Source: Alphaproteobacteria bacterium (lineage in GTDB: Bacteria; Pseudomonadota; Alphaproteobacteria; CACIAM-22H2). Taken from it: DNA of 64,000 nucleotides. The position numbers were made by a program, and so were the translations under genes. The stretch lies in assembly GCA_017308135.1 (NCBI GenBank), contig JAFKFM010000006.1, forward strand, positions 375,724 to 439,723. The letters are read 5' to 3'. This document shows, piece after piece, positions 1 through 64,000 of the stretch (position 1 is its first letter; every line of letters starts with the position of its first letter). The notes beneath the pieces were generated by a model that had not been told where the DNA came from, did not search any database, and worked only from the letters and a program-made list of their open reading frames with translations.

Positions 1-2
1 GC

Positions 3-239
3 GTCCGCCGTGACCGCGACCTTGGCGGATTCGCCGTCGTGCGGTCTGCGTATCCTGGCGGTGCGCCGGGGCGCCGCGGCAAAAGCCGCCGATCCGTGTT
101 GGCGCGCGCAGTTCGTTTTCCATTTGCGCGCGGGCCTTCCGGCGCGGAGCTTTGCGCCATTGACGGACCGTCCGCCCGCAAGATAGAGGACAAAGTGATC
201 CGCATCGTGAATCGTATGCGTCGGCGTGCAATCCAATGA
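3..239 (+). CDS. C-terminal end of an unidentified protein (cut by window edge)
   Basis: An open frame enters from the left edge and stops with a TGA that overlaps the ATG of the next gene by four bases (ATGA), the coupling style used repeatedly in this chromosome. The visible 78 residues are Arg- and Gly-rich, end in a basic tail and show no family motif. A second open frame starting at base 1 and stopping at 189 has somewhat higher third-position GC, so which of the two is translated is uncertain. No function is proposed. Confidence 0.3.
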   Translation, partial: VRRDRDLGGFAVVRSAYPGGAPGRRGKSRRSVLARAVRFPFARGPSGAELCAIDGPSARKIEDKVIRIVNRMRRRAIQ

Positions 240-808
240 TCAGATTCTCGATCTCTGACGCGATTCTCGTTCTCGGCGTGCTGGTGCTCGGCGGTCTTGG
301 TTTCGCTTGGTCCTACGCAAGCGACGGCATCTACACCGACGAGCTTCGCGCGATCGCCGTGCGCGAGACGAGCCGTCCCGCGATCGATCGCGCCGTGTTC
401 GGCGCGTGGCGCGTGACATGCGAAGCGGAGGTGTGCCGCGCGGAAACCGCCGTGGAAGAGCCGAGCGGCGCGGCGACGATGATCGTCCAGGTCGCCGTCA
501 ACGGCGAGCGGCGCGGCGTGTTGATTTCGATCGCGGTGCCGATCGGCATCGACATCGCGCCGGGCGTGCTGCTGCGCACGTCGACCGCCGTCGAGGCGGC
601 GGCGGCGATCCTCGAATGCGCGCCGGCCGGATGCGTCGCGCGCTTCTTCCCCGAAACCTTTCTGATGACGGCTTTGCGCCAGTCCGACGCGCTGACGATC
701 CGCTATCGCCGCGCTTCCGGCGGGCTCGGGCTCGATCCGGTGCCCGACGCGCTGGTCAGTCTCCACGTTCCCATGGCCGGTTTCGTCCAAGCGATCGCGG
801 CGCTGTGA
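236..808 (+). CDS. IalB (invasion-associated locus B) family protein, membrane-anchored
   Basis: This 190-residue protein has an N-terminal hydrophobic segment (about residues 9-27) that anchors or exports it, followed by one IalB-like domain. The family pattern is visible: a W-x-V-x-C at residues 58-62 with a second Cys at 67, a GVLL stretch near 110, a Cys pair at 128 and 133 in the form C-x4-C before an aromatic run, and the closing 'GF.QAIAAL' motif. IalB proteins are periplasmic or envelope proteins, first linked to erythrocyte invasion in Bartonella but widespread in free-living alphaproteobacteria, with unclear biochemistry. Its stop overlaps the start of the polysaccharide ligase gene, suggesting a joint envelope role. 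The family call is fairly secure; the function is not. Confidence 0.7.
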   Translation: MIRFSISDAILVLGVLVLGGLGFAWSYASDGIYTDELRAIAVRETSRPAIDRAVFGAWRVTCEAEVCRAETAVEEPSGAATMIVQVAVNGERRGVLISIAVPIGIDIAPGVLLRTSTAVEAAAAILECAPAGCVARFFPETFLMTALRQSDALTIRYRRASGGLGLDPVPDALVSLHVPMAGFVQAIAAL

Positions 809-2637
809 TGAAGGCGCGCCCGGCCGTCGATGTCGCGTTGGCACTGGCGGCGTTCGTCGCGGTCGGCGGGCACACGCATCAAACTTTCGATCTCAACGTC
901 GTCCAATGGAGCGGCGCGGCATTGCTTCTGATCGCCGCGCTCGCCGCATCGAGCCGATCGAGGGGCGCGGGGATCTCGCGCGCGGATTTACCTCTCTGGA
1001 TGTTAATCGGATACGCGGCGATTTCCCTCTTCTGGTCGCCGGTGCCGCACGTCGGCGCGGCCTTCGTGGTCAAGGCCGCTTTCGTCGGCGGCTTGATTTG
1101 GAGTTTGCGCCTGGTCTTCGAAGCGGGCCGGGAAACCCCGATCTTGATCGGCATCGCCGGCGCTGTGTTGCAGACGTTGCTGCTGAACTATTTTCCGCCG
1201 ACGGCGATCACGATCGGCGGATTTGGCAATCCCAATTTCGTCGTCGAGATGATGGCGATGGTGCTACCGTGGATCGCGGGTTTTGCCTTGCGTCGCGGTC
1301 GAAGCGTGGGCGGGTTCGCGCTGTGGGGATTGTTTTGCATCGCGCTGTGGTTCGCGATCGTCGACACGCCGAGCAAAGTGCCGATCCTGGTACTCGGTGG
1401 GTTGGGCGTTCTAGCGGTCCCGTTCGCGTTGTTGCGCTTGGGCAAGGTCGGAGTCGCCGTTGGCATCGCGGCGTTGACGGCGGTCGCGTGGGCGGCGTCG
1501 TTGCGCGGTTTGGCGTCGTTCACGCGCTCGCTGGGCGAACGCGGCGAGATCTTCCTCAACACCTTGGCGATCGCGCGCGACACCTTTCCGTGGGGCGGCG
1601 GCGCGGGATCGTTCGGCGCGCTTTATCCGCTCTATCAGGAACGCCACCTCGCCAATCTGCCCGAACATTATTTAATTCTACGCCGCGTCCTGATCGGCGC
1701 TGCGCACAACGATTTTTTGCAGGCGGTGGTCGACTATGGCGCGCCGGCGATCGTCGCGCTTTTCGCGGCCGCCGCATTGGCGGCTGCGGCGTTCGTCGCG
1801 AAGCGGTCGGCATGGCGTGGGCCGGCGTTGGTGTCACTCGCGGCCGGGGCTCTGGCGAGCCTCGTCGGTTTTCCGTTTCAGAATCCCGCGACCCTCGTTC
1901 TCGCCGCCCTCGCCGTCGCAGGATTGACCGCGCGGACCGAGCCGAACGCGTGCGTCGCCGCAGGACCTGGATTCGCGGTCGCGCGGTGGGTGGCGGGCTG
2001 TGGCGCAGCGGTCTTCTTCGCTATCTCGGTCTTTAATTTCATGGCGTATTACGATCTGCGGCGTATGGTGATGATGCGCCATCCCGCGCCGGACAGCGCC
2101 TACGCGGCTCATGCGCGCGCCAACCGTCTGGCGCCCTGGGATCCGTTCATCGGCCAGACGCTGTTCGTTACCTATATGTCTTGGGCGACGGCAATCGACC
2201 GCCGCTATTCGGACTATCCCAACGATCGCGTGTCCCGTCTCGCAGATCCGCTGGCGACGGGTCCCGACAATGCGACGATCTACGCGTTGTCGCGCCGCTA
2301 CGCGCCAAACAACTTCAATCTCGGCTACGGACGACTGCAGTATCTATTGAATGCGCGTCTACATCGGACGCACGCGGCGGAAATCGACGCTATTCTCGCC
2401 GAAATCCGCCGCTCGGTTCCGCATCTACCGGAAACGATCGTTCTGTCCGCCTACGCGGCGGGCCTGCGCAACGACCCGGATGCGATGGCGGTCGTGGCAC
2501 GCGACGCGGCGCTTCCCGGCGTGCGCTGGCGACCGGAGATGCGCGCGGCGTACGAAGCACTCGCAGCAGCCCACGCCAGGATCGAGAGTTCCGGCAATCC
2601 CGGCGCCTACGACATTGTCATCCATTTGGAATGGTAA
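808..2637 (+). CDS. O-antigen ligase / polymerase (Wzy_C, WaaL-like) membrane protein
   Basis: The product is 609 residues. About two thirds is a run of hydrophobic segments typical of a polytopic inner-membrane protein (roughly a dozen helices). This is followed by a soluble stretch of about 200 residues (from about 410), rich in Tyr, Arg and Pro, that resembles the helical tails fused to some Wzy_C proteins. A large loop before the last helices fits the periplasmic catalytic loop of O-antigen ligases and polymerases. The ATG at 808 overlaps the previous stop, which fixes the start. Expected role: polymerising or transferring lipid-linked glycan at the periplasmic face. Ligase and polymerase cannot be told apart here. 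The 3' end overlaps the convergent TPR gene by 20 bases. Confidence 0.75.
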   Translation: MKARPAVDVALALAAFVAVGGHTHQTFDLNVVQWSGAALLLIAALAASSRSRGAGISRADLPLWMLIGYAAISLFWSPVPHVGAAFVVKAAFVGGLIWSLRLVFEAGRETPILIGIAGAVLQTLLLNYFPPTAITIGGFGNPNFVVEMMAMVLPWIAGFALRRGRSVGGFALWGLFCIALWFAIVDTPSKVPILVLGGLGVLAVPFALLRLGKVGVAVGIAALTAVAWAASLRGLASFTRSLGERGEIFLNTLAIARDTFPWGGGAGSFGALYPLYQERHLANLPEHYLILRRVLIGAAHNDFLQAVVDYGAPAIVALFAAAALAAAAFVAKRSAWRGPALVSLAAGALASLVGFPFQNPATLVLAALAVAGLTARTEPNACVAAGPGFAVARWVAGCGAAVFFAISVFNFMAYYDLRRMVMMRHPAPDSAYAAHARANRLAPWDPFIGQTLFVTYMSWATAIDRRYSDYPNDRVSRLADPLATGPDNATIYALSRRYAPNNFNLGYGRLQYLLNARLHRTHAAEIDAILAEIRRSVPHLPETIVLSAYAAGLRNDPDAMAVVARDAALPGVRWRPEMRAAYEALAAAHARIESSGNPGAYDIVIHLEW

Positions 2638-4708
2638 ATTGATCGATCGGCGCGCCCCGCGCGACCGCGCTCAATAATGCCGCGATACGATCGTAAACGT
2701 CCCGCCAATCGCGATGTCGCGTCTGGCGCAACAGGCGGACGGATCCGTACCAATGCGTCGTTTCGCCCGTCATCGACCAGCGCCAATCCGGAACAATCGG
2801 CAGGATAAGCCGCGCCGGACGGCCGAGGGCGCCGGCGAGATGCGCGACGCTGGTATCGACGGTAACGACGAGATCGACCAGTTCGCACAATGCGGCCGTA
2901 TCCGCGAAATCGTCGATTTTGGCGGCGAAGTCGCGGATGTTCAATGCTTGGCCGAGAAATGCCCGATCGACCTCGCGCACTTCCTTCTGTAACGAGATAT
3001 AATCGATGCCGTCGGACAACACCGTCGTCAACGTCGCCAAGCGATGGCTGCGATTGGCGTCGTCGGGATGGTCGGTGCTTCCCGACCAGACGAGACCGAC
3101 GCGCGGCCGAATTTTCGGGCCCAGAATGCGCGACCACTTCGCGACGAAAACCGGGTCGGCGCGCAAATAGCCGTCGCGCGCGGGCACGGCGTCGATCCCT
3201 TTCCAGAACATGCGGCCGAGATCGAAGATGGAGACGACATAGTCGAACCGTTCGGCGTTCGCGAGTTCCGCCGTCAACAGCTCCACGCCTTCGATCTGCT
3301 CGAACAGCGAGACCAAAGCCTTCTGCACCAGCAACGTGACCCGTGCGCCGGTCGCCGCAAGGTCCCGGATGTAGCGGACAAATTGTATCGAGTCCCCGAG
3401 CCCCTGCTCGCACGTCACCAACACGGATCGGGCGGCCGCATCCCGCAGATTCGCGGGCGGGCGTGGGCGCAAGGCGCCGACGCCGACCTTGCGCTGCAGA
3501 CGCAGCGTCCGCCAGCGCCAATCATATTCCGGCCAACCACCTTCGTAGTCGCCGCGCAACATCCGGATGACGCCGAGATTGACGTGCGCCAAGGCGTATT
3601 CCGGATCCGCATCGATCGCGTTCTCGTTGCACGTCGCCGCCTCGTCGAAGCGGCCGAGCGCGAACAGCGCGTTCCCTTTGGACGTATGCGCGGCGGCGGA
3701 TCGCGGATTGATCTTCAGCGCGACGTCGAAGCTTCGCAAAGCCGCGTCGGTGTCGCCGACGCCGTGCAGCGCCGCTCCGAGATTGATATGCGGCTCTTCG
3801 CGCTGCGGGCCGAGTTCGATCGCGCGACGGCAATGGGCGACGGCCGCGTCGTAGCGCCGCAGCTGGCAATAGGCGTGGCCGAGATTGCTGTGAAGGTCGG
3901 CGTGATCGGGCCGCAAGCGCAACGCTTCTTCATAGAGGACGGCCCCGTGTTCGGAATAACCTGCTTCCGTCAGAAGATTCGCCAACTCGAACTTCGCGTC
4001 GAAACTGTCGGGATGCGCCGCCAACGCCGCGCGGAATGCCGTTTCCGCGGCGACGGCGTCGCCGGCCCGGCGCGCAGCGCGCCCCATCTCGATTTTAATG
4101 GTGGCAAGATTTTCGATGGCGCTGCGTGCCGCCGGATCGATCGCGAGCGCACGCTCGAAACAAGTTTGGGCGGCGTCCAAACGCCCGGCGAGAAAATGCG
4201 TGCCGCCGAGATTGAGTTGGGCGTCGAAATGTCCCGGGCGAAGCGTCGCGGCGCGCGCGAAATACCCGTGCGCTTCGTCGCCTTTGCCGAGCTGCAAAGC
4301 GGTGTTTCCAGCTTGAAAGGCCAGGTCCGCGTCGCCGGGGTCGATCGCCAGCGCGTCGGTCAGAATACGCAAAGCGTCTTCGGGCCGACCCAACGCCAAT
4401 GCCGCATTGGCGCGATTGCGCAACAGAAACGTCGAACGCGGAAAAATCGTCAGCGCGCGGTCTAGAAACGCCGCCGCTTCGTCGTTGCGTCCGCGGGCGA
4501 CGGCAAGAGACGCGAGATTGTTCAACGCGTCCGCGACATGATCGCCGTCCGAGACGGCACGCATATAATGCGCCGCCGCCGCCTCGAGCAGCCCCGCTTG
4601 ATGCGCGGCAAGTCCGGATTCGAAAGGCGACACTTGGCGCGTTGGTTTTTCGTCGGTCACCGCACCGGCCGTTTCGCATGCAATGGCGTGCGCCTTTCCA
4701 AATCGCAT
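2618..4708 (-). CDS. TPR protein with C-terminal GT9-like glycosyltransferase domain
   Basis: This 696-residue protein begins with about ten tetratricopeptide repeats (about residues 25-400; recurring A-x-x-N-x-G and 'AL..P' spacing). They are followed by a glycosyltransferase-9-like domain (about 410-690) carrying a 'GLGDSIQF' nucleotide-sugar loop and a 'VDTSVAHLAGALG' motif typical of ADP-heptose:LPS heptosyltransferase relatives. Such fusions are common in alphaproteobacteria and are thought to glycosylate proteins or surface glycans; the acceptor is unknown. The ATG at 4708 was chosen because coding character begins there; farther upstream the same frame runs under recX. A GTG at 4660 is an alternative. 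The gene is convergent with the Wzy_C gene, which supports a surface-glycan role. Confidence 0.7.
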   Translation of the reverse strand: MRFGKAHAIACETAGAVTDEKPTRQVSPFESGLAAHQAGLLEAAAAHYMRAVSDGDHVADALNNLASLAVARGRNDEAAAFLDRALTIFPRSTFLLRNRANAALALGRPEDALRILTDALAIDPGDADLAFQAGNTALQLGKGDEAHGYFARAATLRPGHFDAQLNLGGTHFLAGRLDAAQTCFERALAIDPAARSAIENLATIKIEMGRAARRAGDAVAAETAFRAALAAHPDSFDAKFELANLLTEAGYSEHGAVLYEEALRLRPDHADLHSNLGHAYCQLRRYDAAVAHCRRAIELGPQREEPHINLGAALHGVGDTDAALRSFDVALKINPRSAAAHTSKGNALFALGRFDEAATCNENAIDADPEYALAHVNLGVIRMLRGDYEGGWPEYDWRWRTLRLQRKVGVGALRPRPPANLRDAAARSVLVTCEQGLGDSIQFVRYIRDLAATGARVTLLVQKALVSLFEQIEGVELLTAELANAERFDYVVSIFDLGRMFWKGIDAVPARDGYLRADPVFVAKWSRILGPKIRPRVGLVWSGSTDHPDDANRSHRLATLTTVLSDGIDYISLQKEVREVDRAFLGQALNIRDFAAKIDDFADTAALCELVDLVVTVDTSVAHLAGALGRPARLILPIVPDWRWSMTGETTHWYGSVRLLRQTRHRDWRDVYDRIAALLSAVARGAPIDQFTIPNG

Positions 4709-4823
4709 GACTTCGCGAATTGGGCGTTTCGGTGACGGAACCGTTTGATTCCGTACTTGGTGCCTTCGCGATCGCCTAATTTGCAATGCCAAAAGCCGGC
4801 ATATCGGCCGATCCGCTTCGACA

Positions 4824-5360
4824 TCATGGATCCCCCAGCGTTTCCAAATTCGCGTCGACGATGCGGCGCGCAAGTTCGGGCTCGAACCCGGCGCGCGCCA
4901 GGGCCGCGATATCGCGCATGCGGCGCGCTTCGCGCTTGGCCGGATCGCCATAGGCGCCCAAGCGCTTCTTCTTCGCCCAGCGGATCGCGCGCGCGCGATC
5001 GGTGTCGCCTGTTTCGTCCACGGCATCGAGGGCGTGGCCGATTTCGTCCCGGCCGACGCCTTTGATTTGCAGCCGCTGGGCGATGCGCCCGCGCGCGAGG
5101 CCGCGTCTTGCGAGGCTTGCGGCCAAAGCTTCGGCGTAGAGCTTGTCGTTGAGCAGGCCTTTGGCGGCGAGCTTTTCAAGCACTTTTTCGACCGCCGCCG
5201 CGCCCGCGTCGCGCTCGACGATGCCCGCGCGCGCCGCGCGTTCGACTTTGCGCATCAACACACGGCGCACGCCTTCGCGGCTGGCAGCGTAGCGCTCGAG
5301 ATAGGCAAGCGCGCCTTTCTCCAGGCGTTCTTGCGTCGGTGGTTTGGGGATTTTGCGCAT
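4824..5360 (-). CDS. recX: Regulatory protein RecX
   Basis: The 178-residue protein shows the three-helix tandem repeats of RecX: an N-terminal 'AYLERYAASREGVRRVL' helix block, 'LAAKGLLND..YAEALA' in the middle and 'RGLARGRI...L..KG' after it. RecX binds inside the RecA filament groove and limits RecA recombinase and coprotease activity. recA is not in this window. A CGGAGAG ribosome site lies just before the ATG. The gene is unusual in context: the IS607 element ends within about 40 bases of its start codon, so its native promoter has probably been displaced or replaced. Confidence 0.85.
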   Translation of the reverse strand: MRKIPKPPTQERLEKGALAYLERYAASREGVRRVLMRKVERAARAGIVERDAGAAAVEKVLEKLAAKGLLNDKLYAEALAASLARRGLARGRIAQRLQIKGVGRDEIGHALDAVDETGDTDRARAIRWAKKKRLGAYGDPAKREARRMRDIAALARAGFEPELARRIVDANLETLGDP

Positions 5361-5403
5361 GGCAGACCGCTCTCCGGAACCTATACAAACTTACGCATTT
5401 TTT

Positions 5404-6603
5404 TCATGCGGCATGTCTGTTGTCCGATTCCTGCTTCATCGAGGCTCGTTTCACGCGCGGCTTGCGCCGTGCGCCAGAGCGATCCTCTCCACAGGCTGTC
5501 ACCGCGAAGCTCGCGGCCAGTTTCTCCAAATTCCGGGCCGCATTGACGTCCCGGTTCGCTTCGTATCCGCAGCTCTCGCAGCTATAGACGCGTTGCGAGA
5601 GTTCCAGTTCGGCTTTCACCGAGCCGCAGCAAGAACAGGTCTTGCTCGAAGGGTAAAATCTGGCGGCGACGACGATCGTCGCACCGCGCAGGCGTGCCTT
5701 GTACTCGAGCTGCCTCCGAAACTCGAAGAATGACGCGTCCATGATCGACCTGGCAAGATACCGGTTGCGAGTCATGCCGCGCACGTTCAAATCCTCGATT
5801 CCGATGCGTCGATACGTCGCGACAAGTCGCGTCGTGAGCTTGTGTAGCGCATCCTTCCGGATATTCCCGATCCGCGCGTGTAAACGCGCGAGACGCCGCT
5901 TCGCCTTGAGCGCGTTGCACGAACCACGTTTCTTGCGTGCCAAGGCTTTGTTCGCCCGCCGGAGATGGCCGAGTAGATTTTTGTGCGGTTTCGGCCCCTC
6001 GATTTTGGTCCCGTCACTCAACGCTGCAAGATTCGTCACGCCTAGATCGAGGCCAATAGCCGCGATCGGTTGGACTATCGCGGGCACGTCCGGCGCCTCG
6101 AACAGGATCGAAGCGAACCATCGGTCCGCCGTTCTCGAGACGGTAACGCGTTTGGCGACACCTTCGAAGCGCGGAGTCTCGCGCGTACGCACCCAGCCGA
6201 TGACAGGGAGCTTTATCCGCTTGCCGTCGATGCGGAACGTCCCAACCTCGTTCGCAGCACAGAAGCTGTCGCTGACGCCTTTTTTCTTGAACCGCGGATA
6301 GTGCCCACGTTTCTCGAAGAACGACCGAAACGCCGTACCGAGGTCAATAATCGCCTCCTGGGCGGCACATTTGGTGACGTCGAACATCCATGGAAACGTG
6401 GCGCGTTTCACTTCGTTGAGCCGCCGGCGCAGCAGTGCGTCCGTCGGCTGCGGCGAACTCGGGTCGGATTTGCGCGCCTCATACATGCGCCGCCATTCGC
6501 CAAGCGACCAGTTATAGGCGAAGCGAGCCGTGCCAGCTCCTTTGGCAAAATAGGTCCGTTGCTTGTTCGTCGGATCGAGTGCGATACGATGAGCGATCAG
6601 CAT
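5404..6603 (-). CDS. tnpB: TnpB, RNA-guided endonuclease of IS607-family element
   Basis: The product is 399 residues from an ATG at 6603 that overlaps the tnpA stop (TGATG); a TTG one codon upstream is possible. A wedge/REC-like N-terminal half leads into a RuvC nuclease whose three acidic residues are all present: Asp186 in 'GLDLGVTNLA', Glu270 in 'IGIEDLNV' and Asp352 in 'ANRDVNAARN'. A zinc ribbon (Cys323, Cys326, Cys342, Cys345) is inserted before the last Asp. TnpB is the ancestor of Cas12; guided by an omega RNA from the element's right end, it cuts the DNA left empty after transposition and so preserves the element. All parts look functional. The basic tail after residue 370 overlaps the expected omega-RNA region. 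Confidence 0.85.
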   Translation of the reverse strand: MLIAHRIALDPTNKQRTYFAKGAGTARFAYNWSLGEWRRMYEARKSDPSSPQPTDALLRRRLNEVKRATFPWMFDVTKCAAQEAIIDLGTAFRSFFEKRGHYPRFKKKGVSDSFCAANEVGTFRIDGKRIKLPVIGWVRTRETPRFEGVAKRVTVSRTADRWFASILFEAPDVPAIVQPIAAIGLDLGVTNLAALSDGTKIEGPKPHKNLLGHLRRANKALARKKRGSCNALKAKRRLARLHARIGNIRKDALHKLTTRLVATYRRIGIEDLNVRGMTRNRYLARSIMDASFFEFRRQLEYKARLRGATIVVAARFYPSSKTCSCCGSVKAELELSQRVYSCESCGYEANRDVNAARNLEKLAASFAVTACGEDRSGARRKPRVKRASMKQESDNRHAA

Positions 6604-7226
6604 CAAGCCTCCTCGACGACTTTCTTGATGCCATCGATGATCAACTTGTTCTTACGCGAACGGCTGCCGTAGAGCCTCGCGCTGAAGACGGTAATGATCT
6701 CCAAGACGTCTTTCGCGAGATCTTCCTCGAAAGTTGCGTCCTCGCCTCGATTCAAGATAACGACTTCAATGTTCCGCGCTTCGCACAGCGCGAAGATAAG
6801 CTCAGCGCCAAAACGCAGCAGACGATCTTTGTGCGTCAAGACGAGACGCCCGACGCTCTCGTCGAGAATGCCGTCGATGAGTCGCTTCAGCCCCCTCTTT
6901 CGATAGTTCATGCCCGAGCCGAGATCGGCGACAATTTCGTAAGTCCAACCTGCTGCCGCGCAATACATCTCGAGGACTTTCTTTTGCCTTTCAAGATCCT
7001 CTTTCTGGTCGAGTGATGAGACGCGCGCGTAAGCGACAGTCTTGCGATCGGCGACGGCCTCCGCCCGAAAAAGATCGGGACGCAGCTTCGCTAGATCGTA
7101 ACGACGACGACCGCCGGCCGTCTTCTCCGTCGGTACGGCCTTGCCTTCGCGTTCCCAGCGACGAAGCGTCTGCGGCGAGACGCCAAGGGCTTTGGCAGCC
7201 TCTGCGATGGAGACGAACCTGCTCAT
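6603..7226 (-). CDS. tnpA: IS607-family serine recombinase transposase (TnpA)
   Basis: The 207-residue protein has an N-terminal MerR-type helix-turn-helix (about 5-45, 'AAKALGVSPQTLRRWEREG' region with 'GGRRRYD' wing). A compact resolvase-type catalytic domain follows, with the nucleophile serine in 'YARVSSLDQ' (about residue 70), a 'DLGSGMNYRKRGL' loop, and 'LVLTHKDRLLRFG'. IS607 TnpA excises and inserts DNA through a dinucleotide-core serine-recombinase reaction. Its stop overlaps the tnpB start. A promoter-like pair overlaps two 10-base repeats just upstream, which suggests self-regulation. Confidence 0.88.
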   Translation of the reverse strand: MSRFVSIAEAAKALGVSPQTLRRWEREGKAVPTEKTAGGRRRYDLAKLRPDLFRAEAVADRKTVAYARVSSLDQKEDLERQKKVLEMYCAAAGWTYEIVADLGSGMNYRKRGLKRLIDGILDESVGRLVLTHKDRLLRFGAELIFALCEARNIEVVILNRGEDATFEEDLAKDVLEIITVFSARLYGSRSRKNKLIIDGIKKVVEEA

Positions 7227-7232
7227 GATGGC

Positions 7233-7260
7233 AATATATGCGCAAATATGCGCAATTCAA
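7233..7260 (-). promoter_or_regulatory. Putative tnpA promoter overlapping tandem repeats
   Basis: On the minus strand TTGAAT (7260-7255) and TATATT (7238-7233) are 16 bases apart, a plausible -35/-10 pair. The -10 ends six bases before the tnpA ATG, implying a leaderless or nearly leaderless transcript. The spacer is occupied by the two 10-base repeats at 7236-7255, so a protein bound there would block RNA polymerase. Confidence 0.4.
7236..7255. repeat. Perfect 10-base tandem repeat at IS607 left end
   Basis: ATATGCGCAA occurs twice head to tail without a gap (7236-7245 and 7246-7255). A near copy of its core in inverted sense, TTACGCAT, lies at 5391-5398 beyond tnpB. Short repeated subterminal motifs near both ends are what an IS607 transposase would be expected to bind; the binding itself is inferred. 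Confidence 0.65.
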
Positions 7261-7354
7261 GTATCAATTTTTGAAACTCTGTTTGAATTAGGGCTTTACG
7301 GATCGGAAGAGGGGTAGCGCGCGCCTCGCGTCCCGGCCTATTTTCCGCGCCCCG

Positions 7355-8164
7355 ATGACCGAACCTCGCCCCATTCCGCCCGCCCCCCGCGCCTATGGCG
7401 CCGTCAATTGGCTGGGCCTGAAAACGCTCGCCTGGCGCGAGATCCGCCGCTTCATCAAGGTGCATACCCAGACGATCTGGGCGCCCGTGATCACCACGCT
7501 GCTGTTCCTGGCGGTGTTCGCGCTCGCCTTGGGCGGGGCGGTTCAGGAAAAGGGCGGCGTGCCCTTCGTCGAATTTCTGGTGCCGGGCCTGATCATCATG
7601 GCGATGGCGCAAAACGCCTTCGCGAATACCAGCTCGTCGATCATCATTTCGAAGGTCCAAGGCAATATCGTCGACACGCTGATGCCGCCCTTGTCGCCGA
7701 TCGAATTGGTCGTCGGCTTCGCGGCCGGCGGCATCGTGCGCGGCATGGTGGTCGGCGGCGTGGTCGCGATCTGCCTGATCCCGTTAGTGACGATCCATGT
7801 GTCGTCGCCGTTCTGGATCGTGTTTCACGGGCTGATGGCGTCGACGATGCTGGCCCTGCTGGGTATCGCGGGCGGCGTGTGGTCGGAGAAATTCGACCAT
7901 ATCGCGGCGGTGACGAATTTCATCGTCACACCGCTTTCGTTCCTGTCGGGCACGTTCTACACGATCGACCGCCTGCCCGAGGCGTGGCGCATAGCCGCGC
8001 ATTTCAACCCGTTTTTCTACATGATCGACGGGTTCCGCTACGGCTTCATCGGCCATACCGACACGAACCCGCTGCTGGGGGCCGCCGTCATGCTCGGCGT
8101 GAACGCGGCGCTGGCATTGTTGTGCTGGCGGATGTTCGCGCGCGGGTACAAGCTGCGCGCGTGA
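7355..8164 (+). CDS. ABC-2 type transporter permease (YadH-like)
   Basis: The 269-residue protein has six hydrophobic segments in the ABC-2 pattern: 'TLLFLAVFALALG' near 50-62, 'FLVPGLIIMAMAQNAF' near 75-90, and the conserved 'TFYTIDRLPEAWR..AHFNPFFYMIDGFRYGF' region before the last helix. It should export a polar or amphipathic substrate as a dimer with an ATPase subunit. No ATPase gene is next to it; the sequence immediately upstream is the IS607 element, and the pair partner in YadGH-type systems usually sits there. Its TGA overlaps the ATG of the next gene by one base. The substrate is unknown. Confidence 0.8.
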   Translation: MTEPRPIPPAPRAYGAVNWLGLKTLAWREIRRFIKVHTQTIWAPVITTLLFLAVFALALGGAVQEKGGVPFVEFLVPGLIIMAMAQNAFANTSSSIIISKVQGNIVDTLMPPLSPIELVVGFAAGGIVRGMVVGGVVAICLIPLVTIHVSSPFWIVFHGLMASTMLALLGIAGGVWSEKFDHIAAVTNFIVTPLSFLSGTFYTIDRLPEAWRIAAHFNPFFYMIDGFRYGFIGHTDTNPLLGAAVMLGVNAALALLCWRMFARGYKLRA

Positions 8165-8625
8165 TGCGCGCGGCCACACTCGACGAATTGCCGCAATGGC
8201 TGCGCGACCTGCATGCGTTGTGGGTCGCGAAAAAGGGCGCTGCGGCGTTCCCGTCGCGCGCGGCCTTCGTCGTCGAAGATTTCATGCCCTGGATCGGCCG
8301 GCTGCATCTGGTCGAGGTGCTGCCCGGCGGCGATTTCCGCTTCGTCATCTACGGGGCCAGCACCAACGTGCAGATGCGCCGCGAGTATTCGGGCCTGAAA
8401 TTGTCCGAAATCGCCGAGCCGGTCGCCCGGCTATGGGAAGCCGGCTATCGCGACGCGGTCGCCCGGCGCCGGCCGCTTTTCCTGCACCATCCGCTGGCCC
8501 AATACGCCGAGCGCGACGGCAAAACCCAAATGTGGCGTACCATCCTGCCGATGGCCGAGAACGGCGAAATCACCCATTTGCTGGTCGGGTTTCAGGTCAT
8601 CGCCGAGGACGGGCGGTATCTATAA
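8164..8625 (+). CDS. PAS_5-family PAS domain protein
   Basis: This 153-residue protein is essentially one PAS_5-type domain: an initial helix 'LHALWVAKKG', a strand pair 'MPWIGRLHLVEVLP..DFRFVIYG', then 'SGLKLSEI' and a final strand 'GFQVIAEDGRYL'. It has no output domain, no transmembrane part and no obvious cofactor ligand. PAS_5 proteins (Pfam family of short alphaproteobacterial PAS proteins) are of unknown function and probably bind a small ligand or a partner kinase. It starts at an ATG overlapping the permease stop. Two relatives occur at 23255 and 23781. Confidence 0.7.
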   Translation: MRAATLDELPQWLRDLHALWVAKKGAAAFPSRAAFVVEDFMPWIGRLHLVEVLPGGDFRFVIYGASTNVQMRREYSGLKLSEIAEPVARLWEAGYRDAVARRRPLFLHHPLAQYAERDGKTQMWRTILPMAENGEITHLLVGFQVIAEDGRYL

Positions 8626-8783
8626 ACCGCGTTTAAGCGGCTGCTCCGGCTAATTCTCGCGCGCGGATACAAACCACGCGCCTGACACAGTCAGGGTATT
8701 CATCGACTGCATCGATTGCCCAAAAATAGACTTAACGCGTTGTCCTGGAACAAATATCCGGCGATTTTCCGAGTCCGCCGTAT

Positions 8784-8812
8784 TTGACAAGCCCGGCACC
8801 CCCTTGGATACT
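8784..8812 (+). promoter_or_regulatory. Sigma-70 type promoter for argD-argF-hslO
   Basis: A perfect TTGACA at 8784-8789 and a GATACT at 8807-8812 are separated by 17 bases. Transcription would begin near 8819, giving a leader of about 59 bases before the GTG at 8878. The rest of the gap from 8626 contains only a short CCGC/GCGG stem near 8628-8641 and no gene. Confidence 0.55.
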
Positions 8813-8877
8813 GGGTGTTTCCGGTGCTTTCAGCCATTCCCGCACCGATAATCCGTTATGGAGGAAGGAGTTCCGTT

Positions 8878-10083
8878 GTGACCGCCGCTTTTCCCGCCGT
8901 GATGCCGACCTATGCGCGCGCCGAAATCGGCTTCGAGCGCGGCGAAGGCCCGTATCTGTGGGGAACCGACGGCCGACGTTACTTGGACTTCACCTGCGGC
9001 ATCGCGGTCACGGCCTTGGGTCATGCGCATCCGCACCTCATCAAAGAGGTGACGGCGCAGATGAACAAGGTTTGGCACACGTCGAACGTTTTCCCGATCG
9101 CGCAGCAGGAAAAACTCGCCGAGCGCCTGGTCGCCGCGACTTTCGCCGACACGGTGTTCTTCGGCAATTCCGGCGCCGAGGCGAACGAATGCGGCATCAA
9201 GGTCGTGCGCAAATATCACGCGCATCACGGCCACCCGGAACGCTATCGCATCATCACCTTCGAAGGCGCCTTCCATGGCCGCACGCTCGCCACGTTGGCG
9301 GCGGGCGGGCAGAAGAAATATCTCGAAGGCTTCGGCCCCGTCGTGCCGGGCTTCGATCAAGTCGCGTTCGGCGATCTTAAGCTCGTCGAAGCGGCGATCG
9401 GCCCCGAAACCGCCGGCATTCTGATCGAGCCGGTGCAGGGCGAAGGCGGCGTGCGCGTCGTGCCGAACGAATTCCTGCAAGGCTTGCGCGATCTTTGCGA
9501 CAAGCACGGTTTGCTGCTGTTCTTCGACGAAATCCAAACCGGCATGGGCCGTTCGGGCAAGCTGTTCGCCTATGAATGGACCGGTGTGGCGCCCGACGTG
9601 ATGACGGTCGCGAAGGCGCTGGGCAACGGCTTCCCCGTGGGTGCATGCCTTGCCACCGCCAAGGCGGCGGTCGGCATGGTCGCGGGCACGCATGGCTCGA
9701 CCTATGGCGGCAATCCGCTCGCCACGGCCGCGGGTAACGCCGTGCTCGATGTGATGCTCGAACCCGGCTTCTTCGATCACGTCGAAAAACTCGCTTCGCA
9801 TATGAAGCAGCAGCTGCACGGCCTCGTGCAGCGCCATCCCGATATTTTCGAGGATGCGCGCGGGCTTGGCCTGCTGCTCGGCCTCAAATGCAAAGTGCCG
9901 AATACCGATGTGGTGAAGGCGCTGCGCAAGGAAGGTCTGCTGACCGTCGCGGCGGGCGACAATGTCGTGCGCGTGCTGGCGCCGCTGATCGCGGAAGCCA
10001 AGCATGTCAGCGAAGCGATCGACGCGATCGATAAAGGTTGTGCGGCGTTGCGCGCCGAACTGCCCGCGCGCAAAGCCGGTTGA
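8878..10083 (+). CDS. argD: Acetylornithine aminotransferase
   Basis: The 401-residue protein is a class III PLP aminotransferase. Visible motifs are '[16 protein letters not shown]' near the N-terminus, '[11 protein letters not shown]' (PLP phosphate loop), '[11 protein letters not shown]', '[12 protein letters not shown]' with the PLP-binding Asp, and '[14 protein letters not shown]' with the Schiff-base Lys. It converts N-acetylglutamate semialdehyde to N-acetylornithine in arginine synthesis. The GTG at 8878 is chosen because GGAGGAAGGAG sits directly before it and the length then matches the family; an in-frame ATG at 8815 lies upstream of this ribosome site, inside the promoter's leader. 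argF follows after 11 bases. Confidence 0.93.
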
Positions 10084-10094
10084 GGATTTCCACG

Positions 10095-11030
10095 ATGGCC
10101 AAGACTCCCAAGCATTTCCTGGATCTCGACGCGTTGGAATCGGGCACGTTGCGCTCGATCCTCGATCTCGGCGCCAAGTACAAGGCCCAGCGCATCGCCG
10201 GCAATCCGGAACGTCCGCTCGCCGGCAAGACGCTGGCGATGGTGTTCGAGAAGCCGTCGACGCGCACGCGGGTCTCGTTCGAAGTGGGTATCCGTCAGCT
10301 CGGCGGCGAGGCGGTGATCCTGACGCATCACGACACGCAGCTCGGCCGCGGCGAGACGATCGCCGACACGGCGCGCGTGTTGTCGCGCTATTGCGACGCG
10401 ATCATGCTGCGCACCAACAAGACCGCGCATCTCGACGAAATGGTCCGTCACGCCTCGGTGCCCGTGATCAACGGCCTGACCGAGCGTTCGCATCCCTGCC
10501 AGGTGATGGCCGACGTGATGACCTTCGAAGAAGCGAAGGGCAATATCGCCGGCAAGGTCGTCGCGTGGACGGGCGACGGCAACAACGTCGCGGCGTCTTG
10601 GATTCACGCGGCGCAGCGTTTCGCGTTCGAACTGCGCCTCGCCTGCCCCGAACCCTTGCGCCCGTCGACCGATGTGCTGGCGTGGGCGAAACGGGAAGGC
10701 GCGCGCATTCAGCTTCTGACCGATCCCGAAGCCGCCGTGCGCGGGGCCGATGCCGTCGTCACCGATACCTGGGTGTCGATGGATCAGGAAGGCAACGCGC
10801 GCGAGCGCGAGAACCGCGAGAAGCGCCACAACATGCTCGTCCCCTATCGCGTGGACGAACGCTTGATGGGCCTCGCTAAGCCGGATGCGATGTTCCTGCA
10901 TTGCCTGCCCGCCCATCGCGGCGAGGAAGTGACCGAAGGCGTGATCGACGGGCCGCAATCGGCCGTGTGGGACGAGGCGGAAAATCGCCTCCACGCGCAA
11001 AAAGGCATCCTCGCCTGGTGCATGGCGTGA
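10095..11030 (+). CDS. argF: Ornithine carbamoyltransferase
   Basis: The 311-residue protein carries the carbamoyl-phosphate motif '[13 protein letters not shown]', the '[17 protein letters not shown]' block, '[11 protein letters not shown]' (His-Pro-Cys-Gln), and the ornithine loop '[13 protein letters not shown]'. It forms citrulline from ornithine and carbamoyl phosphate in the cytoplasm. Length fits anabolic OTCases. It sits 11 bases after argD and just before hslO, the usual alphaproteobacterial operon, and a GAGGA ribosome site precedes the ATG. Confidence 0.95.
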
Positions 11031-11043
11031 TTTGGGGCTTGGC

Positions 11044-12006
11044 GTGAACCGGGCCGGTATTCCCGAAGACGACGTCGTCCTGCCGTTTCAGATCGAGTCC
11101 TCGGCCCTGCGCGGCCGGGCGGTGCGTTTGGGCGCCGCGTTGGACACGATCCTGCACCGGCATGCCTATCCGCGCGCGGTCGGCGAAGCGCTGGCCGAAG
11201 CCTTGGCGATTTCGGCGTTGCTCGCCGCGACGCTGAAATTCGACGGCGTGTTCACGCTGCAAACCAAGGGCGACGGGCCGGTGCGCATGCTTGTTGCCGA
11301 CGTGACCTCGGCCGGACATCTGCGCGGCTACGCGCAATTCGATAAAGATGCCGTCGCCGCGTTGGGGCCGGGCCCGCATTCGGTGCCCAAGCTGTTCGGC
11401 GCGGGGTATCTTGCCTTCACGGTCGATCAGGGCGACGCGGCCGAACGCTATCAAGGCATCGTCGAGCTCGACGGCACGACCTTGGCCGAATGCGCGCATC
11501 ATTATTTCCGCCAGTCGGAGCAGTTCGAAGCCGGGATCAAGGTCGCGGTCGCCGCCACGCCGAAGCCCGGCGACGGCGCGGTGCTGAATTGGCGCGCGGG
11601 TGCGATGATGATCCAGCGCCTGCCGCCCGAAGATGCGCAAGGCTCGTCCGAAGGTCAGGACAGGGCGATCGACGCCGCCAAGCGCGAGGCCGAGGAAGAA
11701 GGCTGGCGGCGCGCGATGATCCTGATGGGATCGTCCACGCAAGCGGAACTCGTCGATCCCGAATTGCCGCCCTGGAAGCTGATCGACCGGCTGTATCTCG
11801 CCGAAGGGGTCGCGATCTATCGCCCGCTGGTGTTGACCCATCAATGTCGGTGCAGCCCCGAACGCATGCGCGGCGCGCTACGGGCCATCTCGCGCGAAGA
11901 GGTGGAAACTTTGCGGGATCCCGACGGAGCGGTGCGCCTCACCTGCGAATTCTGCAACACCACGCACGCCTTCTCGGATCTCGACGCCGTCTACGCAGAG
12001 TCCTGA
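11044..12006 (+). CDS. hslO: Redox-regulated chaperone Hsp33
   Basis: The 320-residue protein has the Hsp33 core ('FTLQTKGDGPVRMLVAD', 'GAGYLAFTVDQGD..ERYQGIV') and the C-terminal zinc-redox switch with Cys pairs in 'CRCSPERM' and 'CEFCNT'. When oxidised, zinc is lost and the protein becomes a holdase for unfolding proteins. GTG at 11044 is preferred because GGGG lies at a suitable distance and homologues begin close to 'EDDVVLPFQ'; a TTG at 11032, almost touching the argF stop, is the alternative. It is the last gene of the arginine operon. Confidence 0.92.
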   Translation: MNRAGIPEDDVVLPFQIESSALRGRAVRLGAALDTILHRHAYPRAVGEALAEALAISALLAATLKFDGVFTLQTKGDGPVRMLVADVTSAGHLRGYAQFDKDAVAALGPGPHSVPKLFGAGYLAFTVDQGDAAERYQGIVELDGTTLAECAHHYFRQSEQFEAGIKVAVAATPKPGDGAVLNWRAGAMMIQRLPPEDAQGSSEGQDRAIDAAKREAEEEGWRRAMILMGSSTQAELVDPELPPWKLIDRLYLAEGVAIYRPLVLTHQCRCSPERMRGALRAISREEVETLRDPDGAVRLTCEFCNTTHAFSDLDAVYAES

Positions 12007-12064
12007 TTTCGCCATGATTCCGGGCGAGGCTTACGCCCACAAACACAAGTTCGGAGATTTTCCC

Positions 12065-12679
12065 ATGAAACCGGACCGCCGTATTTTCCTGAAAAAAGCC
12101 GCCGCCCTGCCGCTGCTGGCGTCGCCGTTCCTTGTCACGGCCTGCGCCGATGCGCCGCCGCTGCCCAGCTTCCCGCCCATCAGCTTCGCCCCGCGCGGCA
12201 CGTTCCGCTTCGACGCGACGCGCCTGGAAGTGGCGATGGAATACCAGCCGCCTTTCGCGCCCCCGAATGTCGAGCATCTGTTCGCGCAAACGCCGGAATC
12301 GGCCTTGCGGCGCTGGGCGTCGGAGCGCGTCGCCGTGTCGGGGACGGGCGAGCGTTTCGTGCGCTTCGTCATCATGGATGCGCGCGTGACCGAAACCAAT
12401 CTGCCCAAGCCCACCGGCATTCGCGCGACCTTCACCAACGAAGTGGCGCAGCAATATGACGGGCGTATCGAAGTGGCCGTCGAAGTGCGCCAGCAACGCG
12501 CCAATTATCGCGACGGTATCGCGGCGGCGATCGCCGTGCGCCAGCGCTCGGTGCTGGAGAACATCTCGCTGAATGACCGCGAGCGCGTCTGGTACGACCT
12601 GACCTTCGAGATGATGCGCGATATCGACAACGAGTTGGATCGCCAGATCAACGCCAACCTGACGCGCTTCCTGGCGTAA
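12065..12679 (+). CDS. Predicted Tat-exported lipoprotein of unknown function
   Basis: The 204-residue product starts 'MKPDRRIFLKKAAA': the Arg-Arg-x-Phe-Leu-Lys arrangement matches a twin-arginine signal, and a lipobox (V-T-A-C, Cys27) follows the hydrophobic stretch. This predicts a folded lipoprotein sent out by Tat. The mature part has a Pro-rich linker, then an alpha/beta domain with 'VRFVIMDARVTET' and a helical end ('FEMMRDIDNELDRQINANL'). No named family was recognised. CGGAG lies before the ATG; an in-frame ATG at 12014 lacks one. It is convergent with the SGNH hydrolase gene. Confidence 0.65.
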   Translation: MKPDRRIFLKKAAALPLLASPFLVTACADAPPLPSFPPISFAPRGTFRFDATRLEVAMEYQPPFAPPNVEHLFAQTPESALRRWASERVAVSGTGERFVRFVIMDARVTETNLPKPTGIRATFTNEVAQQYDGRIEVAVEVRQQRANYRDGIAAAIAVRQRSVLENISLNDRERVWYDLTFEMMRDIDNELDRQINANLTRFLA

Positions 12680-12682
12680 CGC

Positions 12683-13510
12683 TCAGCGCGAAGACGTCGC
12701 GGGCGCTTGCGTTTCGCCCGCGACGGCGCGCGCGCGCGGTTCGTTGGCGATGGCGCGCGCGAGCAAACGGGCGAGGCAATAATAGGCCGCGTCGGTCATA
12801 TGCAGGCCGTCCTCGCGGATCAGCTCGTCCTGCTTGAACGCGCCCGACGCCATCCAATGCGTCATCACGCGAAAACGCGGAAAGATCGGCGCGTGATATT
12901 TGCGCGCGAGCTCGGTCAACGCTTCGGTGTATTCGCGCCGGTGCGGCGCGTTCACGTAGCGCGGCGCGTTTTGCGGGCCCATCAGCATCACGTCGATGCC
13001 GCGCGCGCGCGCCAGCTCGATGCCGCGGCTCATCTTCTCGGTGACGCCCGATAGCGGCAGGCCCTTGATTGCCGCGTTGACGCCCGCCTGCCAGATCACG
13101 AGATCGGGCTCCGGCGCGAGCACGTCGCGCTCGAAGCGCGCCATCATCTGGTCCGCATCCTCGCCGCTGATGCCCTTGTTCAGCACCGTGATTTCCATAT
13201 GCGGCAACAGCGCGTGCAGCTCGGTTTCGAGCCGGGCGGGATAGGCATGGGCGGGCGTGGTCGCACCGATGCCCTCGGTCGAGGACGAGCCAAGCGCCAC
13301 GATGGTGAGTTGCTTGCCTTCCGCCAGGCGTTGCGCGACCTGGGGCATGGGCGCCTTCAGCGCCAACAGATCGGCCGGGGCTTCGCAGCGCGCGGCGACC
13401 GCCTCGACCTTGCCGCGCATCGACGGCACGGCGGCCTGCTTTTCTGCCGCCCCGGCGGGCGCGGCGAGCAGCATCAAAACAGCGGAAATCCGGACTCCAA
13501 GGCGCGGCAT
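12683..13510 (-). CDS. Secreted SGNH/GDSL-type hydrolase
   Basis: The 275-residue protein has a Sec signal (about residues 1-22, ending 'AGAAEK') and the SGNH blocks: 'VALGSSSTEG' with the likely nucleophile Ser76, Gly in 'NKGISGEDA', Asn in 'WQAGVNAAI', and Asp/His in 'EDGLHMTDAAY'. These enzymes cleave esters or acetyl groups from lipids or glycans in the periplasm; the substrate cannot be read from sequence. It lies 49 bases downstream of the M20D amidohydrolase on the same strand. The start at 13510 gives the signal peptide. Confidence 0.75.
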   Translation of the reverse strand: MPRLGVRISAVLMLLAAPAGAAEKQAAVPSMRGKVEAVAARCEAPADLLALKAPMPQVAQRLAEGKQLTIVALGSSSTEGIGATTPAHAYPARLETELHALLPHMEITVLNKGISGEDADQMMARFERDVLAPEPDLVIWQAGVNAAIKGLPLSGVTEKMSRGIELARARGIDVMLMGPQNAPRYVNAPHRREYTEALTELARKYHAPIFPRFRVMTHWMASGAFKQDELIREDGLHMTDAAYYCLARLLARAIANEPRARAVAGETQAPATSSR

Positions 13511-13559
13511 ATCGACGCGATTGTATGCGCGGACGCGGTTTTTCGTCGAGTCCGGCGGA

Positions 13560-14723
13560 TTAGGCGGCGCGGGCCAGGACTCGCTCGACCAGCCTTGCCC
13601 AATACGACGCCCCCACCGGCAGCGCCTCGTCGTTGAAGTCGTAGCGCGGATTGTGGAGTGAGGCGGATTGTCCATTGCCCATAAAGACATAGGCCCCGGG
13701 CCGGGCTTCCAACATATAGGCGAAATCCTCCGCCCCCATGGTCGCCGCGCCGTCGGTCGCGACGTTTTCCGCCCCCACGACCTCGGCCATGGCCCCGGCC
13801 GCAACCTCGACATGCGTCGCGTCGTTGACCAGCGGCGGGTACTTCCGGCGGTAATCAAGCGTCGCTTCGCAGCCCATCGCGGCGGCGATGCCGGCCGCCA
13901 CCCGGCGCATCGCGGGCTCCAGCGAATCGCGGACCTTGGGCTCGAACGCCCGCGTCGTGCCGCGCAGCACGCATTCGTTGGGGATAACGTTATAGGCGTC
14001 GCCCGCATGGATCTGCGTGACCGAGATCACGGCGGCGTCGAGGGGGTTGGTCTCGCGGCTGACGATGGTTTGCAGCGCCGACACGATCTGGCAGGCGCAG
14101 GTGACGGGGTCGACGCCGCGATGGGGCATGGCGCCGTGCGTGCCCATGCCGCGCACCAGGATTTCGAAATTGTCGGCCGAGGCCATCATCGGCCCGGGCC
14201 GGACCGAGAATTTGCCGACCTCGAGCTGCGGCCAATTATGCAGCCCGTAGACCGCTTCGACCGGGAATTTCTCGAACAGACCTTCCTCGACCATCACGCG
14301 CCCGCCGGCTTCGTTTTCCTCCGCCGGCTGGAAGATGAAATGGATCGTGCCGTCGAAATTCTTGGTTTCGGCAAGATACTTCGCCGCCCCCAGCAGCATC
14401 GTCGTATGGCCGTCATGGCCGCAGGCGTGCATCCGGCCCGCGTTCAGCGAGCGATGGCCGAACTCGTTCGCCTCGGGCATCGGCAGCGCGTCCATATCCG
14501 CGCGCAGGCCGATCGCGCGCGACGAGTTGCCCGCTTTCAGCGTGCCGACCACGCCGGTTTTGGCGAGACCGCGATGGACGGCGAGGCCGAAACTCGCCAG
14601 CTTGTCCGCCACGACCTGCGAGGTGCGGTTTTCCTGAAACGCGATTTCGGGATTGGCGTGCAGATCCCGGCGCCAGGCGCGCATTTCGTCGTGGAAGGCG
14701 GCGATACGGTTGACGATCGGCAT
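13560..14723 (-). CDS. M20D-family amidohydrolase (hippurate hydrolase-like)
   Basis: The 387-residue cytoplasmic metallopeptidase has the M20D ligands: 'GLRADMDALP', 'HACGHDGHTTMLLGAAKYL', 'FQPAEENEAGGRVMVEEG', 'GLHNWP' and the C-terminal 'SLHNPRYDFNDEALPVG'. The dimerisation lid runs about 180-300 ('HGAMPHRGVDP', 'AYNVIPNE..LRGT'). Enzymes of this type remove acyl groups from N-acyl amino acids (hippurate, N-acetyl derivatives) or act on indole-acetyl conjugates. GGAG lies eight bases before the ATG at 14723. It is divergent from the GMC oxidoreductase gene. Confidence 0.85.
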   Translation of the reverse strand: MPIVNRIAAFHDEMRAWRRDLHANPEIAFQENRTSQVVADKLASFGLAVHRGLAKTGVVGTLKAGNSSRAIGLRADMDALPMPEANEFGHRSLNAGRMHACGHDGHTTMLLGAAKYLAETKNFDGTIHFIFQPAEENEAGGRVMVEEGLFEKFPVEAVYGLHNWPQLEVGKFSVRPGPMMASADNFEILVRGMGTHGAMPHRGVDPVTCACQIVSALQTIVSRETNPLDAAVISVTQIHAGDAYNVIPNECVLRGTTRAFEPKVRDSLEPAMRRVAAGIAAAMGCEATLDYRRKYPPLVNDATHVEVAAGAMAEVVGAENVATDGAATMGAEDFAYMLEARPGAYVFMGNGQSASLHNPRYDFNDEALPVGASYWARLVERVLARAA

Positions 14724-14806
14724 TGCATGCTCCCCGGCTGGACGCGCTAGATTAGCGGCTGAAAAATGGAACCGCATCCGAATTGCGCGCGAACCGGGGA
14801 TACGCC

Positions 14807-16420
14807 ATGACCGCCGAAGATTTCGGGACCTACGATTACATCGTCGTGGGGGCGGGCTCGGCGGGTTGCGTGCTCGCCAACCGTTTGTCGGCCGATCCCA
14901 AAAATCGCGTTCTGCTGCTCGAAGCGGGCGGCCAGGACGATTACATCTGGATCCATATTCCGATCGGCTATCTCTACACCCACGGCAACAAGCGCGTGGA
15001 TTGGTGTTTCAAAACCGAAGCCGAAGCGGGGCTGGGCAACCGGGCGCTCAACTATCCGCGCGGCAAGGTGCTGGGCGGCTGCACCGCGATCAACGGCATG
15101 CTGTATGTGCGCGGCCAAGCCGCCGATTACGACCATTGGCGCCAGCTCGGCAATCCCGGCTGGGGCTGGGGCGACGTGCTGCCGCATTTCATCCGCGCGG
15201 AGGACAATGCGCGCGGGGCCGACGCGCATCATGGGCGCGGCGGCGAATTTCGCGTGGAGGAGATGCGCCTGTCCTGGGACATCCTCGACGCGTTCCGCGA
15301 CGCGGCCGAGCAAGCCGGCATTCCCAAGACCGACGATTTCAACCGCGGCGACAATGAAGGCTGCGGCTATTTCCAGGTGAACCAAAATCGCGGCGTGCGC
15401 TGGACGGCGGCGAAAGGATTCCTGCGTCCCGCGATGGGCCGCGCGAATTTGCGCATCGTCACGCACGCGCAAGCCACCGCGATCGAATTCGACGGGCGGC
15501 GTGCGACGGGCCTCGCCTTCCGTCACGGCGACAGACCGGCGCGCGCGTCGGCGCGCGAGATCGTGCTCGCCGCCGGGGCCATCGGGTCGCCGCATCTGTT
15601 GCAATTGTCCGGCATCGGCGCCCCCGAACATCTGCGCGGCATCGGTGTGGATGTGCGCCACGCGCTGACGGGCGTGGGAAGCAATTTGCAGGACCATCTG
15701 CAAATCCGCTGCGCTTATAAGGTTCACGGCGTGAAGACGCTGAACGAGCGCGCCAACTCCCTATTCGGCAAGATCGGCATGGGGCTGGAATACGCGATGT
15801 TCCGGCGCGGGCCGTTGACGATGGCGCCGTCGCAGCTCGGCGCCTTCGCGAAATCCGATCCCGCGCGCGCCACCGCCGATCTCGAATATCACGTGCAGCC
15901 TTTGACGCTCGACAAGTTCGGCGAGCCGTTGCACCCCTTCCCCGCCTTCACCGCGTCGGTCTGCCATTTGCGCCCGGCGAGCCGGGGCAGCGTGATGGCG
16001 AAATCCGCGGATCCTTTCGCGGCACCGTCGATCAAACCCAATTACCTGTCGGCCGAGGAAGACAGACTGGTCGCAGCCGAAGCGATCCGGCTGACGCGGC
16101 GCATCGTGGCGCAGCCCGCGTTGCAGAAATTCAAGCCCGAGGAATTCCGCCCGGGGCCGGAGATCGTCGATACGGCCGCGTTGGCCGAAGCGGCGGGGCG
16201 CATCGGCACGACGATCTTCCATCCCGTGGGGACGTGCAAAATGGGCGGCGACAACGATCCCGGCGCCGTGGTCGATGCGCGGTTGCGCGTGCGCGGGATC
16301 GACGGTTTGCGCGTCGCCGACGCGTCGATCATGCCGACGATCACGTCGGGCAATACGAACGCGCCCGCGTTGATGATCGGCGAAAAAGCCGCCGCGATGA
16401 TGCTGGAAGACGCCCGCTGA
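14807..16420 (+). CDS. GMC-family FAD oxidoreductase (choline/alcohol dehydrogenase-like)
   Basis: The 537-residue protein has the N-terminal FAD fold 'YIVVGAGSAGCVLANRLS', the GMC signature 'GKVLGGCTAINGMLYVRG', a second signature 'AAGAIGSPHLLQLSGIG', and a C-terminal active-site region with His in 'FHPVGTCKMG' and Asn in 'TSGNTNAPALMIGEK'. It should oxidise a primary or secondary alcohol to the carbonyl with FAD. Choline is often named for this family, but no bet operon is present, so the substrate is open. The ATG at 14807 has GGGGATA before it. Its TGA directly abuts the stop of the convergent gene. Confidence 0.85.
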   Translation: MTAEDFGTYDYIVVGAGSAGCVLANRLSADPKNRVLLLEAGGQDDYIWIHIPIGYLYTHGNKRVDWCFKTEAEAGLGNRALNYPRGKVLGGCTAINGMLYVRGQAADYDHWRQLGNPGWGWGDVLPHFIRAEDNARGADAHHGRGGEFRVEEMRLSWDILDAFRDAAEQAGIPKTDDFNRGDNEGCGYFQVNQNRGVRWTAAKGFLRPAMGRANLRIVTHAQATAIEFDGRRATGLAFRHGDRPARASAREIVLAAGAIGSPHLLQLSGIGAPEHLRGIGVDVRHALTGVGSNLQDHLQIRCAYKVHGVKTLNERANSLFGKIGMGLEYAMFRRGPLTMAPSQLGAFAKSDPARATADLEYHVQPLTLDKFGEPLHPFPAFTASVCHLRPASRGSVMAKSADPFAAPSIKPNYLSAEEDRLVAAEAIRLTRRIVAQPALQKFKPEEFRPGPEIVDTAALAEAAGRIGTTIFHPVGTCKMGGDNDPGAVVDARLRVRGIDGLRVADASIMPTITSGNTNAPALMIGEKAAAMMLEDAR

Positions 16421-17818
16421 TTACTGGCCGGAGGCGATACGCTCGACTAGTTCCTTGACCGTCGGCACATAGCCGTTGGAGTAGAACGGGTCGCTGGCGA
16501 AGCGATAGGCGTTGTGGCCCGCGAACATCAGCTGGCTTTCGACGTCGGCGCCGTGGCTGATGTCCTGCAACGTCTTCTGGATGCAGAAGCTGCGCGGATC
16601 GGCCTTGTGGCCGGTGGTGCCTTGCTCGTTCTGCGCCCAGTTCGAGAACGCGCAGGCCGAGAGACACCCCATGCAATCGACCTGATCCTTCAGGATTTCG
16701 GCGGCCTTCGCAGGCGTCACGAAAATCAGCGTCGAATCGGGCGTGCGCAACGCTTCGGTATAGCCTTGGCGCACCCAATCTTCGGCATGCAGCTTGTCGC
16801 GCGCGGCGAGATAGACCGTGCGCCCGCGCGCGCCGATCGGGAAGGGAATATCGTGCTCGCCCACCACATGGGTCTGATAGGCGATCTGGCGCTGCGAGCG
16901 CGCTTCGAGTTCCAGCAGGAACGGATTCTTGACCGCCGAGGAATAGAAGCCGGTCGGCGAGAAACGATGCAGCAGCACGTCGCCGGGCTTCAGCGTCAGC
17001 AGGCGCTGCTTCCACGCGTCGGAGATCGGGCTTTCCTTGGTGAGCAGCGGCCGCGTGCCGAATTGGAAGGCGCAAGGACCGACATCGGGATTGCCGATGA
17101 AATCCTTCCATTCGTCGAGGCGCCACACGCCGCCCGCCATGACGATCGGCACGTTGTTGAGGCCGAATTCGTTCATCTGGCGGCGCAGCTCGATCACGCG
17201 CGGCAGCGGCGGCTCGGGCTTCTTCGGGTCTTCGGCGTTCGACAGACCGTTATGCCCGCCGGCGAGCCACGGATCTTCGTAGACCACGCCGCCGAGCAGC
17301 GTGCTGAATTTGTGATAGGCGCGCTTCCACAACGCGCGGAAGGCGCGCGCGGAGGAGATGATCGGATAATAGTAGACGTTGTGCTTGGCGCAGATCTCGG
17401 CGATGCGATAGGGCATGCCCGCGCCGCAGGTCACACCGTCGATCAGGCCCTTGGCCTGTTCGAGCACGGCTTCGAGGATCGGCTCGGCCGCCCCCATCTC
17501 CCACAGAATGTTGATATGGATGCGCGCTTTCGGCCCGCCGATTTCGCGCGCCACGCGCGCTTGATGCACGGCACCCTTGATCGCGTAGGCGATCAATTCG
17601 TCGTGACGCTCGCGCCGCGTTTTGCCGTGATAGATCTGGCGAACGACATTGCCGTTCGCGTCCGTGTGGTCCGCGTTGACGCCCGAAAACGTGCCCACGC
17701 CGCCGGCCTTCGCCCAAGACCCCGAGCTTTCGCCATTCGATACGGCGACACCTTTGCCGCCTTCGATCAGCGGCAGAACTTCACGACCCGAAATCATCAA
17801 CGGCTGCAGCGAAAACAC
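16421..17818 (-). CDS. Nitronate monooxygenase-like flavoprotein with Cys-rich motif
   Basis: The 465-residue protein belongs to the FMN-binding TIM-barrel group of nitronate monooxygenases and 2-nitropropane dioxygenase relatives: 'VSNGESSGSWAKAGGVGTFSG' near the N-terminus, 'GVTCGAGMP', 'VPIVMAGGVWR' and 'AFQFGTRPLL'. It is about 100 residues longer than classical enzymes, and the extra C-terminal part holds a Cys cluster 'CMGCLSAC' near residue 386 that could bind an iron-sulfur cluster or zinc. The substrate is uncertain; several members of this group are not true nitronate oxidases. It is an isolated gene, abutting the GMC gene at its 3' end. Confidence 0.65.
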   Translation of the reverse strand: MFSLQPLMISGREVLPLIEGGKGVAVSNGESSGSWAKAGGVGTFSGVNADHTDANGNVVRQIYHGKTRRERHDELIAYAIKGAVHQARVAREIGGPKARIHINILWEMGAAEPILEAVLEQAKGLIDGVTCGAGMPYRIAEICAKHNVYYYPIISSARAFRALWKRAYHKFSTLLGGVVYEDPWLAGGHNGLSNAEDPKKPEPPLPRVIELRRQMNEFGLNNVPIVMAGGVWRLDEWKDFIGNPDVGPCAFQFGTRPLLTKESPISDAWKQRLLTLKPGDVLLHRFSPTGFYSSAVKNPFLLELEARSQRQIAYQTHVVGEHDIPFPIGARGRTVYLAARDKLHAEDWVRQGYTEALRTPDSTLIFVTPAKAAEILKDQVDCMGCLSACAFSNWAQNEQGTTGHKADPRSFCIQKTLQDISHGADVESQLMFAGHNAYRFASDPFYSNGYVPTVKELVERIASGQ

Positions 17819-17915
17819 CGGCGAATCCCTGTGGTTGGCGGAGTTTAGGGGCTGATATATAGCCCGCCCCCGCCGGGGTCACCACGGATTATTGCGACTT
17901 GCTTCGGCCGCAGTT

Positions 17916-20630
17916 TTACCGCGCCGCAGCGGCAATATCCGGCCAATCGGCCAAAGCGATTTCGGCGTGTACGACGTCGGGCGCGTCGGGGTCCGCCTTC
18001 ACCGCGAAGCCCAGATTTTTGCAAACTTCCAGCATCGGCCGGTTCTCGCGCAGGATTTCGCCGTAGATCACGCCGATGCCGCGCGCCTTGGCGTAGTCGA
18101 GAATCTTTCGCATCAAGAACAGGCCGATTCCCATGCCCTTCAGATCGCTGCGCAAGGCGATGGCGTATTCGGCCCGGCCGCGATCGGGGTCGGCGGTCAA
18201 TCGCACCGTGCCCCAGATTCCATCCGGGCCTTCGCAGACCAGCCCCATCTCGCGGTCGTAATCGATCTGGGTCAGGCGCGCGAGTTGTTCGCGCGTCAGC
18301 TTTTCGATCGTCGCGAAGAAGCGCATGCGACGATCCTCCGGCGTCATGCGCGCGATCATCGCTTCGATACCGGGCGCGTCTTCCGGGCGGATCGGGCGCA
18401 GATGCGCGGTCTTGCCCGTGGGCAAAACGATGTCGCGCGCGAGGTCTGCGGGATAAGGCTCGATCGCCAGGCGCGCACCTTGGCGCACACCGTGGGGGGC
18501 GGCATCCGGCTTGGCGATGCGGATGCGCGCGTCGAGCACGATGGCGCCGTCTTCGTCGGCCAGCAGCGGATTGATGTCGAACTCGACCACCGCATCAAGT
18601 TCGCAGATCAACCGCGACAAGCGCACGAGGGCGCGTTCGATGGCGGCGAGATCGGCGGGCTTGCGGTCGCGATAACCTTTCAGCAAGCGCGACACGCGCG
18701 TCGCCGCGATCATGTCGCGCGCGAGCTTCACGTTCAGCGGCGGCAGCGCCATCGCCGTATCGCGCAGCACTTCGACCGCCACGCCGCCTTGGCCGAACAG
18801 CAAGACGGGCCCGAATTGCCGGTCGACCGACGCGCCCAGAATCAATTCATGCGCATGCGGGCGGCGGATCATCTCCTGCACCAGGAATCCCGCGATCGTC
18901 GCGTCGGGCTTGTTCGCGCGCACGCGTTCGATCATCGCGGCGGCGGCGACGCGCACCGCATCCGGCCCGTCGAGATTGAGGGCCACACCGCCGACATCGG
19001 ATTTATGCAGGATTTGCGGCGAGACGATCTTCAACGCCACGCGGCCGCCGATCCGGGCGGCGGCTTGCGCGGCACCTTCGATATCGGCAACCGTTTCGGC
19101 CTTGGGCATGCCGAAGCCGTAGCCGCCCAGCACGGCGCGCACTTCGGGATCGGTCAGCCATTCGCGGCCCGATTCGAGTGCGGCCGCGACCGTGCGCTTG
19201 GCCGCGTCCGGATCGGGGCAAAGATTGTCCGGTGCGGCTTCGGGCACTTCCATCAGGCTTTCCTGCGCGCGGCGATAGCGCACGAGATGCATGAAGCCGC
19301 GCACCGCCTTGTCCGGCGTCTCGTAGGACGGGATGCGCGCATCGGCGAATTTGCCGCGCGCGTCGATGGCGCTTTGCGTATCGCCAAGCCACGCCGACAG
19401 CACGGGCACACGCGCCCCCTTCGCGGCTTTGATCGTCGCGTCGGCCGCATCGGTCGACGATGCGATCGCCGTCGGGCAATTCAAGACGAGCAGCGCGTCG
19501 AGATTGCGGTCTTGCAACAAGGCTTCGACCGAGGCGGCGTAACGTTCGGGCGGCGCATCGCCGATGATGTCGACCGGATTGCCGTGCGACCACGTCTTCG
19601 GCAGCACGGCATCGAGCTTGGCGATCGTGTCGGGGGCGAGATCGGCCAGATGCCCGTCCTGGTCCATCAGCGTATCGGTCGCGAGTACGCCCAAGCCGCC
19701 GCCATTGGTGAGGATCGCCAAACGGTCGCCCGCATGTTTGGGCGGATTGGCGAGGGTGGCGACCGCATCGAAGAGTTCATCCACGTCGTAAACGCGCAGC
19801 ATGCCCGCACGCCGAAATGCCGCATCATAGACCGCGTCGGAGCCCGCCAGCGCGCCGGTATGCGAGGCGGCGGCCTTCGCCGCTTCCATATGCCGCCCGG
19901 CCTTGATGACGATCACGGGTTTCAACCGCGCGGCGGCGCGCGCCGCCGACATGAATTTGCGCGCATGGGTGATCGCTTCGACATAAAGCAGGATCGCGCG
20001 CGTACGCCCATCGAGGGCGAGCCAATCCAGCATGTCGCCGAAATCGACGTCGGCCATCGAACCGAGCGAGACCATATGCGAGAAGCCGATCTTGCGCGGG
20101 TGCGCCCAATCGAGCACGGCGGTCGCCATCGCGCCCGATTGGGTGACGAAGGCGAGATCGCCCTTGGGCGGTGCCAAATGCGCGAAGGTGGCGTTGAGCC
20201 CTGCGCCGGGTACAAGCACGCCCAAGCAGTTGGGTCCGACAATGCGCATGAGATTGGGCTTGGCGGCGTCGAGCATCGCCTGTTCCAGCGCCTTGCCCTC
20301 GCCACCCGGCAATTCGCCGAACCCGGCCGTCAGCACCACCGCCGCTTTGCATCCGCGCGCGGCCAATTCGCCGATCACGCCGGGCACGGTCTTGGGCGGC
20401 GTGCACACGACCGCGAAATCGGGGGCCGTCGGCAGCGACGCCACGTCGGGATAGGTGTAGACGCCCTCGATCGATTTGTATTTCGGGTTCACCGGCAAGA
20501 TCGGGCCTTGGAACCCGCCGGCGAACAGATTGCGCGCGAGCACATTGCCGACCGAGCCCGGCTTGGGCGAGGCGCCGATCAGCGTCACGGCTTTCGGGGC
20601 GAACATATGGTCGAGATTGCGGATCGACAT
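17916..20630 (-). CDS. Pat-type protein lysine acetyltransferase (NDP-forming acyl-CoA synthetase fold + GNAT)
   Basis: The 904-residue protein joins a CoA-binding and succinyl-CoA-ligase-like region (about 10-470; 'VTLIGASPKPGSVG', 'VGPNCLG', 'FVTQSGAMATAVLDW'), an ATP-grasp region (about 480-720; 'ALKIVSPQILHKSDVGGV') and a C-terminal GNAT acetyltransferase (about 745-900; 'LRPIRPEDAPGIEAM', 'GMGIGLFLMRKILDYAK'). This is the architecture of Pat/YfiQ, which acetylates and thereby inactivates acetyl-CoA synthetase and other enzymes. The usual His of active NDP-forming synthetases was not identified: the stretch 'ATAVLDWAHPRKIGFSHMVSLGS' gives no clear answer. The start at 20630 has AGGAA upstream; an earlier in-frame ATG at 20663 lacks one. 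Confidence 0.8.
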   Translation of the reverse strand: MSIRNLDHMFAPKAVTLIGASPKPGSVGNVLARNLFAGGFQGPILPVNPKYKSIEGVYTYPDVASLPTAPDFAVVCTPPKTVPGVIGELAARGCKAAVVLTAGFGELPGGEGKALEQAMLDAAKPNLMRIVGPNCLGVLVPGAGLNATFAHLAPPKGDLAFVTQSGAMATAVLDWAHPRKIGFSHMVSLGSMADVDFGDMLDWLALDGRTRAILLYVEAITHARKFMSAARAAARLKPVIVIKAGRHMEAAKAAASHTGALAGSDAVYDAAFRRAGMLRVYDVDELFDAVATLANPPKHAGDRLAILTNGGGLGVLATDTLMDQDGHLADLAPDTIAKLDAVLPKTWSHGNPVDIIGDAPPERYAASVEALLQDRNLDALLVLNCPTAIASSTDAADATIKAAKGARVPVLSAWLGDTQSAIDARGKFADARIPSYETPDKAVRGFMHLVRYRRAQESLMEVPEAAPDNLCPDPDAAKRTVAAALESGREWLTDPEVRAVLGGYGFGMPKAETVADIEGAAQAAARIGGRVALKIVSPQILHKSDVGGVALNLDGPDAVRVAAAAMIERVRANKPDATIAGFLVQEMIRRPHAHELILGASVDRQFGPVLLFGQGGVAVEVLRDTAMALPPLNVKLARDMIAATRVSRLLKGYRDRKPADLAAIERALVRLSRLICELDAVVEFDINPLLADEDGAIVLDARIRIAKPDAAPHGVRQGARLAIEPYPADLARDIVLPTGKTAHLRPIRPEDAPGIEAMIARMTPEDRRMRFFATIEKLTREQLARLTQIDYDREMGLVCEGPDGIWGTVRLTADPDRGRAEYAIALRSDLKGMGIGLFLMRKILDYAKARGIGVIYGEILRENRPMLEVCKNLGFAVKADPDAPDVVHAEIALADWPDIAAAAR

Positions 20631-20739
20631 ACGGGTTCCTCGCGCTATGCTGCGTCGCAACATAGTCCATTCGCGCCGGTGTCGGGAGTATGACAGAGGC
20701 GCGCGCGAAAATGCCGCAGCTTGTGCTAATCACCCAAGA

Positions 20740-21717
20740 ATGCCGGGTTATTCCTCGATTCTGATTTATGTCGGCCTCGATCTGGTCGGCGACGGGCTGC
20801 TGAAGCTGCCTTTCGCGCGGCGTCTGCGCGCCAATTGGCCGGACGCGCGAATCGTGTGGTGTGCCGGCAAAGGCCCCAGCGTCTACGCGACCACGCTGAA
20901 GCCGCTGGTCGATGGCTTGATCGACCAGACGATCGAGAATGCCGGTTTCGGCGCGTCCTGGGGCGATTTGCTGACAAGGCCTTTGGGCGGCCGCGACTTC
21001 GATCTGGTGATCGATACGCAGCGCCGTTTTTCGACGAGTCTGGCCGTGCGCCGCGTGCGGCATAAACGCTTCGTGTCGGGCTCGGCCGGTTGGTACCTGT
21101 CGGACGGCAAACCGCGCGACGCCGCCAAGCCGCGGTCGATGGATGCGCAGCTGTCGCAATTGATCGAAGCGGCGGGCGGCGACCCAAATATCGCGACGGC
21201 ACCTTTGCGTTTGCCGGCGCAAGCCCTTGCCGATGCGCGCACGCTGCTGCCCGACGGGCACGCTTACGTCGTGCTCGCACCCGGTGCCGGCAATCGCGAG
21301 AAATGCTGGCCGTTGGATCGCTTCGTGGAACTGGGTGCACGGCTTGCCGCGCGCAATATCGTGCCGGTGTTCCAGCTCGGCCCCAACGAGACCGACTGGG
21401 AAGCATCGTGCCGCGCGGTGCCGAATGCGATCCTGCCGATTCAAGATGCGACGACACGCGGGATGGAAACCTCGCCCGCCTTGACCATCGCGCTTGCCCA
21501 ACGCTGCAAGGCCGCCGTCGCGAACGACGCGGGCGGCGGGCATATGCTGGCGGCGGGCGATGTGGGGCTCGTGTCGCTGTTCGGCCCGACCGATCCCGCG
21601 AAATTCGCCCCGGCCGCGAAACGTCTGACCGTGATCCGCGCGCAGGATTTCGGCGCCGAGACGATGGACGCGATACCGCTGGATGCGGTCGAGAAGGCGT
21701 TATCCGCTTATCTGTGA
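20740..21717 (+). CDS. Glycosyltransferase family 9 protein (heptosyltransferase-like)
   Basis: The 325-residue protein has the GT9 two-domain pattern: N-terminal 'ILIYVGLDLVGDGLLKLPFARRLR', central 'YVVLAPGAGNREKCWPLDRFVELG' and C-terminal 'AVANDAGGGHMLAAGDVGLVSLFGPTDPAKFAP', the sugar-nucleotide-binding end. GT9 enzymes add heptose or related sugars to LPS core at the cytoplasmic face. The exact donor and acceptor are unknown, and no LPS core operon is adjacent. It starts 110 bases from the divergent pat gene and its last 18 bases overlap ampG tail to tail. Confidence 0.75.
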   Translation: MPGYSSILIYVGLDLVGDGLLKLPFARRLRANWPDARIVWCAGKGPSVYATTLKPLVDGLIDQTIENAGFGASWGDLLTRPLGGRDFDLVIDTQRRFSTSLAVRRVRHKRFVSGSAGWYLSDGKPRDAAKPRSMDAQLSQLIEAAGGDPNIATAPLRLPAQALADARTLLPDGHAYVVLAPGAGNREKCWPLDRFVELGARLAARNIVPVFQLGPNETDWEASCRAVPNAILPIQDATTRGMETSPALTIALAQRCKAAVANDAGGGHMLAAGDVGLVSLFGPTDPAKFAPAAKRLTVIRAQDFGAETMDAIPLDAVEKALSAYL

Positions 21718-23010
21718 TCGCTTTCCGGCATCGGGAAACCGGCGCATCAAAACCAGAACCAGCACGATGCCGGGCAACGCCGCGAGCGTCGTCGCGGCGA
21801 AGAACAACACCCAATCGAGTTGTGCGGCGAGCCAGCCGCCCCACGCCGAGAGTGTCGTCCGCCCGACCGAAGCGAGGGCCGACAGCAGCGCGTACTGCGT
21901 GGCCGTGTAGGCGACGTTGCACAAGCCCGAGAGATAGGCGACGAACGCCGCCGAGCCCATCCCGCCGGTGAAGTTTTCGACGCCGATCGTCACGACCAGC
22001 AAGGCCACGTCGTGGCCGACGATCGCTTGCAGGCAGTAGATCAGATTCGACATGGCTTGCAGCACGCCGCAGACGAGCAATGCTTGATAGACGCCGCGCC
22101 GATGGACGATTACGCCGCCGGCGGCGAGGCCCGCGAGTGTGGCCGCCACGCCGAAGATCTTGGAGATATTTGCGACCTCGAGCCGCGTGAAGCCGGTCGA
22201 GACGTAGAAGGCGTTGGCCATTACGCCCGCCAGCGCGTCGCCGAATTTATACGCGACGACGAAGACCAGGATCAGCACCCAGGACGGGCGCGTGGCGAAA
22301 TCCGCGAAGGGTCCGACGACGGCGCTTTGGAACCACGCGACGATCGAGCCTTGGGGCTTATCGTCTTGGATCGCCGATTGCGCGGGCTCGCGCGTGAACA
22401 ACACGGTCAGCGCGCCCACACCCATCAGCGCCGCCATGATCGCGAAGCTGATGGACCAGCCGCCGAACTCCGCCGCGTAAAGCGCCCCCGCCGACGACGC
22501 CATCATGCCGAAGCGATACCCGAATTGCGTGGCGGCGGCACCCGCCCCTTGCTCTTCGGGCTTGAGAAGCTCGATACGGTAAGCGTCGATCACGATGTCC
22601 TGGCTTGCCGACAGCACCGCGACGATCACGGCGGCGAGCGCCGTCATCGCCGGATCGATGCGCGGATCGGTCGAGCCTAAAAATAGAATCGCGCCGGCGA
22701 GCGCCATTTGGATCGCCAGCGCCCAGCCGCGCCGCCGGCCGAGCATTCGCGTCCACGGCCCAAGGCCCAAGCGATCGATCGCCGGCGCCCACAGGAACTT
22801 GATCGTGTACGCCATGCCGACCAGCGAGAACGCGCCGATCGCCGTGCGGCTGACGCCCGATTCCGCCAGCCAGAAGCTGAGCGTGCCGAAGGTCAGCGGC
22901 AGCGGCAGGCCCGACGAGAATCCCATGAACAGCACCGCAAGCAGACGCGGACGCGCATAGACGGCGAGCGAGGCATACCATGGTGTCTTGTCGGAAACGG
23001 AGTCGGTCAT
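21700..23010 (-). CDS. ampG: AmpG-family muropeptide/MFS permease
   Basis: The 436-residue inner-membrane protein has about twelve to fourteen hydrophobic segments. AmpG-type signatures visible are 'FMGFSSGLPLPLTFGTLSFWLAE' near residue 30, 'GMAYTIKFLWAPAIDRL', 'SASQDIVIDAYRIELL' and 'ENFTGGMGSAAFVAYLSGLC'. AmpG imports GlcNAc-anhydroMurNAc peptides for cell-wall recycling and so feeds beta-lactamase induction systems. No ampC or recycling amidase is nearby. The gap upstream (23011-23254) contains two inverted repeats. Confidence 0.88.
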   Translation of the reverse strand: MTDSVSDKTPWYASLAVYARPRLLAVLFMGFSSGLPLPLTFGTLSFWLAESGVSRTAIGAFSLVGMAYTIKFLWAPAIDRLGLGPWTRMLGRRRGWALAIQMALAGAILFLGSTDPRIDPAMTALAAVIVAVLSASQDIVIDAYRIELLKPEEQGAGAAATQFGYRFGMMASSAGALYAAEFGGWSISFAIMAALMGVGALTVLFTREPAQSAIQDDKPQGSIVAWFQSAVVGPFADFATRPSWVLILVFVVAYKFGDALAGVMANAFYVSTGFTRLEVANISKIFGVAATLAGLAAGGVIVHRRGVYQALLVCGVLQAMSNLIYCLQAIVGHDVALLVVTIGVENFTGGMGSAAFVAYLSGLCNVAYTATQYALLSALASVGRTTLSAWGGWLAAQLDWVLFFAATTLAALPGIVLVLVLMRRFPDAGKRSQISG

Positions 23011-23091
23011 TGGGTCAAGTTCGGCCGGTCGAATCGAAGCGCGGAATCATACAAGCCTTCGCGGCGTTCGCGAAATCGACCGCTCGGCGGA

Positions 23092-23121
23092 CGGATTTGT
23101 CCGCGGCGGCGGACGAATCCG
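23092..23121. repeat. Near-perfect 13-base inverted repeat upstream of ampG
   Basis: Arms 23092-23104 and 23109-23121 match at 12 of 13 positions with a four-base loop (GGCG). As RNA either strand would form a stable GC-rich hairpin. No T-tract follows on either strand, so it is not a standard terminator; it lies in the presumed ampG leader or promoter. Confidence 0.6.
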
Positions 23122-23149
23122 GGCAGAACATCCGAAGGCTGATAAGTCG

Positions 23150-23165
23150 TCCTACTAGAGTAGGA
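23150..23165. repeat. 7-base inverted repeat, operator-like
   Basis: TCCTACT and AGTAGGA face each other with a two-base centre at 23150-23165, followed by an AT-rich stretch (AAAATAATTCTT). The symmetry and position, about 90 bases before the first tandem PAS gene and about 140 from ampG, suggest a protein-binding site; the protein is unknown. Confidence 0.45.
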
Positions 23166-23254
23166 AAATAATTCTTCGCGAGAGTGGATATGTCGCCGGA
23201 CACGATGTTAAGAACGACGACCCCTCGCGTTCGACGACGGAACACGGGTTTTCG

Positions 23255-23722
23255 ATGCCCGCAGAACTGGTACTTCTGAGTCCGCTGCTGCGCCGCCTGT
23301 TTGATCATTGGCGCGGTCTATCGCGCGAGATCGACGGCGCTTGGACATTGCCCCAGCCGCGCATGCTCGATCCCGTCGCGGTCAAATGGGCGCTGGGCTG
23401 GATTTCGCTGGTCGACGTGAAAGGCGTGCCGCCGGATTGCGAATTCCACTACGCGATCGACGGCACCTGGCAGGCCGAACGTTACGGCTTCGACATGACC
23501 GGAAAATCGCTCGATGCCTATCCGGAACCCGAAACGCGCGCGATGATCCGCGAATCCTATCTCGACGTCGCGGCGGCGGCCCAGCCGCGCGCGCATTTGC
23601 GCGATCTGACGCTCGACGGGCGGCGCCGGCGTTACGAATCGCTGCTGTTGCCGTTCGGCGAGGCGGGCCGCGTCACACGATTGGCCGTGGCGCTCGATTT
23701 CGAAGACCATAAAAAGAGTTAG
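23255..23722 (+). CDS. PAS_5-family PAS domain protein (first of tandem pair)
   Basis: The 155-residue protein is a single PAS_5-type domain: 'LFDHWRGL', 'WALGWISLVDV', 'FHYAIDGTW', 'DMTGKSLDAYPEP', and a last strand 'RVTRLAVALDFE'. It shares the order of motifs with the next gene (lineup 'LGWxxLV', 'DMTGKxL', 'RYESLLLPFG') and less closely with the protein at 8164. No output or membrane domain is present. The role is likely ligand sensing or binding to a partner, but this is not shown by the sequence. An ATG at 23255 opens the frame after a poor ribosome site. Confidence 0.7.
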   Translation: MPAELVLLSPLLRRLFDHWRGLSREIDGAWTLPQPRMLDPVAVKWALGWISLVDVKGVPPDCEFHYAIDGTWQAERYGFDMTGKSLDAYPEPETRAMIRESYLDVAAAAQPRAHLRDLTLDGRRRRYESLLLPFGEAGRVTRLAVALDFEDHKKS

Positions 23723-23780
23723 CCGGCGACATATTTTGTTCTGTGGACGCGACGCGGCGGCGGGCGCAACATCGCGGGGT

Positions 23781-24233
23781 ATGGTATTCGACCCTTCGAT
23801 CATTCGCGACGCGCGACAAAAACGATTTCACGAGTATTGGCGCGGGAAAGCGGCCGGACGCGAAATGCCCTGCCGCGCCGATGTCGATCCGGTCGATTTC
23901 GCCTGGATGCTGGGCTGGGTCACGCTGGTGGAGCCGCTGCCCGACGGCGATTGGCGCTTCGTCGTCGACGGATCCAACATCGCCGCCGTGTTCGGCGACG
24001 ACATGACGGGCAAACGTTTGTCCGAATACAAGCTGCCGGCGGTGCGCGACGTTCTGGTCGCGACTTTCGCGGCCGCCGCGGCGGCGCGCGGGCCGTATTT
24101 CCTGACCTACGACATCGACTACGATCTGCGCCATTGGCGCTACGACGGGCTGCTGCTGCCGCTTGGCGACGAAAGCGGCAGTGTCGTCCGATTGATCTCG
24201 ACCGTCGTGCTGGAAGGCGGCGGCCGGCGTTAG
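23781..24233 (+). CDS. PAS_5-family PAS domain protein (second of tandem pair)
   Basis: The 150-residue protein repeats the domain of its upstream neighbour: 'RFHEYWRGK', 'WMLGWVTLVEPLPDGDWRFVVDG', 'DDMTGKRLSEY' and 'YDGLLLPLGDE..VVRLISTVVL'. It is 58 bases downstream, probably a tandem duplication that has diverged. The ATG at 23781 is chosen because similarity starts right after it; an in-frame ATG at 23736 would add 15 unrelated residues. Its TAG shares four bases with the stop of convergent typA. Confidence 0.7.
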   Translation: MVFDPSIIRDARQKRFHEYWRGKAAGREMPCRADVDPVDFAWMLGWVTLVEPLPDGDWRFVVDGSNIAAVFGDDMTGKRLSEYKLPAVRDVLVATFAAAAAARGPYFLTYDIDYDLRHWRYDGLLLPLGDESGSVVRLISTVVLEGGGRR

Positions 24234-26050
24234 CCGGCTTCCGCCGTCTTCTCCGCCCGCTTGCGCAGATTGGGATCGAGCAGCTTCTTGCGCAGACGGA
24301 TCGATTTCGGCGTCACCTCGACCAGCTCGTCGTCGGCGATATAGGCGATCGCCTGTTCGAGGCTGAGAATCTTCGGCGTCTGCAGCACGACGTTCTCGTC
24401 CTTGCCCGAGGCGCGGACATTGGTCAGCTTCTTCGCCTTCAGCGGGTTGACCTCGAGATCGTTGTCGCGCGTGTGCTCGCCGATGATCATGCCTTCATAG
24501 ACCGGCACGCCCGACGTGATCATCATCGGCCCGCGATCTTCGAGGTTCCACAGCGCGTAGGCGACCGCGACGCCGTCGGCGTTGGAGATCAGCACGCCGG
24601 TGTGGCGGCCGTCGATCGGCCCCTTCCAGGGCTGATACGAGTGGAAGATCTTGTTCATGATCCCGGTGCCGCGCGTGTCGGACAGGAACTGGCCGTGATA
24701 GCCGATCAGGCCGCGCGACGGGACCAGGAACGTCAAACGCACCTTGCCGCCGCCCGAGGGGCGCATGTCGGTCATTTCGCCGCGGCGCTTGCCCAGCGTT
24801 TCGACGACGATGCCCGAATGCTGTTCGTCGACGTCGACCTGCACTTCCTCGATCGGCTCCAGCTTTTCGCCGTTCTCGCCGGTCTTCAGCAGCACGCGCG
24901 GACGGCCGACCGAAAGCTCGAAGCCTTCGCGGCGCATCGTTTCGATCAGCACGCCCAGCTGCAATTCGCCGCGGCCCGCGACCTCGTAGGCTTCGCCGGT
25001 TTCGGTTTCGCGCACGCGGATGGCGACGTTGCCTTCGGCTTCGTTCATCAGACGGTCGCGGATCATGCGGCTCGTCACCTTGGTGCCTTCGCGGCCCGCC
25101 AGCGGCGAATCGTTGACCGAGAAGGTCATGACGAGCGTCGGCGGATCGATCGGCTGCGCGGCGATCGGTTCGGTCACCGAAGGCTCGCAGATCGTGTCGG
25201 CGACGGTGGGGCCCGTCAGGCCCGCGATGGCGATGATGTCGCCCGCTTCGGCGCTGTCCACCGGCACGCGGTCCAGGCCGCGGAAGGCGAACAGCTTGGT
25301 CAGACGGCCGTCTTCGATCAGCTTGCCGTCGCGCGTCATCGCTTTGACGGCCATGTTCACTTTGGCGATGCCGGTATGGATGCGGCCCGTCAGAATGCGG
25401 CCGACATACGGATCGTATTCCAGCGTCGTCGCCAGCATCTTGAAGGCGCCGGTCGTATCGGCGACCGGCGGCGGCACGTGGCGCAGGATCAGGTCGAACA
25501 GCGGATCCAGATTCTCGCGCGGCGCTTCCAGTGATTCCGCCGCCCAGCCCGAACGGCCCGACGCGAACAGCGTGGGGAAGTCGAGCTGGTCGTCGTTGGC
25601 GTCCAACGCCGCGAACAGATCGAACACTTCGTCGTGCACTTCGTGGGCGCGCGCGTCCGAACGGTCGACCTTGTTGATGACGACGATGGGGCGCAAGCCC
25701 CGCGCCAGCGCCTTCATGGTCACGAACTTGGTCTGCGGCATGGCGCCTTCGGCGGCGTCCACCAGCACGACAACGCCGTCGACCATCGACATGATGCGCT
25801 CGACTTCGCCGCCGAAATCGGCGTGGCCGGGCGTGTCGACGATGTTGATGCGCACGTTCTTCCACACGACCGAGGTGCATTTGGCGAGAATGGTGATCCC
25901 GCGTTCGCGCTCGAGGTCGTTGGAGTCCATCGCGCGTTCGGCCACCTGTTGGTTGGCGCGGAACGTGCCGGATTGTTTCAGAAGCTGATCGACCAGGGTG
26001 GTTTTACCGTGGTCGACATGCGCGATGATCGCGACGTTACGAATTTCCAT
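24230..26050 (-). CDS. typA: Ribosome-associated GTPase TypA/BipA
   Basis: The 606-residue protein has all translational GTPase motifs: '[10 protein letters not shown]' (G1), 'RERGITI' (G2), 'DTPGHADF' (G3), 'NKVDRSDA' (G4). The EF-G-like domains II, III and V and the BipA-specific C-terminal domain ('[18 protein letters not shown]') follow. TypA helps 50S subunit assembly and growth at low temperature or stress. It follows the adenosine-kinase-like gene after only seven bases, so the two are probably co-transcribed. Confidence 0.96.
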
Positions 26051-26057
26051 ATGTGTC

Positions 26058-27056
26058 TTAGAGCGCGCCTTTGGACGCGGCCAATTCCTTCAACGAAGTT
26101 TCGGGACGTGCACCGTAGTGCGAGATGATTTCGGCGGCGCAGATGGAGCCCAGACGCGCCGCTTGCGCGAGATCGCGGCCTTGCGCCAGGCCCAGCAGGA
26201 AGCCGGACGCGTAAAGATCGCCCGCGCCGGTGGTGTCGACGACCTTGACGCCCGGCTCGGCGGGAACGGCGACGACCTTGTCGCCCTGGATCGCGACCGA
26301 GCCCTTTTCGGAGCGCGTGACGGCGAAGATGCGATCCTTCTTGGCGCGCGCGAAGGGCAAAGCTTCTTCGAACGACTTCACCTGGTAAAGCGACAGCAGC
26401 TCCGCCTCGTTGGCGAAGACGATGTCGCAATGATTGTCGGCGAGGTCGCGGAAATCGGCGCGGTGACGATCGACGCAGAAGGAATCCGACAACGTCAGCG
26501 AAACCTTGCGGCCGTGCTTGTGGGCAAGCTGTGCCGCTTTGCGGAACGCGTCCTTGGCGGCCGGCTTATCCCACAAATAGCCTTCCATGTAGGTGATGCC
26601 CGAGGCCGCCACGACCGCTTCGTCGATCTGGTCGGGGCCGAGATCGACGCAAGCGCCCAGATAGGTCTGCATCGTGCGCTGCGCGTCCGGGGTCACGAAA
26701 ATCAGGCAGCGCGCGGTCGAGGGACCCGACGTCGCGGGTGCGGAGTCGAACGCCACCCCTTGCGCGCGGATGTCGTGACGGAAAATCGTGCCGAGCTGGT
26801 CGTCGCGCACGCGGCCGATATACGCACCCTTGCCACCCAGATTGGCGAGGCCGGCGATCGTATTGCCCGCCGAGCCGCCCGAGCATTCGCGCCCCGGGCC
26901 CATCGCGGCGTAAAGTTCGCCGGCGCGCGCCTCGTCGATCAGCGTCATCGCGCCCTTGGCCAGATTATTGGCCGCCAGGAACGGATCTTCGCAGCGCGCG
27001 ATCACATCGACGATGGCATTGCCGATACCCAGCACGTCGTACTTGGTGCTCGTCAT
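26058..27056 (-). CDS. PfkB-family sugar/adenosine kinase
   Basis: The 332-residue protein is a ribokinase-fold kinase: N-terminal 'YDVLGIGNAIVDVIARCED', 'GGSAGNTIAGLANLGGKGAYIGRV' (substrate loop), and C-terminal 'DTTGAGDLYASGFLLGLAQG' with the catalytic Asp. The N-terminal 'GIGNAIVD' and the length resemble bacterial adenosine kinases more than fructokinases, so nucleoside salvage (adenosine to AMP) is the leading assignment. The ATG at 27056 has CGGAG upstream; the frame is open to 27158 but homology starts here. It is the first gene of a pair with typA. Confidence 0.8.
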   Translation of the reverse strand: MTSTKYDVLGIGNAIVDVIARCEDPFLAANNLAKGAMTLIDEARAGELYAAMGPGRECSGGSAGNTIAGLANLGGKGAYIGRVRDDQLGTIFRHDIRAQGVAFDSAPATSGPSTARCLIFVTPDAQRTMQTYLGACVDLGPDQIDEAVVAASGITYMEGYLWDKPAAKDAFRKAAQLAHKHGRKVSLTLSDSFCVDRHRADFRDLADNHCDIVFANEAELLSLYQVKSFEEALPFARAKKDRIFAVTRSEKGSVAIQGDKVVAVPAEPGVKVVDTTGAGDLYASGFLLGLAQGRDLAQAARLGSICAAEIISHYGARPETSLKELAASKGAL

Positions 27057-27194
27057 AACGACTCCGGAGAGGGCGGAAAATTGCGCCGGACCATATAGGC
27101 CGTTGCGGCGGCGCACAAGAACCGATTGGCGGGCCAAAAATGGCGCCTTATCGGGCACTTGCGCCCCAACCGGGTTACCGCCATATCCCCGGTC

Positions 27195-27893
27195 ATGGCT
27201 TCGTCATCCGCCGGCGGCATGTCGCTCTTCCGCGCCCTGTTCCTCGCTTTCGCCCAATTGGGCGATCCGCGTTTACGCGCCCCCCTGGTCAAAAGCCTGG
27301 TGCTGACGATCGCAAGCTTCGTCGCGATCTGGGTGGCGATGGGCTGGGTCGTGGCCCATACGCGGATCTTCGAGACGCTGTGGCTCGACTGGACGATCGA
27401 TGCGCTGGGCGGGCTCGCCTTGGCGGTGCTGAGCTTCGTGCTGTTCCCGGCGGTCGTCGTCGCGTTCGTCGGCCTGTTCCTGGACGAGGTCGCCGACGCG
27501 GTCCAAGCGCGCCACTACCCCGACGCCCCAAGCCCGCGCCGCCGTCCGCTGATGATCGAAATATTTTCCTCGCTGCAGCTCGTGGCGCTGGCGATCGTGC
27601 TCAATCTGCTCGTGCTGCCGCTCTACTTCGTGCCCGGCCTCAATCTCGTCATCTTCCTGGCGACGAACGGCTTTCTTCTGGCGCGCGAATACGTCACCAT
27701 GCTTGCCGCACGGCGCCTCGATTCGCACGAAGCGCGCCGATTTTGGAAATCCCGGCGCGGCCAAGCGTGGCTCGCGGGAATTTCCTTCGCGGCTTTGTCG
27801 GCGATCCCGGTCGTCAATCTGGCGGTTCCGGTACTGGCGGTGGCGGCGACGGCGCATCTGGTCGAATCCTGGCTTCCTGCATCCGGCGAATGA
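27195..27893 (+). CDS. EI24 domain (CysZ-like) membrane protein
   Basis: The 232-residue protein has four to five hydrophobic segments and the EI24/CysZ signature order: 'AFAQLGDPRLRAPLVKSLVLT' at the start, 'FPAVVVAFVGLFLDEVADAVQ' in the middle, 'FVPGLNLVIFLATNGFLLAREYVTMLAARRL' and a final 'SAIPVVNLAVPVLAVAATAHLVE'. CysZ relatives form sulfate channels; alphaproteobacterial members lack cys neighbours and their substrate is untested. The ATG at 27195 begins the hydrophilic N-terminus; bactofilin follows after 30 bases. Confidence 0.75.
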   Translation: MASSSAGGMSLFRALFLAFAQLGDPRLRAPLVKSLVLTIASFVAIWVAMGWVVAHTRIFETLWLDWTIDALGGLALAVLSFVLFPAVVVAFVGLFLDEVADAVQARHYPDAPSPRRRPLMIEIFSSLQLVALAIVLNLLVLPLYFVPGLNLVIFLATNGFLLAREYVTMLAARRLDSHEARRFWKSRRGQAWLAGISFAALSAIPVVNLAVPVLAVAATAHLVESWLPASGE

Positions 27894-27923
27894 GCCCCGG
27901 AAGCGGGGGGAAGGAACGGAACC

Positions 27924-28502
27924 ATGTTTCGACGCAAAAAGGACGAGAGTGACGAAATGAAGACGCCCGCCGCCCCGCCGCAGGCTTCCGCTCCCGCTTC
28001 GCCGGCCGAGCCCGAAGCCGAAGCCATTCCTTCGCGCCCCTTCCCGCGCCCGACCGCGCCGGCCGCGGGCTCGCTGGCGCGTTCGCCCGTCAGCCCCGTC
28101 GCCACGCGCCCCGCGATCCCCGCGTCGCGCGCCAACGAACAGGCCGAAGGCCGCAAGCTGATCGTCGGCAAGGAGATCGTTCTCTCCGGCCAGATCACGT
28201 CCTGCGAACGCTTGGTCGTCGAAGGCCGGGTCGAAGCCTCGCTCAGCGACAGCCGCTCGATGGAAATCGCCGATAGCGGCGTCTTCAAGGGCATGGCGGA
28301 GATCGAGAACGCCGATATCGCCGGCACGTTCGAAGGCACGTTGACCGTGCGCGAGAAGCTGGTCATCCGGGCGGGCGGGCGCGTCACCGGCACGATCCGC
28401 TACGCGCGCATCGAGATCGAGGAGAACGGCCAGATCGCCGGCGAGGTCTCGGTCGATACCAGCCGTCTCGCCAAGGCGGATACCGGCAACGACGGCGGTT
28501 GA
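27924..28502 (+). CDS. Bactofilin (polymer-forming cytoskeletal protein)
   Basis: The 192-residue protein has a disordered Pro/Ala-rich N-terminus (about 10-75), then a bactofilin beta-helix of about 100 residues with regularly spaced turns ('IVLSGQITSCERLVVEGRVEASL', 'GVFKGMAEIENADIAGTFEGTL', 'AGGRVTGTIRYARIEIEENGQIAGEV'). Bactofilins polymerise without nucleotide and localise cell-wall enzymes at the inner face of the membrane, as in stalk growth of Caulobacter. AAGGAA precedes the ATG. The lipoprotein gene follows after four bases. Confidence 0.9.
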   Translation: MFRRKKDESDEMKTPAAPPQASAPASPAEPEAEAIPSRPFPRPTAPAAGSLARSPVSPVATRPAIPASRANEQAEGRKLIVGKEIVLSGQITSCERLVVEGRVEASLSDSRSMEIADSGVFKGMAEIENADIAGTFEGTLTVREKLVIRAGGRVTGTIRYARIEIEENGQIAGEVSVDTSRLAKADTGNDGG

Positions 28503-28506
28503 TCGC

Positions 28507-28941
28507 TTGAAGCGGTTGGCGATCGCGGGAATGGCCCTGACCCTGGCGGCATGCGCCGGGGCGGGCGAACCCGTTCCCGCCGCCGCACCCGCGACACCAT
28601 CGCCTGCGCCGGTCGCGGCGCAAAGCCCAGCACCGGCCGCACCCCAACAGCAAGCAACGCCCCAGATCGCCGCCGTCGCCCCCGTCGCGGGCGTGCGCGG
28701 CTTGATGGGTATGACGCGCGAAGCGATCGGCGCGCGTTTGGGCCAAGCGGGCTTCGTGCGCCGCGACGGCCCGGCCGAAGTGCTGCGCTTTCGCGGCAAT
28801 ACGTGTCTGCTCGACGTCTTCGTCTATCGCGAGGCGGACAACACCCAGCGCGTGACGCATGTCGACGCGCGCACGTTGCAGGGCCGGCCGACATTGCCGG
28901 ACCCGTGCCTCGACTCGCTGGAAAAAGAAAAGAAGGGCTAA
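28507..28941 (+). CDS. Predicted small lipoprotein with SmpA-like C-terminal domain
   Basis: Translation seems to begin at a TTG (28507) four bases after the bactofilin stop, giving a signal peptide with lipobox L-A-A-C (Cys16). A Pro/Ala/Gln linker (about 18-60) spans the periplasm, and a compact domain (about 65-144) begins 'GMTREAIGARLGQAGFVRRDGPAEVLRF', the pattern of SmpA/BamE-fold domains, with Cys residues in 'NTCLLDVF' and 'PDPCLDSL' that could form a disulfide. It is most likely an outer-membrane-facing lipoprotein of unknown partner. Its TAA shares four bases with the nth stop. Confidence 0.65.
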   Translation: MKRLAIAGMALTLAACAGAGEPVPAAAPATPSPAPVAAQSPAPAAPQQQATPQIAAVAPVAGVRGLMGMTREAIGARLGQAGFVRRDGPAEVLRFRGNTCLLDVFVYREADNTQRVTHVDARTLQGRPTLPDPCLDSLEKEKKG

Positions 28942-29582
28942 GCGGCGGGCGGCTGCGTCTTCGGTTTGAAGGCGCAGATATCCGCGACGACGCAGCGCCA
29001 GCATTCGGGCTTGCGCGCCTTGCACACGTAACGCCCGTGCAAAATCAGCCAGTGATGCGCATGTAGTTTGAAATCGGCGGGCGTGACTTTCTCGAGCTTG
29101 TCTTCGACTTGGCGCGGGTTCTTGCCTTTGGCCAATCCCGTGCGATTGCCGACGCGGAAGATGTGTGTGTCGACCGCGATGGTCGGCTCGCCATAGGCGA
29201 CGTTCAGAACGACATTCGCGGTCTTGCGCCCGACGCCGGGGAGTTCTTCGAGTTTCTCGCGCGCGCGCGGAATGCCGCCCGCGTAATCGCGCAGCAGGAT
29301 TTCCGACAGCGCGATCACGTTCTTGGCCTTGGTGTTGTAAAGCCCGATCGTCTTGACGTGGTCCTTTAGCCGGTCGAGACCGAGTGCCACCATTTCGGCC
29401 GGCGTTTTGACGATCTCGAACAATTTGCGCGTCGCCTTGTTGACGCCGACATCGGTCGCCTGCGCCGACAACACGACGGCGACGAGCAATTGATAGGGAT
29501 TGCCCCACAGCAATTCCGAGGTTGGCTCCGGATTTCGCTTGGCAAGGCGCGAATAGAACTCGCGAATAGCGTCAGGCTTCAT
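28938..29582 (-). CDS. nth: Endonuclease III (DNA glycosylase/AP lyase)
   Basis: The 214-residue protein carries the helix-hairpin-helix 'LEELPGVGRKTANVVLNVA' with the catalytic Lys, the catalytic Asp in 'AVDTHIFRV', and a [4Fe-4S] motif with Cys spacing C-x6-C-x2-C-x5-C at the C-terminus ('CKARKPECWRCVVADIC'). It removes oxidised pyrimidines in base-excision repair. The ATG at 29582 overlaps the stop of the TPR glycosyltransferase gene by four bases, so nth is the last gene of a minus-strand operon with two unrelated-looking partners. Confidence 0.95.
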   Translation of the reverse strand: MKPDAIREFYSRLAKRNPEPTSELLWGNPYQLLVAVVLSAQATDVGVNKATRKLFEIVKTPAEMVALGLDRLKDHVKTIGLYNTKAKNVIALSEILLRDYAGGIPRAREKLEELPGVGRKTANVVLNVAYGEPTIAVDTHIFRVGNRTGLAKGKNPRQVEDKLEKVTPADFKLHAHHWLILHGRYVCKARKPECWRCVVADICAFKPKTQPPAA

Positions 29583-31453
29583 GGCGCGGTCACATCGAAC
29601 GAGGCCGGTTTGAGACCGGCGCGCGCGCGTTCGATCATTGCCGCGAACGCCGCTTCGACATGCCGCGCCATGCGCGAAGCGTCGAAGGGCAAGTTCACGG
29701 CGACGGAAGCGTCGAGCCGGGCGCGCAAAGCGTCGCGCGCCGCCTTGTCTTGCGCCAAGCCAACGGCGCGCGCAACGAAATCCTCGACCGTCGCCGCGAT
29801 CAATTCCGGCAAGCCCAGCGCCGACAGGAACGACGCCGCGACATTCGCATGGGCTTGCTGGCCGCGCTTGGTCAGCACCGGCAAGCCCGCGCCCAGCGCA
29901 TCCAACGCGGTCGACGCGGCCGAGACGGCGAAGGAATCGAGGAATAGATCGGCCGCGCGATGGCGCGCGAGATGCGCGGCTTTGTCCGCCGCATGGGGGG
30001 CGAAGATCAATCGTGCCGGATCGATGCCCGCCACTTGCGCGCGCGCGCGCAACTGGCTTTGCGCGGGCGTATAGGCTTTGCGCCCCGCGAGCCACAACAC
30101 GCTGCCGGGCACGCGCTTCAGCACGTCGAGCCACGCGGCGAAGCACACGGGCTCGATCTTCAACGGATTGCAGAAAGCGGCGAAGATGATCGCGTTTTCG
30201 GGTAGGCCCAATTCGGCGCGCGTCGGCGCGGGCCCCGCCGGGAAGCGATCGGCCGGGTGATAGCAAACCGGCAGGCGCGCGATGGCTTCGACATGCCCCG
30301 CCGGATCGAGGGCCACGATCGCGTCGGCGATCGTGTAGTCGATATAGGGCGCTTCCAAGAAGCCGCCATGCCCGATCCAGTAGACCTGCACGGGCGCGGG
30401 CCGCGCGGCGAGAATCTCCGGCCGTCCGCCGGCCATGTAGCCCGACAGATCGACCAGCACGTCGATCTTGCGCGCCCGAGTCGCGGCGGCGGCTTTCGGC
30501 GAATCCATGGCCGACAGATCGACGAAATCGTCGGCGGCGCGTTTGAGATCGGCAAGCCACGGCCCCGGTTCGGACGAACGATCCTTCAACGACAGCAGCA
30601 CGATTTCGAAACGCGATTTGTCGTGAGCGGCGATCATCGAACGCAGCACATGGCTCATCGCGTGATTGCCAAAATCGGGCGACAGATAGCCGACGACGAT
30701 CTTGCCGGTGCCCGGCATCACCGGCGGCAATTTCGTCGCAGCGCGCGCCAGCGCCGCGCCCAAGGCGGTCTGCGCTTTTTTCACGCGCGCCGGATCGTCG
30801 GCCATGAAAGGCAGCGTGTAGGCCAGCGAATAAAGCGCGTTGGTCGCCATGCCACGGGCGAGGCGCGCATCGAGTTCGCCGAGCAATTCCAACGCGCGAT
30901 CCCAGCGGCAGGCATGCCACAGCGTCGAGATCGCCTCGGCATAGGCGTCGTCGCGCGCGGGATTTTTGGCGAGCACGCGCAAGAACAGATCGGCGGCTTT
31001 GTCCGGATCATCGACGCGCGAGGCTTGCGCGAGGTTGACCAGCGTCGAGGCGTGATCGGGGTCGATCGCCAGCGCCTTGCGCCACGCATCCTGCGCGTCG
31101 CGCGCAAGGCCGAGCTGGCCACACGCGACACCCAGATTGTTCCAGGCCGTAACGTTCGAAGGTTCGAGTTCGACCGCCTTCAACGCGGCATCGCGCGCGG
31201 AACCGGGCTTATGCGCGTCGAGCAAGGCGGCGGCGAGATTGGCGTGGATCAGCGCGATCTGCGGCGCCAACGCCGCCGCTTTCGCGTAATCGGTGGCGGC
31301 CTCGGCGGCACGGCCGAGCATATGGAACGTCACGCCGCGATTGACCAGCGCCATCAGATCGCCGGGATTTGCGGCCAAGGCTTGGTCATAGGCGGCGAGT
31401 GCGCCCGACAGATCGCCCTTGCCGCGCCGCGCATCGCCGTCCGCGACGCTCAT
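29579..31453 (-). CDS. TPR/O-GlcNAc-transferase-like (SPINDLY-type) protein
   Basis: The 624-residue protein has about five TPR units in residues 5-180 ('AAYDQALAANPGDLMALVNRG', 'VTAWNNLGVACGQLG') and a C-terminal region (about 250-620) like the catalytic part of O-GlcNAc transferases: 'IVVGYLSPDFGNHAMSHVLRSMIAAHD', 'DVLVDLSGYMAGGRPEILAARPAPVQVYWIGHGG', 'FCNPLKIEP' and 'LDSFAVSAASTALDALGAGLPVLT'. Such bacterial enzymes probably modify proteins or nascent surface structures with a nucleotide-sugar-derived sugar. The start at 31453 overlaps the methyltransferase stop. Flagellin is a typical acceptor elsewhere, but no flagellar gene is present here. Confidence 0.8.
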   Translation of the reverse strand: MSVADGDARRGKGDLSGALAAYDQALAANPGDLMALVNRGVTFHMLGRAAEAATDYAKAAALAPQIALIHANLAAALLDAHKPGSARDAALKAVELEPSNVTAWNNLGVACGQLGLARDAQDAWRKALAIDPDHASTLVNLAQASRVDDPDKAADLFLRVLAKNPARDDAYAEAISTLWHACRWDRALELLGELDARLARGMATNALYSLAYTLPFMADDPARVKKAQTALGAALARAATKLPPVMPGTGKIVVGYLSPDFGNHAMSHVLRSMIAAHDKSRFEIVLLSLKDRSSEPGPWLADLKRAADDFVDLSAMDSPKAAAATRARKIDVLVDLSGYMAGGRPEILAARPAPVQVYWIGHGGFLEAPYIDYTIADAIVALDPAGHVEAIARLPVCYHPADRFPAGPAPTRAELGLPENAIIFAAFCNPLKIEPVCFAAWLDVLKRVPGSVLWLAGRKAYTPAQSQLRARAQVAGIDPARLIFAPHAADKAAHLARHRAADLFLDSFAVSAASTALDALGAGLPVLTKRGQQAHANVAASFLSALGLPELIAATVEDFVARAVGLAQDKAARDALRARLDASVAVNLPFDASRMARHVEAAFAAMIERARAGLKPASFDVTAP

Positions 31454-31971
31454 GCGGCTTTCGTCGCGATCACGTTGAGGGAGATCGGCACGCCGAAGGA
31501 TTTCCAAATGCTGGTGTCGTCGAACAGGCCGAAGGCTTCGACGCGGCGCGCTTGCGCGAAGCCTGCGCGCGCCAGAAAGCCGGTCAGGATGTCCCAATTG
31601 AAGCCGACGCGATGGAAATCATGCGCGTCGGTCTGATCGCCGTAGAGATGGCACATCAAGGTTTCGCGCGCTTGGGCCGGCATCGCGTCGCTCGCCCACA
31701 TGCGGCAGATGATATCGAGATCGGGCACCGCGATTTTCAATTCGCCGCCGGGGGCGAGCACGCGATACGCCTCGCGCAGCGCCTTGGGCAATTCCTGGCG
31801 GAAGCCCAGATGCTCGTAGACATGCGAGGCATAGATTTCCGCGACCGTGCCGTCGGCGAAGGCGGACAGATCGGCGCAGTCGCCGACGATGTCCACACCC
31901 GGCCCCGGCAGAACGTTGAGCAACGTCCAGCCCGGCTTCGCTTCGGTTCCGCCCAAATGCAAACGAATCAT
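31450..31971 (-). CDS. SAM-dependent methyltransferase (class I, small)
   Basis: The 173-residue protein begins 'IRLHLGGTEAKPGWTLLNV', then has a Rossmann-like core 'IVGDCADLSAFADGTVAEIYASHVYEHLGFRQELPKALREAYRVLAPGGELKIAVPDLD', typical of short methyltransferases next to polysaccharide genes; the Asp in 'VGDCADL' and the 'ASHVYEHL' motif take the SAM-binding role. It probably methylates a sugar or a glycan intermediate. It is the first gene of the operon with the OGT-like gene and nth (4-base overlap), which points to a shared glycosylation task. Confidence 0.7.
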   Translation of the reverse strand: MIRLHLGGTEAKPGWTLLNVLPGPGVDIVGDCADLSAFADGTVAEIYASHVYEHLGFRQELPKALREAYRVLAPGGELKIAVPDLDIICRMWASDAMPAQARETLMCHLYGDQTDAHDFHRVGFNWDILTGFLARAGFAQARRVEAFGLFDDTSIWKSFGVPISLNVIATKAA

Positions 31972-32022
31972 GGGGCGCGATCATAGCTGGATTCGCGCCC
32001 GCGTCGGACTATCATCGTCGCC

Positions 32023-32514
32023 ATGACGGACCCCGCCCCGCTGCTGGACCTGACGTTGCGCCCGCATCGCAGCCTCAGTCCGCGCGGCTTCTGGTGGCTG
32101 ATGGCGCTGCTCTGCGCCGTCAGCTTCGTCGCCGGAATCGTCTTTTATGCCGTCGGCGCGTGGCCGGTGATCGGATTCCTGGGCGTGGACGTCGCGTTAA
32201 TCTGGCTGGCGTTCAAGGCGAGCTACGCCGCCGGGCGGCGCTACGAGCGCGTCGTCCTGCGTGCAGATCGGCTGGAGATCGAGCGCGTCGATCCGTGGGG
32301 CAAGGTCACGCGCGAGTCGTGGCAGCCATATTGGCTGAAGGTCGATCTGATCGCGCGGCCCGGCCACACCGCCGCCGTGCGCCTTTCCAGCCACGGCAAG
32401 GTCACGTGGCTGGGGGGCTTCCTGCCGATCGACGAGCGCGAGCCGGTCGCGCGGATCATCGACGACGCGCTACGCGGCTTGCGTCACAGCCCCAGCACGT
32501 CGCGCATCGAATAG
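32023..32514 (+). CDS. DUF2244 membrane protein
   Basis: The 163-residue protein has two transmembrane helices near residues 24-64 and a C-terminal beta-rich cytoplasmic part with the DUF2244 pattern 'RADRLEIERVDPWGKVTRESWQPYWLKV'. The family is found throughout alphaproteobacteria and has no assigned biochemistry; members are often found near cytochrome oxidase genes, but here none is adjacent. Its last 31 bases overlap the convergent dapB. Confidence 0.75.
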   Translation: MTDPAPLLDLTLRPHRSLSPRGFWWLMALLCAVSFVAGIVFYAVGAWPVIGFLGVDVALIWLAFKASYAAGRRYERVVLRADRLEIERVDPWGKVTRESWQPYWLKVDLIARPGHTAAVRLSSHGKVTWLGGFLPIDEREPVARIIDDALRGLRHSPSTSRIE

Positions 32515-33281
32515 AGGCCGGGGGCGCGGCCCTTGGCCCAAAGTGCCGCCCGCACCGCACCGCGCGCGTAGATCTGGCGGTTGGACGCTTTGTGCACGAT
32601 CTCCAGCCGCTCGCCTTCCGCCAGGAACATGACATTGTGCTCGCCGGTTTCCGAACCGCCGCGCGCAACCGAAAAACCGATCGGGCCGGTGGGACGCGCA
32701 CCCGTATGGCCGTCGCGCGCGCGGATCGTGTCTTTGTCGAAATCGATCCCGCGGCCCTTGGCGGCGGCACGACCCAAACTCAACGCCGTGCCCGAGGGGG
32801 CGTCGACCTTGTGACGATGATGAACCTCGAAAATCTCGATGTCGTAATCGGGGCCCAGGCGGCGCGCGGCTTCCTCGACCAGCGCGAAGCTCAGCACCAC
32901 GGCCGGCGAGAAGTTCGTCGATTGCACAATGACCGCCGACTTGGCCGCCGCGTCGATCTTCGCCTGATCGGCGGCCGTGATTCCGGTCGTGCCCAGGATC
33001 AGCGCCTTGCCCTTCGCGGCCGCAAGACCGGCATGCACGACGCTGGCGGCGGGGGCGGTGAAATCGATCACCGCGTCGCACGCGTCGAACAAGGCGGCGG
33101 GATCGGACCCGATTTTCACTTGAAGGGGGCCGAGCCCCGCGATCTCGCCCGCATCGCGGCCGATCGCGTCGGAACCCGCACGCTCGACCGCACCGCCCAG
33201 TTTCGCGGTCGCGTTGCCGTGCACTTCGCGGATCAGCATCTGGCCCATCCGGCCGGCGGCACCCACGATTCCGATACGCAT
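32484..33281 (-). CDS. dapB: 4-hydroxy-tetrahydrodipicolinate reductase
   Basis: The 265-residue protein has the NAD(P)H-binding 'IGIVGAAGRMGQ', the DapB catalytic loop 'EVHHRHKVDAPSGTAL' with His-His and Lys, and the tetrahydrodipicolinate-binding end 'FLAEGERLEIVHKASNRQIYARGAV'. It makes L-tetrahydrodipicolinate for lysine and for meso-diaminopimelate of peptidoglycan. It lies 13 bases after the dprE2-like gene on the same strand, so it probably shares the transcript of the arabinose cassette. Confidence 0.95.
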   Translation of the reverse strand: MRIGIVGAAGRMGQMLIREVHGNATAKLGGAVERAGSDAIGRDAGEIAGLGPLQVKIGSDPAALFDACDAVIDFTAPAASVVHAGLAAAKGKALILGTTGITAADQAKIDAAAKSAVIVQSTNFSPAVVLSFALVEEAARRLGPDYDIEIFEVHHRHKVDAPSGTALSLGRAAAKGRGIDFDKDTIRARDGHTGARPTGPIGFSVARGGSETGEHNVMFLAEGERLEIVHKASNRQIYARGAVRAALWAKGRAPGLYSMRDVLGL

Positions 33282-33294
33282 TGGTCTTCCCCGA

Positions 33295-34032
33295 TCAGAT
33301 GTTCAGTTTTTTGAAAATACGTTCCGGGATGTGCTTGATGATCGTCATGATGCCCCACCAGAAGAAGGGCGCGTAGACGATATCGCGTTTCTTGGCCGCC
33401 GCCGTCAATGCGGCCTTGGCGATGGCGGCCGGGGACGCGACCAGGAACAGGCCCGGCAAGCCCCAGGTCATCGCGGTATCGACGAAGCCGGGTTTCAGCG
33501 TGACGACATGCGCCCCCGACCGGACGAGGCGCGCGCGCAAGCCCTGGAGATAGGCGTGCAGCCCCGCCTTGGCGGAGCCGTAGACATAGTTTTTGAGCCG
33601 CCCGCGATCGCCCGCGACGGAGCCGAGCGCGATCACCGTGCCGGATTTCTGCGCCTCGAAGACGGGGGCGAAACGCTGCAACAGCAGCACCGCCCCGGTG
33701 TAGTTCGTGACGATCGTCGCGGCGGCAAGGCCCGGATCGGCGTCGATCTCGGCTTGCGCGGGCATCGTCCCGGCGGCGAGGAAGAGATTGATCTCCGCGC
33801 CGTTCGCGAAGCTTTGCGCGGCGTCAAGCAAGACGGCATGTTCGCTGGCGTCGGCCACATCGAAATGCTCGACGCGGACGGCCACATTGGCGCGCGTCGC
33901 AATATCGGCCGCGTTGGCGGTCAGATCGTCGCGGTCGCGCCCGGCGAGCAGAATGCCCGCCCCTTGCATCGCCGCTTGGCGCGCGAATTCCCGTGCGATG
34001 GTGGAGGACGCGCCGATCACGACCCAGATCAT
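33295..34032 (-). CDS. DprE2-like short-chain reductase (polyprenyl-phospho-2-keto-ribose reductase)
   Basis: The 245-residue short-chain dehydrogenase has 'VVIGASSTIAREFARQAAMQGAGILLAGRDRDDL' at the nucleotide site and a catalytic Tyr-x3-Lys in 'YVYGSAKAGLHAYLQGL' with Ser in 'IALGSVAGDRG'. Among SDRs the 'IALGSVAGDRGR.KNYVYGSAKA' region with a hydrophobic basic C-terminus ('IIKHIPERIFKKL') is characteristic of DprE2 (Rv3791 in M. tuberculosis, 254 residues), which reduces the 2-keto intermediate to decaprenylphosphoryl-arabinose. The DprE1-like gene overlaps by four bases upstream, which is the main support for the specific call. Confidence 0.8.
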   Translation of the reverse strand: MIWVVIGASSTIAREFARQAAMQGAGILLAGRDRDDLTANAADIATRANVAVRVEHFDVADASEHAVLLDAAQSFANGAEINLFLAAGTMPAQAEIDADPGLAAATIVTNYTGAVLLLQRFAPVFEAQKSGTVIALGSVAGDRGRLKNYVYGSAKAGLHAYLQGLRARLVRSGAHVVTLKPGFVDTAMTWGLPGLFLVASPAAIAKAALTAAAKKRDIVYAPFFWWGIMTIIKHIPERIFKKLNI

Positions 34033-35378
34033 GCCGGCCCCCTTCGAATACCCAAGCGCCGCGACAAATCCGATTCGAAGCGCTTCTCGGGATCGAATTC
34101 CGCCAACACGGCTTCGAACTCGGCCAAGCGCGGATAGGTCGTGCGGAACGTGGCCGCCGATTGATGCGAATCCTTGGCGAGATAAATGCGCCCGCCCGCA
34201 TCGCGCGCGATCGCTTCCAGCGATGCGAGCAATTCGTCGGCCCCGGGCGCGTTGGGAATATCGAGCGCGAGCGTCACGCCGCGCATCGGGAAGGAGAGCA
34301 AGCCATGCCCTTCCCCGCCCAATGTTTTGAGCACGGCGAGGAACGAGGCGTTGCCGGTCGCCGCGACTTTTTCCAGCATGTCGCGCACCGCGTCGCGCGC
34401 CGGGCCGTCGGGCACGACCGCCTGGAATTGATGGAAGCCGCGCTTGCCGTAAAGCCGGTTCCAATCCGCCAGCGAGTCGAGCGGATAAAGGAAGCGGTCG
34501 AGGGCGCGTTCGCCCGTACGGCCCGCTTCGGGTACACGGCGCCAATAAAGTTCGTTGAAGCCACGCACGATGGGGGCGGACAAGGCGAAGCCCGGCAGGT
34601 CGAACGGGATCGGCTTGGGCGCGCGCAAACCCGGCGGACGCTGGGCGGCGTCGGGCGCGTATTCCGCCGTTTCGAAAATGCCGCGGCCGAGCTGCCCGCC
34701 TTTGGCGAGCGCATCGACCCAGCCGACGGTGAAAGTCGCGGAGTCGCGCGACGCGGCGAATTCCTCGAAGAATTCGTCCAGATCGTCGATCCGCGATTCT
34801 TTGACGCGCACAAAGGGCGATGCGGGTGCGAGGCGCAGCGCCAAGCGGCGCACGAAGCCGGTCAAACCCATGCCGCCGATCGTCGCGCGAAACAGATCGG
34901 CGTTTTGATCGCGCGCGCACCGCAGCGTCTCGCCGTTCGCGATCAGCAGATCGATCCATTCGACATGCGCGCCGAACGATCCCGCGCGATCGTGGTTCTT
35001 GCCATGCGCATCGGCGGCGAGCGCGCCGCCCAACGTGGCGTACATCGTGCCGGGCGAAACCGGCGCCGCCAGCCCGCGCGGCAGGAAGGCGGCCAGAATA
35101 TCGGCGAAGGTCACACCCGGCTCGGCGACCAGCAGATTCGTCGCCGGATCGAAGGACACGAACCGGTCGAGCCGCGTGCCGAGGATCAACGCACCATCGG
35201 TGACTTGCGCCGCGTCGCCGTAGGACCTTCCGTTGCCGCGCGGCAGCGTGGCGCCGAATTCCTTCGCCGTCGCGAACGCGGCGTCGAGCTCGGCTTGGCG
35301 TTCGGGCCTTGCGGCACGCGCCAAGGCAGGGGCCGTGCGGCCCCAGCCGGCGAAGCGATCGGTCTTCCAGCGAATCAT
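34029..35378 (-). CDS. DprE1-like FAD oxidase (polyprenyl-phospho-ribose 2-epimerase subunit)
   Basis: The 449-residue VAO/PCMH flavoprotein has the FAD loop 'RGNGRSYGDAA', 'SPGTMYATLGGALAADAHGKNHDRAGSFGAHV', and the DprE1 C-terminal pattern 'GRIYLAKDSHQSAATFR.TYPRLAEF' ending 'SDLSRRL'. DprE1 (Rv3790, 461 residues) oxidises decaprenylphosphoryl-ribose at C2. By spacing, Lys402 here corresponds to catalytic Lys418 there, 31 residues after position 387; position 387 (Cys in M. tuberculosis) corresponds to Ala371 here. It starts within the UbiA stop and ends within the DprE2-like start (4-base overlaps both sides). Confidence 0.85.
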   Translation of the reverse strand: MIRWKTDRFAGWGRTAPALARAARPERQAELDAAFATAKEFGATLPRGNGRSYGDAAQVTDGALILGTRLDRFVSFDPATNLLVAEPGVTFADILAAFLPRGLAAPVSPGTMYATLGGALAADAHGKNHDRAGSFGAHVEWIDLLIANGETLRCARDQNADLFRATIGGMGLTGFVRRLALRLAPASPFVRVKESRIDDLDEFFEEFAASRDSATFTVGWVDALAKGGQLGRGIFETAEYAPDAAQRPPGLRAPKPIPFDLPGFALSAPIVRGFNELYWRRVPEAGRTGERALDRFLYPLDSLADWNRLYGKRGFHQFQAVVPDGPARDAVRDMLEKVAATGNASFLAVLKTLGGEGHGLLSFPMRGVTLALDIPNAPGADELLASLEAIARDAGGRIYLAKDSHQSAATFRTTYPRLAEFEAVLAEFDPEKRFESDLSRRLGIRRGPA

Positions 35379-36238
35379 GCGTAGATCAGATAACCGAAGA
35401 CGGCGAGCCAGCCCAGCACGCAAACGATCAGGAATCGGTCGGAGAGGGCGATTTCAGTCGGGGAGCCCGAGCGCTTTTCGACAAGCGCGATCTGGAGATA
35501 GCGCAGGATTCCGGCGACCACAAAGGGGGCCGTCATATAAAGCCGTTCGGTGCCGAACTTGCGCAAGACCGCGTCGTCGGTCGTGTACATGAGGTACCCG
35601 ACCAGCAACGCGCCGAGCACCACGGCGATCGCCGTATCGATGAAGGGCAGATTGTAACCGGCAAGCGACTTGCGGTGTGCGGCGTCCAGATCGCTGGTCA
35701 GGTCGTCGCGCCGCTTGGCCAGCGCCAGGAACAACGCCAACAAGCCGGTGCAGACCAGGATCCACACCGTGGGCACGATTCCGATCGCCACCGCGCCGGC
35801 CTCGACGCGCAAGACGAAGCTGACCGCGATCACCAGCACGTCGAGCAGCGAGATATTTTTGAGCCCGAGCGAATAGGCGATGTTGAGGACGGCGTAGCAC
35901 GCCAGGATCGCGCCGAACTCGGGCGGCAAACGCAGTGCGAGCGCGCTGCCGGCCAGCAGCAGCAGGGCCGCGAAAACCAGCGCCGCATGGGGCGCTACGG
36001 CGCCGGACGCGACCGGGCGATGGCGCTTCTCGGGATGCAGGCGATCGGCTTCGCGATCCATCCAGTCGTTGAAGGCGTAGATCGCCGACGCGACCAGGCT
36101 GAAAGCGAGCACCGCCTGCACGACAATCGCCGCCGACGCCCAGGACAAGGCGCTGGGCGTGAAAAACAGCGGAGCCGCCACGAAGGCGTTTTTGACCCAA
36201 TGCTTGGGCCGGGCGAGGCGAAGGAACGGGGCGATCAT
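35375..36238 (-). CDS. UbiA-family prenyltransferase, probable decaprenyl-phosphate phosphoribosyltransferase
   Basis: The 287-residue membrane protein has about nine helices and the two Asp-rich UbiA sites: 'NDWMDREADRLHPEKRHRPVASG' (first motif, near residue 57) and 'LAKRRDDLTSD' (second, near 175). The N-terminus 'FLRLARPKHWVKNAFVAAPLFF' and the RHRP/S-G pattern are those of DPPR synthase (Rv3806c type), which transfers 5-phosphoribose to polyprenyl phosphate, rather than UbiA for ubiquinone. The partner enzymes encoded downstream make this specific assignment likely. The stop overlaps the DprE1-like start. Confidence 0.85.
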   Translation of the reverse strand: MIAPFLRLARPKHWVKNAFVAAPLFFTPSALSWASAAIVVQAVLAFSLVASAIYAFNDWMDREADRLHPEKRHRPVASGAVAPHAALVFAALLLLAGSALALRLPPEFGAILACYAVLNIAYSLGLKNISLLDVLVIAVSFVLRVEAGAVAIGIVPTVWILVCTGLLALFLALAKRRDDLTSDLDAAHRKSLAGYNLPFIDTAIAVVLGALLVGYLMYTTDDAVLRKFGTERLYMTAPFVVAGILRYLQIALVEKRSGSPTEIALSDRFLIVCVLGWLAVFGYLIYA

Positions 36239-36281
36239 CCCCCGCCAAATAGCATGCCCGACGCCCCGGGGCGAGATGGGG

Positions 36282-37556
36282 TCAGTACGCGAGGTCGCGC
36301 ATGAACAGGGAAATTTCCGGCACGTAGGTGATGATCATCAGGCAGGCCAGGATGACCAGAACGAAATGCGCCAGCGAGCCCACGATTCGGTCGAGGGAGA
36401 TCTTCGCCACCGCGCAGGCGGCGAACAGGTTCACGCCGAAAGGCGGCGTGATCATGCCCAGCGCCAGATTGACCACCATGATCAGGCCGAAATGCACCGG
36501 GTCGATCCCCAGATGCATCGCGACCGGGGCCAGGATGGGGGCGAGCACGATGATCGAGGCCGAGGTTTCGATGAACATGCCGATGATGAACAGGAACACG
36601 TTCACCGCCAGCAGGAACGCCCAGCCTTCGTGGAAGTTCTCGACGATCCAGGCGCCGATCTGCGCGGGAATTCCGGCGCGCGTCAGCAGGAAGCTGAACA
36701 GCCCCGCCATCGCGATGATGAACATGATGACGGCGGAGGAGATCACCGATTTGTGCAGGATCGCGTAGATCTGGCCCAGGCCGATTTCGCGATAGACGAA
36801 GCAGCTGACGAACAGCGCGTAGAACACCGCGACGATCGACGCTTCGGTCGGCGTGAACACGCCGCCATAGATGCCGCCCAGGATGATCACCGGCATCATC
36901 AGCGCCAGTCCTGCGCGCCGCGTGGCGACCATCAAGGGCATGCGGCCCTCGGCGTCGCGTTTGCCGTAGCCGCGAATGCGGCACCAGATATAGACGAAGG
37001 CCATCAGCGCGACGCTGATCAGGATGCCCGGCCCGAAACCGGCGATGAACAGCTCGCCGATCGAAACTTCGGCGGCCACGCCGTAAAGGATCATCGGGAT
37101 CGACGGCGGGATGATCACGCCAAGCTCGGCGGCCGTCGCCTGCAACGATGCGGCGAAGGGCACGGGGTAGCCGTGGCGCACCATCGCGGGGATCAGGATC
37201 GCGCCGATGGCGAAGGTCGTGGCGACGCTCGATCCCGACACGGCGGCGAAGATCATGCAGGTGAGGATGCAGGTACAGGCAAGCCCGCCTTGCACGCCGC
37301 CGACCAGGCACTTGGCGAATTCGACCAGGCGCGCGGAAATCCCGCCTTCGCCCATCAGATTGCCGGCGAGGATGAAGAACGGCACGGCGGCGAGCGGGAA
37401 TTTGTCGAGCGAGGCGAAAGCCTGCTGCGCCACCAACACCAGCGGCAGCGGCGTGAACAGGCCCATACCCGCGATGGCGGCCAGCCCGATCGACACCGCG
37501 ACCGGTATCGACAGCACCAGCAATACGCACATCGTGATCAACATCGTCGCGGCCAT
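36282..37556 (-). CDS. TRAP transporter large permease (DctM)
   Basis: The 424-residue protein has about twelve hydrophobic helices and TRAP-DctM motifs: 'PLAAVPFFILAGNLMGEGGIS', 'AAVSGSSVATTFAIGAILIPAMVRHGYP', 'LGVIIPPSIPMILYGV', 'GGIYGGVFTPTEAS' and 'ALGMITPPFGVNLFAAC'. It forms the sodium-driven transport core in the inner membrane. AGGAG lies just before the ATG at 37556, 11 bases after dctQ. It is the last gene of the MR-dctP-dctQ-dctM operon; the UbiA gene starts 43 bases further on. Confidence 0.93.
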   Translation of the reverse strand: MAATMLITMCVLLVLSIPVAVSIGLAAIAGMGLFTPLPLVLVAQQAFASLDKFPLAAVPFFILAGNLMGEGGISARLVEFAKCLVGGVQGGLACTCILTCMIFAAVSGSSVATTFAIGAILIPAMVRHGYPVPFAASLQATAAELGVIIPPSIPMILYGVAAEVSIGELFIAGFGPGILISVALMAFVYIWCRIRGYGKRDAEGRMPLMVATRRAGLALMMPVIILGGIYGGVFTPTEASIVAVFYALFVSCFVYREIGLGQIYAILHKSVISSAVIMFIIAMAGLFSFLLTRAGIPAQIGAWIVENFHEGWAFLLAVNVFLFIIGMFIETSASIIVLAPILAPVAMHLGIDPVHFGLIMVVNLALGMITPPFGVNLFAACAVAKISLDRIVGSLAHFVLVILACLMIITYVPEISLFMRDLAY

Positions 37557-37567
37557 CGTCGCGTCTC

Positions 37568-38077
37568 CTAAACCGCGTTTTCGAGTTCTTCGCGCTTGGG
37601 ATCGAAATAATGCGCGAGCACCGCGAGGATCGACACCGCCGCCCCCACGGGAATCGCGGCATAGGCCCAGCTGACGGAAATTTCCAAACCCGCCAGAATT
37701 TGGAACTGCACGCGCTGCGTCAGGATCGCGCCGTACCAGACCAGGATCGCCAGCAGCGAAATCGACGATGCGGCGATCGCGGCTTGCAACGCACGGCGCG
37801 CCGTGCCCTTGCACATGCGATAGAGTACATCGACCGAGACCAGCGCGCCGGTGCGCATGGCGCCGCACAGGCCCATATAGGCCATCCAGATCAGCGCGAC
37901 GCGCACGAAGGATTCCGACCACGTCACCGGTTCGGCCAGCAGGAACCGCGCGAGAACTTGATAGAAGCCGACGCACGCGGCAGCGGCCAAGAAGCCGCAT
38001 GCCGCGAACACCGACACGCGCGTGACCGCCCGCTCCGTCGACAGGAGCAGGCGGATCGCGACGTTGGGAGTCGTCAC
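37568..38077 (-). CDS. TRAP transporter small permease (DctQ)
   Basis: The 169-residue protein has four transmembrane helices with the DctQ pattern 'GFYQVLARFLLAEPVTWSESFVRVALIWMAYMGLCGAMRTGALVSVDVLYR'. DctQ joins DctM to form the membrane complex. Its ATG overlaps the dctP stop by four bases. Confidence 0.9.
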   Translation of the reverse strand: MTTPNVAIRLLLSTERAVTRVSVFAACGFLAAAACVGFYQVLARFLLAEPVTWSESFVRVALIWMAYMGLCGAMRTGALVSVDVLYRMCKGTARRALQAAIAASSISLLAILVWYGAILTQRVQFQILAGLEISVSWAYAAIPVGAAVSILAVLAHYFDPKREELENAV

Positions 38078-39054
38078 TTGAAGTCCTTGATGCGGTTGAT
38101 CGTCGACTCGCCGAAGCGCTTGGCGAGATCGGCGAAGGTCGGCGCCAAGGCGGCTTGGAACTTGGCCGTATCGACCTTCTCGACGACCTGGAGACCCATG
38201 CCGCGCAGCTGATCGACGCCGGTCTGCTCGACCTTGGCGACTTCGGCCTTGGTCACGGCCATCGCGGCGGTCGCTTCTTCCTGCAGCACTTGGCGATCGG
38301 CGGGCGAGAGCGCGGCGAATGCGGCCGGCGAGATCACCAACGCCACCGGCGTGAAGGCGTGATTGGTGATCGTCAGATGCTTCTGCACCTGACCGAAGCG
38401 GTTGTTGATGATGGCGCCGATCGGATTTTCCTGGCCGTCCATCACGCCCTGTTGAAGCGCGGTGAAGACTTCGGGGATCGCCATCGGCGTGGGCTGCGCG
38501 CCCAGGGCACGCCAGACCTGGATATGGATCGGGTTTTCCTGGGTGCGGATCTTCAGGCCCTTGACGTCGTCGAGATCGGCCACGGGGCGGCGGCTATTGG
38601 TCAATTGACGGAAGCCGATGCCGCCCAGCGCGAGACCCTTGAAGCCGCGCGCGTCGAACTTGGCGAGAAGCTCCTTGCCGACCGCGCCGTCGAGCACGCC
38701 TTGCGCGTGGTTGAAATCGCGGAACAGGAAGGGGATGTCGAGCACCTGCACGTCGGGCACGAAATTCGCGAAGATCGAGGTCGACGAGATCGTCATTTCG
38801 ACCGTGCCGATCTGCACGCCTTCGATCACTTCGCGATCGCCGCCCAGCGCACCGCCAGGGTGCAGCTTGATATCGACGCGCCCGTTGGTGCGCGCCTTCA
38901 CCTTCTCGGCCATCGTCGTCATGCCGATGCCTTCGGGGGCGGTCTGGCGGCCGACGAAGCCGAGATTGAGCACCTTCGTCTGCGCGACGGCGTCGTGCGC
39001 GAGCATCGCGCCGGCGGCGATCATCAAAGCGGCGAGCGTGTTGAACTTGGTCAT
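38074..39054 (-). CDS. TRAP transporter substrate-binding protein (DctP)
   Basis: The 326-residue periplasmic protein has a Sec signal ending near 'AHDAVAQT' and the DctP fold: 'HPGGALGGDREVIEGVQIGTVEMTISSTSIFANFVPD', 'VLDIPFLFRDFNHAQ' and 'IRTQENPIHIQVWRALGAQPTPMAIPEVFTALQQGVMDGQENP' with the conserved Arg-binding region for carboxylates. The ligand is likely a carboxylate, perhaps an acid sugar, given the enolase-superfamily dehydratase encoded immediately upstream. GGAGG precedes the ATG. Confidence 0.9.
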   Translation of the reverse strand: MTKFNTLAALMIAAGAMLAHDAVAQTKVLNLGFVGRQTAPEGIGMTTMAEKVKARTNGRVDIKLHPGGALGGDREVIEGVQIGTVEMTISSTSIFANFVPDVQVLDIPFLFRDFNHAQGVLDGAVGKELLAKFDARGFKGLALGGIGFRQLTNSRRPVADLDDVKGLKIRTQENPIHIQVWRALGAQPTPMAIPEVFTALQQGVMDGQENPIGAIINNRFGQVQKHLTITNHAFTPVALVISPAAFAALSPADRQVLQEEATAAMAVTKAEVAKVEQTGVDQLRGMGLQVVEKVDTAKFQAALAPTFADLAKRFGESTINRIKDFK

Positions 39055-39085
39055 GGCGTTCCTCCGGTTTATTGGTTTTCGGTTT

Positions 39086-40252
39086 TCATTGCACGGTCCA
39101 GTGCTGGACCAGAAGCGAGTCGAACTTCGCGGGATCGATATCGACGCCGATACCCGGCGCATCCGACACGGCAACGGTGCCGTTCGCATCGACCGGGTTG
39201 GCGCTGAATTTCGTGCGCAGCGGATTGTAGGAATAGTCGTATTCGAACATCGGACACGGCATCGCGTGGCCGCCGCGCGCGGGCAGCGTCGCCGCGAATT
39301 GAAGTGTGGCGTTGAAATTGACCGCCGTGCCCCAAACATGCGGGACAAGCGCCAGGCCGAAGGCCTCGGCGAGGCCGGCGATCTTGAGCATCTCGGTGAC
39401 ACCGCCGCACAGCGCCATATCGGGCTGCAAATAGGTGAGTGCGCCCGACGCCACCGCATCGCGGAAGGCTTCGACGCCGAACAGCGATTCGCCCGCCGCG
39501 AGCGGAATCGTGCCGCCATCGGCAAGGCGTTTGTAGCCGACGAGATTGTCGTGGGCGATCGGCTCCTCCAACCAGCGCACGTCATGCTCGGCCAAGCGCT
39601 TCGCGAGATCGCTCGCGGGCCCGATGGTGAAACCTTGGTTGAGATCGACCATCAACGGCATATCGGCGCCGATGCGCTGGCGCACTTGGCGCGCGATGTC
39701 GGCATCGCGCTTGGGCGTGGTGCCCAAACGCAGCTTCACCGCGCGGAACCCGGCCTCGAGATAGGTGTCGAGATCCGCCATATAGGTATGAAACGGATCG
39801 GCGCCCGGTTTCAAAAACGGCCCGCTGACATAGGCGGCCATGCGATCGCGCATCGCCCCGCCGAGCATCGCCGAGAGCGGCTTGTTCGCCGTGCGCGCGG
39901 CGGCATCCCACACGCCGATATCGAGCGCGCTGACCGCCATCAACGGCACGCCATGCCGTTCGGGCAAGGAACGCAGCATCAGATCGTGCAAGCGGCGCGG
40001 GGCGGCGGCGTCCTGACCGATCAGCTTGGGTGCGAGATCGCGGCGCACGATGGCGCCGGCCGCACCCGGATAGGCCCAGGTTTCGCCCCAGCCGGTCACG
40101 CCGGCATCCGTCGTAATCGACACAAGCAATGCGCCGCGGCTTTCGAAAAAGCCGCGCGCATTCCCGATGCGCTCGGGCAAGGGACAGAACAGCTCGTAAC
40201 CATCGATACGGACGATTTTCGCGGTCGGCGCGGCAGGCGGCGTGATTTTCAT
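39086..40252 (-). CDS. Mandelate racemase / muconate lactonizing enzyme family protein
   Basis: The 388-residue enolase-superfamily enzyme has a capping domain (about 1-125, 'GYELFCPLPER') and a barrel with 'AVKLRLG' (Lys in K-x-R near residue 173), metal ligands Asp in 'MVDLNQG', Glu in 'WLEEPI' and Glu in 'AAGESLFG', and a general-base His in 'PHVWGTAVN'. This set is that of MR-type enzymes that remove a proton next to a carboxylate, usually acid-sugar dehydratases. The exact substrate is not predictable. It is the first gene of a TRAP operon, which implies uptake and breakdown of the same acid. Confidence 0.85.
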   Translation of the reverse strand: MKITPPAAPTAKIVRIDGYELFCPLPERIGNARGFFESRGALLVSITTDAGVTGWGETWAYPGAAGAIVRRDLAPKLIGQDAAAPRRLHDLMLRSLPERHGVPLMAVSALDIGVWDAAARTANKPLSAMLGGAMRDRMAAYVSGPFLKPGADPFHTYMADLDTYLEAGFRAVKLRLGTTPKRDADIARQVRQRIGADMPLMVDLNQGFTIGPASDLAKRLAEHDVRWLEEPIAHDNLVGYKRLADGGTIPLAAGESLFGVEAFRDAVASGALTYLQPDMALCGGVTEMLKIAGLAEAFGLALVPHVWGTAVNFNATLQFAATLPARGGHAMPCPMFEYDYSYNPLRTKFSANPVDANGTVAVSDAPGIGVDIDPAKFDSLLVQHWTVQ

Positions 40253-40310
40253 TCTTTGGCGCTACTCGGGTGTTTCTCCATCGCGAGTGGTAACGCCGTG
40301 CAGGCATACA

Positions 40311-40324
40311 AATCCAATTGGATT
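40311..40324. promoter_or_regulatory. Perfect 14-base palindrome, putative LysR operator
   Basis: AATCCAATTGGATT reads the same on both strands. It lies in the 100-base gap between the divergent MR-TRAP operon and the lysR gene, 28 bases before the regulator's ATG. Position and symmetry suit a LysR-type site that controls both directions. Confidence 0.55.
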
Positions 40325-40352
40325 ATCTGAGCCTGTCGTATTAGAAAATCCT

Positions 40353-41252
40353 ATGCGTTTGACCTTGGCGCAGCTGGAAGCTTTCCTTTGGGCGGTGGAT
40401 CTGGGCTCGGTCCAGGCGGCCGCACGCCAATTGAACCTGGCCCAGCCGACGGTTTCGCTGCGGCTGCGCGATCTGGAAGCGGCTTTGGGCGTCGAGCTTT
40501 TCGAGCGCGCCGGGCGCGGCATCCGCCCCACCCCCGCCGGCCTTAGCCTTCTCGCCCGCGCGCGCACCGTGCGGCGCGAAATCGATCGCATCCGCGAAAC
40601 GCCCGACCCGTCGCCCGTCTCGGGCACGACGCGCGTGGGCATCGCGGAAGGTGTGGCGATGGTGTGCCTCGCCCCGCTGGTCAATTCGTTGCGCCGCGAC
40701 TATCCGCAGCTGCGCCCCGAATTCACCGTCGCGACCACATCGGCGCTGGAGCCGGAACTGGCACGGCACAATCTCGACTTGGCCGTGCTGGTCAATCCGG
40801 TCGGGCATCCCGGCGTGCGGCTGATCCCGCTCGGCTTGCAGCCGAACTCGTTCATGGCGGCGCCCTCTTGGGGCTTGCCCGCGAAAGTGCGCCCGGCCGA
40901 TCTGCGCGACGTGCCGATCGTGTCGAACCCGCCGCCCTCGGCGATGTATCGCCAGACCCAGGATTGGTTCGCCGCCGCCGGGATCGAGCCCGCGCGCATC
41001 GACATGTGCAGCAGCGTCACCGTCTCCGCGCACTTGATCGCGGCGGGTGTCGCGGTCGGCGTGTTGCCGCACAAAATGGTGGAGAAGGAAATCGCCGACG
41101 GCACGCTGATCGTGCTGACGACCGATCCGCCGGTCGGCGACGGGCGCGTCTATGCCGCCTATCGCGACGGCAGCGAGAACCGCGCGATCGACGCGATTCT
41201 GCACAGCCTGCGCGGCGTGCTCTCGGCGATGGATTACCTGGTCGTGGCGTGA
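40353..41252 (+). CDS. LysR-family transcriptional regulator
   Basis: The 299-residue protein has the LysR helix-turn-helix at about residues 5-60 ('LEAFLWAVDLGSVQAAARQLNLAQPTVSLRLRDLEAALGVELFER') and an effector-binding domain after residue 90 ('TRVGIAEGVAMVCLAPLVNSLR', 'AHLIAAGVAVGVLPHKMVEKEI'). It is transcribed away from the MR-TRAP operon and most likely activates it in response to the transported acid. The ATG at 40353 starts the HTH directly; the frame is open to 40242 but that part lacks conserved features. Its TGA is followed at once by a stem that it shares with dnaJ. Confidence 0.88.
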   Translation: MRLTLAQLEAFLWAVDLGSVQAAARQLNLAQPTVSLRLRDLEAALGVELFERAGRGIRPTPAGLSLLARARTVRREIDRIRETPDPSPVSGTTRVGIAEGVAMVCLAPLVNSLRRDYPQLRPEFTVATTSALEPELARHNLDLAVLVNPVGHPGVRLIPLGLQPNSFMAAPSWGLPAKVRPADLRDVPIVSNPPPSAMYRQTQDWFAAAGIEPARIDMCSSVTVSAHLIAAGVAVGVLPHKMVEKEIADGTLIVLTTDPPVGDGRVYAAYRDGSENRAIDAILHSLRGVLSAMDYLVVA

Positions 41253-41254
41253 AG

Positions 41255-41283
41255 GATCTGCGCGGGGATTACCCGCGCAGATC
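41255..41283. terminator. 12-base perfect stem between convergent lysR and dnaJ
   Basis: Arms GATCTGCGCGGG (41255-41266) and CCCGCGCAGATC (41272-41283) pair perfectly around a five-base loop. The loop contains the TAA stop of dnaJ (minus strand 41271-41269) and one arm lies inside the last codons of dnaJ. Bidirectional terminator is the natural reading, but no T-tract follows on either side, so it may instead act as an RNA-end stabiliser. Confidence 0.55.
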
Positions 41284-42417
41284 GTCCCACAGCTCCTTCA
41301 CCTTGGCGAAGAAGCCGGCCGATTCGGGCGAATGCGATTTGTCCGCACCACCGGTCCCTTCAAATTCCTTCAGCAGATCCTGCTGACGCTTCGTCAGGTT
41401 CACCGGTGTTTCGACCACCGCTTCGATGAACATGTCGCCGCGCGCGGTGGAACGCAGCACTGACATGCCCTTGCCCTTCAGGCGGAATTGCTGCCCCGTT
41501 TGGGCACCCGCCGGGATCGTGACCTTGGCGCGCCCGCCATCGACCGTCGGCACTTCGACCGAGCCGCCCAGTGCGGCCGTCGTCATCGCGATGGGGACGC
41601 GGCAATAGATGTCCGCGTTCTCGCGATGGAACAGCTTATGCGGCTTGATCTGCAGGAACAGATACAAGTCGCCTTGCGGGGCCCCGCGCATGCCCGCTTC
41701 GCCTTCGCCGGCCAAGCGGATGCGCGTGCCGTCTTCCACACCCGCCGGGATGTTGACGTTGAGCGTGCGTTCCTTGCGCACGCGGCCCTGACCCTGGCAG
41801 GTCTTGCACGGCTTCTCGATGATCTGACCGCCGCCGCCGCATTGCGGGCAGGTGCGTTCGATCGTGAAGAAGCCTTGCTGGGCGCGCACCTTGCCGTGAC
41901 CGCGACAGGTCGGGCAGGTGACGGGCTTCGAGCCCGCTTCCGCACCGGTCCCTTTGCAGGTCTCGCAGGAATGCAGCGACGCGACTTTGACGGTCGCTTG
42001 CTTGCCGTGGAATGCGTCTTCCAGGCTGATTTCGAGATTGTAGCGCAGATCGGAGCCGCGCTGCGGCCCGCCACCGCGCCGGCCGCCGCCCATGAACTCG
42101 CCGAACATCTCGTCGAAGATGTCCGCGAACCCGGCATTGCCGCCGCCGAAATCGAAACCGCCGGCGCGATTGCCCGCACCGCCGCCGCCCTGCTCGAAGG
42201 CGGCATGACCGAAGCGATCATAGGCCGCACGCTTCTGCTCGTCCTTCAGGACGTCATAGGCCTCGTTGATCTGCTTGAACTTGGCTTCGGCTTTCTTGTC
42301 GCCCGGATTCTTGTCCGGGTGATACTGCATGGCGAGCTTGCGATAGGCCTTCTTGAGTTCGTCTTGCGACGCCCCCTTGGCCACGCCCAGCAGCTCGTAA
42401 AAATCTTCCTTCGCCAC
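41269..42417 (-). CDS. dnaJ: Chaperone DnaJ
   Basis: The 382-residue type I J-protein has the J domain with His-Pro-Asp at '[11 protein letters not shown]', a Gly/Phe-rich stretch (about 75-115), four CxxCxGxG zinc repeats ('CETCKGTG', 'CPTCRGHG', 'CPQCGGGG', 'CKTCQGQG') and the C-terminal substrate domains. It delivers clients to DnaK and stimulates its ATPase. It lies 55 bases after dnaK, separated by a strong hairpin. Confidence 0.97.
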
Positions 42418-42436
42418 GGCCGACTCCGTCGAGCGT

Positions 42437-42464
42437 CAGGCGGGCGCCCGGAAAGGCGCCCGCC
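42437..42464 (-). terminator. 11-base perfect hairpin between dnaK and dnaJ
   Basis: AGGCGGGCGCC (42437-42447) and GGCGCCCGCCT (42454-42464) pair around a six-base loop in the dnaK-dnaJ gap. There is only a two-base T run after it on the minus strand, so partial termination or protection of the dnaK mRNA end is more likely than a full stop. Either would lower DnaJ relative to DnaK. Confidence 0.55.
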
Positions 42465-42472
42465 TTCTAAGC

Positions 42473-44404
42473 TCAGTTCTTCTTGTTCTTGTCGGACACG
42501 TCTTCGAACGTCGCGTCGACGACCTTTTCGTCCTTCGGCGCGTCGCCCTTGGGCGCTTCGGCCGACGGACCGGCATCGGCGCCGCCCGCGGCGGCTTCGG
42601 CCTGCGACGCCTTGTACATGGCTTCGCCCAGCTTCATCGACGCTTGGGTCAGCGCGTCGGTCTTGGCCTTGATCGCCTCGACGTCGTCGCCGTCCTTGAC
42701 GCCCTTCAGGTCGGCGATGGCTTGCTCGATCACGGCCTTATCGGCCCCGATCTTGTCGCCATGCTCCTTCAGGTTCTTTTCGACGTCGTGGATCATGCCT
42801 TCGGCGCGGTTCTTCGCCTCGACCAGATCGCGGCGCTTCTTGTCCTCGGCGGCGTTCGCCTCGGCGTCCTTCACCATCTTCTGGATTTCGGCGTCGGACA
42901 GGCCGCCCGAGGCTTGGATGCGGATCTGCTGCTCCTTGCCCGTGCCCTTATCCTTGGCCGAAACCTGGACGATGCCGTTGGCGTCGATGTCGAACGTCAC
43001 TTCGATCTGCGGCACGCCGCGCGGGGCGGGCGGCAGACCGACGAGGTCGAACTGGCCGAGCATCTTGTTGTCGGCGGCCATCTCGCGCTCGCCCTGGAAG
43101 ACGCGGATCGTCACGGCCGATTGCGAATCCTCGGCCGTCGAGAAGACCTGCGACTTGCGGGTCGGGATCGTGGTGTTGCGGTCGATCAGGCGCGTGAACA
43201 CGCCGCCGAGCGTTTCGATGCCCAGCGACAGCGGCGTCACGTCGAGCAACAGCACGTCCTTGACGTCGCCCTTCAACACGCCGGCCTGAATGGCGGCACC
43301 GATCGCGACCACTTCGTCGGGGTTGACGCCGCGATGCGGCTCGCGCCCGAAGAACTGCTTCACGGTCTCGATGACCTTGGGCATGCGCGTCATGCCGCCG
43401 ACCAGCACGACCTCGTCGATTTCGCTGGCCTTGAGGCCGGCGTCCTTGAGGGCCGCACGGCACGGCTCGATCGTGCGCTGGATCAGCGCATCGACCAGGC
43501 TTTCGAGCTTGGCGCGCGTCAGCTTGATGTTGAGATGCTTCGGGCCCGAGGCGTCCGCCGTGATGAAGGGCAGGTTCACTTCGGTCTGCACCGCCGACGA
43601 CAGCTCGATCTTCGCCTTCTCGGCGGCTTCCTTCAGCCGCTGCAAGGCAAGCTTGTCGGCGCGCAGGTCGATGCCCTGCTCCTTTTTGAACTCGGCCGCC
43701 AGATAGGTGATGATCTCGTTGTCGAAATCTTCGCCGCCCAGGAACGTGTCGCCGTTCGTGGACTTCACTTCGAACACGCCGTCGCCGATTTCCAGCACCG
43801 ACACGTCGAACGTGCCGCCGCCCAAATCGTAGACCGCGATCGTGCCGGCCTTCTTCTTCTCAAGGCCATAGGCCAACGCGGCCGCCGTCGGCTCGTTGAT
43901 GATGCGCAGAACTTCGAGACCCGCGATCTTGCCGGCGTCCTTCGTGGCTTGGCGCTGGGAGTCGTTGAAATAGGCGGGGACGGTGATCACGGCTTGCGTG
44001 ACCGTTTCGCCCAGATACGCCTCGGCCGTCTCCTTCATCTTCATCAGCGTGAAGGCGGAGATCTGCGAGGGCGAATACTTCTTGCCCTTCGAATCGACCC
44101 ACGCGTCGCCGTTGTCGGCCTTGACGATCTTGTAGGGCACGAGGCCCACATCCTTCGAGACCATCGGGTCTTCGAAGCGGCGGCCGATCAGACGCTTGAT
44201 CGCGTAGAACGTGTCCGAAGGATTGGTGACCGCCTGGCGCTTGGCGGGCTGGCCGACCAGACGCTCGCCGGAATCGGCGAAGGCGACGATCGACGGCGTG
44301 GTGTTCGCCCCCTCGGCGTTGGGGATGACCTTCGGCGTGCTGCCTTCCATCACGGCGACGCAGGAATTGGTCGTGCCGAGGTCGATGCCGATAACTTTGC
44401 TCAT
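42473..44404 (-). CDS. dnaK: Chaperone DnaK (Hsp70)
   Basis: The 643-residue protein begins '[18 protein letters not shown]', has the ATPase phosphate loops ('[17 protein letters not shown]', '[13 protein letters not shown]'), the linker '[13 protein letters not shown]' and a lid with a negatively charged C-terminal tail ('[11 protein letters not shown]'). It is the main ATP-dependent Hsp70. The ATG at 44404 gives the canonical N-terminus; the frame is open to 44605 but upstream is leader. A sigma-32-like promoter lies about 170 bases upstream. GrpE is encoded nearby at 45814. Confidence 0.98.
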
Positions 44405-44577
44405 GTCCGTCCTCTTATGCGGCGGTCCAGGTCGCCGGCCCTCTTGCGCGAGGCACCGGCAGGTCGGACCCCATTGGGGTAACTCGATGCGTCTTCCGGG
44501 GTGAAATCCAAGGGATTCGGGCCCTCCCACCCCCGGCGCGCATCGCCACTTCCGGGAAGACCCTACCGTTGCCAGCG

Positions 44578-44606
44578 ATATAGGCGGATCGCGCGTTTCC
44601 CGCAAC
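44578..44606 (-). promoter_or_regulatory. Putative RpoH (sigma-32) promoter for dnaK
   Basis: On the minus strand GTTG (44606-44603) and CCTATAT (44584-44578) are 18 bases apart, close to the alphaproteobacterial sigma-32 pattern CTTG-N17/18-CYTATNT. The predicted start near 44570 would leave a 165-base leader. The match has one mismatch in the -35, so it is only a candidate. Confidence 0.4.
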
Positions 44607-44672
44607 CGGCCGCGGCGTTTTGCGCAGTTTTTGTGGCGCGGGCCCGACTCGACCGAAAATCATGCTGTGGAA

Positions 44673-44701
44673 TTGACTCCAAACGCCGTTCGTATTATAT
44701 A
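44673..44701 (+). promoter_or_regulatory. Putative sigma-70 promoter for the 44804 gene
   Basis: TTGACT (44673-44678) and TATATA (44696-44701) are separated by 17 bases in an otherwise GC-rich sequence. Transcription would start near 44708, about 95 bases before the ATG. Confidence 0.5.
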
Positions 44702-44803
44702 AGCCGTGAGGAACATCTCGTCTTCGTGATTTACGTCCCTTTCGCCAGAACGGCGGGGAGCGACGGCGGGACCCTCAGAACTTCGAGAAGCGAGGTTCGT
44801 GTC

Positions 44804-45235
44804 ATGAGTACCGTTCAGAGTATCGCCAGCACCGCCCCGATCGCCGCGTTCGCGGAACCCCGCGTCGCCCAAACCGCGCCGGCACAGAGCCCAGCGCCGG
44901 CGCAGACCCGTGCGGAATCGCAAGGCCGCTCGACCGTGGCCGACCAGGTGCAGATCAACGCGCTGGAAGCGCGCGACGCCGCGCGCGAACGCGCCAAGGA
45001 AACCAAGGCCGCCGCCGAACAGCCGGCGAAATACGCCAGCAAGGTCGGCTTGGTCGACGGCACCCTCGACGCCTTCGTCGATATCGTGGACGCCCGTTTC
45101 CAGCGCAAAATCGCGCGGATTTTCGGGCCGTCGGAGGCACCCGCACCGGCCGCCGACGTGCCGCCCGCCGCGGTCAGCAAGGCCTATGAACACGCGGCCG
45201 AAACCGCGTCGGGCAATCTGCGCCAAAGCGCCTGA
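44804..45235 (+). CDS. Hypothetical Ala-rich protein
   Basis: The 143-residue protein has no signal peptide or membrane helix. The first 40 residues are Ala/Pro/Gln-rich and probably disordered. Residues 42-70 are highly charged and helical ('INALEARDAARERAKETKAAAEQ'), and a hydrophobic helix 'DGTLDAFVDIVDARFQRKIARIF' follows, then another Pro/Ala stretch and a short helix. Such a layout suits a small adaptor that pairs through its helices. No family was recognised. It has its own clear promoter and stands alone between dnaK and the AHSA1 gene, its stop one base from the latter's stop. Confidence 0.6.
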   Translation: MSTVQSIASTAPIAAFAEPRVAQTAPAQSPAPAQTRAESQGRSTVADQVQINALEARDAARERAKETKAAAEQPAKYASKVGLVDGTLDAFVDIVDARFQRKIARIFGPSEAPAPAADVPPAAVSKAYEHAAETASGNLRQSA

Positions 45236-45236
45236 A

Positions 45237-45752
45237 TCACTCGGCGTCGACGAGCAGATCGGCGAGACGTTCGAAACTTTCGACCCAGCCTTGGCGGGCC
45301 ATATCGCGCTCGGCCAGCAGATTGGGATGCTTGGCCGCCAGTAGCGGGCGCACGGCTTGATGGACCGTGAGCTTGGCGCGATGGCCGGCATCCTCGAACG
45401 CGACGGTCGTCAGGAAGGTCGCGTCGAGCGGCCAATCCTCGTACATCGGATGCGCGGCGGGGGCGCCCTTTTCGTCGGTGAACCATAGCGCGAAGACCAG
45501 GCGATCGGGCTCCTGCACCTCGCGGAACCGGCCTTTCAGCCAGATTTCGCGCCCGTCGTCGTAGCGCATGCACAGCCGCAGCAACCCGCCGGGGCGCGGC
45601 TCCAGATCGCAGACCGGCATATCGGTGCGCGCCGGGCCGAACCAGCGGATGAAGTGCCGCGGCTCGGTCCACCAGCGGAATAGCCGGTGCGGCGGCGCGT
45701 CGAATTCGCGCGTCACCGATATCGCGGCTGCGTTGGCGTCCCGTTTGGACAT
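45237..45752 (-). CDS. SRPBCC / AHSA1-domain protein
   Basis: The 171-residue protein has the AHSA1/START-like pattern 'ISVTREFDAPPHRLFRWWTEPRHFIRWFGP' at the start, 'LEPRPGGLLRLCMRYDDGREIWLKGRFREV', and ends 'GWVESFERLADLLV'. The fold binds hydrophobic ligands in a deep cavity; the name recalls the Hsp90 co-chaperone Aha1, but bacterial members act mostly as ligand-binding proteins. It follows grpE by 61 bases on the same strand, so hrcA-grpE-AHSA1 may be one transcript. GGGGA precedes the ATG at 45752. Confidence 0.85.
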   Translation of the reverse strand: MSKRDANAAAISVTREFDAPPHRLFRWWTEPRHFIRWFGPARTDMPVCDLEPRPGGLLRLCMRYDDGREIWLKGRFREVQEPDRLVFALWFTDEKGAPAAHPMYEDWPLDATFLTTVAFEDAGHRAKLTVHQAVRPLLAAKHPNLLAERDMARQGWVESFERLADLLVDAE

Positions 45753-45813
45753 CGAGTCCCCTTGGATTCCCGCAAATCTGCGGCCCCAAAGGGAATGCGT
45801 CAACTGATAGCGG

Positions 45814-46407
45814 TTAGGCCTGCGTATCGACCGTCGCACCGGGGGCGGCGGGCGCCCCCTTGGCGACCGTGACCATCGCTTCGCGCAACAAGCGGCCGTT
45901 GAGCGTGTAACCGGCCTGGAAGACCTGCGCGACCGTGCCGGGGGCCGCCGTCGGGTGATCGACCTGGGCGACCACCTGATGGAAATTCGGATCGGCCGGC
46001 TTGCCGACGGGGTCGAGCTTCACCACGCCGAATTTCTCGAAAGCGCTCAGCAACTCGCGCTCGGTCAACTCCACGCCCTCGACCAGCTTGCCAAGGACGG
46101 GATCGGCGGCTTTCGCGTCGGCCGATACGGTATCGAGCGCGCGGCGCAGATTATCCGCGACCGCCAGCAACGCCTTGGCGAAACCCGAGACCGCGTATTT
46201 CTCGCGCTCGACGATTTCGCGCTCGGCGCGCTTCTTGACGTTCTCGGCATCGGCCATCGCGCGCAACGCGCCGTCCTTGACGCGCGCAAGCTCCGCCTCG
46301 GCCGCTTCGGCGCGCGCCAGCGCTTCCGCCAACGGATCGGCGGCTTCCGGCGTTTCGGCCGTCTGCGGCGGGATTTCTTCGGGCGTGGGCTGTTGCGGAT
46401 CGGTCAT
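45814..46407 (-). CDS. grpE: Nucleotide exchange factor GrpE
   Basis: The 197-residue protein has a charged N-terminus, a long coiled helix (about 25-95, 'RAMADAENVKKRAEREIVEREKYAVSGFAKALL') and a C-terminal beta domain ('PNFHQVVAQV', 'GYTLNGRLLREAMVTVAKG'). It releases ADP from DnaK. It lies 69 bases after hrcA. Confidence 0.96.
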   Translation of the reverse strand: MTDPQQPTPEEIPPQTAETPEAADPLAEALARAEAAEAELARVKDGALRAMADAENVKKRAEREIVEREKYAVSGFAKALLAVADNLRRALDTVSADAKAADPVLGKLVEGVELTERELLSAFEKFGVVKLDPVGKPADPNFHQVVAQVDHPTAAPGTVAQVFQAGYTLNGRLLREAMVTVAKGAPAAPGATVDTQA

Positions 46408-46476
46408 GGCGCTGCTTCGGTGAACTGAAGGACCGGGGGGATTTGGGGGAAAAATCCGCCCGGCGCAAGTGTGAAT

Positions 46477-47622
46477 TCAGCCGACGAGGCGCCCGACGAT
46501 CTTGGCCGTGTAGTCGACCGTGGGAATAATCCGCGCGTAATTGAGGCGGGTCGGCCCGATCACGCCGATGGCGCCGACGATGCGCGCGCGCGAATCCGTA
46601 TAGGGCGCGATGACGGTCGAACAGCCCGACAAACCGAACAATTCGTTCTGCGCGCCGATGAAGATCTGCACGCCCTGCGCTTGCTGCGCTTGATCGAGGA
46701 TCTTCGCCAGCGATTCGTGCTGCTCCAGCGCTTCGAACAAGCGGCGGATACGCTCCAAATCTTCCATCGCGTGCACATCGGCCAGCAGCTTCGACTGGCC
46801 GCGCACGATCAAATACGCGTCTTGCGCGGGCTTGCCGTCGTCCGACGACCACACCGCGAGGCCTTCCGCCGCGACTTTGCGCGAAAGCTCGTCCAGCGCC
46901 GCGCGCTCGGCTTCGAGCTGCTCGACGATTTCCGCGCGCGCTTCGGCCAGCGTGCGGCCGACGATGCGCGCGTTGAGGAAATTGCCCGCTTGCGACAATT
47001 GCGCGGGCGTCAAGCCGATCGGCGTTTCGATGATGCGGTTTTCGACCAGGCCCGAGCCTTGGACGAGTACGACCAGCGTGCGGCCCGGCGCCAACGACAC
47101 GAACTCGATATGCTTGAGCGGCGATTCCGCCTTGGGCGCGATGACGAGCCCCGCCCCCTGCCCCAGCCCCGCCAGCATTTGCGAGGCTTGCTCGAGCACT
47201 TGGGCGGGGGCGCGGCCGGTGGCGGCGCATTGCACTTCGATATTGTCGCGCTCTTCGCTCGACAAGCGGCCGACTTCCAGCAGCCCGTCGACGAACCAGC
47301 GCAAGCCCACATCGGTCGGCAAGCGCCCGGCCGAGGTATGCGGCGAATAGAGCAGGCCCAGATCCTGAAGATCGGCCATGACGTTGCGGATCGTCGCGGG
47401 CGACAGGCGTTCGGCCAATTGGCGCGACAGCGTGCGCGAGCCGACCGGCTCGCCCGTCTCGACATAGGCTTCGACGACGCGGCGGAACACGTCGCGCGAG
47501 CGCTCGTCCAGGGCCCGAATGGCGGAATCGGCGGCTTTCGCCGACAACACGGCGGGACCGGCCGTTTCGGCGGCCGTCGTCGGCGTCTTACGCTCGAAAG
47601 GAACGACGGGGGTGCTGCGCAT
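46477..47622 (-). CDS. hrcA: Heat-inducible transcription repressor HrcA
   Basis: The 381-residue protein has the HrcA winged helix (about 30-110, 'VGSRTLSRQLAERLSPATIRNVMADLQDLGLLYSPHTSAGRLPTDVGLRWFVD') and the GAF-like and dimerisation region ending 'VGAIGVIGPTRLNYARIIPTVDYTA'. It represses chaperone genes through CIRCE operators, usually groESL in alphaproteobacteria. No CIRCE was seen near dnaK, grpE or hrcA in this window. The ATG at 47622 is preferred; an in-frame ATG at 47658 is possible. Confidence 0.94.
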   Translation of the reverse strand: MRSTPVVPFERKTPTTAAETAGPAVLSAKAADSAIRALDERSRDVFRRVVEAYVETGEPVGSRTLSRQLAERLSPATIRNVMADLQDLGLLYSPHTSAGRLPTDVGLRWFVDGLLEVGRLSSEERDNIEVQCAATGRAPAQVLEQASQMLAGLGQGAGLVIAPKAESPLKHIEFVSLAPGRTLVVLVQGSGLVENRIIETPIGLTPAQLSQAGNFLNARIVGRTLAEARAEIVEQLEAERAALDELSRKVAAEGLAVWSSDDGKPAQDAYLIVRGQSKLLADVHAMEDLERIRRLFEALEQHESLAKILDQAQQAQGVQIFIGAQNELFGLSGCSTVIAPYTDSRARIVGAIGVIGPTRLNYARIIPTVDYTAKIVGRLVG

Positions 47623-47673
47623 ACCGAAAACGTTAGGCGTCGCATACGGGGGCGTCAAGGTGCGGGATTGGCC

Positions 47674-48204
47674 TCAGCCAGCCATTGCGACCCAGTTCCG
47701 AAGCGCGCAGCGCGGCGATGGCGGCCAAGTCATCGGGGATGTTTGTTCGTAAATCACTCTGAAATTATTGCCCCGCTGAACGAAGCCGACAAAAGTTTCA
47801 TAGTCATTTCCGATATAGGCGCCACGCCAAAAAATCCGAAGCCGCGCGCTTTGCGTGGCATCCCACATGATGCCCTGCTGCCAGGGATATTGAACGACAT
47901 CGACGGCAACGAACGTGGCGCTAGGGTGATAGCACTTGATGATCAGTTCGGCTGATTCGGCGATGCTCTGGGGTGGAACGATGATCGGCGTCGCTTGACC
48001 AGCCTGGGGGCGGCCCCGTGATGGCGCCGTCAAGCCGCGTGCGAGATCGGCAAAGCACATCAAGTTCGCCGGGCTGAGTTGACCCGAAACAAGAGCGGTC
48101 ACGGCGCATACTACCGTTTGCGCATCTGGGCCTCGACGATCCTGAGCGTTTACGGACTCAACGAATCCGATGATCAAAGCGAGACTAGCTAACAAAAACC
48201 GCAT
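47674..48204 (-). CDS. Predicted secreted protein of unknown function
   Basis: The 176-residue product starts with a Sec signal ('MRFLLASLALIIGFVESVNAQD') and has four Cys in the mature part ('VVCAVTAL', 'LMCFADL', 'IIKCYHP', 'PRCALRNW') that could form two disulfides. No domain was recognised. The 'VSGQLSPANLMCFADLARGL' and the aromatic-rich end suggest a small periplasmic beta protein. Base composition is clearly lower in GC than its neighbours. It sits with the next small ORF between hrcA and rph, genes that are usually adjacent in this class, so it may be acquired DNA. An in-frame ATG at 48444 would remove the signal peptide from the N-terminus and is disfavoured. Confidence 0.55.
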   Translation of the reverse strand: MRFLLASLALIIGFVESVNAQDRRGPDAQTVVCAVTALVSGQLSPANLMCFADLARGLTAPSRGRPQAGQATPIIVPPQSIAESAELIIKCYHPSATFVAVDVVQYPWQQGIMWDATQSARLRIFWRGAYIGNDYETFVGFVQRGNNFRVIYEQTSPMTWPPSPRCALRNWVAMAG

Positions 48205-48258
48205 ACGAAGGTTATATTTGAAACTCGGAATTCCGCCAAGATCGACGAGAGCAATTCG

Positions 48259-48423
48259 ATGGATGATGGCCCAATGAGTCCCAACGAAAAGCAACAGCGT
48301 CTGATCGAAGAAGTTCGACGCGGGATCGACGCCATCAAACGTGGCGAATACGACGCCATAGAAGCCAAGGATATTAGTGCCTATATCGCGAAGCTCGCCC
48401 CCAAAAGCCGCAAAACGAAATAG
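48259..48423 (+). CDS. 54-residue hypothetical protein, possibly antitoxin-like
   Basis: A short frame runs from an ATG at 48259 (a second ATG at 48274) to a TAG at 48423. Its product is charged and helical: '[28 protein letters not shown]' followed by '[12 protein letters not shown]' and a basic tail. The 'I..G...I..GE' pattern resembles the C-terminal halves of ParD-type antitoxins, but the usual N-terminal ribbon is short and no toxin gene is adjacent, so this is a weak comparison. GC content is near 50%. It is divergent from the secreted protein gene by 54 bases. Confidence 0.4.
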
Positions 48424-48511
48424 GTCCGGCGGGCGCATGCCCACCCTGGACCGACCGGGCGCTCTCCCCTATGGTCGCGGCCGAAATTCCATCCGTCGAA
48501 AGAGTAGGCCC

Positions 48512-49243
48512 ATGCGCCCCTCCGGCCGCAAAAACGATCAACTTCGAGACGTCAGTCTCGAGCCCGGCTTCACCAAACACGCCGAGGGCTCGTGCCTGAT
48601 CCGCTTCGGCGACACGCATGTGCTGTGCACCGCCTCGGTCGACGAAAAGGTCCCGCCCTTCCTGCGCAATTCGGGGTCGGGCTGGGTGACGGCCGAATAC
48701 GGCATGCTGCCGCGCTCCACCCACACGCGCACCGACCGCGAAGCCGCCAAGGGCAAGCAATCGGGCCGCACACAGGAGATCCAGCGCTTGATCGGCCGCT
48801 CGTTGCGCTCGGTGCTCGACGCGAAGGCTTTGGGCGAACGCCAGATCAAGATCGATTGCGACGTGCTGCAGGCCGACGGGGGCACACGCACCGCGTCGAT
48901 CACCGGCGCCTGGGTGGCGCTCCACCAAGCGCTGACCAAGCTGGTCGTCGCCAAGACGATTCCAGCCGTGCCGCTGCGCGACCATGTCGCGGCGATTTCC
49001 TGCGGTATTTCCAACGGCACGGCCGTGCTCGATCTCGATTACGTCGAGGATTCGGCCTGCGAGGTCGACGCGAATTTCGTGCTGACCGGTTCGCAAGCCA
49101 TCGTCGAAGTTCAGGGCACGGCGGAGCGCGATCCCTTCGCCAAGGATCAATTGCTGGCGATGCTGGGCCTCGCCGAGAAGGGCATCGGCGAACTCGTCGC
49201 GTTGCAGAAGAAGGCGATCGCCGCATGGGCCGTCGCCAACTAA
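48512..49243 (+). CDS. rph: Ribonuclease PH
   Basis: The 243-residue phosphorolytic exonuclease has '[27 protein letters not shown]', '[43 protein letters not shown]' and '[20 protein letters not shown]', the classic RNase PH motifs with phosphate-binding Arg residues. It trims tRNA 3' ends. The ATG at 48512 gives the family N-terminus ('[14 protein letters not shown]'). Its last 19 bases overlap rdgB. Confidence 0.96.
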
Positions 49244-49842
49244 CCGAGCCCACGCTCGTCATCGCGACCCACAACAAGGGCAAGCTGGTCGAGATCGCCG
49301 ACCTGATGCGGCCCTTCGGCGTGGCGTGCGTATCGGCGGGCGACAAGGGCGTGCCGGAGCCCGAGGAAACGGGCACGACCTTCGAAGCGAACGCGGAGCT
49401 GAAAGCGCTGCATTCGGCGCGCGCCACCGGCTTGCCCGCCCTCGCCGACGATTCCGGCCTGTGCGTCGCCGCGTTGAACGGCGATCCCGGGCTCTATTCG
49501 GCGCGCTGGGCCGGGCCCGCGCGGGATTTCGGCTTCGCCATGCGTAAAGTCGAAGAGGCGCTGGCCGCAAAAAACGCGAAGGACCGGAGTGCCTTCTTCG
49601 TCGCATGCCTCACGCTCGCCTGGCCGGACGGGCATTGCGAGACGTTTCGCGGCGAGGTGCACGGCCATGTCGTTTGGCCGCCGCGCGGGGACAACGGATT
49701 CGGCTACGACCCGATGTTCGTGGCGGAGAACGAGACGATCACCTTCGGCGAGATGGATCCCGCGCGCAAACATGGGATGAGCCATCGCGCGCGCGCCTTC
49801 GCCGAACTGGTGGCGGGCTGCTTCGCCGGACGGCGCGGATGA
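49225..49842 (+). CDS. rdgB: Non-canonical purine NTP pyrophosphatase (RdgB/HAM1)
   Basis: The 205-residue protein has the HAM1 motifs: '[13 protein letters not shown]' at the start, '[14 protein letters not shown]', 'LADDSGLCV', '[10 protein letters not shown]' and '[11 protein letters not shown]'. It hydrolyses ITP, XTP and dITP to protect DNA and RNA. Its ATG lies inside the rph end and its TGA overlaps the hemW ATG by four bases, so rph-rdgB-hemW are tightly coupled. Confidence 0.95.
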
Positions 49843-51014
49843 ACGAGATCGGCCCGCCCGCCGAGTTCGCCGTTTACGTCCACTGGCCCTTCTGCAAATC
49901 GAAGTGCCCGTATTGCGATTTCAATTCGCATGTCCGCGAGACGATCGACGAGGCGGCGTGGGAACAAGCGCTGCTGGCCGAGCTCGACTACTACGCCGCC
50001 CTCACGCCCAACCGCACGATCACGTCGATCTTTTTCGGCGGCGGCACGCCGTCCTTGATGGCGCCGCGCACGGCCGCCGCCGTGCTCGACCGCATCGCGA
50101 CGCGCTGGCGCATCGCCGACGAGCCGGAAATCACGCTCGAAGCCAATCCCAATTCGGCCGAGGCCGAACGCTTCGCCGGGTTCAAAGCGGCGGGTGTGGA
50201 GCGCCTGTCGATCGGCGTGCAGGCGCTGGACGACAAGGCGCTGAAATTCTTGGGGCGCGGCCACGACGTGCGCGAAGCGCGCCACGCGATCGATCGCGCG
50301 GCGGCGTTGTTCGATCGCTTCTCCTTCGATCTGATCTATGCGCGGCCCGATCAGAACGAAAACGATTGGCGCCAGGAATTGAAAGCCGCGTTGGCGCTGG
50401 GGCCGTCGCATCTGTCGGTCTATCAGCTCACGCTGGAAGCGGGCACGCGCTTCCAGCAAATGGCCGCGCGCAGCGAGTTGGTGCTGCCGTCGGAAGATCG
50501 CCAGGAAGCGTTGTTCGACGCCACGCAAGCCGCGCTGAACGACGCCGGCTTACCCGCCTACGAAGTGTCGAACCACGCCAAGCCGGGGCATGAGTCGCGG
50601 CATAACCGCGTCTATTGGCGCTACGACGACTATGTCGGCGTGGGCCCCGGTGCGCATGGCCGCATCACGGTTGAGGGCGTCAAACGCGCGACGCGCCAAG
50701 AAAAAGCGCCAGAGACGTGGCTGAAACAAGTCGCCGAGCGCGGCCACGGCACGGCGGAAGACACACCGCTCGCGCCCGCCGATCAGGCCGACGAAGCGTT
50801 GATGATGGGCTTGCGGCTGGTCGAAGGGATCGATTCGCGGCGTTTCGAACGCGTGACGGGCACGAAGCTGGAGGGCGACGGCGGGATGCTCGACACCGCG
50901 CGCATCGACCGTTTGGTGCGCGACGGGTTCCTGGTGCGCACGCAATTCGGCTTTCGCCCGACGCCGCAAGGGCTGAAGCTGGTCAACGCGCTGCTCTCGG
51001 CGTTGATGGGTTAA
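49839..51014 (+). CDS. hemW: HemW-type radical SAM protein (heme chaperone)
   Basis: The 391-residue protein has the radical SAM cluster in '[14 protein letters not shown]' (C-x3-C-x2-C) near residue 19, '[12 protein letters not shown]', 'EANPNS' and '[16 protein letters not shown]'. The Cys after the CxxxCxxC that is used in true coproporphyrinogen oxidase HemN is absent, and its C-terminal domain is the shorter HemW form. HemW binds heme and delivers it to membrane proteins. The TAA shares four bases with the convergent lipoprotein gene's stop. Confidence 0.88.
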
Positions 51015-52348
51015 TTGACGGGCGCTTCGAAGCTGTCGCGCGCGGGCGAGATCGCGAACGGCCCTTCGCGGCGCACTTCGATCACCGCAAGGCCGCGATC
51101 GACTTGTCCCGACGGCAGGAAGCGGAAAATCCCTTCGATGCCCGCGAAGCCCGTGGGCACGGTCAGCACCGGCAGCGAATAATCGGCACCGTCGGCACCC
51201 TTGTCGCGCGCCAGCACGGCGGCCAACGCCACCGCATCGTAAGCCAGCGTGGCGACGCGCGGCGGAGCGCGGCCGAACACCTCGCGATAATGGCGTTCGA
51301 AATTCTGCCGCGCTTCGGGCGGCGGACCGGCGAACCAGCCGCCGAGCAACGAGGGCTCGCGCAACGAACGCGCATCATCCCATTGCGGAATGCCGAGGAA
51401 GCGGATGCGCGCGGGATCGATCTCGTGCAGATGCAGCTGACTTGCGACTTGCGCCAAGCGGTCGCCCAAATCGGGCAGCAGGATCGCTTCGAAATCGAGT
51501 TCCGGCGGCTCGCGCGCCGCTTCGCCGCGTTGGGCCCGCGGCGGCGGCGGGCCGACATTGCCCGCGCGGCGCACCCAGGGTGTCACGTCCAGCGTGCCGG
51601 GATCGTAGCGTTCGACACGCACCAGCGTGCCTTGCGTGGCGATCAGCGCGTCGCGGAACGCCGCTTCCGACGCCAAGCCGATCGCGTTGTTGGGCACCAG
51701 CGCCACGAATTTTTCGAGGCCGCGCGAGCGCGCGAAATCGACCGTGCGGCGGATTGAGGCTTGCGGGGCGAGGCCCAGCACGAACACGTTGGAACTGGCG
51801 GCGGCGACGTCGTTGGAAAACGCCAGCGCCGCGATGCCCGCTTCGCGCGCGCGCGGGGCGATCGCTTGCGCTTCGGCCGACAACAACGGGCCGACGACCA
51901 AGCGCGCCCCCTGTTCCACCGCCCAATCGAACGCGGCAACCGCCCCTTCCGGCGTGCCGCCGGTGTCGCGCGGCAGCAGCACGAAATCGTCGTCGGCGAC
52001 GTCGTAAAGCGCCAGCGTCGCGGCGTCGAGCAACGCGCGGCCCACGGCGGCGTTAGGGCCGCTTAAAGGGACAAGGAACGCCACACGCGGCGCGCCCTTC
52101 GGGCCCGGCGGGATCGTGGGCATCGCTTCCTGTTGCACCGGTGCGGGGGCCGGGGCCGGTTCCTGCACGACGGGTGCGGCCGGTGCAGGCATAATCGGCG
52201 GCGGCGGCGTCACCACCGGTGCGGGGGCCGGGGCTTGCGTCGTCGGCTGGCTTCGGCCGAAAACGCCCGCTACCCTCGGGTCGTCGCACGCGGCGAGCAA
52301 AGGTGCTGCGACAAGCAGGGCGAAGAAGGCGATCAGGCGGGAGCGCAA
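51011..52348 (-). CDS. Penicillin-binding protein activator (LpoA/LppC-like) lipoprotein
   Basis: The 445-residue lipoprotein has a signal with lipobox L-A-A-C (Cys21), a Pro/Ala/Gln-rich linker (about 30-85), and a Leu/Ile-binding-protein-like type I fold (from about 88: 'RVAFLVPLSGPNAAVGRALLDAATLALYD', 'ARLVVGPLLSAEAQAIAP', 'RVATLAYDAVALAAVLA'). LpoA in E. coli activates PBP1a from the outer membrane; alphaproteobacterial relatives keep the C-terminal binding-protein domain and lack the TPR half. It is transcribed divergently from rsmI with start codons only six bases apart, as in the E. coli lpoA-rsmI locus. Confidence 0.75.
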   Translation of the reverse strand: MRSRLIAFFALLVAAPLLAACDDPRVAGVFGRSQPTTQAPAPAPVVTPPPPIMPAPAAPVVQEPAPAPAPVQQEAMPTIPPGPKGAPRVAFLVPLSGPNAAVGRALLDAATLALYDVADDDFVLLPRDTGGTPEGAVAAFDWAVEQGARLVVGPLLSAEAQAIAPRAREAGIAALAFSNDVAAASSNVFVLGLAPQASIRRTVDFARSRGLEKFVALVPNNAIGLASEAAFRDALIATQGTLVRVERYDPGTLDVTPWVRRAGNVGPPPPRAQRGEAAREPPELDFEAILLPDLGDRLAQVASQLHLHEIDPARIRFLGIPQWDDARSLREPSLLGGWFAGPPPEARQNFERHYREVFGRAPPRVATLAYDAVALAAVLARDKGADGADYSLPVLTVPTGFAGIEGIFRFLPSGQVDRGLAVIEVRREGPFAISPARDSFEAPVN

Positions 52349-52354
52349 AGTTTT

Positions 52355-53254
52355 ATGTCCTCAGACGACGAGCCGGAGACTAGCTTCGAAGCGCCGCCAA
52401 ATCCAGGCGCGATAAAGCCCGGGCTTTATCTGGTCGCGACACCTTTGGGCAATTTGGGCGACATCTCCGCCCGGCAAAAAGCCGTGCTGGCGGCCGCGAC
52501 GACGATCGCGGCCGAGGATACGCGCGTCGCGCGCCGCCTGCTCTCGGCGATGGGCTTGATCGCGCCACGCCTGATCCGTTGCGACGAGCGCGAGAGCGCA
52601 GCCGTCGCCGAAAAATTGATCGCGCGCGTGCGTGGCGGCGAGATCGTCGCCTTCGTGTCCGATGCCGGCATGCCCGCCATCGCCGATCCCGGGGCGGCGT
52701 TGGTGCGCGCGGCGCGCGATGCGAATATCTCCTTCACGGTGATTCCCGGCCCGTCGGCACTGACCACGGCGCTGGCGCTGTCCGGCCTGCCCGCCGAGCC
52801 CGCGTTGTTTTTGGGATTCCTGCCGCCCAAGCAAGGCCCGCGCGCGCGGCGTTTGCGCGAATTCAAAGATCTGCCCGCAACACTCGTCGCGTTCGAAGCG
52901 CCGCATCGTTTGGTCGAAACGCTGCACGCGATGGCCGAGGTGCTGGGCCCGCGTGACGCTTGCGTGGCGCGCGAATTGACCAAGCGACACGAGGAAGCGC
53001 GGGCCGGCACGCTGCCCGAGCTTGCCGTACATTACGAAGCGGCGGGCGTGCTGGGCGAATGCGTGATCGTCGTCGCCCCGCCGGTGGAAAGCGACGCGCC
53101 CGCGACCGACGCCGAAACGCTCGACGCGAAACTGCGCGCGGCGCTGGAAACCTTGGGCGTGCGTGACGCGGCCGATCGCGTGGCGGCGGAAACCGGCCTC
53201 AAACGGCGCGAGGTCTATTCGCGCGCCCTGGAACTGGGCGGCAAGAAACGGTGA
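52355..53254 (+). CDS. rsmI: 16S rRNA (cytidine1402-2'-O)-methyltransferase RsmI
   Basis: The 299-residue protein has 'GLYLVATPLGNLGDISARQKAVLAA', 'IAAEDTRVARRLL', 'VAFVSDAGMPAIADPGAALVRAA' and 'PGPSALTTALALSGL', the tetrapyrrole-methylase-fold motifs of RsmI, and a C-terminal HTH-like end. It methylates C1402 in the 30S decoding centre. GGGAG precedes the ATG and lies inside the start of the divergent lpoA-like gene. The GTG of the next gene overlaps its TGA. Confidence 0.94.
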   Translation: MSSDDEPETSFEAPPNPGAIKPGLYLVATPLGNLGDISARQKAVLAAATTIAAEDTRVARRLLSAMGLIAPRLIRCDERESAAVAEKLIARVRGGEIVAFVSDAGMPAIADPGAALVRAARDANISFTVIPGPSALTTALALSGLPAEPALFLGFLPPKQGPRARRLREFKDLPATLVAFEAPHRLVETLHAMAEVLGPRDACVARELTKRHEEARAGTLPELAVHYEAAGVLGECVIVVAPPVESDAPATDAETLDAKLRAALETLGVRDAADRVAAETGLKRREVYSRALELGGKKR

Positions 53255-53631
53255 CGTCCAAGCGCCATGCCCGCCACCAGAAGCGCGGTGCCTGGGCCGA
53301 GATTTTGGCGGCATGGCGCTTGCGGTTGGCGGGCTGGCGCATCGTCGGCCGCGATTTGCGGCTGGGTCCCGCACAAATCGATATCGTCGCCGCGCGGCGC
53401 GGCGTTCTCGCTTTCGTCGAGGTGAAATTGCGCGCCGATCTGGATGCGGCGGCCGAAGCGCTGCACCCCGCCCAGCGCCAACGCATTGTTCGCGCGGCGG
53501 AAATTTTCCTCGCCAAGAATCCCGCTTTCGCCGCATTCGAGACAAGATTCGACGCCATCCTTGTGGCGCCCGGACGCTGGCCCAAACATCTGCAAGATGC
53601 TTGGCGCGACTCGAATTCAAGCCTTACATAG
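53251..53631 (+). CDS. YraN-family (UPF0102) putative endonuclease
   Basis: The 126-residue protein shows the restriction-endonuclease-like core of YraN: 'RGAWAEILAAWRLRLAGWRIVGRDLRLGPAQIDIVAARRGVLAFVEVKLR', where Asp in 'QIDIVA' and Glu-x-Lys in 'FVEVK' form the PD-(D/E)xK-type site. The biological role is unproven. It begins with a GTG in the rsmI stop (GTGA), part of the conserved rsmI-yraN-BON chain. Confidence 0.88.
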   Translation: MTSKRHARHQKRGAWAEILAAWRLRLAGWRIVGRDLRLGPAQIDIVAARRGVLAFVEVKLRADLDAAAEALHPAQRQRIVRAAEIFLAKNPAFAAFETRFDAILVAPGRWPKHLQDAWRDSNSSLT

Positions 53632-53663
53632 GGCGTTTCCGGGGAACGAAGGGATCGCACGAC

Positions 53664-54308
53664 ATGCGGGGTTTCCTGTCCAAAGCGAAAATCGCCGTGG
53701 CGCTGACGGGTTTGGCGCTGCTGCCGGGCTGCGTGGGCGTGGTCGCGGGTGCGGCCGCCACCGGCGGTGTCGCCGCCGTGCAGGAGCGCGGCTTCGTCGG
53801 CACGGCGAACGACAACGGCATCGCGCTGGAGATCAATCATTATTGGTTCCAAAAATCGACCAGCATGTTCGGCGCGCTGTCGACGCAGATCTATGAAGGC
53901 CGGGTGCTGATCACCGGCGCCGTCACCGATCCCGATATGCGCGCCGAGGCCGTGCAACTCGCCTGGAAGGCCAAGGGCGTGCGCGAGATTCTGAATGAGA
54001 TCGAAGTGACCGACGAAGGCGGGCTGAAAGCCTACGCCAAGGACACGTGGGCCGCTAACGAGCTGCGCTCGCGCCTGTTGTTCGCGCGCGGCGTGAACTC
54101 GATCAATTTCTCGGTCGAGGTCGTCAACGGCACGGTCTATCTGCTGGGCGTGTCGAACGATCAGGCGGAACAGGACCGCGTGCTGGCGATCGCGCGCAAC
54201 CTTGCCAATATCCGCCGCGTCGTCAGCCACATCATCAACAAGGACGATCCGCGCCGCACCCGTCCGCCGCCGGGCGAAGAAGGGGCCAAGAGCGCGAGCG
54301 CTTCTTGA
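53664..54308 (+). CDS. BON-domain lipoprotein (DolP/OsmY-like)
   Basis: The 214-residue lipoprotein has lipobox L-P-G-C (Cys22) and two BON domains ('LITGAVTDPDMRAEAVQLAWKAKGVREILNEIEV' and 'VYLLGVSNDQAEQDRVLAIARNLANIRRVVSHI'), followed by a charged tail. DolP in E. coli is an outer-membrane lipoprotein supporting BAM and membrane integrity. Location two genes after rsmI repeats the E. coli order (rsmI/lpoA, yraN, diaA, dolP) without diaA. The ATG at 53664 opens the signal peptide. Confidence 0.85.
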   Translation: MRGFLSKAKIAVALTGLALLPGCVGVVAGAAATGGVAAVQERGFVGTANDNGIALEINHYWFQKSTSMFGALSTQIYEGRVLITGAVTDPDMRAEAVQLAWKAKGVREILNEIEVTDEGGLKAYAKDTWAANELRSRLLFARGVNSINFSVEVVNGTVYLLGVSNDQAEQDRVLAIARNLANIRRVVSHIINKDDPRRTRPPPGEEGAKSASAS

Positions 54309-55159
54309 TCCCCGCCTACCCGCCCGCCGGCCGAGCACCGGAGGCCGAGCGCAAATTGCGCGAGGCCGCGCAAGCGGGCGACGCCGATTTCGCGATCGGC
54401 GAGACCGCGTTGGCCTTGTCGCTGGCGGCGCGTCCCGCCCTCGACCTTTCGCCCTATCGCGCGCATTTGTCGGAAATCGCGACGAGCGTGGCGGCCGAAG
54501 CGCAAGGCAAGCCTGACACGATCGCCACGCGCGTGATGGCGCTGCACAACGCGCTGGTCGAGCGTTTGGGTTATCGCGGCGATAGGGATACGTACGACGA
54601 TCTTCGCAACGCCGATCTGGCCCATGTGATCGATCGCCGGCGCGGCCTGCCCGTGTCGCTCGCCGTGTTGTGGATCGACGCGGCGCGCGCCCAAGGCTGG
54701 GCCGCGTGGGGCTTGTCCTTCCCCAGCCATTTCCTGGTGCGCGTCGACGGGCCCGATGGGCGCGCGATCGTCGATCCGTTCAATTTCGGCCAGGCGTTGG
54801 ACACCAAGGCGCTGCGCGGTTTGCTGAAGCGCCTGCAGGGGCCGGATGCCGAGCTGCAAGCCTATCACTACGCGACCGTGCCCGACCGCACGGTGCTGCT
54901 GCGCTTGCAGAACAACATCAAGCTGCGGCTGATGAAGGGCGAGGATTTCCGCGGCGCGCTGGCGGTGCTGGAACGCATGCTGATGCTCTCGCCCGGCGAC
55001 CCCGCCTTGTGGCACGAAACGGGGCTCGTTCACGGGGGGCTCGACAATCTCCGGGCCGCCGTGATGTGTTTGGAACAAGCGGCGACGCTGATCGAGGCCC
55101 CGCAGGCCCGGTCGCGCATCGCCATGGAGATCCAGGCGCTCAAAAGCCGCCTGAATTAG
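54305..55159 (+). CDS. SirB1-family (transglutaminase-like + TPR) protein
   Basis: The 284-residue protein begins with a TTG that overlaps the previous TGA (TTGA). It has the SirB1 pattern 'TRVMALHNALVERLGYRGDRDTYDDLRNADLAHVIDRRRGLPVSLAVLWIDAARAQGW' and 'FLVRVDGPDGRAIVDPFNFG'. A TPR-like helical end (about 195-280) follows. The transglutaminase-like Cys is replaced, so the domain is probably a binding or degenerate fold. Its function is unknown; in E. coli a relative sits in the prmC-kdsA operon. Confidence 0.75.
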   Translation: MIPAYPPAGRAPEAERKLREAAQAGDADFAIGETALALSLAARPALDLSPYRAHLSEIATSVAAEAQGKPDTIATRVMALHNALVERLGYRGDRDTYDDLRNADLAHVIDRRRGLPVSLAVLWIDAARAQGWAAWGLSFPSHFLVRVDGPDGRAIVDPFNFGQALDTKALRGLLKRLQGPDAELQAYHYATVPDRTVLLRLQNNIKLRLMKGEDFRGALAVLERMLMLSPGDPALWHETGLVHGGLDNLRAAVMCLEQAATLIEAPQARSRIAMEIQALKSRLN

Positions 55160-55171
55160 GAGTACCGGTAC

Positions 55172-56119
55172 ATGGCGGGTTTGGTCGTGGCGGTCCAGAT
55201 GGACCCCATCGAGAACATCAATATCGACGGCGATTCGACCTTCGCGATGATGCTGGAAGCGCAGAAGCGCGGCCACACGCTGTATCACTATTTGACGCAG
55301 CATCTGTCGATGCGCGGGCGCGACCGCATCACCGCCAAGGCGCATCCCGTGCGCGTGAAGGCCGAACGCGGCAAGCATTTCGAATTCGGCGCGCTGGAGA
55401 CGATCGATCTCGCCAAGACCGATGTGGTGCTGATGCGCCAGGACCCGCCTTTCGATATGGCGTACATCACCGCGACGCATATCCTGGAGCATATCCACCC
55501 CAAGACGCTGGTCGTGAACGACCCGGCCGAAGTGCGCAACGCGCCGGAAAAGCTGTTCGTCACGCATTTCCCGGGCTTGATGCCGCCCACGCTGATCACG
55601 ACCGACCGCGCCGAGATCGACGCGTTCCGTGACGAGTTCAAAGATATCATCATCAAGCCGCTTTACGGCAACGGGGGTGCGGGCGTGTTCCGCATCAAGC
55701 CCGACGACGAGAATCTCGGCTCGCTTTACGAGATGTTCACCCAGCGCAGCCGCGAGCCGATGATCGTCCAGCGCTACGAACCCGCCGTGCGCGCGGGCGA
55801 CAAGCGCATCATTCTGGTCGACGGCAAGCCCGCCGGCGCCATTTTGCGCGTGCCCGCGCAAGGCGAGTCGCGGGCCAACATGCATGTCGGCGGCAAGGCG
55901 ATCAAAACCGCGCTGACCAAGCGCGAGATCGAAATCTGCGAAACGATCGGGCCGGAACTGGCCAAGCGCGGCCAGATCTTCGTCGGCATCGACGTGATCG
56001 GCGATTGGCTGACCGAGATCAACGTCACCTCGCCCACCGGCATCCACGAAGTGCGCCGCTTCGACGGCACCGACATCGCCGTGCTGATCTGGGACGCGAT
56101 CGAGAAGCGGCGCCGCTAA
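55172..56119 (+). CDS. gshB: Glutathione synthetase
   Basis: The 315-residue ATP-grasp enzyme has '[31 protein letters not shown]', '[20 protein letters not shown]', '[17 protein letters not shown]' and '[24 protein letters not shown]', all typical of GshB. It joins gamma-glutamylcysteine and glycine. AGGAG before the ATG; the TAA shares four bases with the convergent extensin-like gene. Confidence 0.96.
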
Positions 56120-56760
56120 GCGTCGCAGCGCGCCCAGCGGCCGATATCGAGATGGAAATGGTCGCGATGCGCGGCGTCGGTCTTCGGCGTCAGCACCATG
56201 TTGAAATGGTTGCACGCCCCTTGCGCCACTTCGCGCAGGAAAGCGCCGCGCGGCCCCCGTTCGCGCCAATGGTCCTTGACCGAGATCCGGATATTCCCGG
56301 CGAGTTCGAATCCGCCGATATCGAAGGCACGGCCCATCCCGTGTTCCGATAGACGGCTGGCGCGCCCGGTCTGCGGGCGGCAGACATATGCGCCGTAATG
56401 GACGATCTGCGCCACCGGCCGGTTGAAATGGCGCTGGGCGGCGGGCTGCACCACGTCGCGCTCGAATTCCGCCAGCGCTTGGGCCAGCGGACACGTCATG
56501 AGCGCCGGGCGGTTCAGCGGGATCGTCGCCTGTTCGAGCATCACCGGCTCGTCGATGAAACAGCCTTGGGCGTTGCGCGGCATGTTCTGGCGCGCTTCGA
56601 ATTTGGCACCGAGCTGGGTCAGCGCGTCGTAGCAATTTTGCGGGACGGCGACCGGCGGCGGTTGAATTTGGACGGGCGGCGGCGTCACCACGCGCGGCGC
56701 GCACGCCACCGACAGGGCGCCGAGGCCCAGCACGAACAGAAGCCGGAGAATGGAACGCAT
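56116..56760 (-). CDS. Extensin-like C-terminal domain lipoprotein
   Basis: The 214-residue protein has a signal with lipobox V-A-C (Cys20), a Pro/Val-rich linker, and a zinc-peptidase-like domain with '[25 protein letters not shown]', '[29 protein letters not shown]' and '[26 protein letters not shown]' (His-x-Asp pattern). The family is called extensin-like but is a D-Ala-D-Ala peptidase-type fold, so a role in peptidoglycan processing is likely. It lies between gshB and oxyR, both convergent or same-strand. Confidence 0.78.
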
Positions 56761-56802
56761 ACCGATTCGATTCCGCGAATCGACCCGCGCGGTGCGGGCG
56801 TA

Positions 56803-57717
56803 CTATACGCGGGTGCCGCCGCTTCGTGAATCGCGCGCGATAGCCTGCGCGAGCAGCCGGAACTCACTCGCCCGCGCCGTGCCCTTGCGCCAGACGAGGC
56901 CCAGTTCGCGCGACGGATCGCCGTCGACGGGTACGGCGACCAGATCGGTGCCGCGCAGAATGCCGGCGTCCAGCGCCAGATCGGGCAGCAGCGTCACGCC
57001 CAGCCCGTTGGCGACCATCTGAACGAGCGTGAACAGCGACGTCGCGGCGAAGGCATCGCGCGGGCGCGCCGATTTGATACCGCAGGCCGATAGCGCATGG
57101 TCGGTCAGACAATGCCCGTCTTCGAGCAGCAGCAGCGGCTCGCCGCGCACCATCGCGGGCGAAACGCGCTTGGCCTTGGCCAGCGGATGCGCCTTGGGCA
57201 CGACCAAGCGGAACACATCCGCTCCGATCGATGCGCTATCGACCGGCCCCGTGTCGTAGGGCAAGGCGAGCAACGCGCAATCGATCGTGCCATCGCGCAA
57301 ACGCGCGATCAGGCGTTCGGTCTGATCTTCGACCAGAAACAGCTTCAGTTTGGGATGCGCCTTGCGCAGGCGTGGCAAAACGCGCGGCAGCAAGAAGGGC
57401 GAGACGGTCGGGATCACGCCCAGGCGCAACTCGCCGGTCAACGGTTCGCGCGCCGCACTCGCCTCGCGCGCCAATTCCTCGGCGTCGGCCAGCAGCGATT
57501 TGGCGCGCTCCAGCACGCGCTCGCCCAAAGGCGTGAACACCACGCCACGCTTGCCGCGATCCACCAGCGGTGCGCCCAAAATCGCTTCCAGCTCCTGGAT
57601 CGACGCCGACAGCGTCGATTGCGTGACGCCGGCCGCTTCCGCCGCGCGGCCGAAATTGCCCTTCTCGGCCAAGGCGGCGTAGTGGCGCAGCTGTTTGAGC
57701 GTGGGCAGATGGATCAT
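56803..57717 (-). CDS. oxyR: Hydrogen-peroxide sensor OxyR
   Basis: The 304-residue LysR-type protein has the winged helix at about 5-60 ('LRHYAALAEKGNFGRAAEAAGVTQSTLSASIQELE') and the OxyR redox pair in 'EDGHCLTDHALSACG': two Cys nine residues apart, as Cys199 and Cys208 of E. coli. Peroxide forms a disulfide and switches it to activator. The divergent gene across 107 bases is ahpC, its usual target, and an inverted repeat lies between them. Confidence 0.92.
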   Translation of the reverse strand: MIHLPTLKQLRHYAALAEKGNFGRAAEAAGVTQSTLSASIQELEAILGAPLVDRGKRGVVFTPLGERVLERAKSLLADAEELAREASAAREPLTGELRLGVIPTVSPFLLPRVLPRLRKAHPKLKLFLVEDQTERLIARLRDGTIDCALLALPYDTGPVDSASIGADVFRLVVPKAHPLAKAKRVSPAMVRGEPLLLLEDGHCLTDHALSACGIKSARPRDAFAATSLFTLVQMVANGLGVTLLPDLALDAGILRGTDLVAVPVDGDPSRELGLVWRKGTARASEFRLLAQAIARDSRSGGTRV

Positions 57718-57736
57718 CGGTTTCCTCGATGGATAT

Positions 57737-57754
57737 CAACGAAAATACTCGTTG
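57737..57754. promoter_or_regulatory. Inverted repeat between oxyR and ahpC, putative OxyR site
   Basis: CAACGA (57737-57742) and TCGTTG (57749-57754) face each other across six bases. Further half-matches (GGAT, CGAT) continue on both sides, and the region reaches the oxyR start. A LysR-type site here could serve both genes; binding is inferred from position. Confidence 0.45.
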
Positions 57755-57824
57755 GATCGATTGGTTGCAATGCGGCATTTTCCGTCCCGGCTCGTTTCGA
57801 CCCAACCCTTGAGGACACACACAA

Positions 57825-58364
57825 ATGCTGACCATTGGCGACAAGTTCCCCGCGTTCGACCTTCAGGCCGTCGTTTCGATCGATATGGCGAAGGCGTTCA
57901 CGCGCATCAACAACGAGACCGACAAGGGCAAGTGGAAGGTCGTGTTCTTCTGGCCGAAGGATTTCACCTTCGTGTGCCCGACGGAAATCGCGGCGTTCGG
58001 CAAGCTCGCCGGCGACTTCAAGGACCGCGACGCGGTCGTCTATGGCGCGTCGACGGACAGCGAGTTCGTCCACCTCGCCTGGCGCCAGAACCACGCTGAT
58101 CTGAAGGCGCTGCCGATCCCGATGCTCGCCGACATCAAGCGCGAGCTGTCGACGGCGCTGGGCATCCTCGACAAGAACGAAGGCGTCGCCCTGCGCGCGA
58201 CCTTCATCGTCGATCCGGAAGGCATCATCCGCTTCGTGTCGGTCAACGATCTGAGCGTGGGCCGCAACCCGACCGAAGTGCTGCGCGTGCTCGACGCGCT
58301 GCAAACGGACGAGCTGTGCCCCTGCAACTGGAAGAAGGGCGACGAAGTTCTGAAGGTCGCCTAA
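57825..58364 (+). CDS. ahpC: Peroxiredoxin AhpC
   Basis: The 179-residue 2-Cys peroxiredoxin has the peroxidatic Cys in '[12 protein letters not shown]' (about residue 49) and a C-terminal Cys pair in '[11 protein letters not shown]'. It reduces hydrogen peroxide and organic peroxides. Because AhpD follows immediately and no ahpF is near, AhpD is the likely electron donor, as in mycobacteria. Confidence 0.94.
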
Positions 58365-58393
58365 CCACCATCCCAACGGGAAGGACCAAGACG

Positions 58394-58945
58394 ATGTCGC
58401 TCGAAAGCCTCAAGACCGCGTTGCCTGAATACGCGCGCGATCTGAAGCTGAACCTCTCGTCGCTCGCGACCGATACCGGTCTCGACGACAAGACCCGGGC
58501 CCTCGTGTTCGTCGCCTCGGCCCTGGCTTCGCGCCAGGGCCAGGTGCGCGACGCGGTGCTGGGCGAGTTTGGCGCCATGCTCACGGCCGAGGAGTTGCAG
58601 GCCGCCAAGATCGCCAACGCGATCATGGGCATGAACAACATCTACTACCGCTTCACCCATCTCGTCTCGGCGCAGGATTACGGCACGCTGCCGGCCAAGC
58701 TGCGCATGAACGCGATGGCGAAGCCGGGCGTGGAGAAGATCCCGTTCGAGCTGATGTCGATCGCCGTGTCGGCGATCAACGGCTGCGGCATGTGCATGGA
58801 CAGCCACGAGAAGATTCTGCGCCAGCACGGCGTGGAAGCGGTGGCGATCCAGACGGCGGTGCGTATCGCCGCGACGCTGCATGCGGTGGCCGCCACGCTC
58901 GACGCGGAATCCGCCGGCGACCAAGCGCAAGCCGTCGCCGCCTGA
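58394..58945 (+). CDS. ahpD: Alkyl hydroperoxide reductase AhpD (carboxymuconolactone-type)
   Basis: The 183-residue helical protein has the catalytic '[10 protein letters not shown]' (Cys-x-x-Cys with the nearby His) near residue 130 and the flanking '[15 protein letters not shown]' that define AhpD. It passes reducing power to AhpC and has weak peroxidase activity itself. It follows ahpC by 29 bases with a GGAAGG ribosome site, and a strong terminator lies after it. Confidence 0.94.
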
Positions 58946-58973
58946 TTCCGCACCCCCCGGGCGGAATCGGCAT

Positions 58974-59005
58974 AAAGGGCTCCGCCGCCAGGCGGGGCCC
59001 TTTTT
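58974..59005 (+). terminator. Rho-independent terminator after ahpC-ahpD
   Basis: AAAGGGCTCCGCC pairs with GGCGGGGCCCTTT around a four-base loop (one T-G pair), followed by a T run (to 59005). A second eight-base stem, GATTCCGC/GCGGAATC, lies before it at 58944-58968. Good evidence that the ahp transcript ends here. Confidence 0.8.
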
Positions 59006-59067
59006 CGTGGCCGGTTGAACAACCAGGGATACGGCCGTATTAATGGCGCCTGCCTCGTGAGGTTCCA

Positions 59068-60597
59068 TTGGTCGCACGCATTTCCACCGTCGCGTTTCAG
59101 GGCATCGAGACCGTGCCGGTGGACGTGCAAGTGCAGATCGCGGGCGGTGCACCCGCCTTCGCCGTAGTCGGCTTGCCCGACAACGCGATCAAGGAGAGCA
59201 AGGAACGCGTGCGCGCGGCTTTGTCCGCTATCGGCCTCGCGCTGCCGGGCAAGCGCATCACCGTCAATCTGGCCCCCGCCGATCTCGCCAAGGAAGGCGC
59301 GCATTTCGATCTGCCGATCGCGCTGGGCCTGCTCGGCGCCATGGGCGTGTTGCCGCCGGAAGCGGTCGAAAGATTCGTGGCGCTGGGCGAGTTGACGCTC
59401 GACGCGCGCATTCTGCCCGTGCCCGGCGTATTGCTCGCCGCGATCTCGGCGAACGGCGAAGGCAAGGGCTTGATCTGTCCCGAGGCGGCGGGCGGCGAAG
59501 CGGCCTGGGCGGGCGACGAGCGGCGCTTCGAGATCGTCGCCGCCCCCACGCTGATGTCGTTGGTCAACCATCTGCTCGGGCGGCAGATGCTGGCCCAGCC
59601 GCGCCAGACCAGCATCCGATCCGCCACGCCCGGCCCCGACCTCAAAGACGTGAAAGGCCAGGAGACGGCCAAGCGCGCCTTGGAGATCGCGGCGGCCGGC
59701 GGCCATAACCTTTTGATGATCGGGCCGCCGGGCGCGGGCAAATCGCTGCTGGCGAAATGCCTGCCGGGCTTGTTGCCGCCGCTCACACCCGAAGAAGCGC
59801 TTGAAACCAGCATGATCCAGTCGGTCGCCGGGTTGCTGGCCGAGGGCCGGATCGAGCGCAGCCGCCCGTTCCGCGATCCGCACCACACGGCGACGCAAGC
59901 CGCGTTGATCGGCGGCGGAACCCGCGCCAAGCCGGGCGAAGTCAGCCTCGCGCATCTGGGTGTATTGTTCCTCGACGAATTGCCGGAGTTCCAACGCCCG
60001 GCATTGGAGGCCTTGCGTCAGCCGCTTGAGTCCGGCCGTGCGGTCGTGGCGCGCGCCAACGCGCATGTCGCCTACCCCGCACGCATCCAATTGGTCGCGG
60101 CGATGAACCCGTGCCGCTGCGGATATCTTGATGATCCGGGTCAGGCTTGCGGCCGCGCGCCCAAATGCGCGGTCGAGTATCAGGCGAAGATTTCCGGCCC
60201 GTTGTTCGACCGTATCGACCTGCATGTCGATGTGCCCGCGGTACGGCCCGGCGATTTGTCGCTGCCGCCCGCGGCCGAGGGCAGCCGCGAGGTCGCCGCG
60301 CGCGTGGCCGCGGCGCGCGAAACGCAACGCGTCCGCTTCGCCGAATTGCCGGAAGACGCGCGCCCGCGCACCAATGCCGAACTGGACGGCCGGGCCCTCG
60401 AAGAGCTCGCCGCCCCCGAACCGGCGGGACGCAAATTGCTCGACGACGCGGCCACAAGGCTTAGCCTTTCCGCGCGCGGCTATCACCGCGTGATGCGCGT
60501 GGCGCGCACCATCGCGGACCTCGCGGGCGCCGCCACGCCCGCGCGCGCCCATATCGCCGAAGCGCTCGCCTATCGCCGTTTGAGTCTGGCGCGTTAA
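59068..60597 (+). CDS. comM: ComM/YifB-family AAA ATPase (Mg-chelatase-like)
   Basis: The 509-residue protein has an N-terminal Lon-protease-like part (about 1-180) and an AAA+ ring with Walker A 'GPPGAGKSLLA', Walker B 'GVLFLDELPEF', 'RDPHHTATQAALIGGG' and 'AMNPCRCGYLDDP'. ComM is a branch-migration helicase that helps integrate DNA during natural transformation; alphaproteobacterial members are common without clear competence. A TTG at 59068, preceded by TGAGG, is the likely start. The GntR gene follows after 38 bases. Confidence 0.85.
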   Translation: MVARISTVAFQGIETVPVDVQVQIAGGAPAFAVVGLPDNAIKESKERVRAALSAIGLALPGKRITVNLAPADLAKEGAHFDLPIALGLLGAMGVLPPEAVERFVALGELTLDARILPVPGVLLAAISANGEGKGLICPEAAGGEAAWAGDERRFEIVAAPTLMSLVNHLLGRQMLAQPRQTSIRSATPGPDLKDVKGQETAKRALEIAAAGGHNLLMIGPPGAGKSLLAKCLPGLLPPLTPEEALETSMIQSVAGLLAEGRIERSRPFRDPHHTATQAALIGGGTRAKPGEVSLAHLGVLFLDELPEFQRPALEALRQPLESGRAVVARANAHVAYPARIQLVAAMNPCRCGYLDDPGQACGRAPKCAVEYQAKISGPLFDRIDLHVDVPAVRPGDLSLPPAAEGSREVAARVAAARETQRVRFAELPEDARPRTNAELDGRALEELAAPEPAGRKLLDDAATRLSLSARGYHRVMRVARTIADLAGAATPARAHIAEALAYRRLSLAR

Positions 60598-60635
60598 CGG
60601 CTAACATCGGTTTCCGCCACCGGAGAGGACCGATT

Positions 60636-61328
60636 TTGCGCCCCGCCCCCTGCCCGATCCGTTCGACCGAGGACGCGCCGCCGCGTCCCGCCAAAACGCG
60701 GGGCGAGGAATTGCGCGGCCAATTGGCGGACGAGATCGTCCACGGCCGGTTGGCGCCGGGCACGCCGCTCGAAGAAATGGAGATCGCGCGGCGCTTCAAC
60801 GTGTCGCGCACGCCGGTGCGCGAGGCGCTGCGCGAACTGGCCGCGTCGGGCCTGATCGAATTGCGAGCACACCAAAGCGCGCTGGTCGCCTTGCCCTCGG
60901 TCGAGCGCTTGCGCGGCATGTTCGACGTGTTGGCCGAGCTGGAAGCGCTTTGCGCGGGCCTCTCGGCCGTGCATATGAGCCCCCGCGAGCGCGCGGCACT
61001 CGAAACCATCCATCGCGATCTGGGCGAGGCGGTGCGCGGCGGCGACCCGAAGCGCTATCACCACCTGAACGAAGAATTCCACGCGGCGATCTACGCCGGC
61101 AGCCACAACGAATATCTGGTCGAGATCACGCTGGCGACGCGCACGCGGATTTCGCCGTTCAGCCGCGCGCAATTCGGCTCGCTGGGGCGCATGGCACGCT
61201 CGCACGAGGAACACGATCGCGTGGTGAAGGCGATTCTGCGCGGCGATCAGCCCAATGCCGCCGCCGAAATGCGCGGCCATATCCTGACGGTCGAAACCGC
61301 CGCGAAGCGGTTTGCCGGGAAGATTTAA
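60636..61328 (+). CDS. GntR-family (FCD/FadR-type) transcriptional regulator
   Basis: The 230-residue protein has a winged helix (about 25-85, 'LRGQLADEIVHGRLAPGTPLEEMEIARRFNVSRTPVREALRELAASGLIEL') and an FCD ligand domain with metal ligands in 'HHLNEEFHAAIYAGSHNEYL' and 'HEEHDRVVKAI', 'MRGHI'. It should respond to a carboxylate, but the target genes are not adjacent and cannot be named. Its TTG start (60636) has GGAGAGGA before it. Confidence 0.85.
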   Translation: MRPAPCPIRSTEDAPPRPAKTRGEELRGQLADEIVHGRLAPGTPLEEMEIARRFNVSRTPVREALRELAASGLIELRAHQSALVALPSVERLRGMFDVLAELEALCAGLSAVHMSPRERAALETIHRDLGEAVRGGDPKRYHHLNEEFHAAIYAGSHNEYLVEITLATRTRISPFSRAQFGSLGRMARSHEEHDRVVKAILRGDQPNAAAEMRGHILTVETAAKRFAGKI

Positions 61329-61339
61329 ATTGTTGATTT

Positions 61340-61362
61340 CAAACGATAATGAATTTCGTTTG
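61340..61362. promoter_or_regulatory. Inverted and direct repeats before a toxin-antitoxin pair
   Basis: CAAACGA (61340-61346) and TCGTTTG (61356-61362) form a perfect 7-base inverted repeat with a nine-base centre. TTTCGTTT recurs at 61354-61361 and 61372-61379. The whole gap 61329-61428 is AT-rich compared with its surroundings. This is the expected place for autoregulation by the antitoxin. Confidence 0.5.
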
Positions 61363-61428
61363 TTTCGGTCGTTTCGTTTATTGCGATTAATGCCATTGCG
61401 TTTATAGTTGCCGCCAAGGAGAGCAACG

Positions 61429-61887
61429 ATGACGGCATTGCTGGAAAATTCCGACACGGTCGTGCCGACGGCAAAGGACGTCGAGTTGGCGACGCAGTCG
61501 AGCCGCATTTTGTCGGCGGCGGGTTTGGCGAACGCCAAAGCAGACTTCAAAGTCCGGTTGGATAACGGCGCCGAGTTGACGCTGCCGAACGCCGCAATGC
61601 GGCTAATCTCCCATCTGCTGACCGAGATGTCGCATGGCAACGCGGTGACGCTGATCCCCATTCACGCGAATCTGACGACCCAGGAAGCGGCCGATTATCT
61701 GGGCGTGTCGCGGCCGTTTTTGATCGGCCTGTTGAACGCCGGCAAGATAAAGTTCCACAAAGTCGGCACGCATCGGCGGATACGCTTCGGCGATCTGCAA
61801 GCGTATCGCGACGCGCAGGCGCGCGAACGCGACGACGCTCTCGACGCGCTGGCCGCGCAAGCCCAAGAATTGAAAATGGGCTACTGA
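61429..61887 (+). CDS. VapB50-like antitoxin with excisionase-type helix-turn-helix
   Basis: The 152-residue protein has an N-terminal helical part and a MerR/excisionase-type HTH at about 85-130 ('TTQEAADYLGVSRPFLIGLLNAGKIKFHKVGTHRRIRFGDLQAYR'), with a helical C-terminal tail ('ERDDALDALAAQAQEL') that can wrap the toxin. AAGGAG precedes the ATG at 61429; an in-frame ATG at 61408 is less likely. The PIN toxin gene begins immediately after its stop. This matches the VapB50/VapC50 pair of mycobacteria, where the antitoxin was first annotated as an excisionase. Confidence 0.7.
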   Translation: MTALLENSDTVVPTAKDVELATQSSRILSAAGLANAKADFKVRLDNGAELTLPNAAMRLISHLLTEMSHGNAVTLIPIHANLTTQEAADYLGVSRPFLIGLLNAGKIKFHKVGTHRRIRFGDLQAYRDAQARERDDALDALAAQAQELKMGY

Positions 61888-62457
61888 GTGGCGGCCTATA
61901 CCGTCATCTTCGACGCTTGCGTTCTCTATCCGGCACCTTTGCGCGATTTTCTGCTGCAGCTCGCGACGGCCAATTTGTTCCGGGCGCGCTGGACGGAAGC
62001 GATCCATGACGAATGGATCCGCAATTTGCTCGCGGCACGCCCCGATTTGACGTCCGATCAATTGACGCGGACACGCCAATTGATGGATCGGACCGTGCCG
62101 GAAAGTTTGGTCGAAGGCTTCGATCATCTCATTCCGACGATCGTGTTGCCCGATCCGAACGACCGGCATGTCGTCGCGGCGGCCATACATGCGCGCGCCG
62201 ACGCGATCGTGACATTCAATCTGAAGGATTTTCCCGCCGCGACGCTGGAGCCGCTTCATTTGGAAGCGATCCATCCGGATGATTTCATCAACTTCCAGAT
62301 CGACCTCGACGAAGCGAAGATTGTCGTGGCGGCGCAGAAATGCCGCGCACGGCTGAAGCAGCCGCCAAAATCGGCGACGGACTATCTCGATACGTTGGCG
62401 GCTTGCCAATTGCCGAAGAGCGCCTCGCGTCTGCGCGCATATGAAGCGGTGATTTAG
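61888..62457 (+). CDS. PIN-domain toxin (VapC50-like RNase)
   Basis: The 189-residue protein starts at a GTG directly after the antitoxin TGA. The PIN core is visible: Asp9 in 'VIFDACVLYP', an acidic 'HDEW' near 43, Asp in 'DPNDRHVVAAAIHARADAIVTFNLKDF' (about residue 90-110). The fold cuts RNA, usually tRNA or rRNA, with Mg ions when freed from its antitoxin. All acidic residues that I can place are present, so activity is expected. The C-terminal 60 residues extend beyond a basic PIN domain, as in VapC50. Confidence 0.75.
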   Translation: MAAYTVIFDACVLYPAPLRDFLLQLATANLFRARWTEAIHDEWIRNLLAARPDLTSDQLTRTRQLMDRTVPESLVEGFDHLIPTIVLPDPNDRHVVAAAIHARADAIVTFNLKDFPAATLEPLHLEAIHPDDFINFQIDLDEAKIVVAAQKCRARLKQPPKSATDYLDTLAACQLPKSASRLRAYEAVI

Positions 62458-62493
62458 GGCCCGGCTGGTCCGGGGCTTGCTAAGCACTGGATC

Positions 62494-63645
62494 ATGCGGA
62501 TCGCGATCATCGGCAGCGGCATTGCGGGCTCTTTGCTCGCCAAGAATCTCGACGGCGTTCCCGGCGTCACGGTCGATTTGTACGAGCGTGCCGCGCCCGG
62601 CGAGCACGATGGCGCGGGGACGGGCCTGAATCTCGGCCCCAACGGGTTCAAGGCGCTGCGCCTGCACGATCCCGAATCCCATGCGCGCCTGCGCGCCGCG
62701 TCGTTCGAGTGGCGCAGCTGGGTCGTCGAATTGGTCGACGGCACGAAGCTGCTCGATCTCGATCTGCTCGACCTCGCCGACGAGCCGGGCGCCAGGCTGC
62801 GCTGGTCAGAGCTTTACGCGCTGATGCGCGAACCCGTGCTGGCGCGCACGCGCTATGGCCATGAGTTCATCGCACTGGAGGAAGATGCGGCCCGGCGCCT
62901 CGTGCCCGTGTTCAAAACACCGTCGGGCGAGATTGTCCGCAACGGCGGTTACGATCTGCTGGTCGCGGGCGACGGGCGGTTCAGCAAGCTGCGCGAACTC
63001 ACCTGCGGGCCGATCCAATCGCAACAGATGGGGATCGGCATCTGGCGCTTGCTGACCAGCGATGAAGGCAGCCCGTTCGACGATTACCGGCAATGGTTCC
63101 ACGGCAATAACCGCCTGCTCGCCTATCGCGTGCCCGGCGGCCATGTTTATGCCTGCGGCGTATTCGCGCTGGGCGGCGAGACGATCGAGGCGCATCACAA
63201 GACCGAAGAATTCCGGCGCGCCAATTTCCGGCCGCAGGACAAGCCGCCCTGTCCCTCGGTCGCGTGGATCTTGGAGCGTGCGGCGGCCCAGGAAAGCGAA
63301 CTTCATTGGGCGCGGCTGCAAGTCTCGCCCTTGCTGCGCGGCGATTCCTCGGGCCGCGTGCTGCTGCTGGGCGATGCGGCGCAAGCGATGGTGCCCACGC
63401 TGGGCCAAGGAGCGACGCAAGCGATCGAAGACGGCGCGATCGCCGCATCGATTATCCGTAAAGGCGGCGGTGTTGCGGAAATCGCAGCCGTCCGCGACGC
63501 GCGGGTGGAATTCGTGCGCGATTTCTCGCTGGAGGCGACGGATACGATGCTGGGCACCGATCCGGTCGCGGGCACGAAGGCGAAGTCGGGCCCGGATTTC
63601 TTGGCAAAGCTAAAGAAGCTTTATCGCGACGTGCCGGGGCCTTAA
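62494..63645 (+). CDS. FAD-dependent monooxygenase
   Basis: The 383-residue protein has 'IAIIGSGIAGSLLAKNL' at the dinucleotide fold, 'DLLVAGDGRFSKLREL' in the middle (DG motif), and 'VLLLGDAAQAMVPTLGQGATQAIEDGA' (GD motif), the pattern of class A flavin hydroxylases such as UbiH and salicylate hydroxylases. The substrate is unknown. It starts after a TA pair and its TAA shares four bases with the convergent HIT gene's stop. Confidence 0.8.
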   Translation: MRIAIIGSGIAGSLLAKNLDGVPGVTVDLYERAAPGEHDGAGTGLNLGPNGFKALRLHDPESHARLRAASFEWRSWVVELVDGTKLLDLDLLDLADEPGARLRWSELYALMREPVLARTRYGHEFIALEEDAARRLVPVFKTPSGEIVRNGGYDLLVAGDGRFSKLRELTCGPIQSQQMGIGIWRLLTSDEGSPFDDYRQWFHGNNRLLAYRVPGGHVYACGVFALGGETIEAHHKTEEFRRANFRPQDKPPCPSVAWILERAAAQESELHWARLQVSPLLRGDSSGRVLLLGDAAQAMVPTLGQGATQAIEDGAIAASIIRKGGGVAEIAAVRDARVEFVRDFSLEATDTMLGTDPVAGTKAKSGPDFLAKLKKLYRDVPGP

Positions 63646-64000
63646 TCGGCGCGGGGCAGCATCCGGCCGAGCTTACGCCCGCCGACGACGTGGAAATGCA
63701 GATGCGGCACTTCCTGATTGCCGTCGGTGCCCGCGTTGCTGATGACGCGATAACCCGAATCCGACACGCCCATCTGGCGTGCGACATCGCCGATCGCCTT
63801 CATCAGCGCGGCTTGTTCGGCGACGGAGGCGTTGGCGGTGAAATCCGCCATCGAGACGTAAGCGCCCTTCGGGATCACCAGCACATGGACCGGCGCCCCC
63901 GGATTGATGTCGTGGAAGGCGAGAACATGGTCGTTCTCCATCACCTTCTTGCACGGGATTTCGCCGCGCAGGATCCGCGCGAAAATGTTGTTCGGATCGT
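63642..64000 (-). CDS. HIT-family protein (5' end outside the window)
   Basis: The visible 119 residues include 'FARILRGEIPCKKVMENDHVLAFHDINPGAPVHVLVIPKGAY' and the HIT triad 'VPHLHFHVVGG' (His-x-His-x-His-x-x), typical of Hint-type AMP-lysine or nucleotide hydrolases. The frame continues off the right edge; the ATG at 63944 is internal, since the text before it ('DPNNIFARILRGEIP') is the normal N-terminal motif. Cytoplasmic, conserved, role in general nucleotide metabolism. Confidence 0.88.
   Translation of the reverse strand, partial: DPNNIFARILRGEIPCKKVMENDHVLAFHDINPGAPVHVLVIPKGAYVSMADFTANASVAEQAALMKAIGDVARQMGVSDSGYRVISNAGTDGNQEVPHLHFHVVGGRKLGRMLPRAD

What the first reader, a model, noticed from the sequence alone, without database searches (positions are those of the whole stretch)
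5361..7310. Apparently intact IS607-TnpB element with a guide that would target the recX upstream region
TnpB has Asp186, Glu270 and Asp352 plus four zinc Cys, and TnpA has its serine motif. The omega RNA should run through the tnpB 3' end and end with a guide copied from the flanking DNA, here the short stretch before recX. The element may therefore be an active RNA-guided nuclease, with a guide that fits the empty recX site.
Basis: partly seen in the sequence, partly recalled or inferred. Interest (0 to 1): 0.6.

Follow-up and report, generated by a model that had tools for sequence, protein, structure and literature searches.

The report
IS607 TnpB element beside recX
A small bacterial jumping gene sits six bases upstream of the start codon of recX and encodes an apparently intact RNA-guided DNA cutter whose built-in guide matches recX copies lacking the jumping gene; this is a well-formed new member of a known kind, although its ability to jump looks impaired.

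Summary
A complete IS607 element lies at 5367-7278 (minus strand: tnpA, tnpB, right end), six bases before the recX ATG. It is the only copy in its genome. A same-genus genome (G001) has the uninterrupted site, which fixes both ends; related copies give the same boundaries: a GG crossover, and GGG on the left-flank side (the inferred TAM). A covariance model trained without the window or its three nearest relatives finds the omega RNA at exactly 5367-5520 (144 bits, E 2.5e-34), with strong covariation. The guide, TCTGCCATGCGCAAAATCCC (5366 to 5347), covers the recX start codon, not only upstream DNA, and matches G001's empty site 19/20 next to AAGGG. ISXfa1 already shows this design (PMC10711439), so this is a known kind. 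'Intact' needs qualifying: the left crossover is AG where the sister genome has GG, and TnpA has Leu where near relatives have His. Excision is probably impaired, while TnpB, RNA and guide look sound. The element is shared with one near-equidistant species inside a 3.4-kb tract of ~98.7% identity (background ~93%), so this allele spread by homologous recombination. Whether TnpB drove that spread is unproven.

The parts
5347..5366 (-). Guide: TCTGCCATGCGCAAAATCCC, host DNA; contains the recX ATG (5360-5358)
   Evidence: First 20 nt after the RE crossover GG; 20 nt is the optimum length for ISFba1 TnpB (PMC11061315). Only perfect match in own genome; 19/20 in the G001 empty site.
5367..5368 (-). 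Right crossover dinucleotide GG (attR), preceded by C (CGG)
   Evidence: RE copies found by the motif search end in CGG, flanks differ beyond; G001 empty site
5367..5520 (-). Omega RNA (reRNA) scaffold, 154 nt, of which 117 nt lie inside the tnpB ORF
   Evidence: Covariance model trained without window/G009/L033/L039 hits exactly here, 144.4 bits, E 2.5e-34, sole hit in window and own genome; covariation
5404..6606 (-). tnpB: RNA-guided nuclease, 400 aa from TTG (399 from ATG); RuvC D187/E271/D353, Zn Cys 324/327/343/346
   Evidence: Pfam PF01385/PF07282/PF12323; NCBIfam NF040570 323 bits; ISDra2 TnpB structure hit E 3e-60; alignment; dN/dS about 0.11 against G009
6603..7226 (-). tnpA: IS607 serine transposase, 207 aa, MerR-type HTH plus resolvase domain, Ser70; unusual Leu72
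   Evidence: Pfam PF00376/PF00239; NF033518 205 bits over cut-off 110; alignment
7277..7278 (-). Left crossover dinucleotide (attL): AG in the window, GG in G009 and the other aligned proteobacterial-type copies
   Evidence: LE alignment; sister allele in L040/L055
4824..5360 (-). recX, start codon 6 nt beyond the element; its first 45 codons lie in the recombination tract
   Evidence: PF02631, RecX NCBIfam hits; synteny in congeners
7355..8164 (+). ABC-2 permease gene on the other flank, divergent from recX
   Evidence: PF01061 E 6e-34; conserved beside recX in congeners
5226..8612 (.). Tract of 98.5-98.9% identity to G009 containing the element, in about 93% background

Best explanation
This is an ISXfa1-type IS607 insertion sequence. 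Inferred mechanism: the tnpA-tnpB transcript runs out of the right end into recX, and TnpB binds its 3' part (about 154 nt scaffold plus about 20 nt of flanking host sequence) as an omega RNA. The RNP cuts double-stranded DNA that has GGG followed by the recX 5' sequence. That is the empty recX site, whether restored by excision or carried by an incoming allele. It spares the occupied locus, where the base before GG is C (CGG). Repair from the element-bearing copy restores or installs the element. Shown by sequence: ends, crossover, RNA structure, guide, intact catalytic residues, a near-perfect empty target in G001, and movement of this allele between species within a recombination tract. Inferred: expression, cleavage, TAM requirement, and repair. 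In this copy the attL crossover changed from GG to AG and TnpA carries Leu72, so excision is probably impaired; the copy may now act only against empty alleles.
For: Protein families and residues. Empty site in G001 and ancestral CAAACAGG flank in other congeners. Boundaries from other copies, including four identical copies at four sites in G162. Omega RNA. Own-genome target search: only the element's own flank, plus one site with 2 mismatches and a non-GGG neighbour. Literature: ISXfa1 TAM GGG, GG crossover, ~150-nt reRNA past the transposon end (PMC10711439); IS607 prefers (G)GG targets and a GG overlap (PMC6188088); IS607 TnpBs are RNA-guided nucleases (PMC11061315). TnpB under purifying selection since divergence from G009: 9 synonymous, 3 nonsynonymous.
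Against: No expression or cleavage data. attL crossover AG and TnpA Leu72 suggest transposition is decaying, so TnpB may follow. Position 72 also varies (S/N) in solved IS607 TnpAs, so Leu72 alone is weak evidence. The G009 copy is split over two contigs with 64 bp missing. The TAM is inferred from left flanks, not assayed.
Confidence: 0.85

Rival explanations
1. Inactive remnant: the element no longer moves (mutated attL, altered TnpA) and TnpB is on its way to decay, not functional.
For: attL AG against GG in the other proteobacterial-type copies; TnpA H72L.
Against: All TnpB invariant catalytic and zinc residues kept; the window deviates at 2 of 121 columns invariant in the other TnpBs, like functional-looking relatives; TnpB 3 nonsynonymous to 9 synonymous changes against G009, binomial P 4e-4; omega RNA scores as well as its relatives.
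Confidence: 0.15
2. Host-adopted regulator: the TnpB-omega RNA binds or competes at the recX 5' end and controls recX, as TldR regulators do for other genes.
For: The guide spans the recX start codon and the element replaced the recX Shine-Dalgarno region; tnpB and recX are co-directional.
Against: RuvC triad intact, unlike nuclease-dead TldR. The occupied site lacks GGG (it is CGG), so the RNP should not bind its own locus. Start-codon guides are not enriched among 49 copies.
Confidence: 0.07
3. The shared recX insertion in G000 and G009 reflects inheritance from their common ancestor rather than lateral spread.
For: Same site, same flanks.
Against: Element and near flanks are 98.5-98.9% identical, background about 93%; sharp edges at about 5226 and 8612; synonymous difference 0.03-0.05 inside and 0.26 just outside in recX.
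Confidence: 0.1

Closest known systems
ISXfa1 (Xylella fastidiosa IS607) TnpB and reRNA, PMC10711439
   Same: Serine TnpA plus TnpB, GG crossover, GGG TAM, reRNA of about 150 nt running past the right end, crossover nucleotides in the scaffold
   Different: Sequence identity to ISXfa1 itself not measured here; this copy has a mutated attL and a recX guide; activity not assayed
ISFba1 and other RAGATH-18 IS607 TnpBs (Ren et al. 2024, PMC11061315)
   Same: IS607 TnpA-TnpB and guide RNA at the right end, 20-nt guide, D/E/D RuvC
   Different: RAGATH-18 motif not present in this group: one sub-threshold hit in the window, none in 10 close relatives; their RNA starts downstream of tnpB and their TAM is AGGAG or GAGGG
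ISDra2 TnpB (IS200/IS605), solved structures 8bf8/8exa/8h1j
   Same: TnpB fold and active site, E 3e-60
   Different: Y1 transposase and different end chemistry; here the transposase is a serine recombinase

Membership tests
IS607 insertion sequence | TnpA serine recombinase with N-terminal MerR-like HTH | tested here: met
   PF00376 + PF00239, NF033518 205 bits, cut-off 110, Ser70
IS607 insertion sequence | Insertion by GG crossover, no target duplication | tested here: met
   Empty site in G001 and copies at different sites; in this copy attL is secondarily AG
TnpB RNA-guided nuclease (OMEGA) | RuvC D/E/D triad and zinc ribbon | tested here: met
   NF040570 323 bits, cut-off 100
TnpB RNA-guided nuclease (OMEGA) | Structured guide RNA ending at the element's right end | tested here: met
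TnpB RNA-guided nuclease (OMEGA) | RNA-guided DNA cleavage | not testable with these tools
   needs biochemistry
ISXfa1-type TnpB | GGG next to the target on the empty site | tested here: met
   GGG at left flanks of the proteobacterial-type copies whose left end aligns (one, L057, has no clear GGG) and in G001; functional TAM not assayed
RAGATH-18 reRNA clade | RAGATH-18 motif in the reRNA | tested here: not met
   29.3 bits against gathering 44.9 in the window, no hit in 10 close relatives
IS200/IS605 | Y1 (HUH) TnpA | tested here: not met
   TnpA is a serine recombinase
TldR (nuclease-dead TnpB regulator) | Loss of RuvC catalytic residues | tested here: not met
   Triad intact

The most novel reading that the evidence does not exclude
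An IS607 copy that can no longer excise survives and spreads purely as an allele: its TnpB, guided to the recX start, cuts element-free recX alleles of related species during DNA transfer, and recombination installs the element with its flanks, as a homing endonuclease gene would. In the resident genome the recX mRNA leader is at the same time the guide RNA, so guide maturation and recX translation compete.
Probability: 0.15. Interest if true: 0.6.

Novelty: new member of a known kind. Interest (0 to 1): 0.33.

Why it matters
It is a clean natural example of an IS607 TnpB with both ends, crossover, guide RNA and empty target fixed by comparison. Sister genomes carry the filled site and the empty, cuttable site, so allelic homing by a chromosomal TnpB could be tested directly with natural sequences.

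Tried and rejected
RAGATH-18 Rfam hit at 5428-5495: sub-threshold and absent from 10 close relatives, so taken as chance. Idea that the GGG target steers these elements into ribosome-binding sites, so that guides usually carry start codons: among 49 distinct copies, ATG in guide positions 1-14 occurs in 14 (7-15 in later 14-nt bins), and ATG opening 60 or more codons in 6 (2-7 elsewhere); not supported. Seven viral contigs matching a short right-end pattern (L083-L089) carry no TnpB and are chance matches. Second copies or decoupled guide RNAs in the own genome: none. Phage records: no match to the RNA region. TnpA Leu72 as proof of inactivation: rejected, because solved IS607 TnpAs have S or N there. 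Using the recombination tract as proof of homing: rejected, because any recombination that transfers an insertion leaves such a tract.

Full report
What is there. On the minus strand, tnpA (7226-6603) and tnpB (6606-5404) overlap by four bases and are followed by a 37-nt right end; recX starts six bases beyond. TnpA is a MerR-HTH plus serine-recombinase protein and an IS607-family transposase above NCBI's cut-off. TnpB carries the HTH, OrfB/RuvC and TNB (zinc) domains. The element is the only copy in its 5.2-Mb genome.

Ends. The recX-permease neighbourhood is conserved in the genus. Genome G001 has it without the element on one contig: CCGTAAAGCCCTATGGCACGAAGGGTCTGCCATGCGC (RNA-strand orientation). 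The window reads CCGTAAAGCCCTAATTCAAACAG-AG-TTTCAAAAATTG...TTCCGGAGAGC-GG-TCTGCCATGCGC. Congeners without the element have CAAACAGG just upstream of recX (L006, L011, L012), so the left flank is ancestral chromosome. Other copies of the same element, including four identical ones at four sites in genome G162, end in CGG on the right. Copies of the proteobacterial type whose left end aligns begin after GGG on the left; the diverged L057 has no clear GGG. The crossover is therefore GG: 5367-5368 on the right, 7277-7278 on the left. The left GG is AG in the window and GG in the sister allele of G009.

Guide RNA. The last 117 nt of tnpB plus the 37-nt right end are conserved as RNA. On 23 sequences a five-helix structure keeps 95% of cells paired. 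Eighteen of 30 pairs show changes on both sides, and the covariation score is 0.51 against 0.17 for shuffles and at most 0.08 for slid partners. A covariance model built from 16 sequences, leaving out the window and its three nearest relatives, finds 5367-5520 at 144 bits as the sole hit in the window. It ends exactly at the crossover. In 25 genomes the strong hits are only this copy, G009's and two in G010. The guide is therefore 5366 to about 5347. In the own genome only its own flank matches perfectly; one other site has two mismatches and lacks GGG. In G001 the target matches at 19 of 20 positions (mismatch at position 18) beside AAGGG.

How it works. ISXfa1 TnpB, an IS607 enzyme, has a GGG TAM, a GG crossover and a reRNA running past the right end, with the crossover nucleotide in the scaffold (PMC10711439). 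IS607 TnpA prefers (G)GG targets, and its GG ends fit exchange over an identical 2-bp overlap as in other serine recombinases (PMC6188088). Many IS607 TnpBs cut DNA with a 20-nt guide (PMC11061315). By this precedent TnpB here should cut empty recX sites (GGG+guide) and spare the occupied one (CGG+guide). This is inferred; no assay was possible.

State of this copy. TnpB differs from G009's by 3 nonsynonymous and 9 synonymous changes over 378 comparable codons, a sign of purifying selection. TnpA has Leu72 two residues after the catalytic serine where its nine nearest relatives have His; solved IS607 TnpAs have S or N there, so the effect is uncertain. The attL AG against attR GG mismatch is the stronger reason to expect failed excision.

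Spread. G000, G009 and G001 are about equally distant in this region (91-94%). From about 5226 to 8612 G000 and G009 are 98.5-98.9% identical, with sharp edges. Synonymous difference in recX jumps from 0.03 to 0.26 at codon 46. Under 1% of other windows of the same length reach the right-flank identity, though several other 1-kb bins are about 98%. The element allele therefore moved between these lineages by homologous recombination after they split. TnpB-driven homing would leave this footprint, but so would ordinary recombination.

Consequences for recX. The insertion sits in recX's probable Shine-Dalgarno region. The element end supplies GGAG 11 nt before the ATG, and recX is co-directional with tnpB. 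Its mRNA leader would thus be the guide RNA; competition between the two is possible but untested. Start codons in guides are not a general feature of these elements.

Verdict. Observation confirmed with corrected ends; interpretation supported; a known kind of system. The added points are the mutated left crossover, the exact guide over the recX start codon, and the lateral spread of the allele.

Noticed in passing
window 1-4835, extending about 10.7 kb left of the window (G000:C6 about 364,988-380,558): A segment of about 15.5 kb joined to the 3' end of recX is absent from G009 and G001, which are contiguous there (about 15-30 bp between). It encodes TPR proteins, an autotransporter, an IalB-like protein and an O-antigen-ligase-like protein; no tRNA was found at its edges.
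   Followed up: partly
G000:C6 about -27,000 to -22,000 and -15,000 to -13,000 relative to the window; window 42,000-43,000: Other 1-kb bins of about 98% identity between G000 and G009 in about 93% background, suggesting further recombination tracts or very conserved genes.
   Followed up: no
L058, L063, L065, L066 (genome G162): Four identical copies of a related IS607-TnpB element at four chromosomal sites, so recently active; near-identical element on Candidatus Bealeia plasmid pBealeia3 (L078).
   Followed up: partly
L003/L040 (G009 contigs C20 and C33): Both contigs end inside tnpB with about 64 bp missing between them; assembly gap or a further insertion in the G009 copy cannot be told apart.
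   Followed up: no
L042, L043, L036, L045 (G010, G009, G004): A second, more distant TnpB lineage (32-35% identity) with a different right end occurs in the same genus; weak hits of the guide-RNA model lie at the tnpB 3' ends of two of these copies.
   Followed up: no

Follow-up and report, generated by a model that had tools for sequence, protein, structure and literature searches.

The 64,000-nucleotide stretch of alphaproteobacterial DNA analysed here (the window) carries a three-gene cassette that, judging from the sequences of the encoded UbiA-, DprE1- and DprE2-type proteins, most likely makes polyprenyl-phospho-D-arabinofuranose. The same three enzyme families serve the mycobacterial DPA pathway (Rv3806c, Rv3807c, DprE1 Rv3790 and DprE2 Rv3791), which is a tuberculosis drug target; tuberculosis bacteria use its arabinose building block for their cell wall. 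The wider reading, in which polyprenyl-phospho-beta-D-arabinofuranose would be made, flipped and added to a surface polysaccharide by a GT-C-like enzyme encoded far from the cassette, is held with good though not full confidence. The pathway itself has been described before in many other bacteria; the new elements are the transferase candidate and the finding that the phosphatase and flippase usual for such systems are missing.

All three open reading frames, inspected as ORFs and in the sequence, are intact and lie on the minus strand from 36238 to 33295 (Table 1), and the coupling by four-base overlaps described in the original prediction is present at both junctions. The cassette is under purifying selection, with dN/dS values against two sister species of 0.05-0.19 for its three genes and 0.06-0.09 for dapB; because these values are low, like those of dapB, and the gene order is conserved across the family, it is not a chance array. 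A scan of the cassette region for promoters and terminators returned nothing above chance.

Table 1. Features of the cassette region (positions in the window)
Feature	Position	Strand	Description
ubiA-type gene	35375..36238	minus	287 aa; putative polyprenyl-phosphate 5-phosphoribosyltransferase (DPPR synthase, Rv3806c/NoeC type), without HAD domain
dprE1-type gene	34029..35378	minus	449 aa; putative polyprenylphosphoryl-beta-D-ribose 2-oxidase (FAD)
dprE2-type gene	33295..34032	minus	245 aa; putative polyprenylphosphoryl-2-keto-pentose reductase (SDR)
ATGA overlap, UbiA stop / DprE1 start	35375..35378	minus	4 bp; read from sequence
ATGA overlap, DprE1 stop / DprE2 start	34029..34032	minus	4 bp; read from sequence
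dapB	32484..33281	minus	ORF; order conserved in family relatives

The UbiA-type protein scores 245.9 bits against NF008977, the NCBIfam family of decaprenyl-phosphate phosphoribosyltransferases (cut-off 234), as against 29 bits for ubiA_proteo and 48 bits for heme O synthase. Its only relatives in the PDB are the structures 8j8j and 8j8k of the mycobacterial enzyme (E 5.8e-32 for 8j8j), and the alignment with 8j8j shows that the Asp-rich substrate motif NDxxDxxxDxxHPxKxxRP is kept. A placement with ubiquinone or heme prenyltransferases had been named in the original prediction as the outcome that would count against it; a tree built from the window protein, Rv3806c, the E. coli UbiA and CyoE proteins and a further 46 cassette-linked UbiA proteins of several phyla instead groups it with the cassette-linked proteins and Rv3806c, apart from both E. 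coli enzymes (96 for this split).

The DprE1-type protein matches M. tuberculosis DprE1 (PDB 5oel) over its full length with an E value of 6.3e-78, the next other enzyme following at 8.3e-15, and the NCBIfam DprE1 model NF053785 is its best family, although the score of 379.9 bits does not reach the equivalog cut-off of 500. For the DprE2-type protein, which has the SDR Tyr-x3-Lys as YGSAK, the best PDB match is DprE2 (21gq_C, E 6.6e-28), with the next match at 4.4e-13 and other SDRs far behind; it scores 161.3 bits against NF053786, the NCBIfam DprE2 model, below the equivalog cut-off of 250. Because the scores fall below these cut-offs, the two proteins are, on this measure, distant homologues (DprE1-like in the first case) outside the strict NCBI equivalog models. 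Mapped onto Rv3790 (M. tuberculosis numbering is used throughout), the DprE1-type protein keeps K418, H132, K134, K367, Q334, Q336, D318, R325 and W230. The position of Cys387 is occupied by Ala (A371), a substitution common to 8/8 aligned proteobacterial DprE1 proteins, and that of residue 314 by Leu (L297), where the solved chain used has Cys and the wild type has Tyr; positions N385 and S228 also differ from M. tuberculosis.

A pattern scan of GTDB genomes yielded at least 580 confirmed DprE1 relatives. Among the best 80 of these, DprE2 lies beside DprE1 in 74 loci, a HAD-UbiA fusion is found nearby in 36, and a gene for GtrA or for LPG_synthase_TM (TIGR00374/PF03706) is near in 21 and 19, respectively. 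In the same best 80 loci, the GtrA or LPG_synthase_TM gene is usually just upstream of DprE1, and since the two never occur together in one locus they seem to fill a single slot, presumably that of a flippase.

The identities of the three proteins support the biochemistry of the original prediction, the conversion of PRPP and polyprenyl phosphate into polyprenyl-phospho-arabinose. In the sequence of steps that we infer, a phosphatase encoded outside the cassette would remove the 5-phosphate, DprE1 with its FAD would oxidise C2, and DprE2 would then reduce C2 with NAD(P)H and with inversion. A flippase would move the lipid-linked sugar to the periplasm, and a GT-C-like membrane enzyme would add D-Araf to a surface polysaccharide.

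The candidate for the last step comes from a membrane protein family (alignments A1/A4) whose gene is adjacent to and divergent from the UbiA gene in four family genomes (G011, G012, G013 and G015). The genome of the window has one ortholog of the A4 family, of 489 aa, encoded about 297 kb from the cassette (G000:C6:111030-112499). In the 23 genomes of the family, DprE1 and the GT-C-like gene are both present in 15 and both missing from 6. The two discordant genomes are incomplete drafts, one with DprE1 only and a contig that ends inside the UbiA gene (G017), the other with the GT-C-like gene only and 84% complete (G007). This co-occurrence gives a Fisher p of 4.6e-4, a value that ignores shared ancestry and is inflated by descent. 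The association also appears within one genus, where G022 has both genes and G016, G019 and G021 have neither. Among 73 genomes of other families, DprE1 is found in 9 and the GT-C-like gene in 2, both of them DprE1-positive (p = 0.014); none of the 64 DprE1-negative genomes in this sample has the gene.

The GT-C-like proteins have about ten hydrophobic segments and a polar C-terminal part, with an invariant Glu-Asp (ED) pair just after the first hydrophobic segment, at a place corresponding to that of the catalytic Asp in GT-CA arabinosyltransferases such as AftB (PMC12041299). A Pfam search of the family found no domain family above cut-off, only weak PMT_2 matches in 2/14 members (best E 0.0011), and a PDB profile search gave chance matches only and no structural relative. 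A single-sequence structure model of a relative, at pLDDT 44, was unusable as evidence of fold. The GT-C-like gene adjoins a gene for a WcaJ-type undecaprenyl-phosphate glucose phosphotransferase (524 bits, cut-off 411), and in the genus a UDP-sugar epimerase/decarboxylase-like gene and RegB/RegA are also near it. WcaJ and these neighbours suggest that the acceptor of D-Araf would be a surface polysaccharide. A serine/threonine-phosphatase-like gene was a weak lead, as only three genomes, those of the window species, G009 and G022, have it near the GT-C-like gene.

We regard the GT-C-like protein as a strong candidate, and probably the transferase that the pathway lacked for attaching the sugar. 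A rival account accepts the donor as described and assigns its transfer to another protein (NoeP-like, TfpW-like or another GT-C), with the GT-C-like protein using a different sugar lipid. It draws on the separation of the GT-C-like gene from the cassette in the window's own genus, on unrelated membrane transferase-like genes in the cassettes of G050 and of Rhizobium and Salipiger, and on two other PMT_2 proteins in the genome. We judge it unlikely, though it is the most serious of the alternatives, given the linkage in four related genera, the co-occurrence across the family and within one genus, and the gene's absence from the 64 DprE1-negative genomes of other families. NoeP itself is without similarity to the candidate. 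A more specific proposal, that the A4 family comprises undescribed GT-C D-arabinofuranosyltransferases decorating a WcaJ-initiated surface polysaccharide, with a phosphatase and a flippase from families new to the pathway, is put forward tentatively, since we hold it slightly more doubtful than probable.

As the original prediction had stated, the window contains neither a phosphatase for the pathway nor an arabinosyltransferase: it holds none of this genome's PAP2, PRP-type HAD, GtrA or candidate GT-C genes. The genome as a whole has no PRP-type HAD phosphatase and three PAP2 genes, all outside the window. PAP2 (PF01569) is missing from most near-complete congeners that carry the cassette, which leaves it unsupported as the required phosphatase, and searches for PRP HAD and PAP2 proteins gave no phosphatase candidate common to the family. 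In Marivivens, Pseudomonas indica and Thiothrix, stand-alone UbiA genes do have a divergent PAP2 (PF02681) as neighbour. As for the flippase, no GtrA-type protein is encoded in this genome, and its only LPG_synthase_TM protein was set aside as remote from the cassette-linked clade. The missing phosphatase is not evidence against function, because the arabinosylating noe cluster of Rhizobium sp. IRBG74 is likewise without a phosphatase gene. The proposed phosphatase of that cluster is noeN (PMC5080398), the product of which is a GtrA-family protein.

The phosphatase gap also bears on the possibility that the DprE1/DprE2 pair acts on some other polyprenyl-linked pentose or on a 5-phosphorylated substrate, so that the product would not be D-arabinofuranose. 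The scores below the equivalog cut-offs and the differences at Y314, N385, S228 and C387 point in the same direction, but the nine DprE1 residues that are kept speak for the arabinose pathway, as do NoeH and NoeO, members of the same broad families that act in a D-Araf system likewise lacking a cassette phosphatase (PMC5080398). This alternative is therefore considered improbable.

With regard to the genomic neighbourhood, the cassette is present in 9/10 congeners and in 16/23 genomes of the family, where the gene order is dnaK, dnaJ, a variable slot, UbiA, DprE1, DprE2, dapB, a DUF2244-like gene and nth (dnaK, dnaJ, dapB, nth and DUF2244 were named from their sequences). In the window species and some congeners the variable slot is taken by a TRAP operon; other family members have a histidine kinase there, and four other genera have the gene for a large, GT-C-like membrane protein. 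Because the slot varies in this way, the TRAP neighbour is incidental, and a meaningful link to the TRAP operon, mentioned as a neighbour in the original prediction, has not been borne out. The same prediction had linked dapB, and with it cell-wall precursor synthesis, to the cassette. Its observation that dapB follows in the same run stands. Moreover, dapB, the DUF2244-like gene and nth form a conserved housekeeping neighbourhood and shared transcription is therefore likely, so that dapB is probably co-transcribed with the cassette; the pathway link found no support, and dapB is not part of the pathway. A functional tie between the cassette and either the TRAP carboxylate operon or, through dapB, lysine/DAP synthesis could be read from the tight gaps on either side (13 bp from the DprE2 stop to the dapB start, 43 bp from the end of the TRAP gene dctM to the UbiA start). 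It is very improbable, as the TRAP genes are missing from the variable slot in most relatives and the cassette lies away from dapB in other families (for example, on Rhizobium and Salipiger plasmids), and comparison of the neighbourhoods led us to reject both as functional partners.

Finally, a reading of the UbiA-type protein as a prenyltransferase for quinones or heme, with unrelated oxidoreductases as neighbours, can be practically dismissed: all three proteins do come from large superfamilies (UbiA, VAO/FAD and SDR), but the family scores, PDB matches and tree refute it, members of the family keep the three genes in the same order, and the DprE1-DprE2 pair recurs in most of the best 80 loci described above.

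Several described systems share parts of the arrangement. As in the mycobacterial DPA pathway, the DprE1 catalytic residues and the UbiA Asp-rich motif are kept; unlike it, the cassette has no Rv3807c-like PAP2 beside it and has Ala in place of Cys387, and the transferase candidate shows no sequence match to mycobacterial arabinosyltransferases. The kinship with noeC, noeH and noeO suggested by the original prediction is supported. The clusters noeCNHOP of Rhizobium sp. IRBG74 and noeCHOP of Azorhizobium caulinodans, from the systems for Nod factor arabinosylation (PMC5080398; PMC2443382), likewise comprise a UbiA without HAD, DprE1 and DprE2 and have no cluster phosphatase gene, and NoeCHO with NoeP provides a precedent for donor genes with a transferase (PMC5080398). 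The IRBG74 cluster acts on Nod factors and includes noeP and a GtrA gene (noeN), whereas the present cassette has neither gene.

A free-standing cassette in a Gram-negative bacterium, called not obviously explained in the original prediction, is not without parallel, given the many DprE1 relatives found and the following two systems. In Pseudomonas paraeruginosa, PSPA7_6245-6251 makes D-Araf for pili, and the GT-C enzyme TfpW is encoded apart from the donor genes (PMC12369383). This PA7 island shares with the window genome a free-standing Gram-negative donor pathway and a GT-C transferase encoded elsewhere (here a candidate); its acceptor is the type IV pilin, whereas the WcaJ neighbour points to a polysaccharide here. 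Three-component pentofuranose systems with DprE1/E2 homologues have been described for O antigens (PMC11127046). Such systems (Citrobacter youngae; GT136) have in common with our reading a PRPP-derived polyprenyl-phosphate pentofuranose, flipping and GT-C transfer, and those that use Araf contain the DprE1/E2 homologues (PMC11127046). Citrobacter has a HAD phosphatase fused to the synthase and a MATE flippase, whereas the present cassette has no fused HAD or adjacent flippase.

The findings point to two gaps in the pathway, the 5-phosphatase and the flippase. Cys387 of DprE1 is the target of covalent benzothiazinones, and these are predicted to be without effect on proteobacterial DprE1 proteins with Ala at this position. 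In addition to naming a testable, unannotated family of putative transferases, the analysis extends the range of bacteria expected to carry D-arabinofuranose by one alphaproteobacterial family.

Many cassettes carry an LPG_synthase_TM/TIGR00374 flippase-like gene in the place of GtrA, directly upstream of DprE1 in most of them, and none of the loci of the best 80 of at least 580 DprE1 relatives contains both. The noeN product of Rhizobium sp. IRBG74 is a GtrA-family membrane protein, and this family membership makes a flippase more likely than the decaprenylphosphoryl-phosphoribose phosphatase put forward previously (PMC5080398). Divergent PAP2 family genes, which adjoin stand-alone UbiA-type synthases at three loci, are candidates for a second type of 5-phosphatase.

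Features by locus
Feature	Location	Remarks
Divergent PAP2 (PF02681/DUF212)	L251:6834-7250	
Divergent PAP2 (PF02681/DUF212)	L157:12065-12541	
Divergent PAP2 (PF02681/DUF212)	L199:8149-8565	
noeN	L248:6846-7265	PF04138 match; Agrobacterium pusense/Rhizobium sp. IRBG74 plasmid NC_022536.1
TPR protein	window 29579-31597 (-)	by eye; C-terminal part SPINDLY/GT41 O-GlcNAc transferase-like
Small methyltransferase-like gene	window 31450-31971 (-)	by eye
LPG_synthase_TM/TIGR00374 replacing GtrA	L050, L053, L065, L135, L137, L140, L141, L143-L146, L150-L152, L160, L161, L170, L171, L173, L202, L212	

Near dapB, the gene of a TPR protein, whose C-terminal part appears to resemble SPINDLY/GT41 proteins, adjoins a small methyltransferase-like gene. 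The sister species (G009) has an additional HAD-UbiA fusion gene (L223), separate from its window-type cassette, on a contig (G009:C101) that begins within this gene.

Cys387 of M. tuberculosis DprE1 is the residue targeted by covalent benzothiazinones; the position is occupied by Ala in all eight proteobacterial DprE1-type proteins of alignment A3 (A371 in the window protein, P0002).
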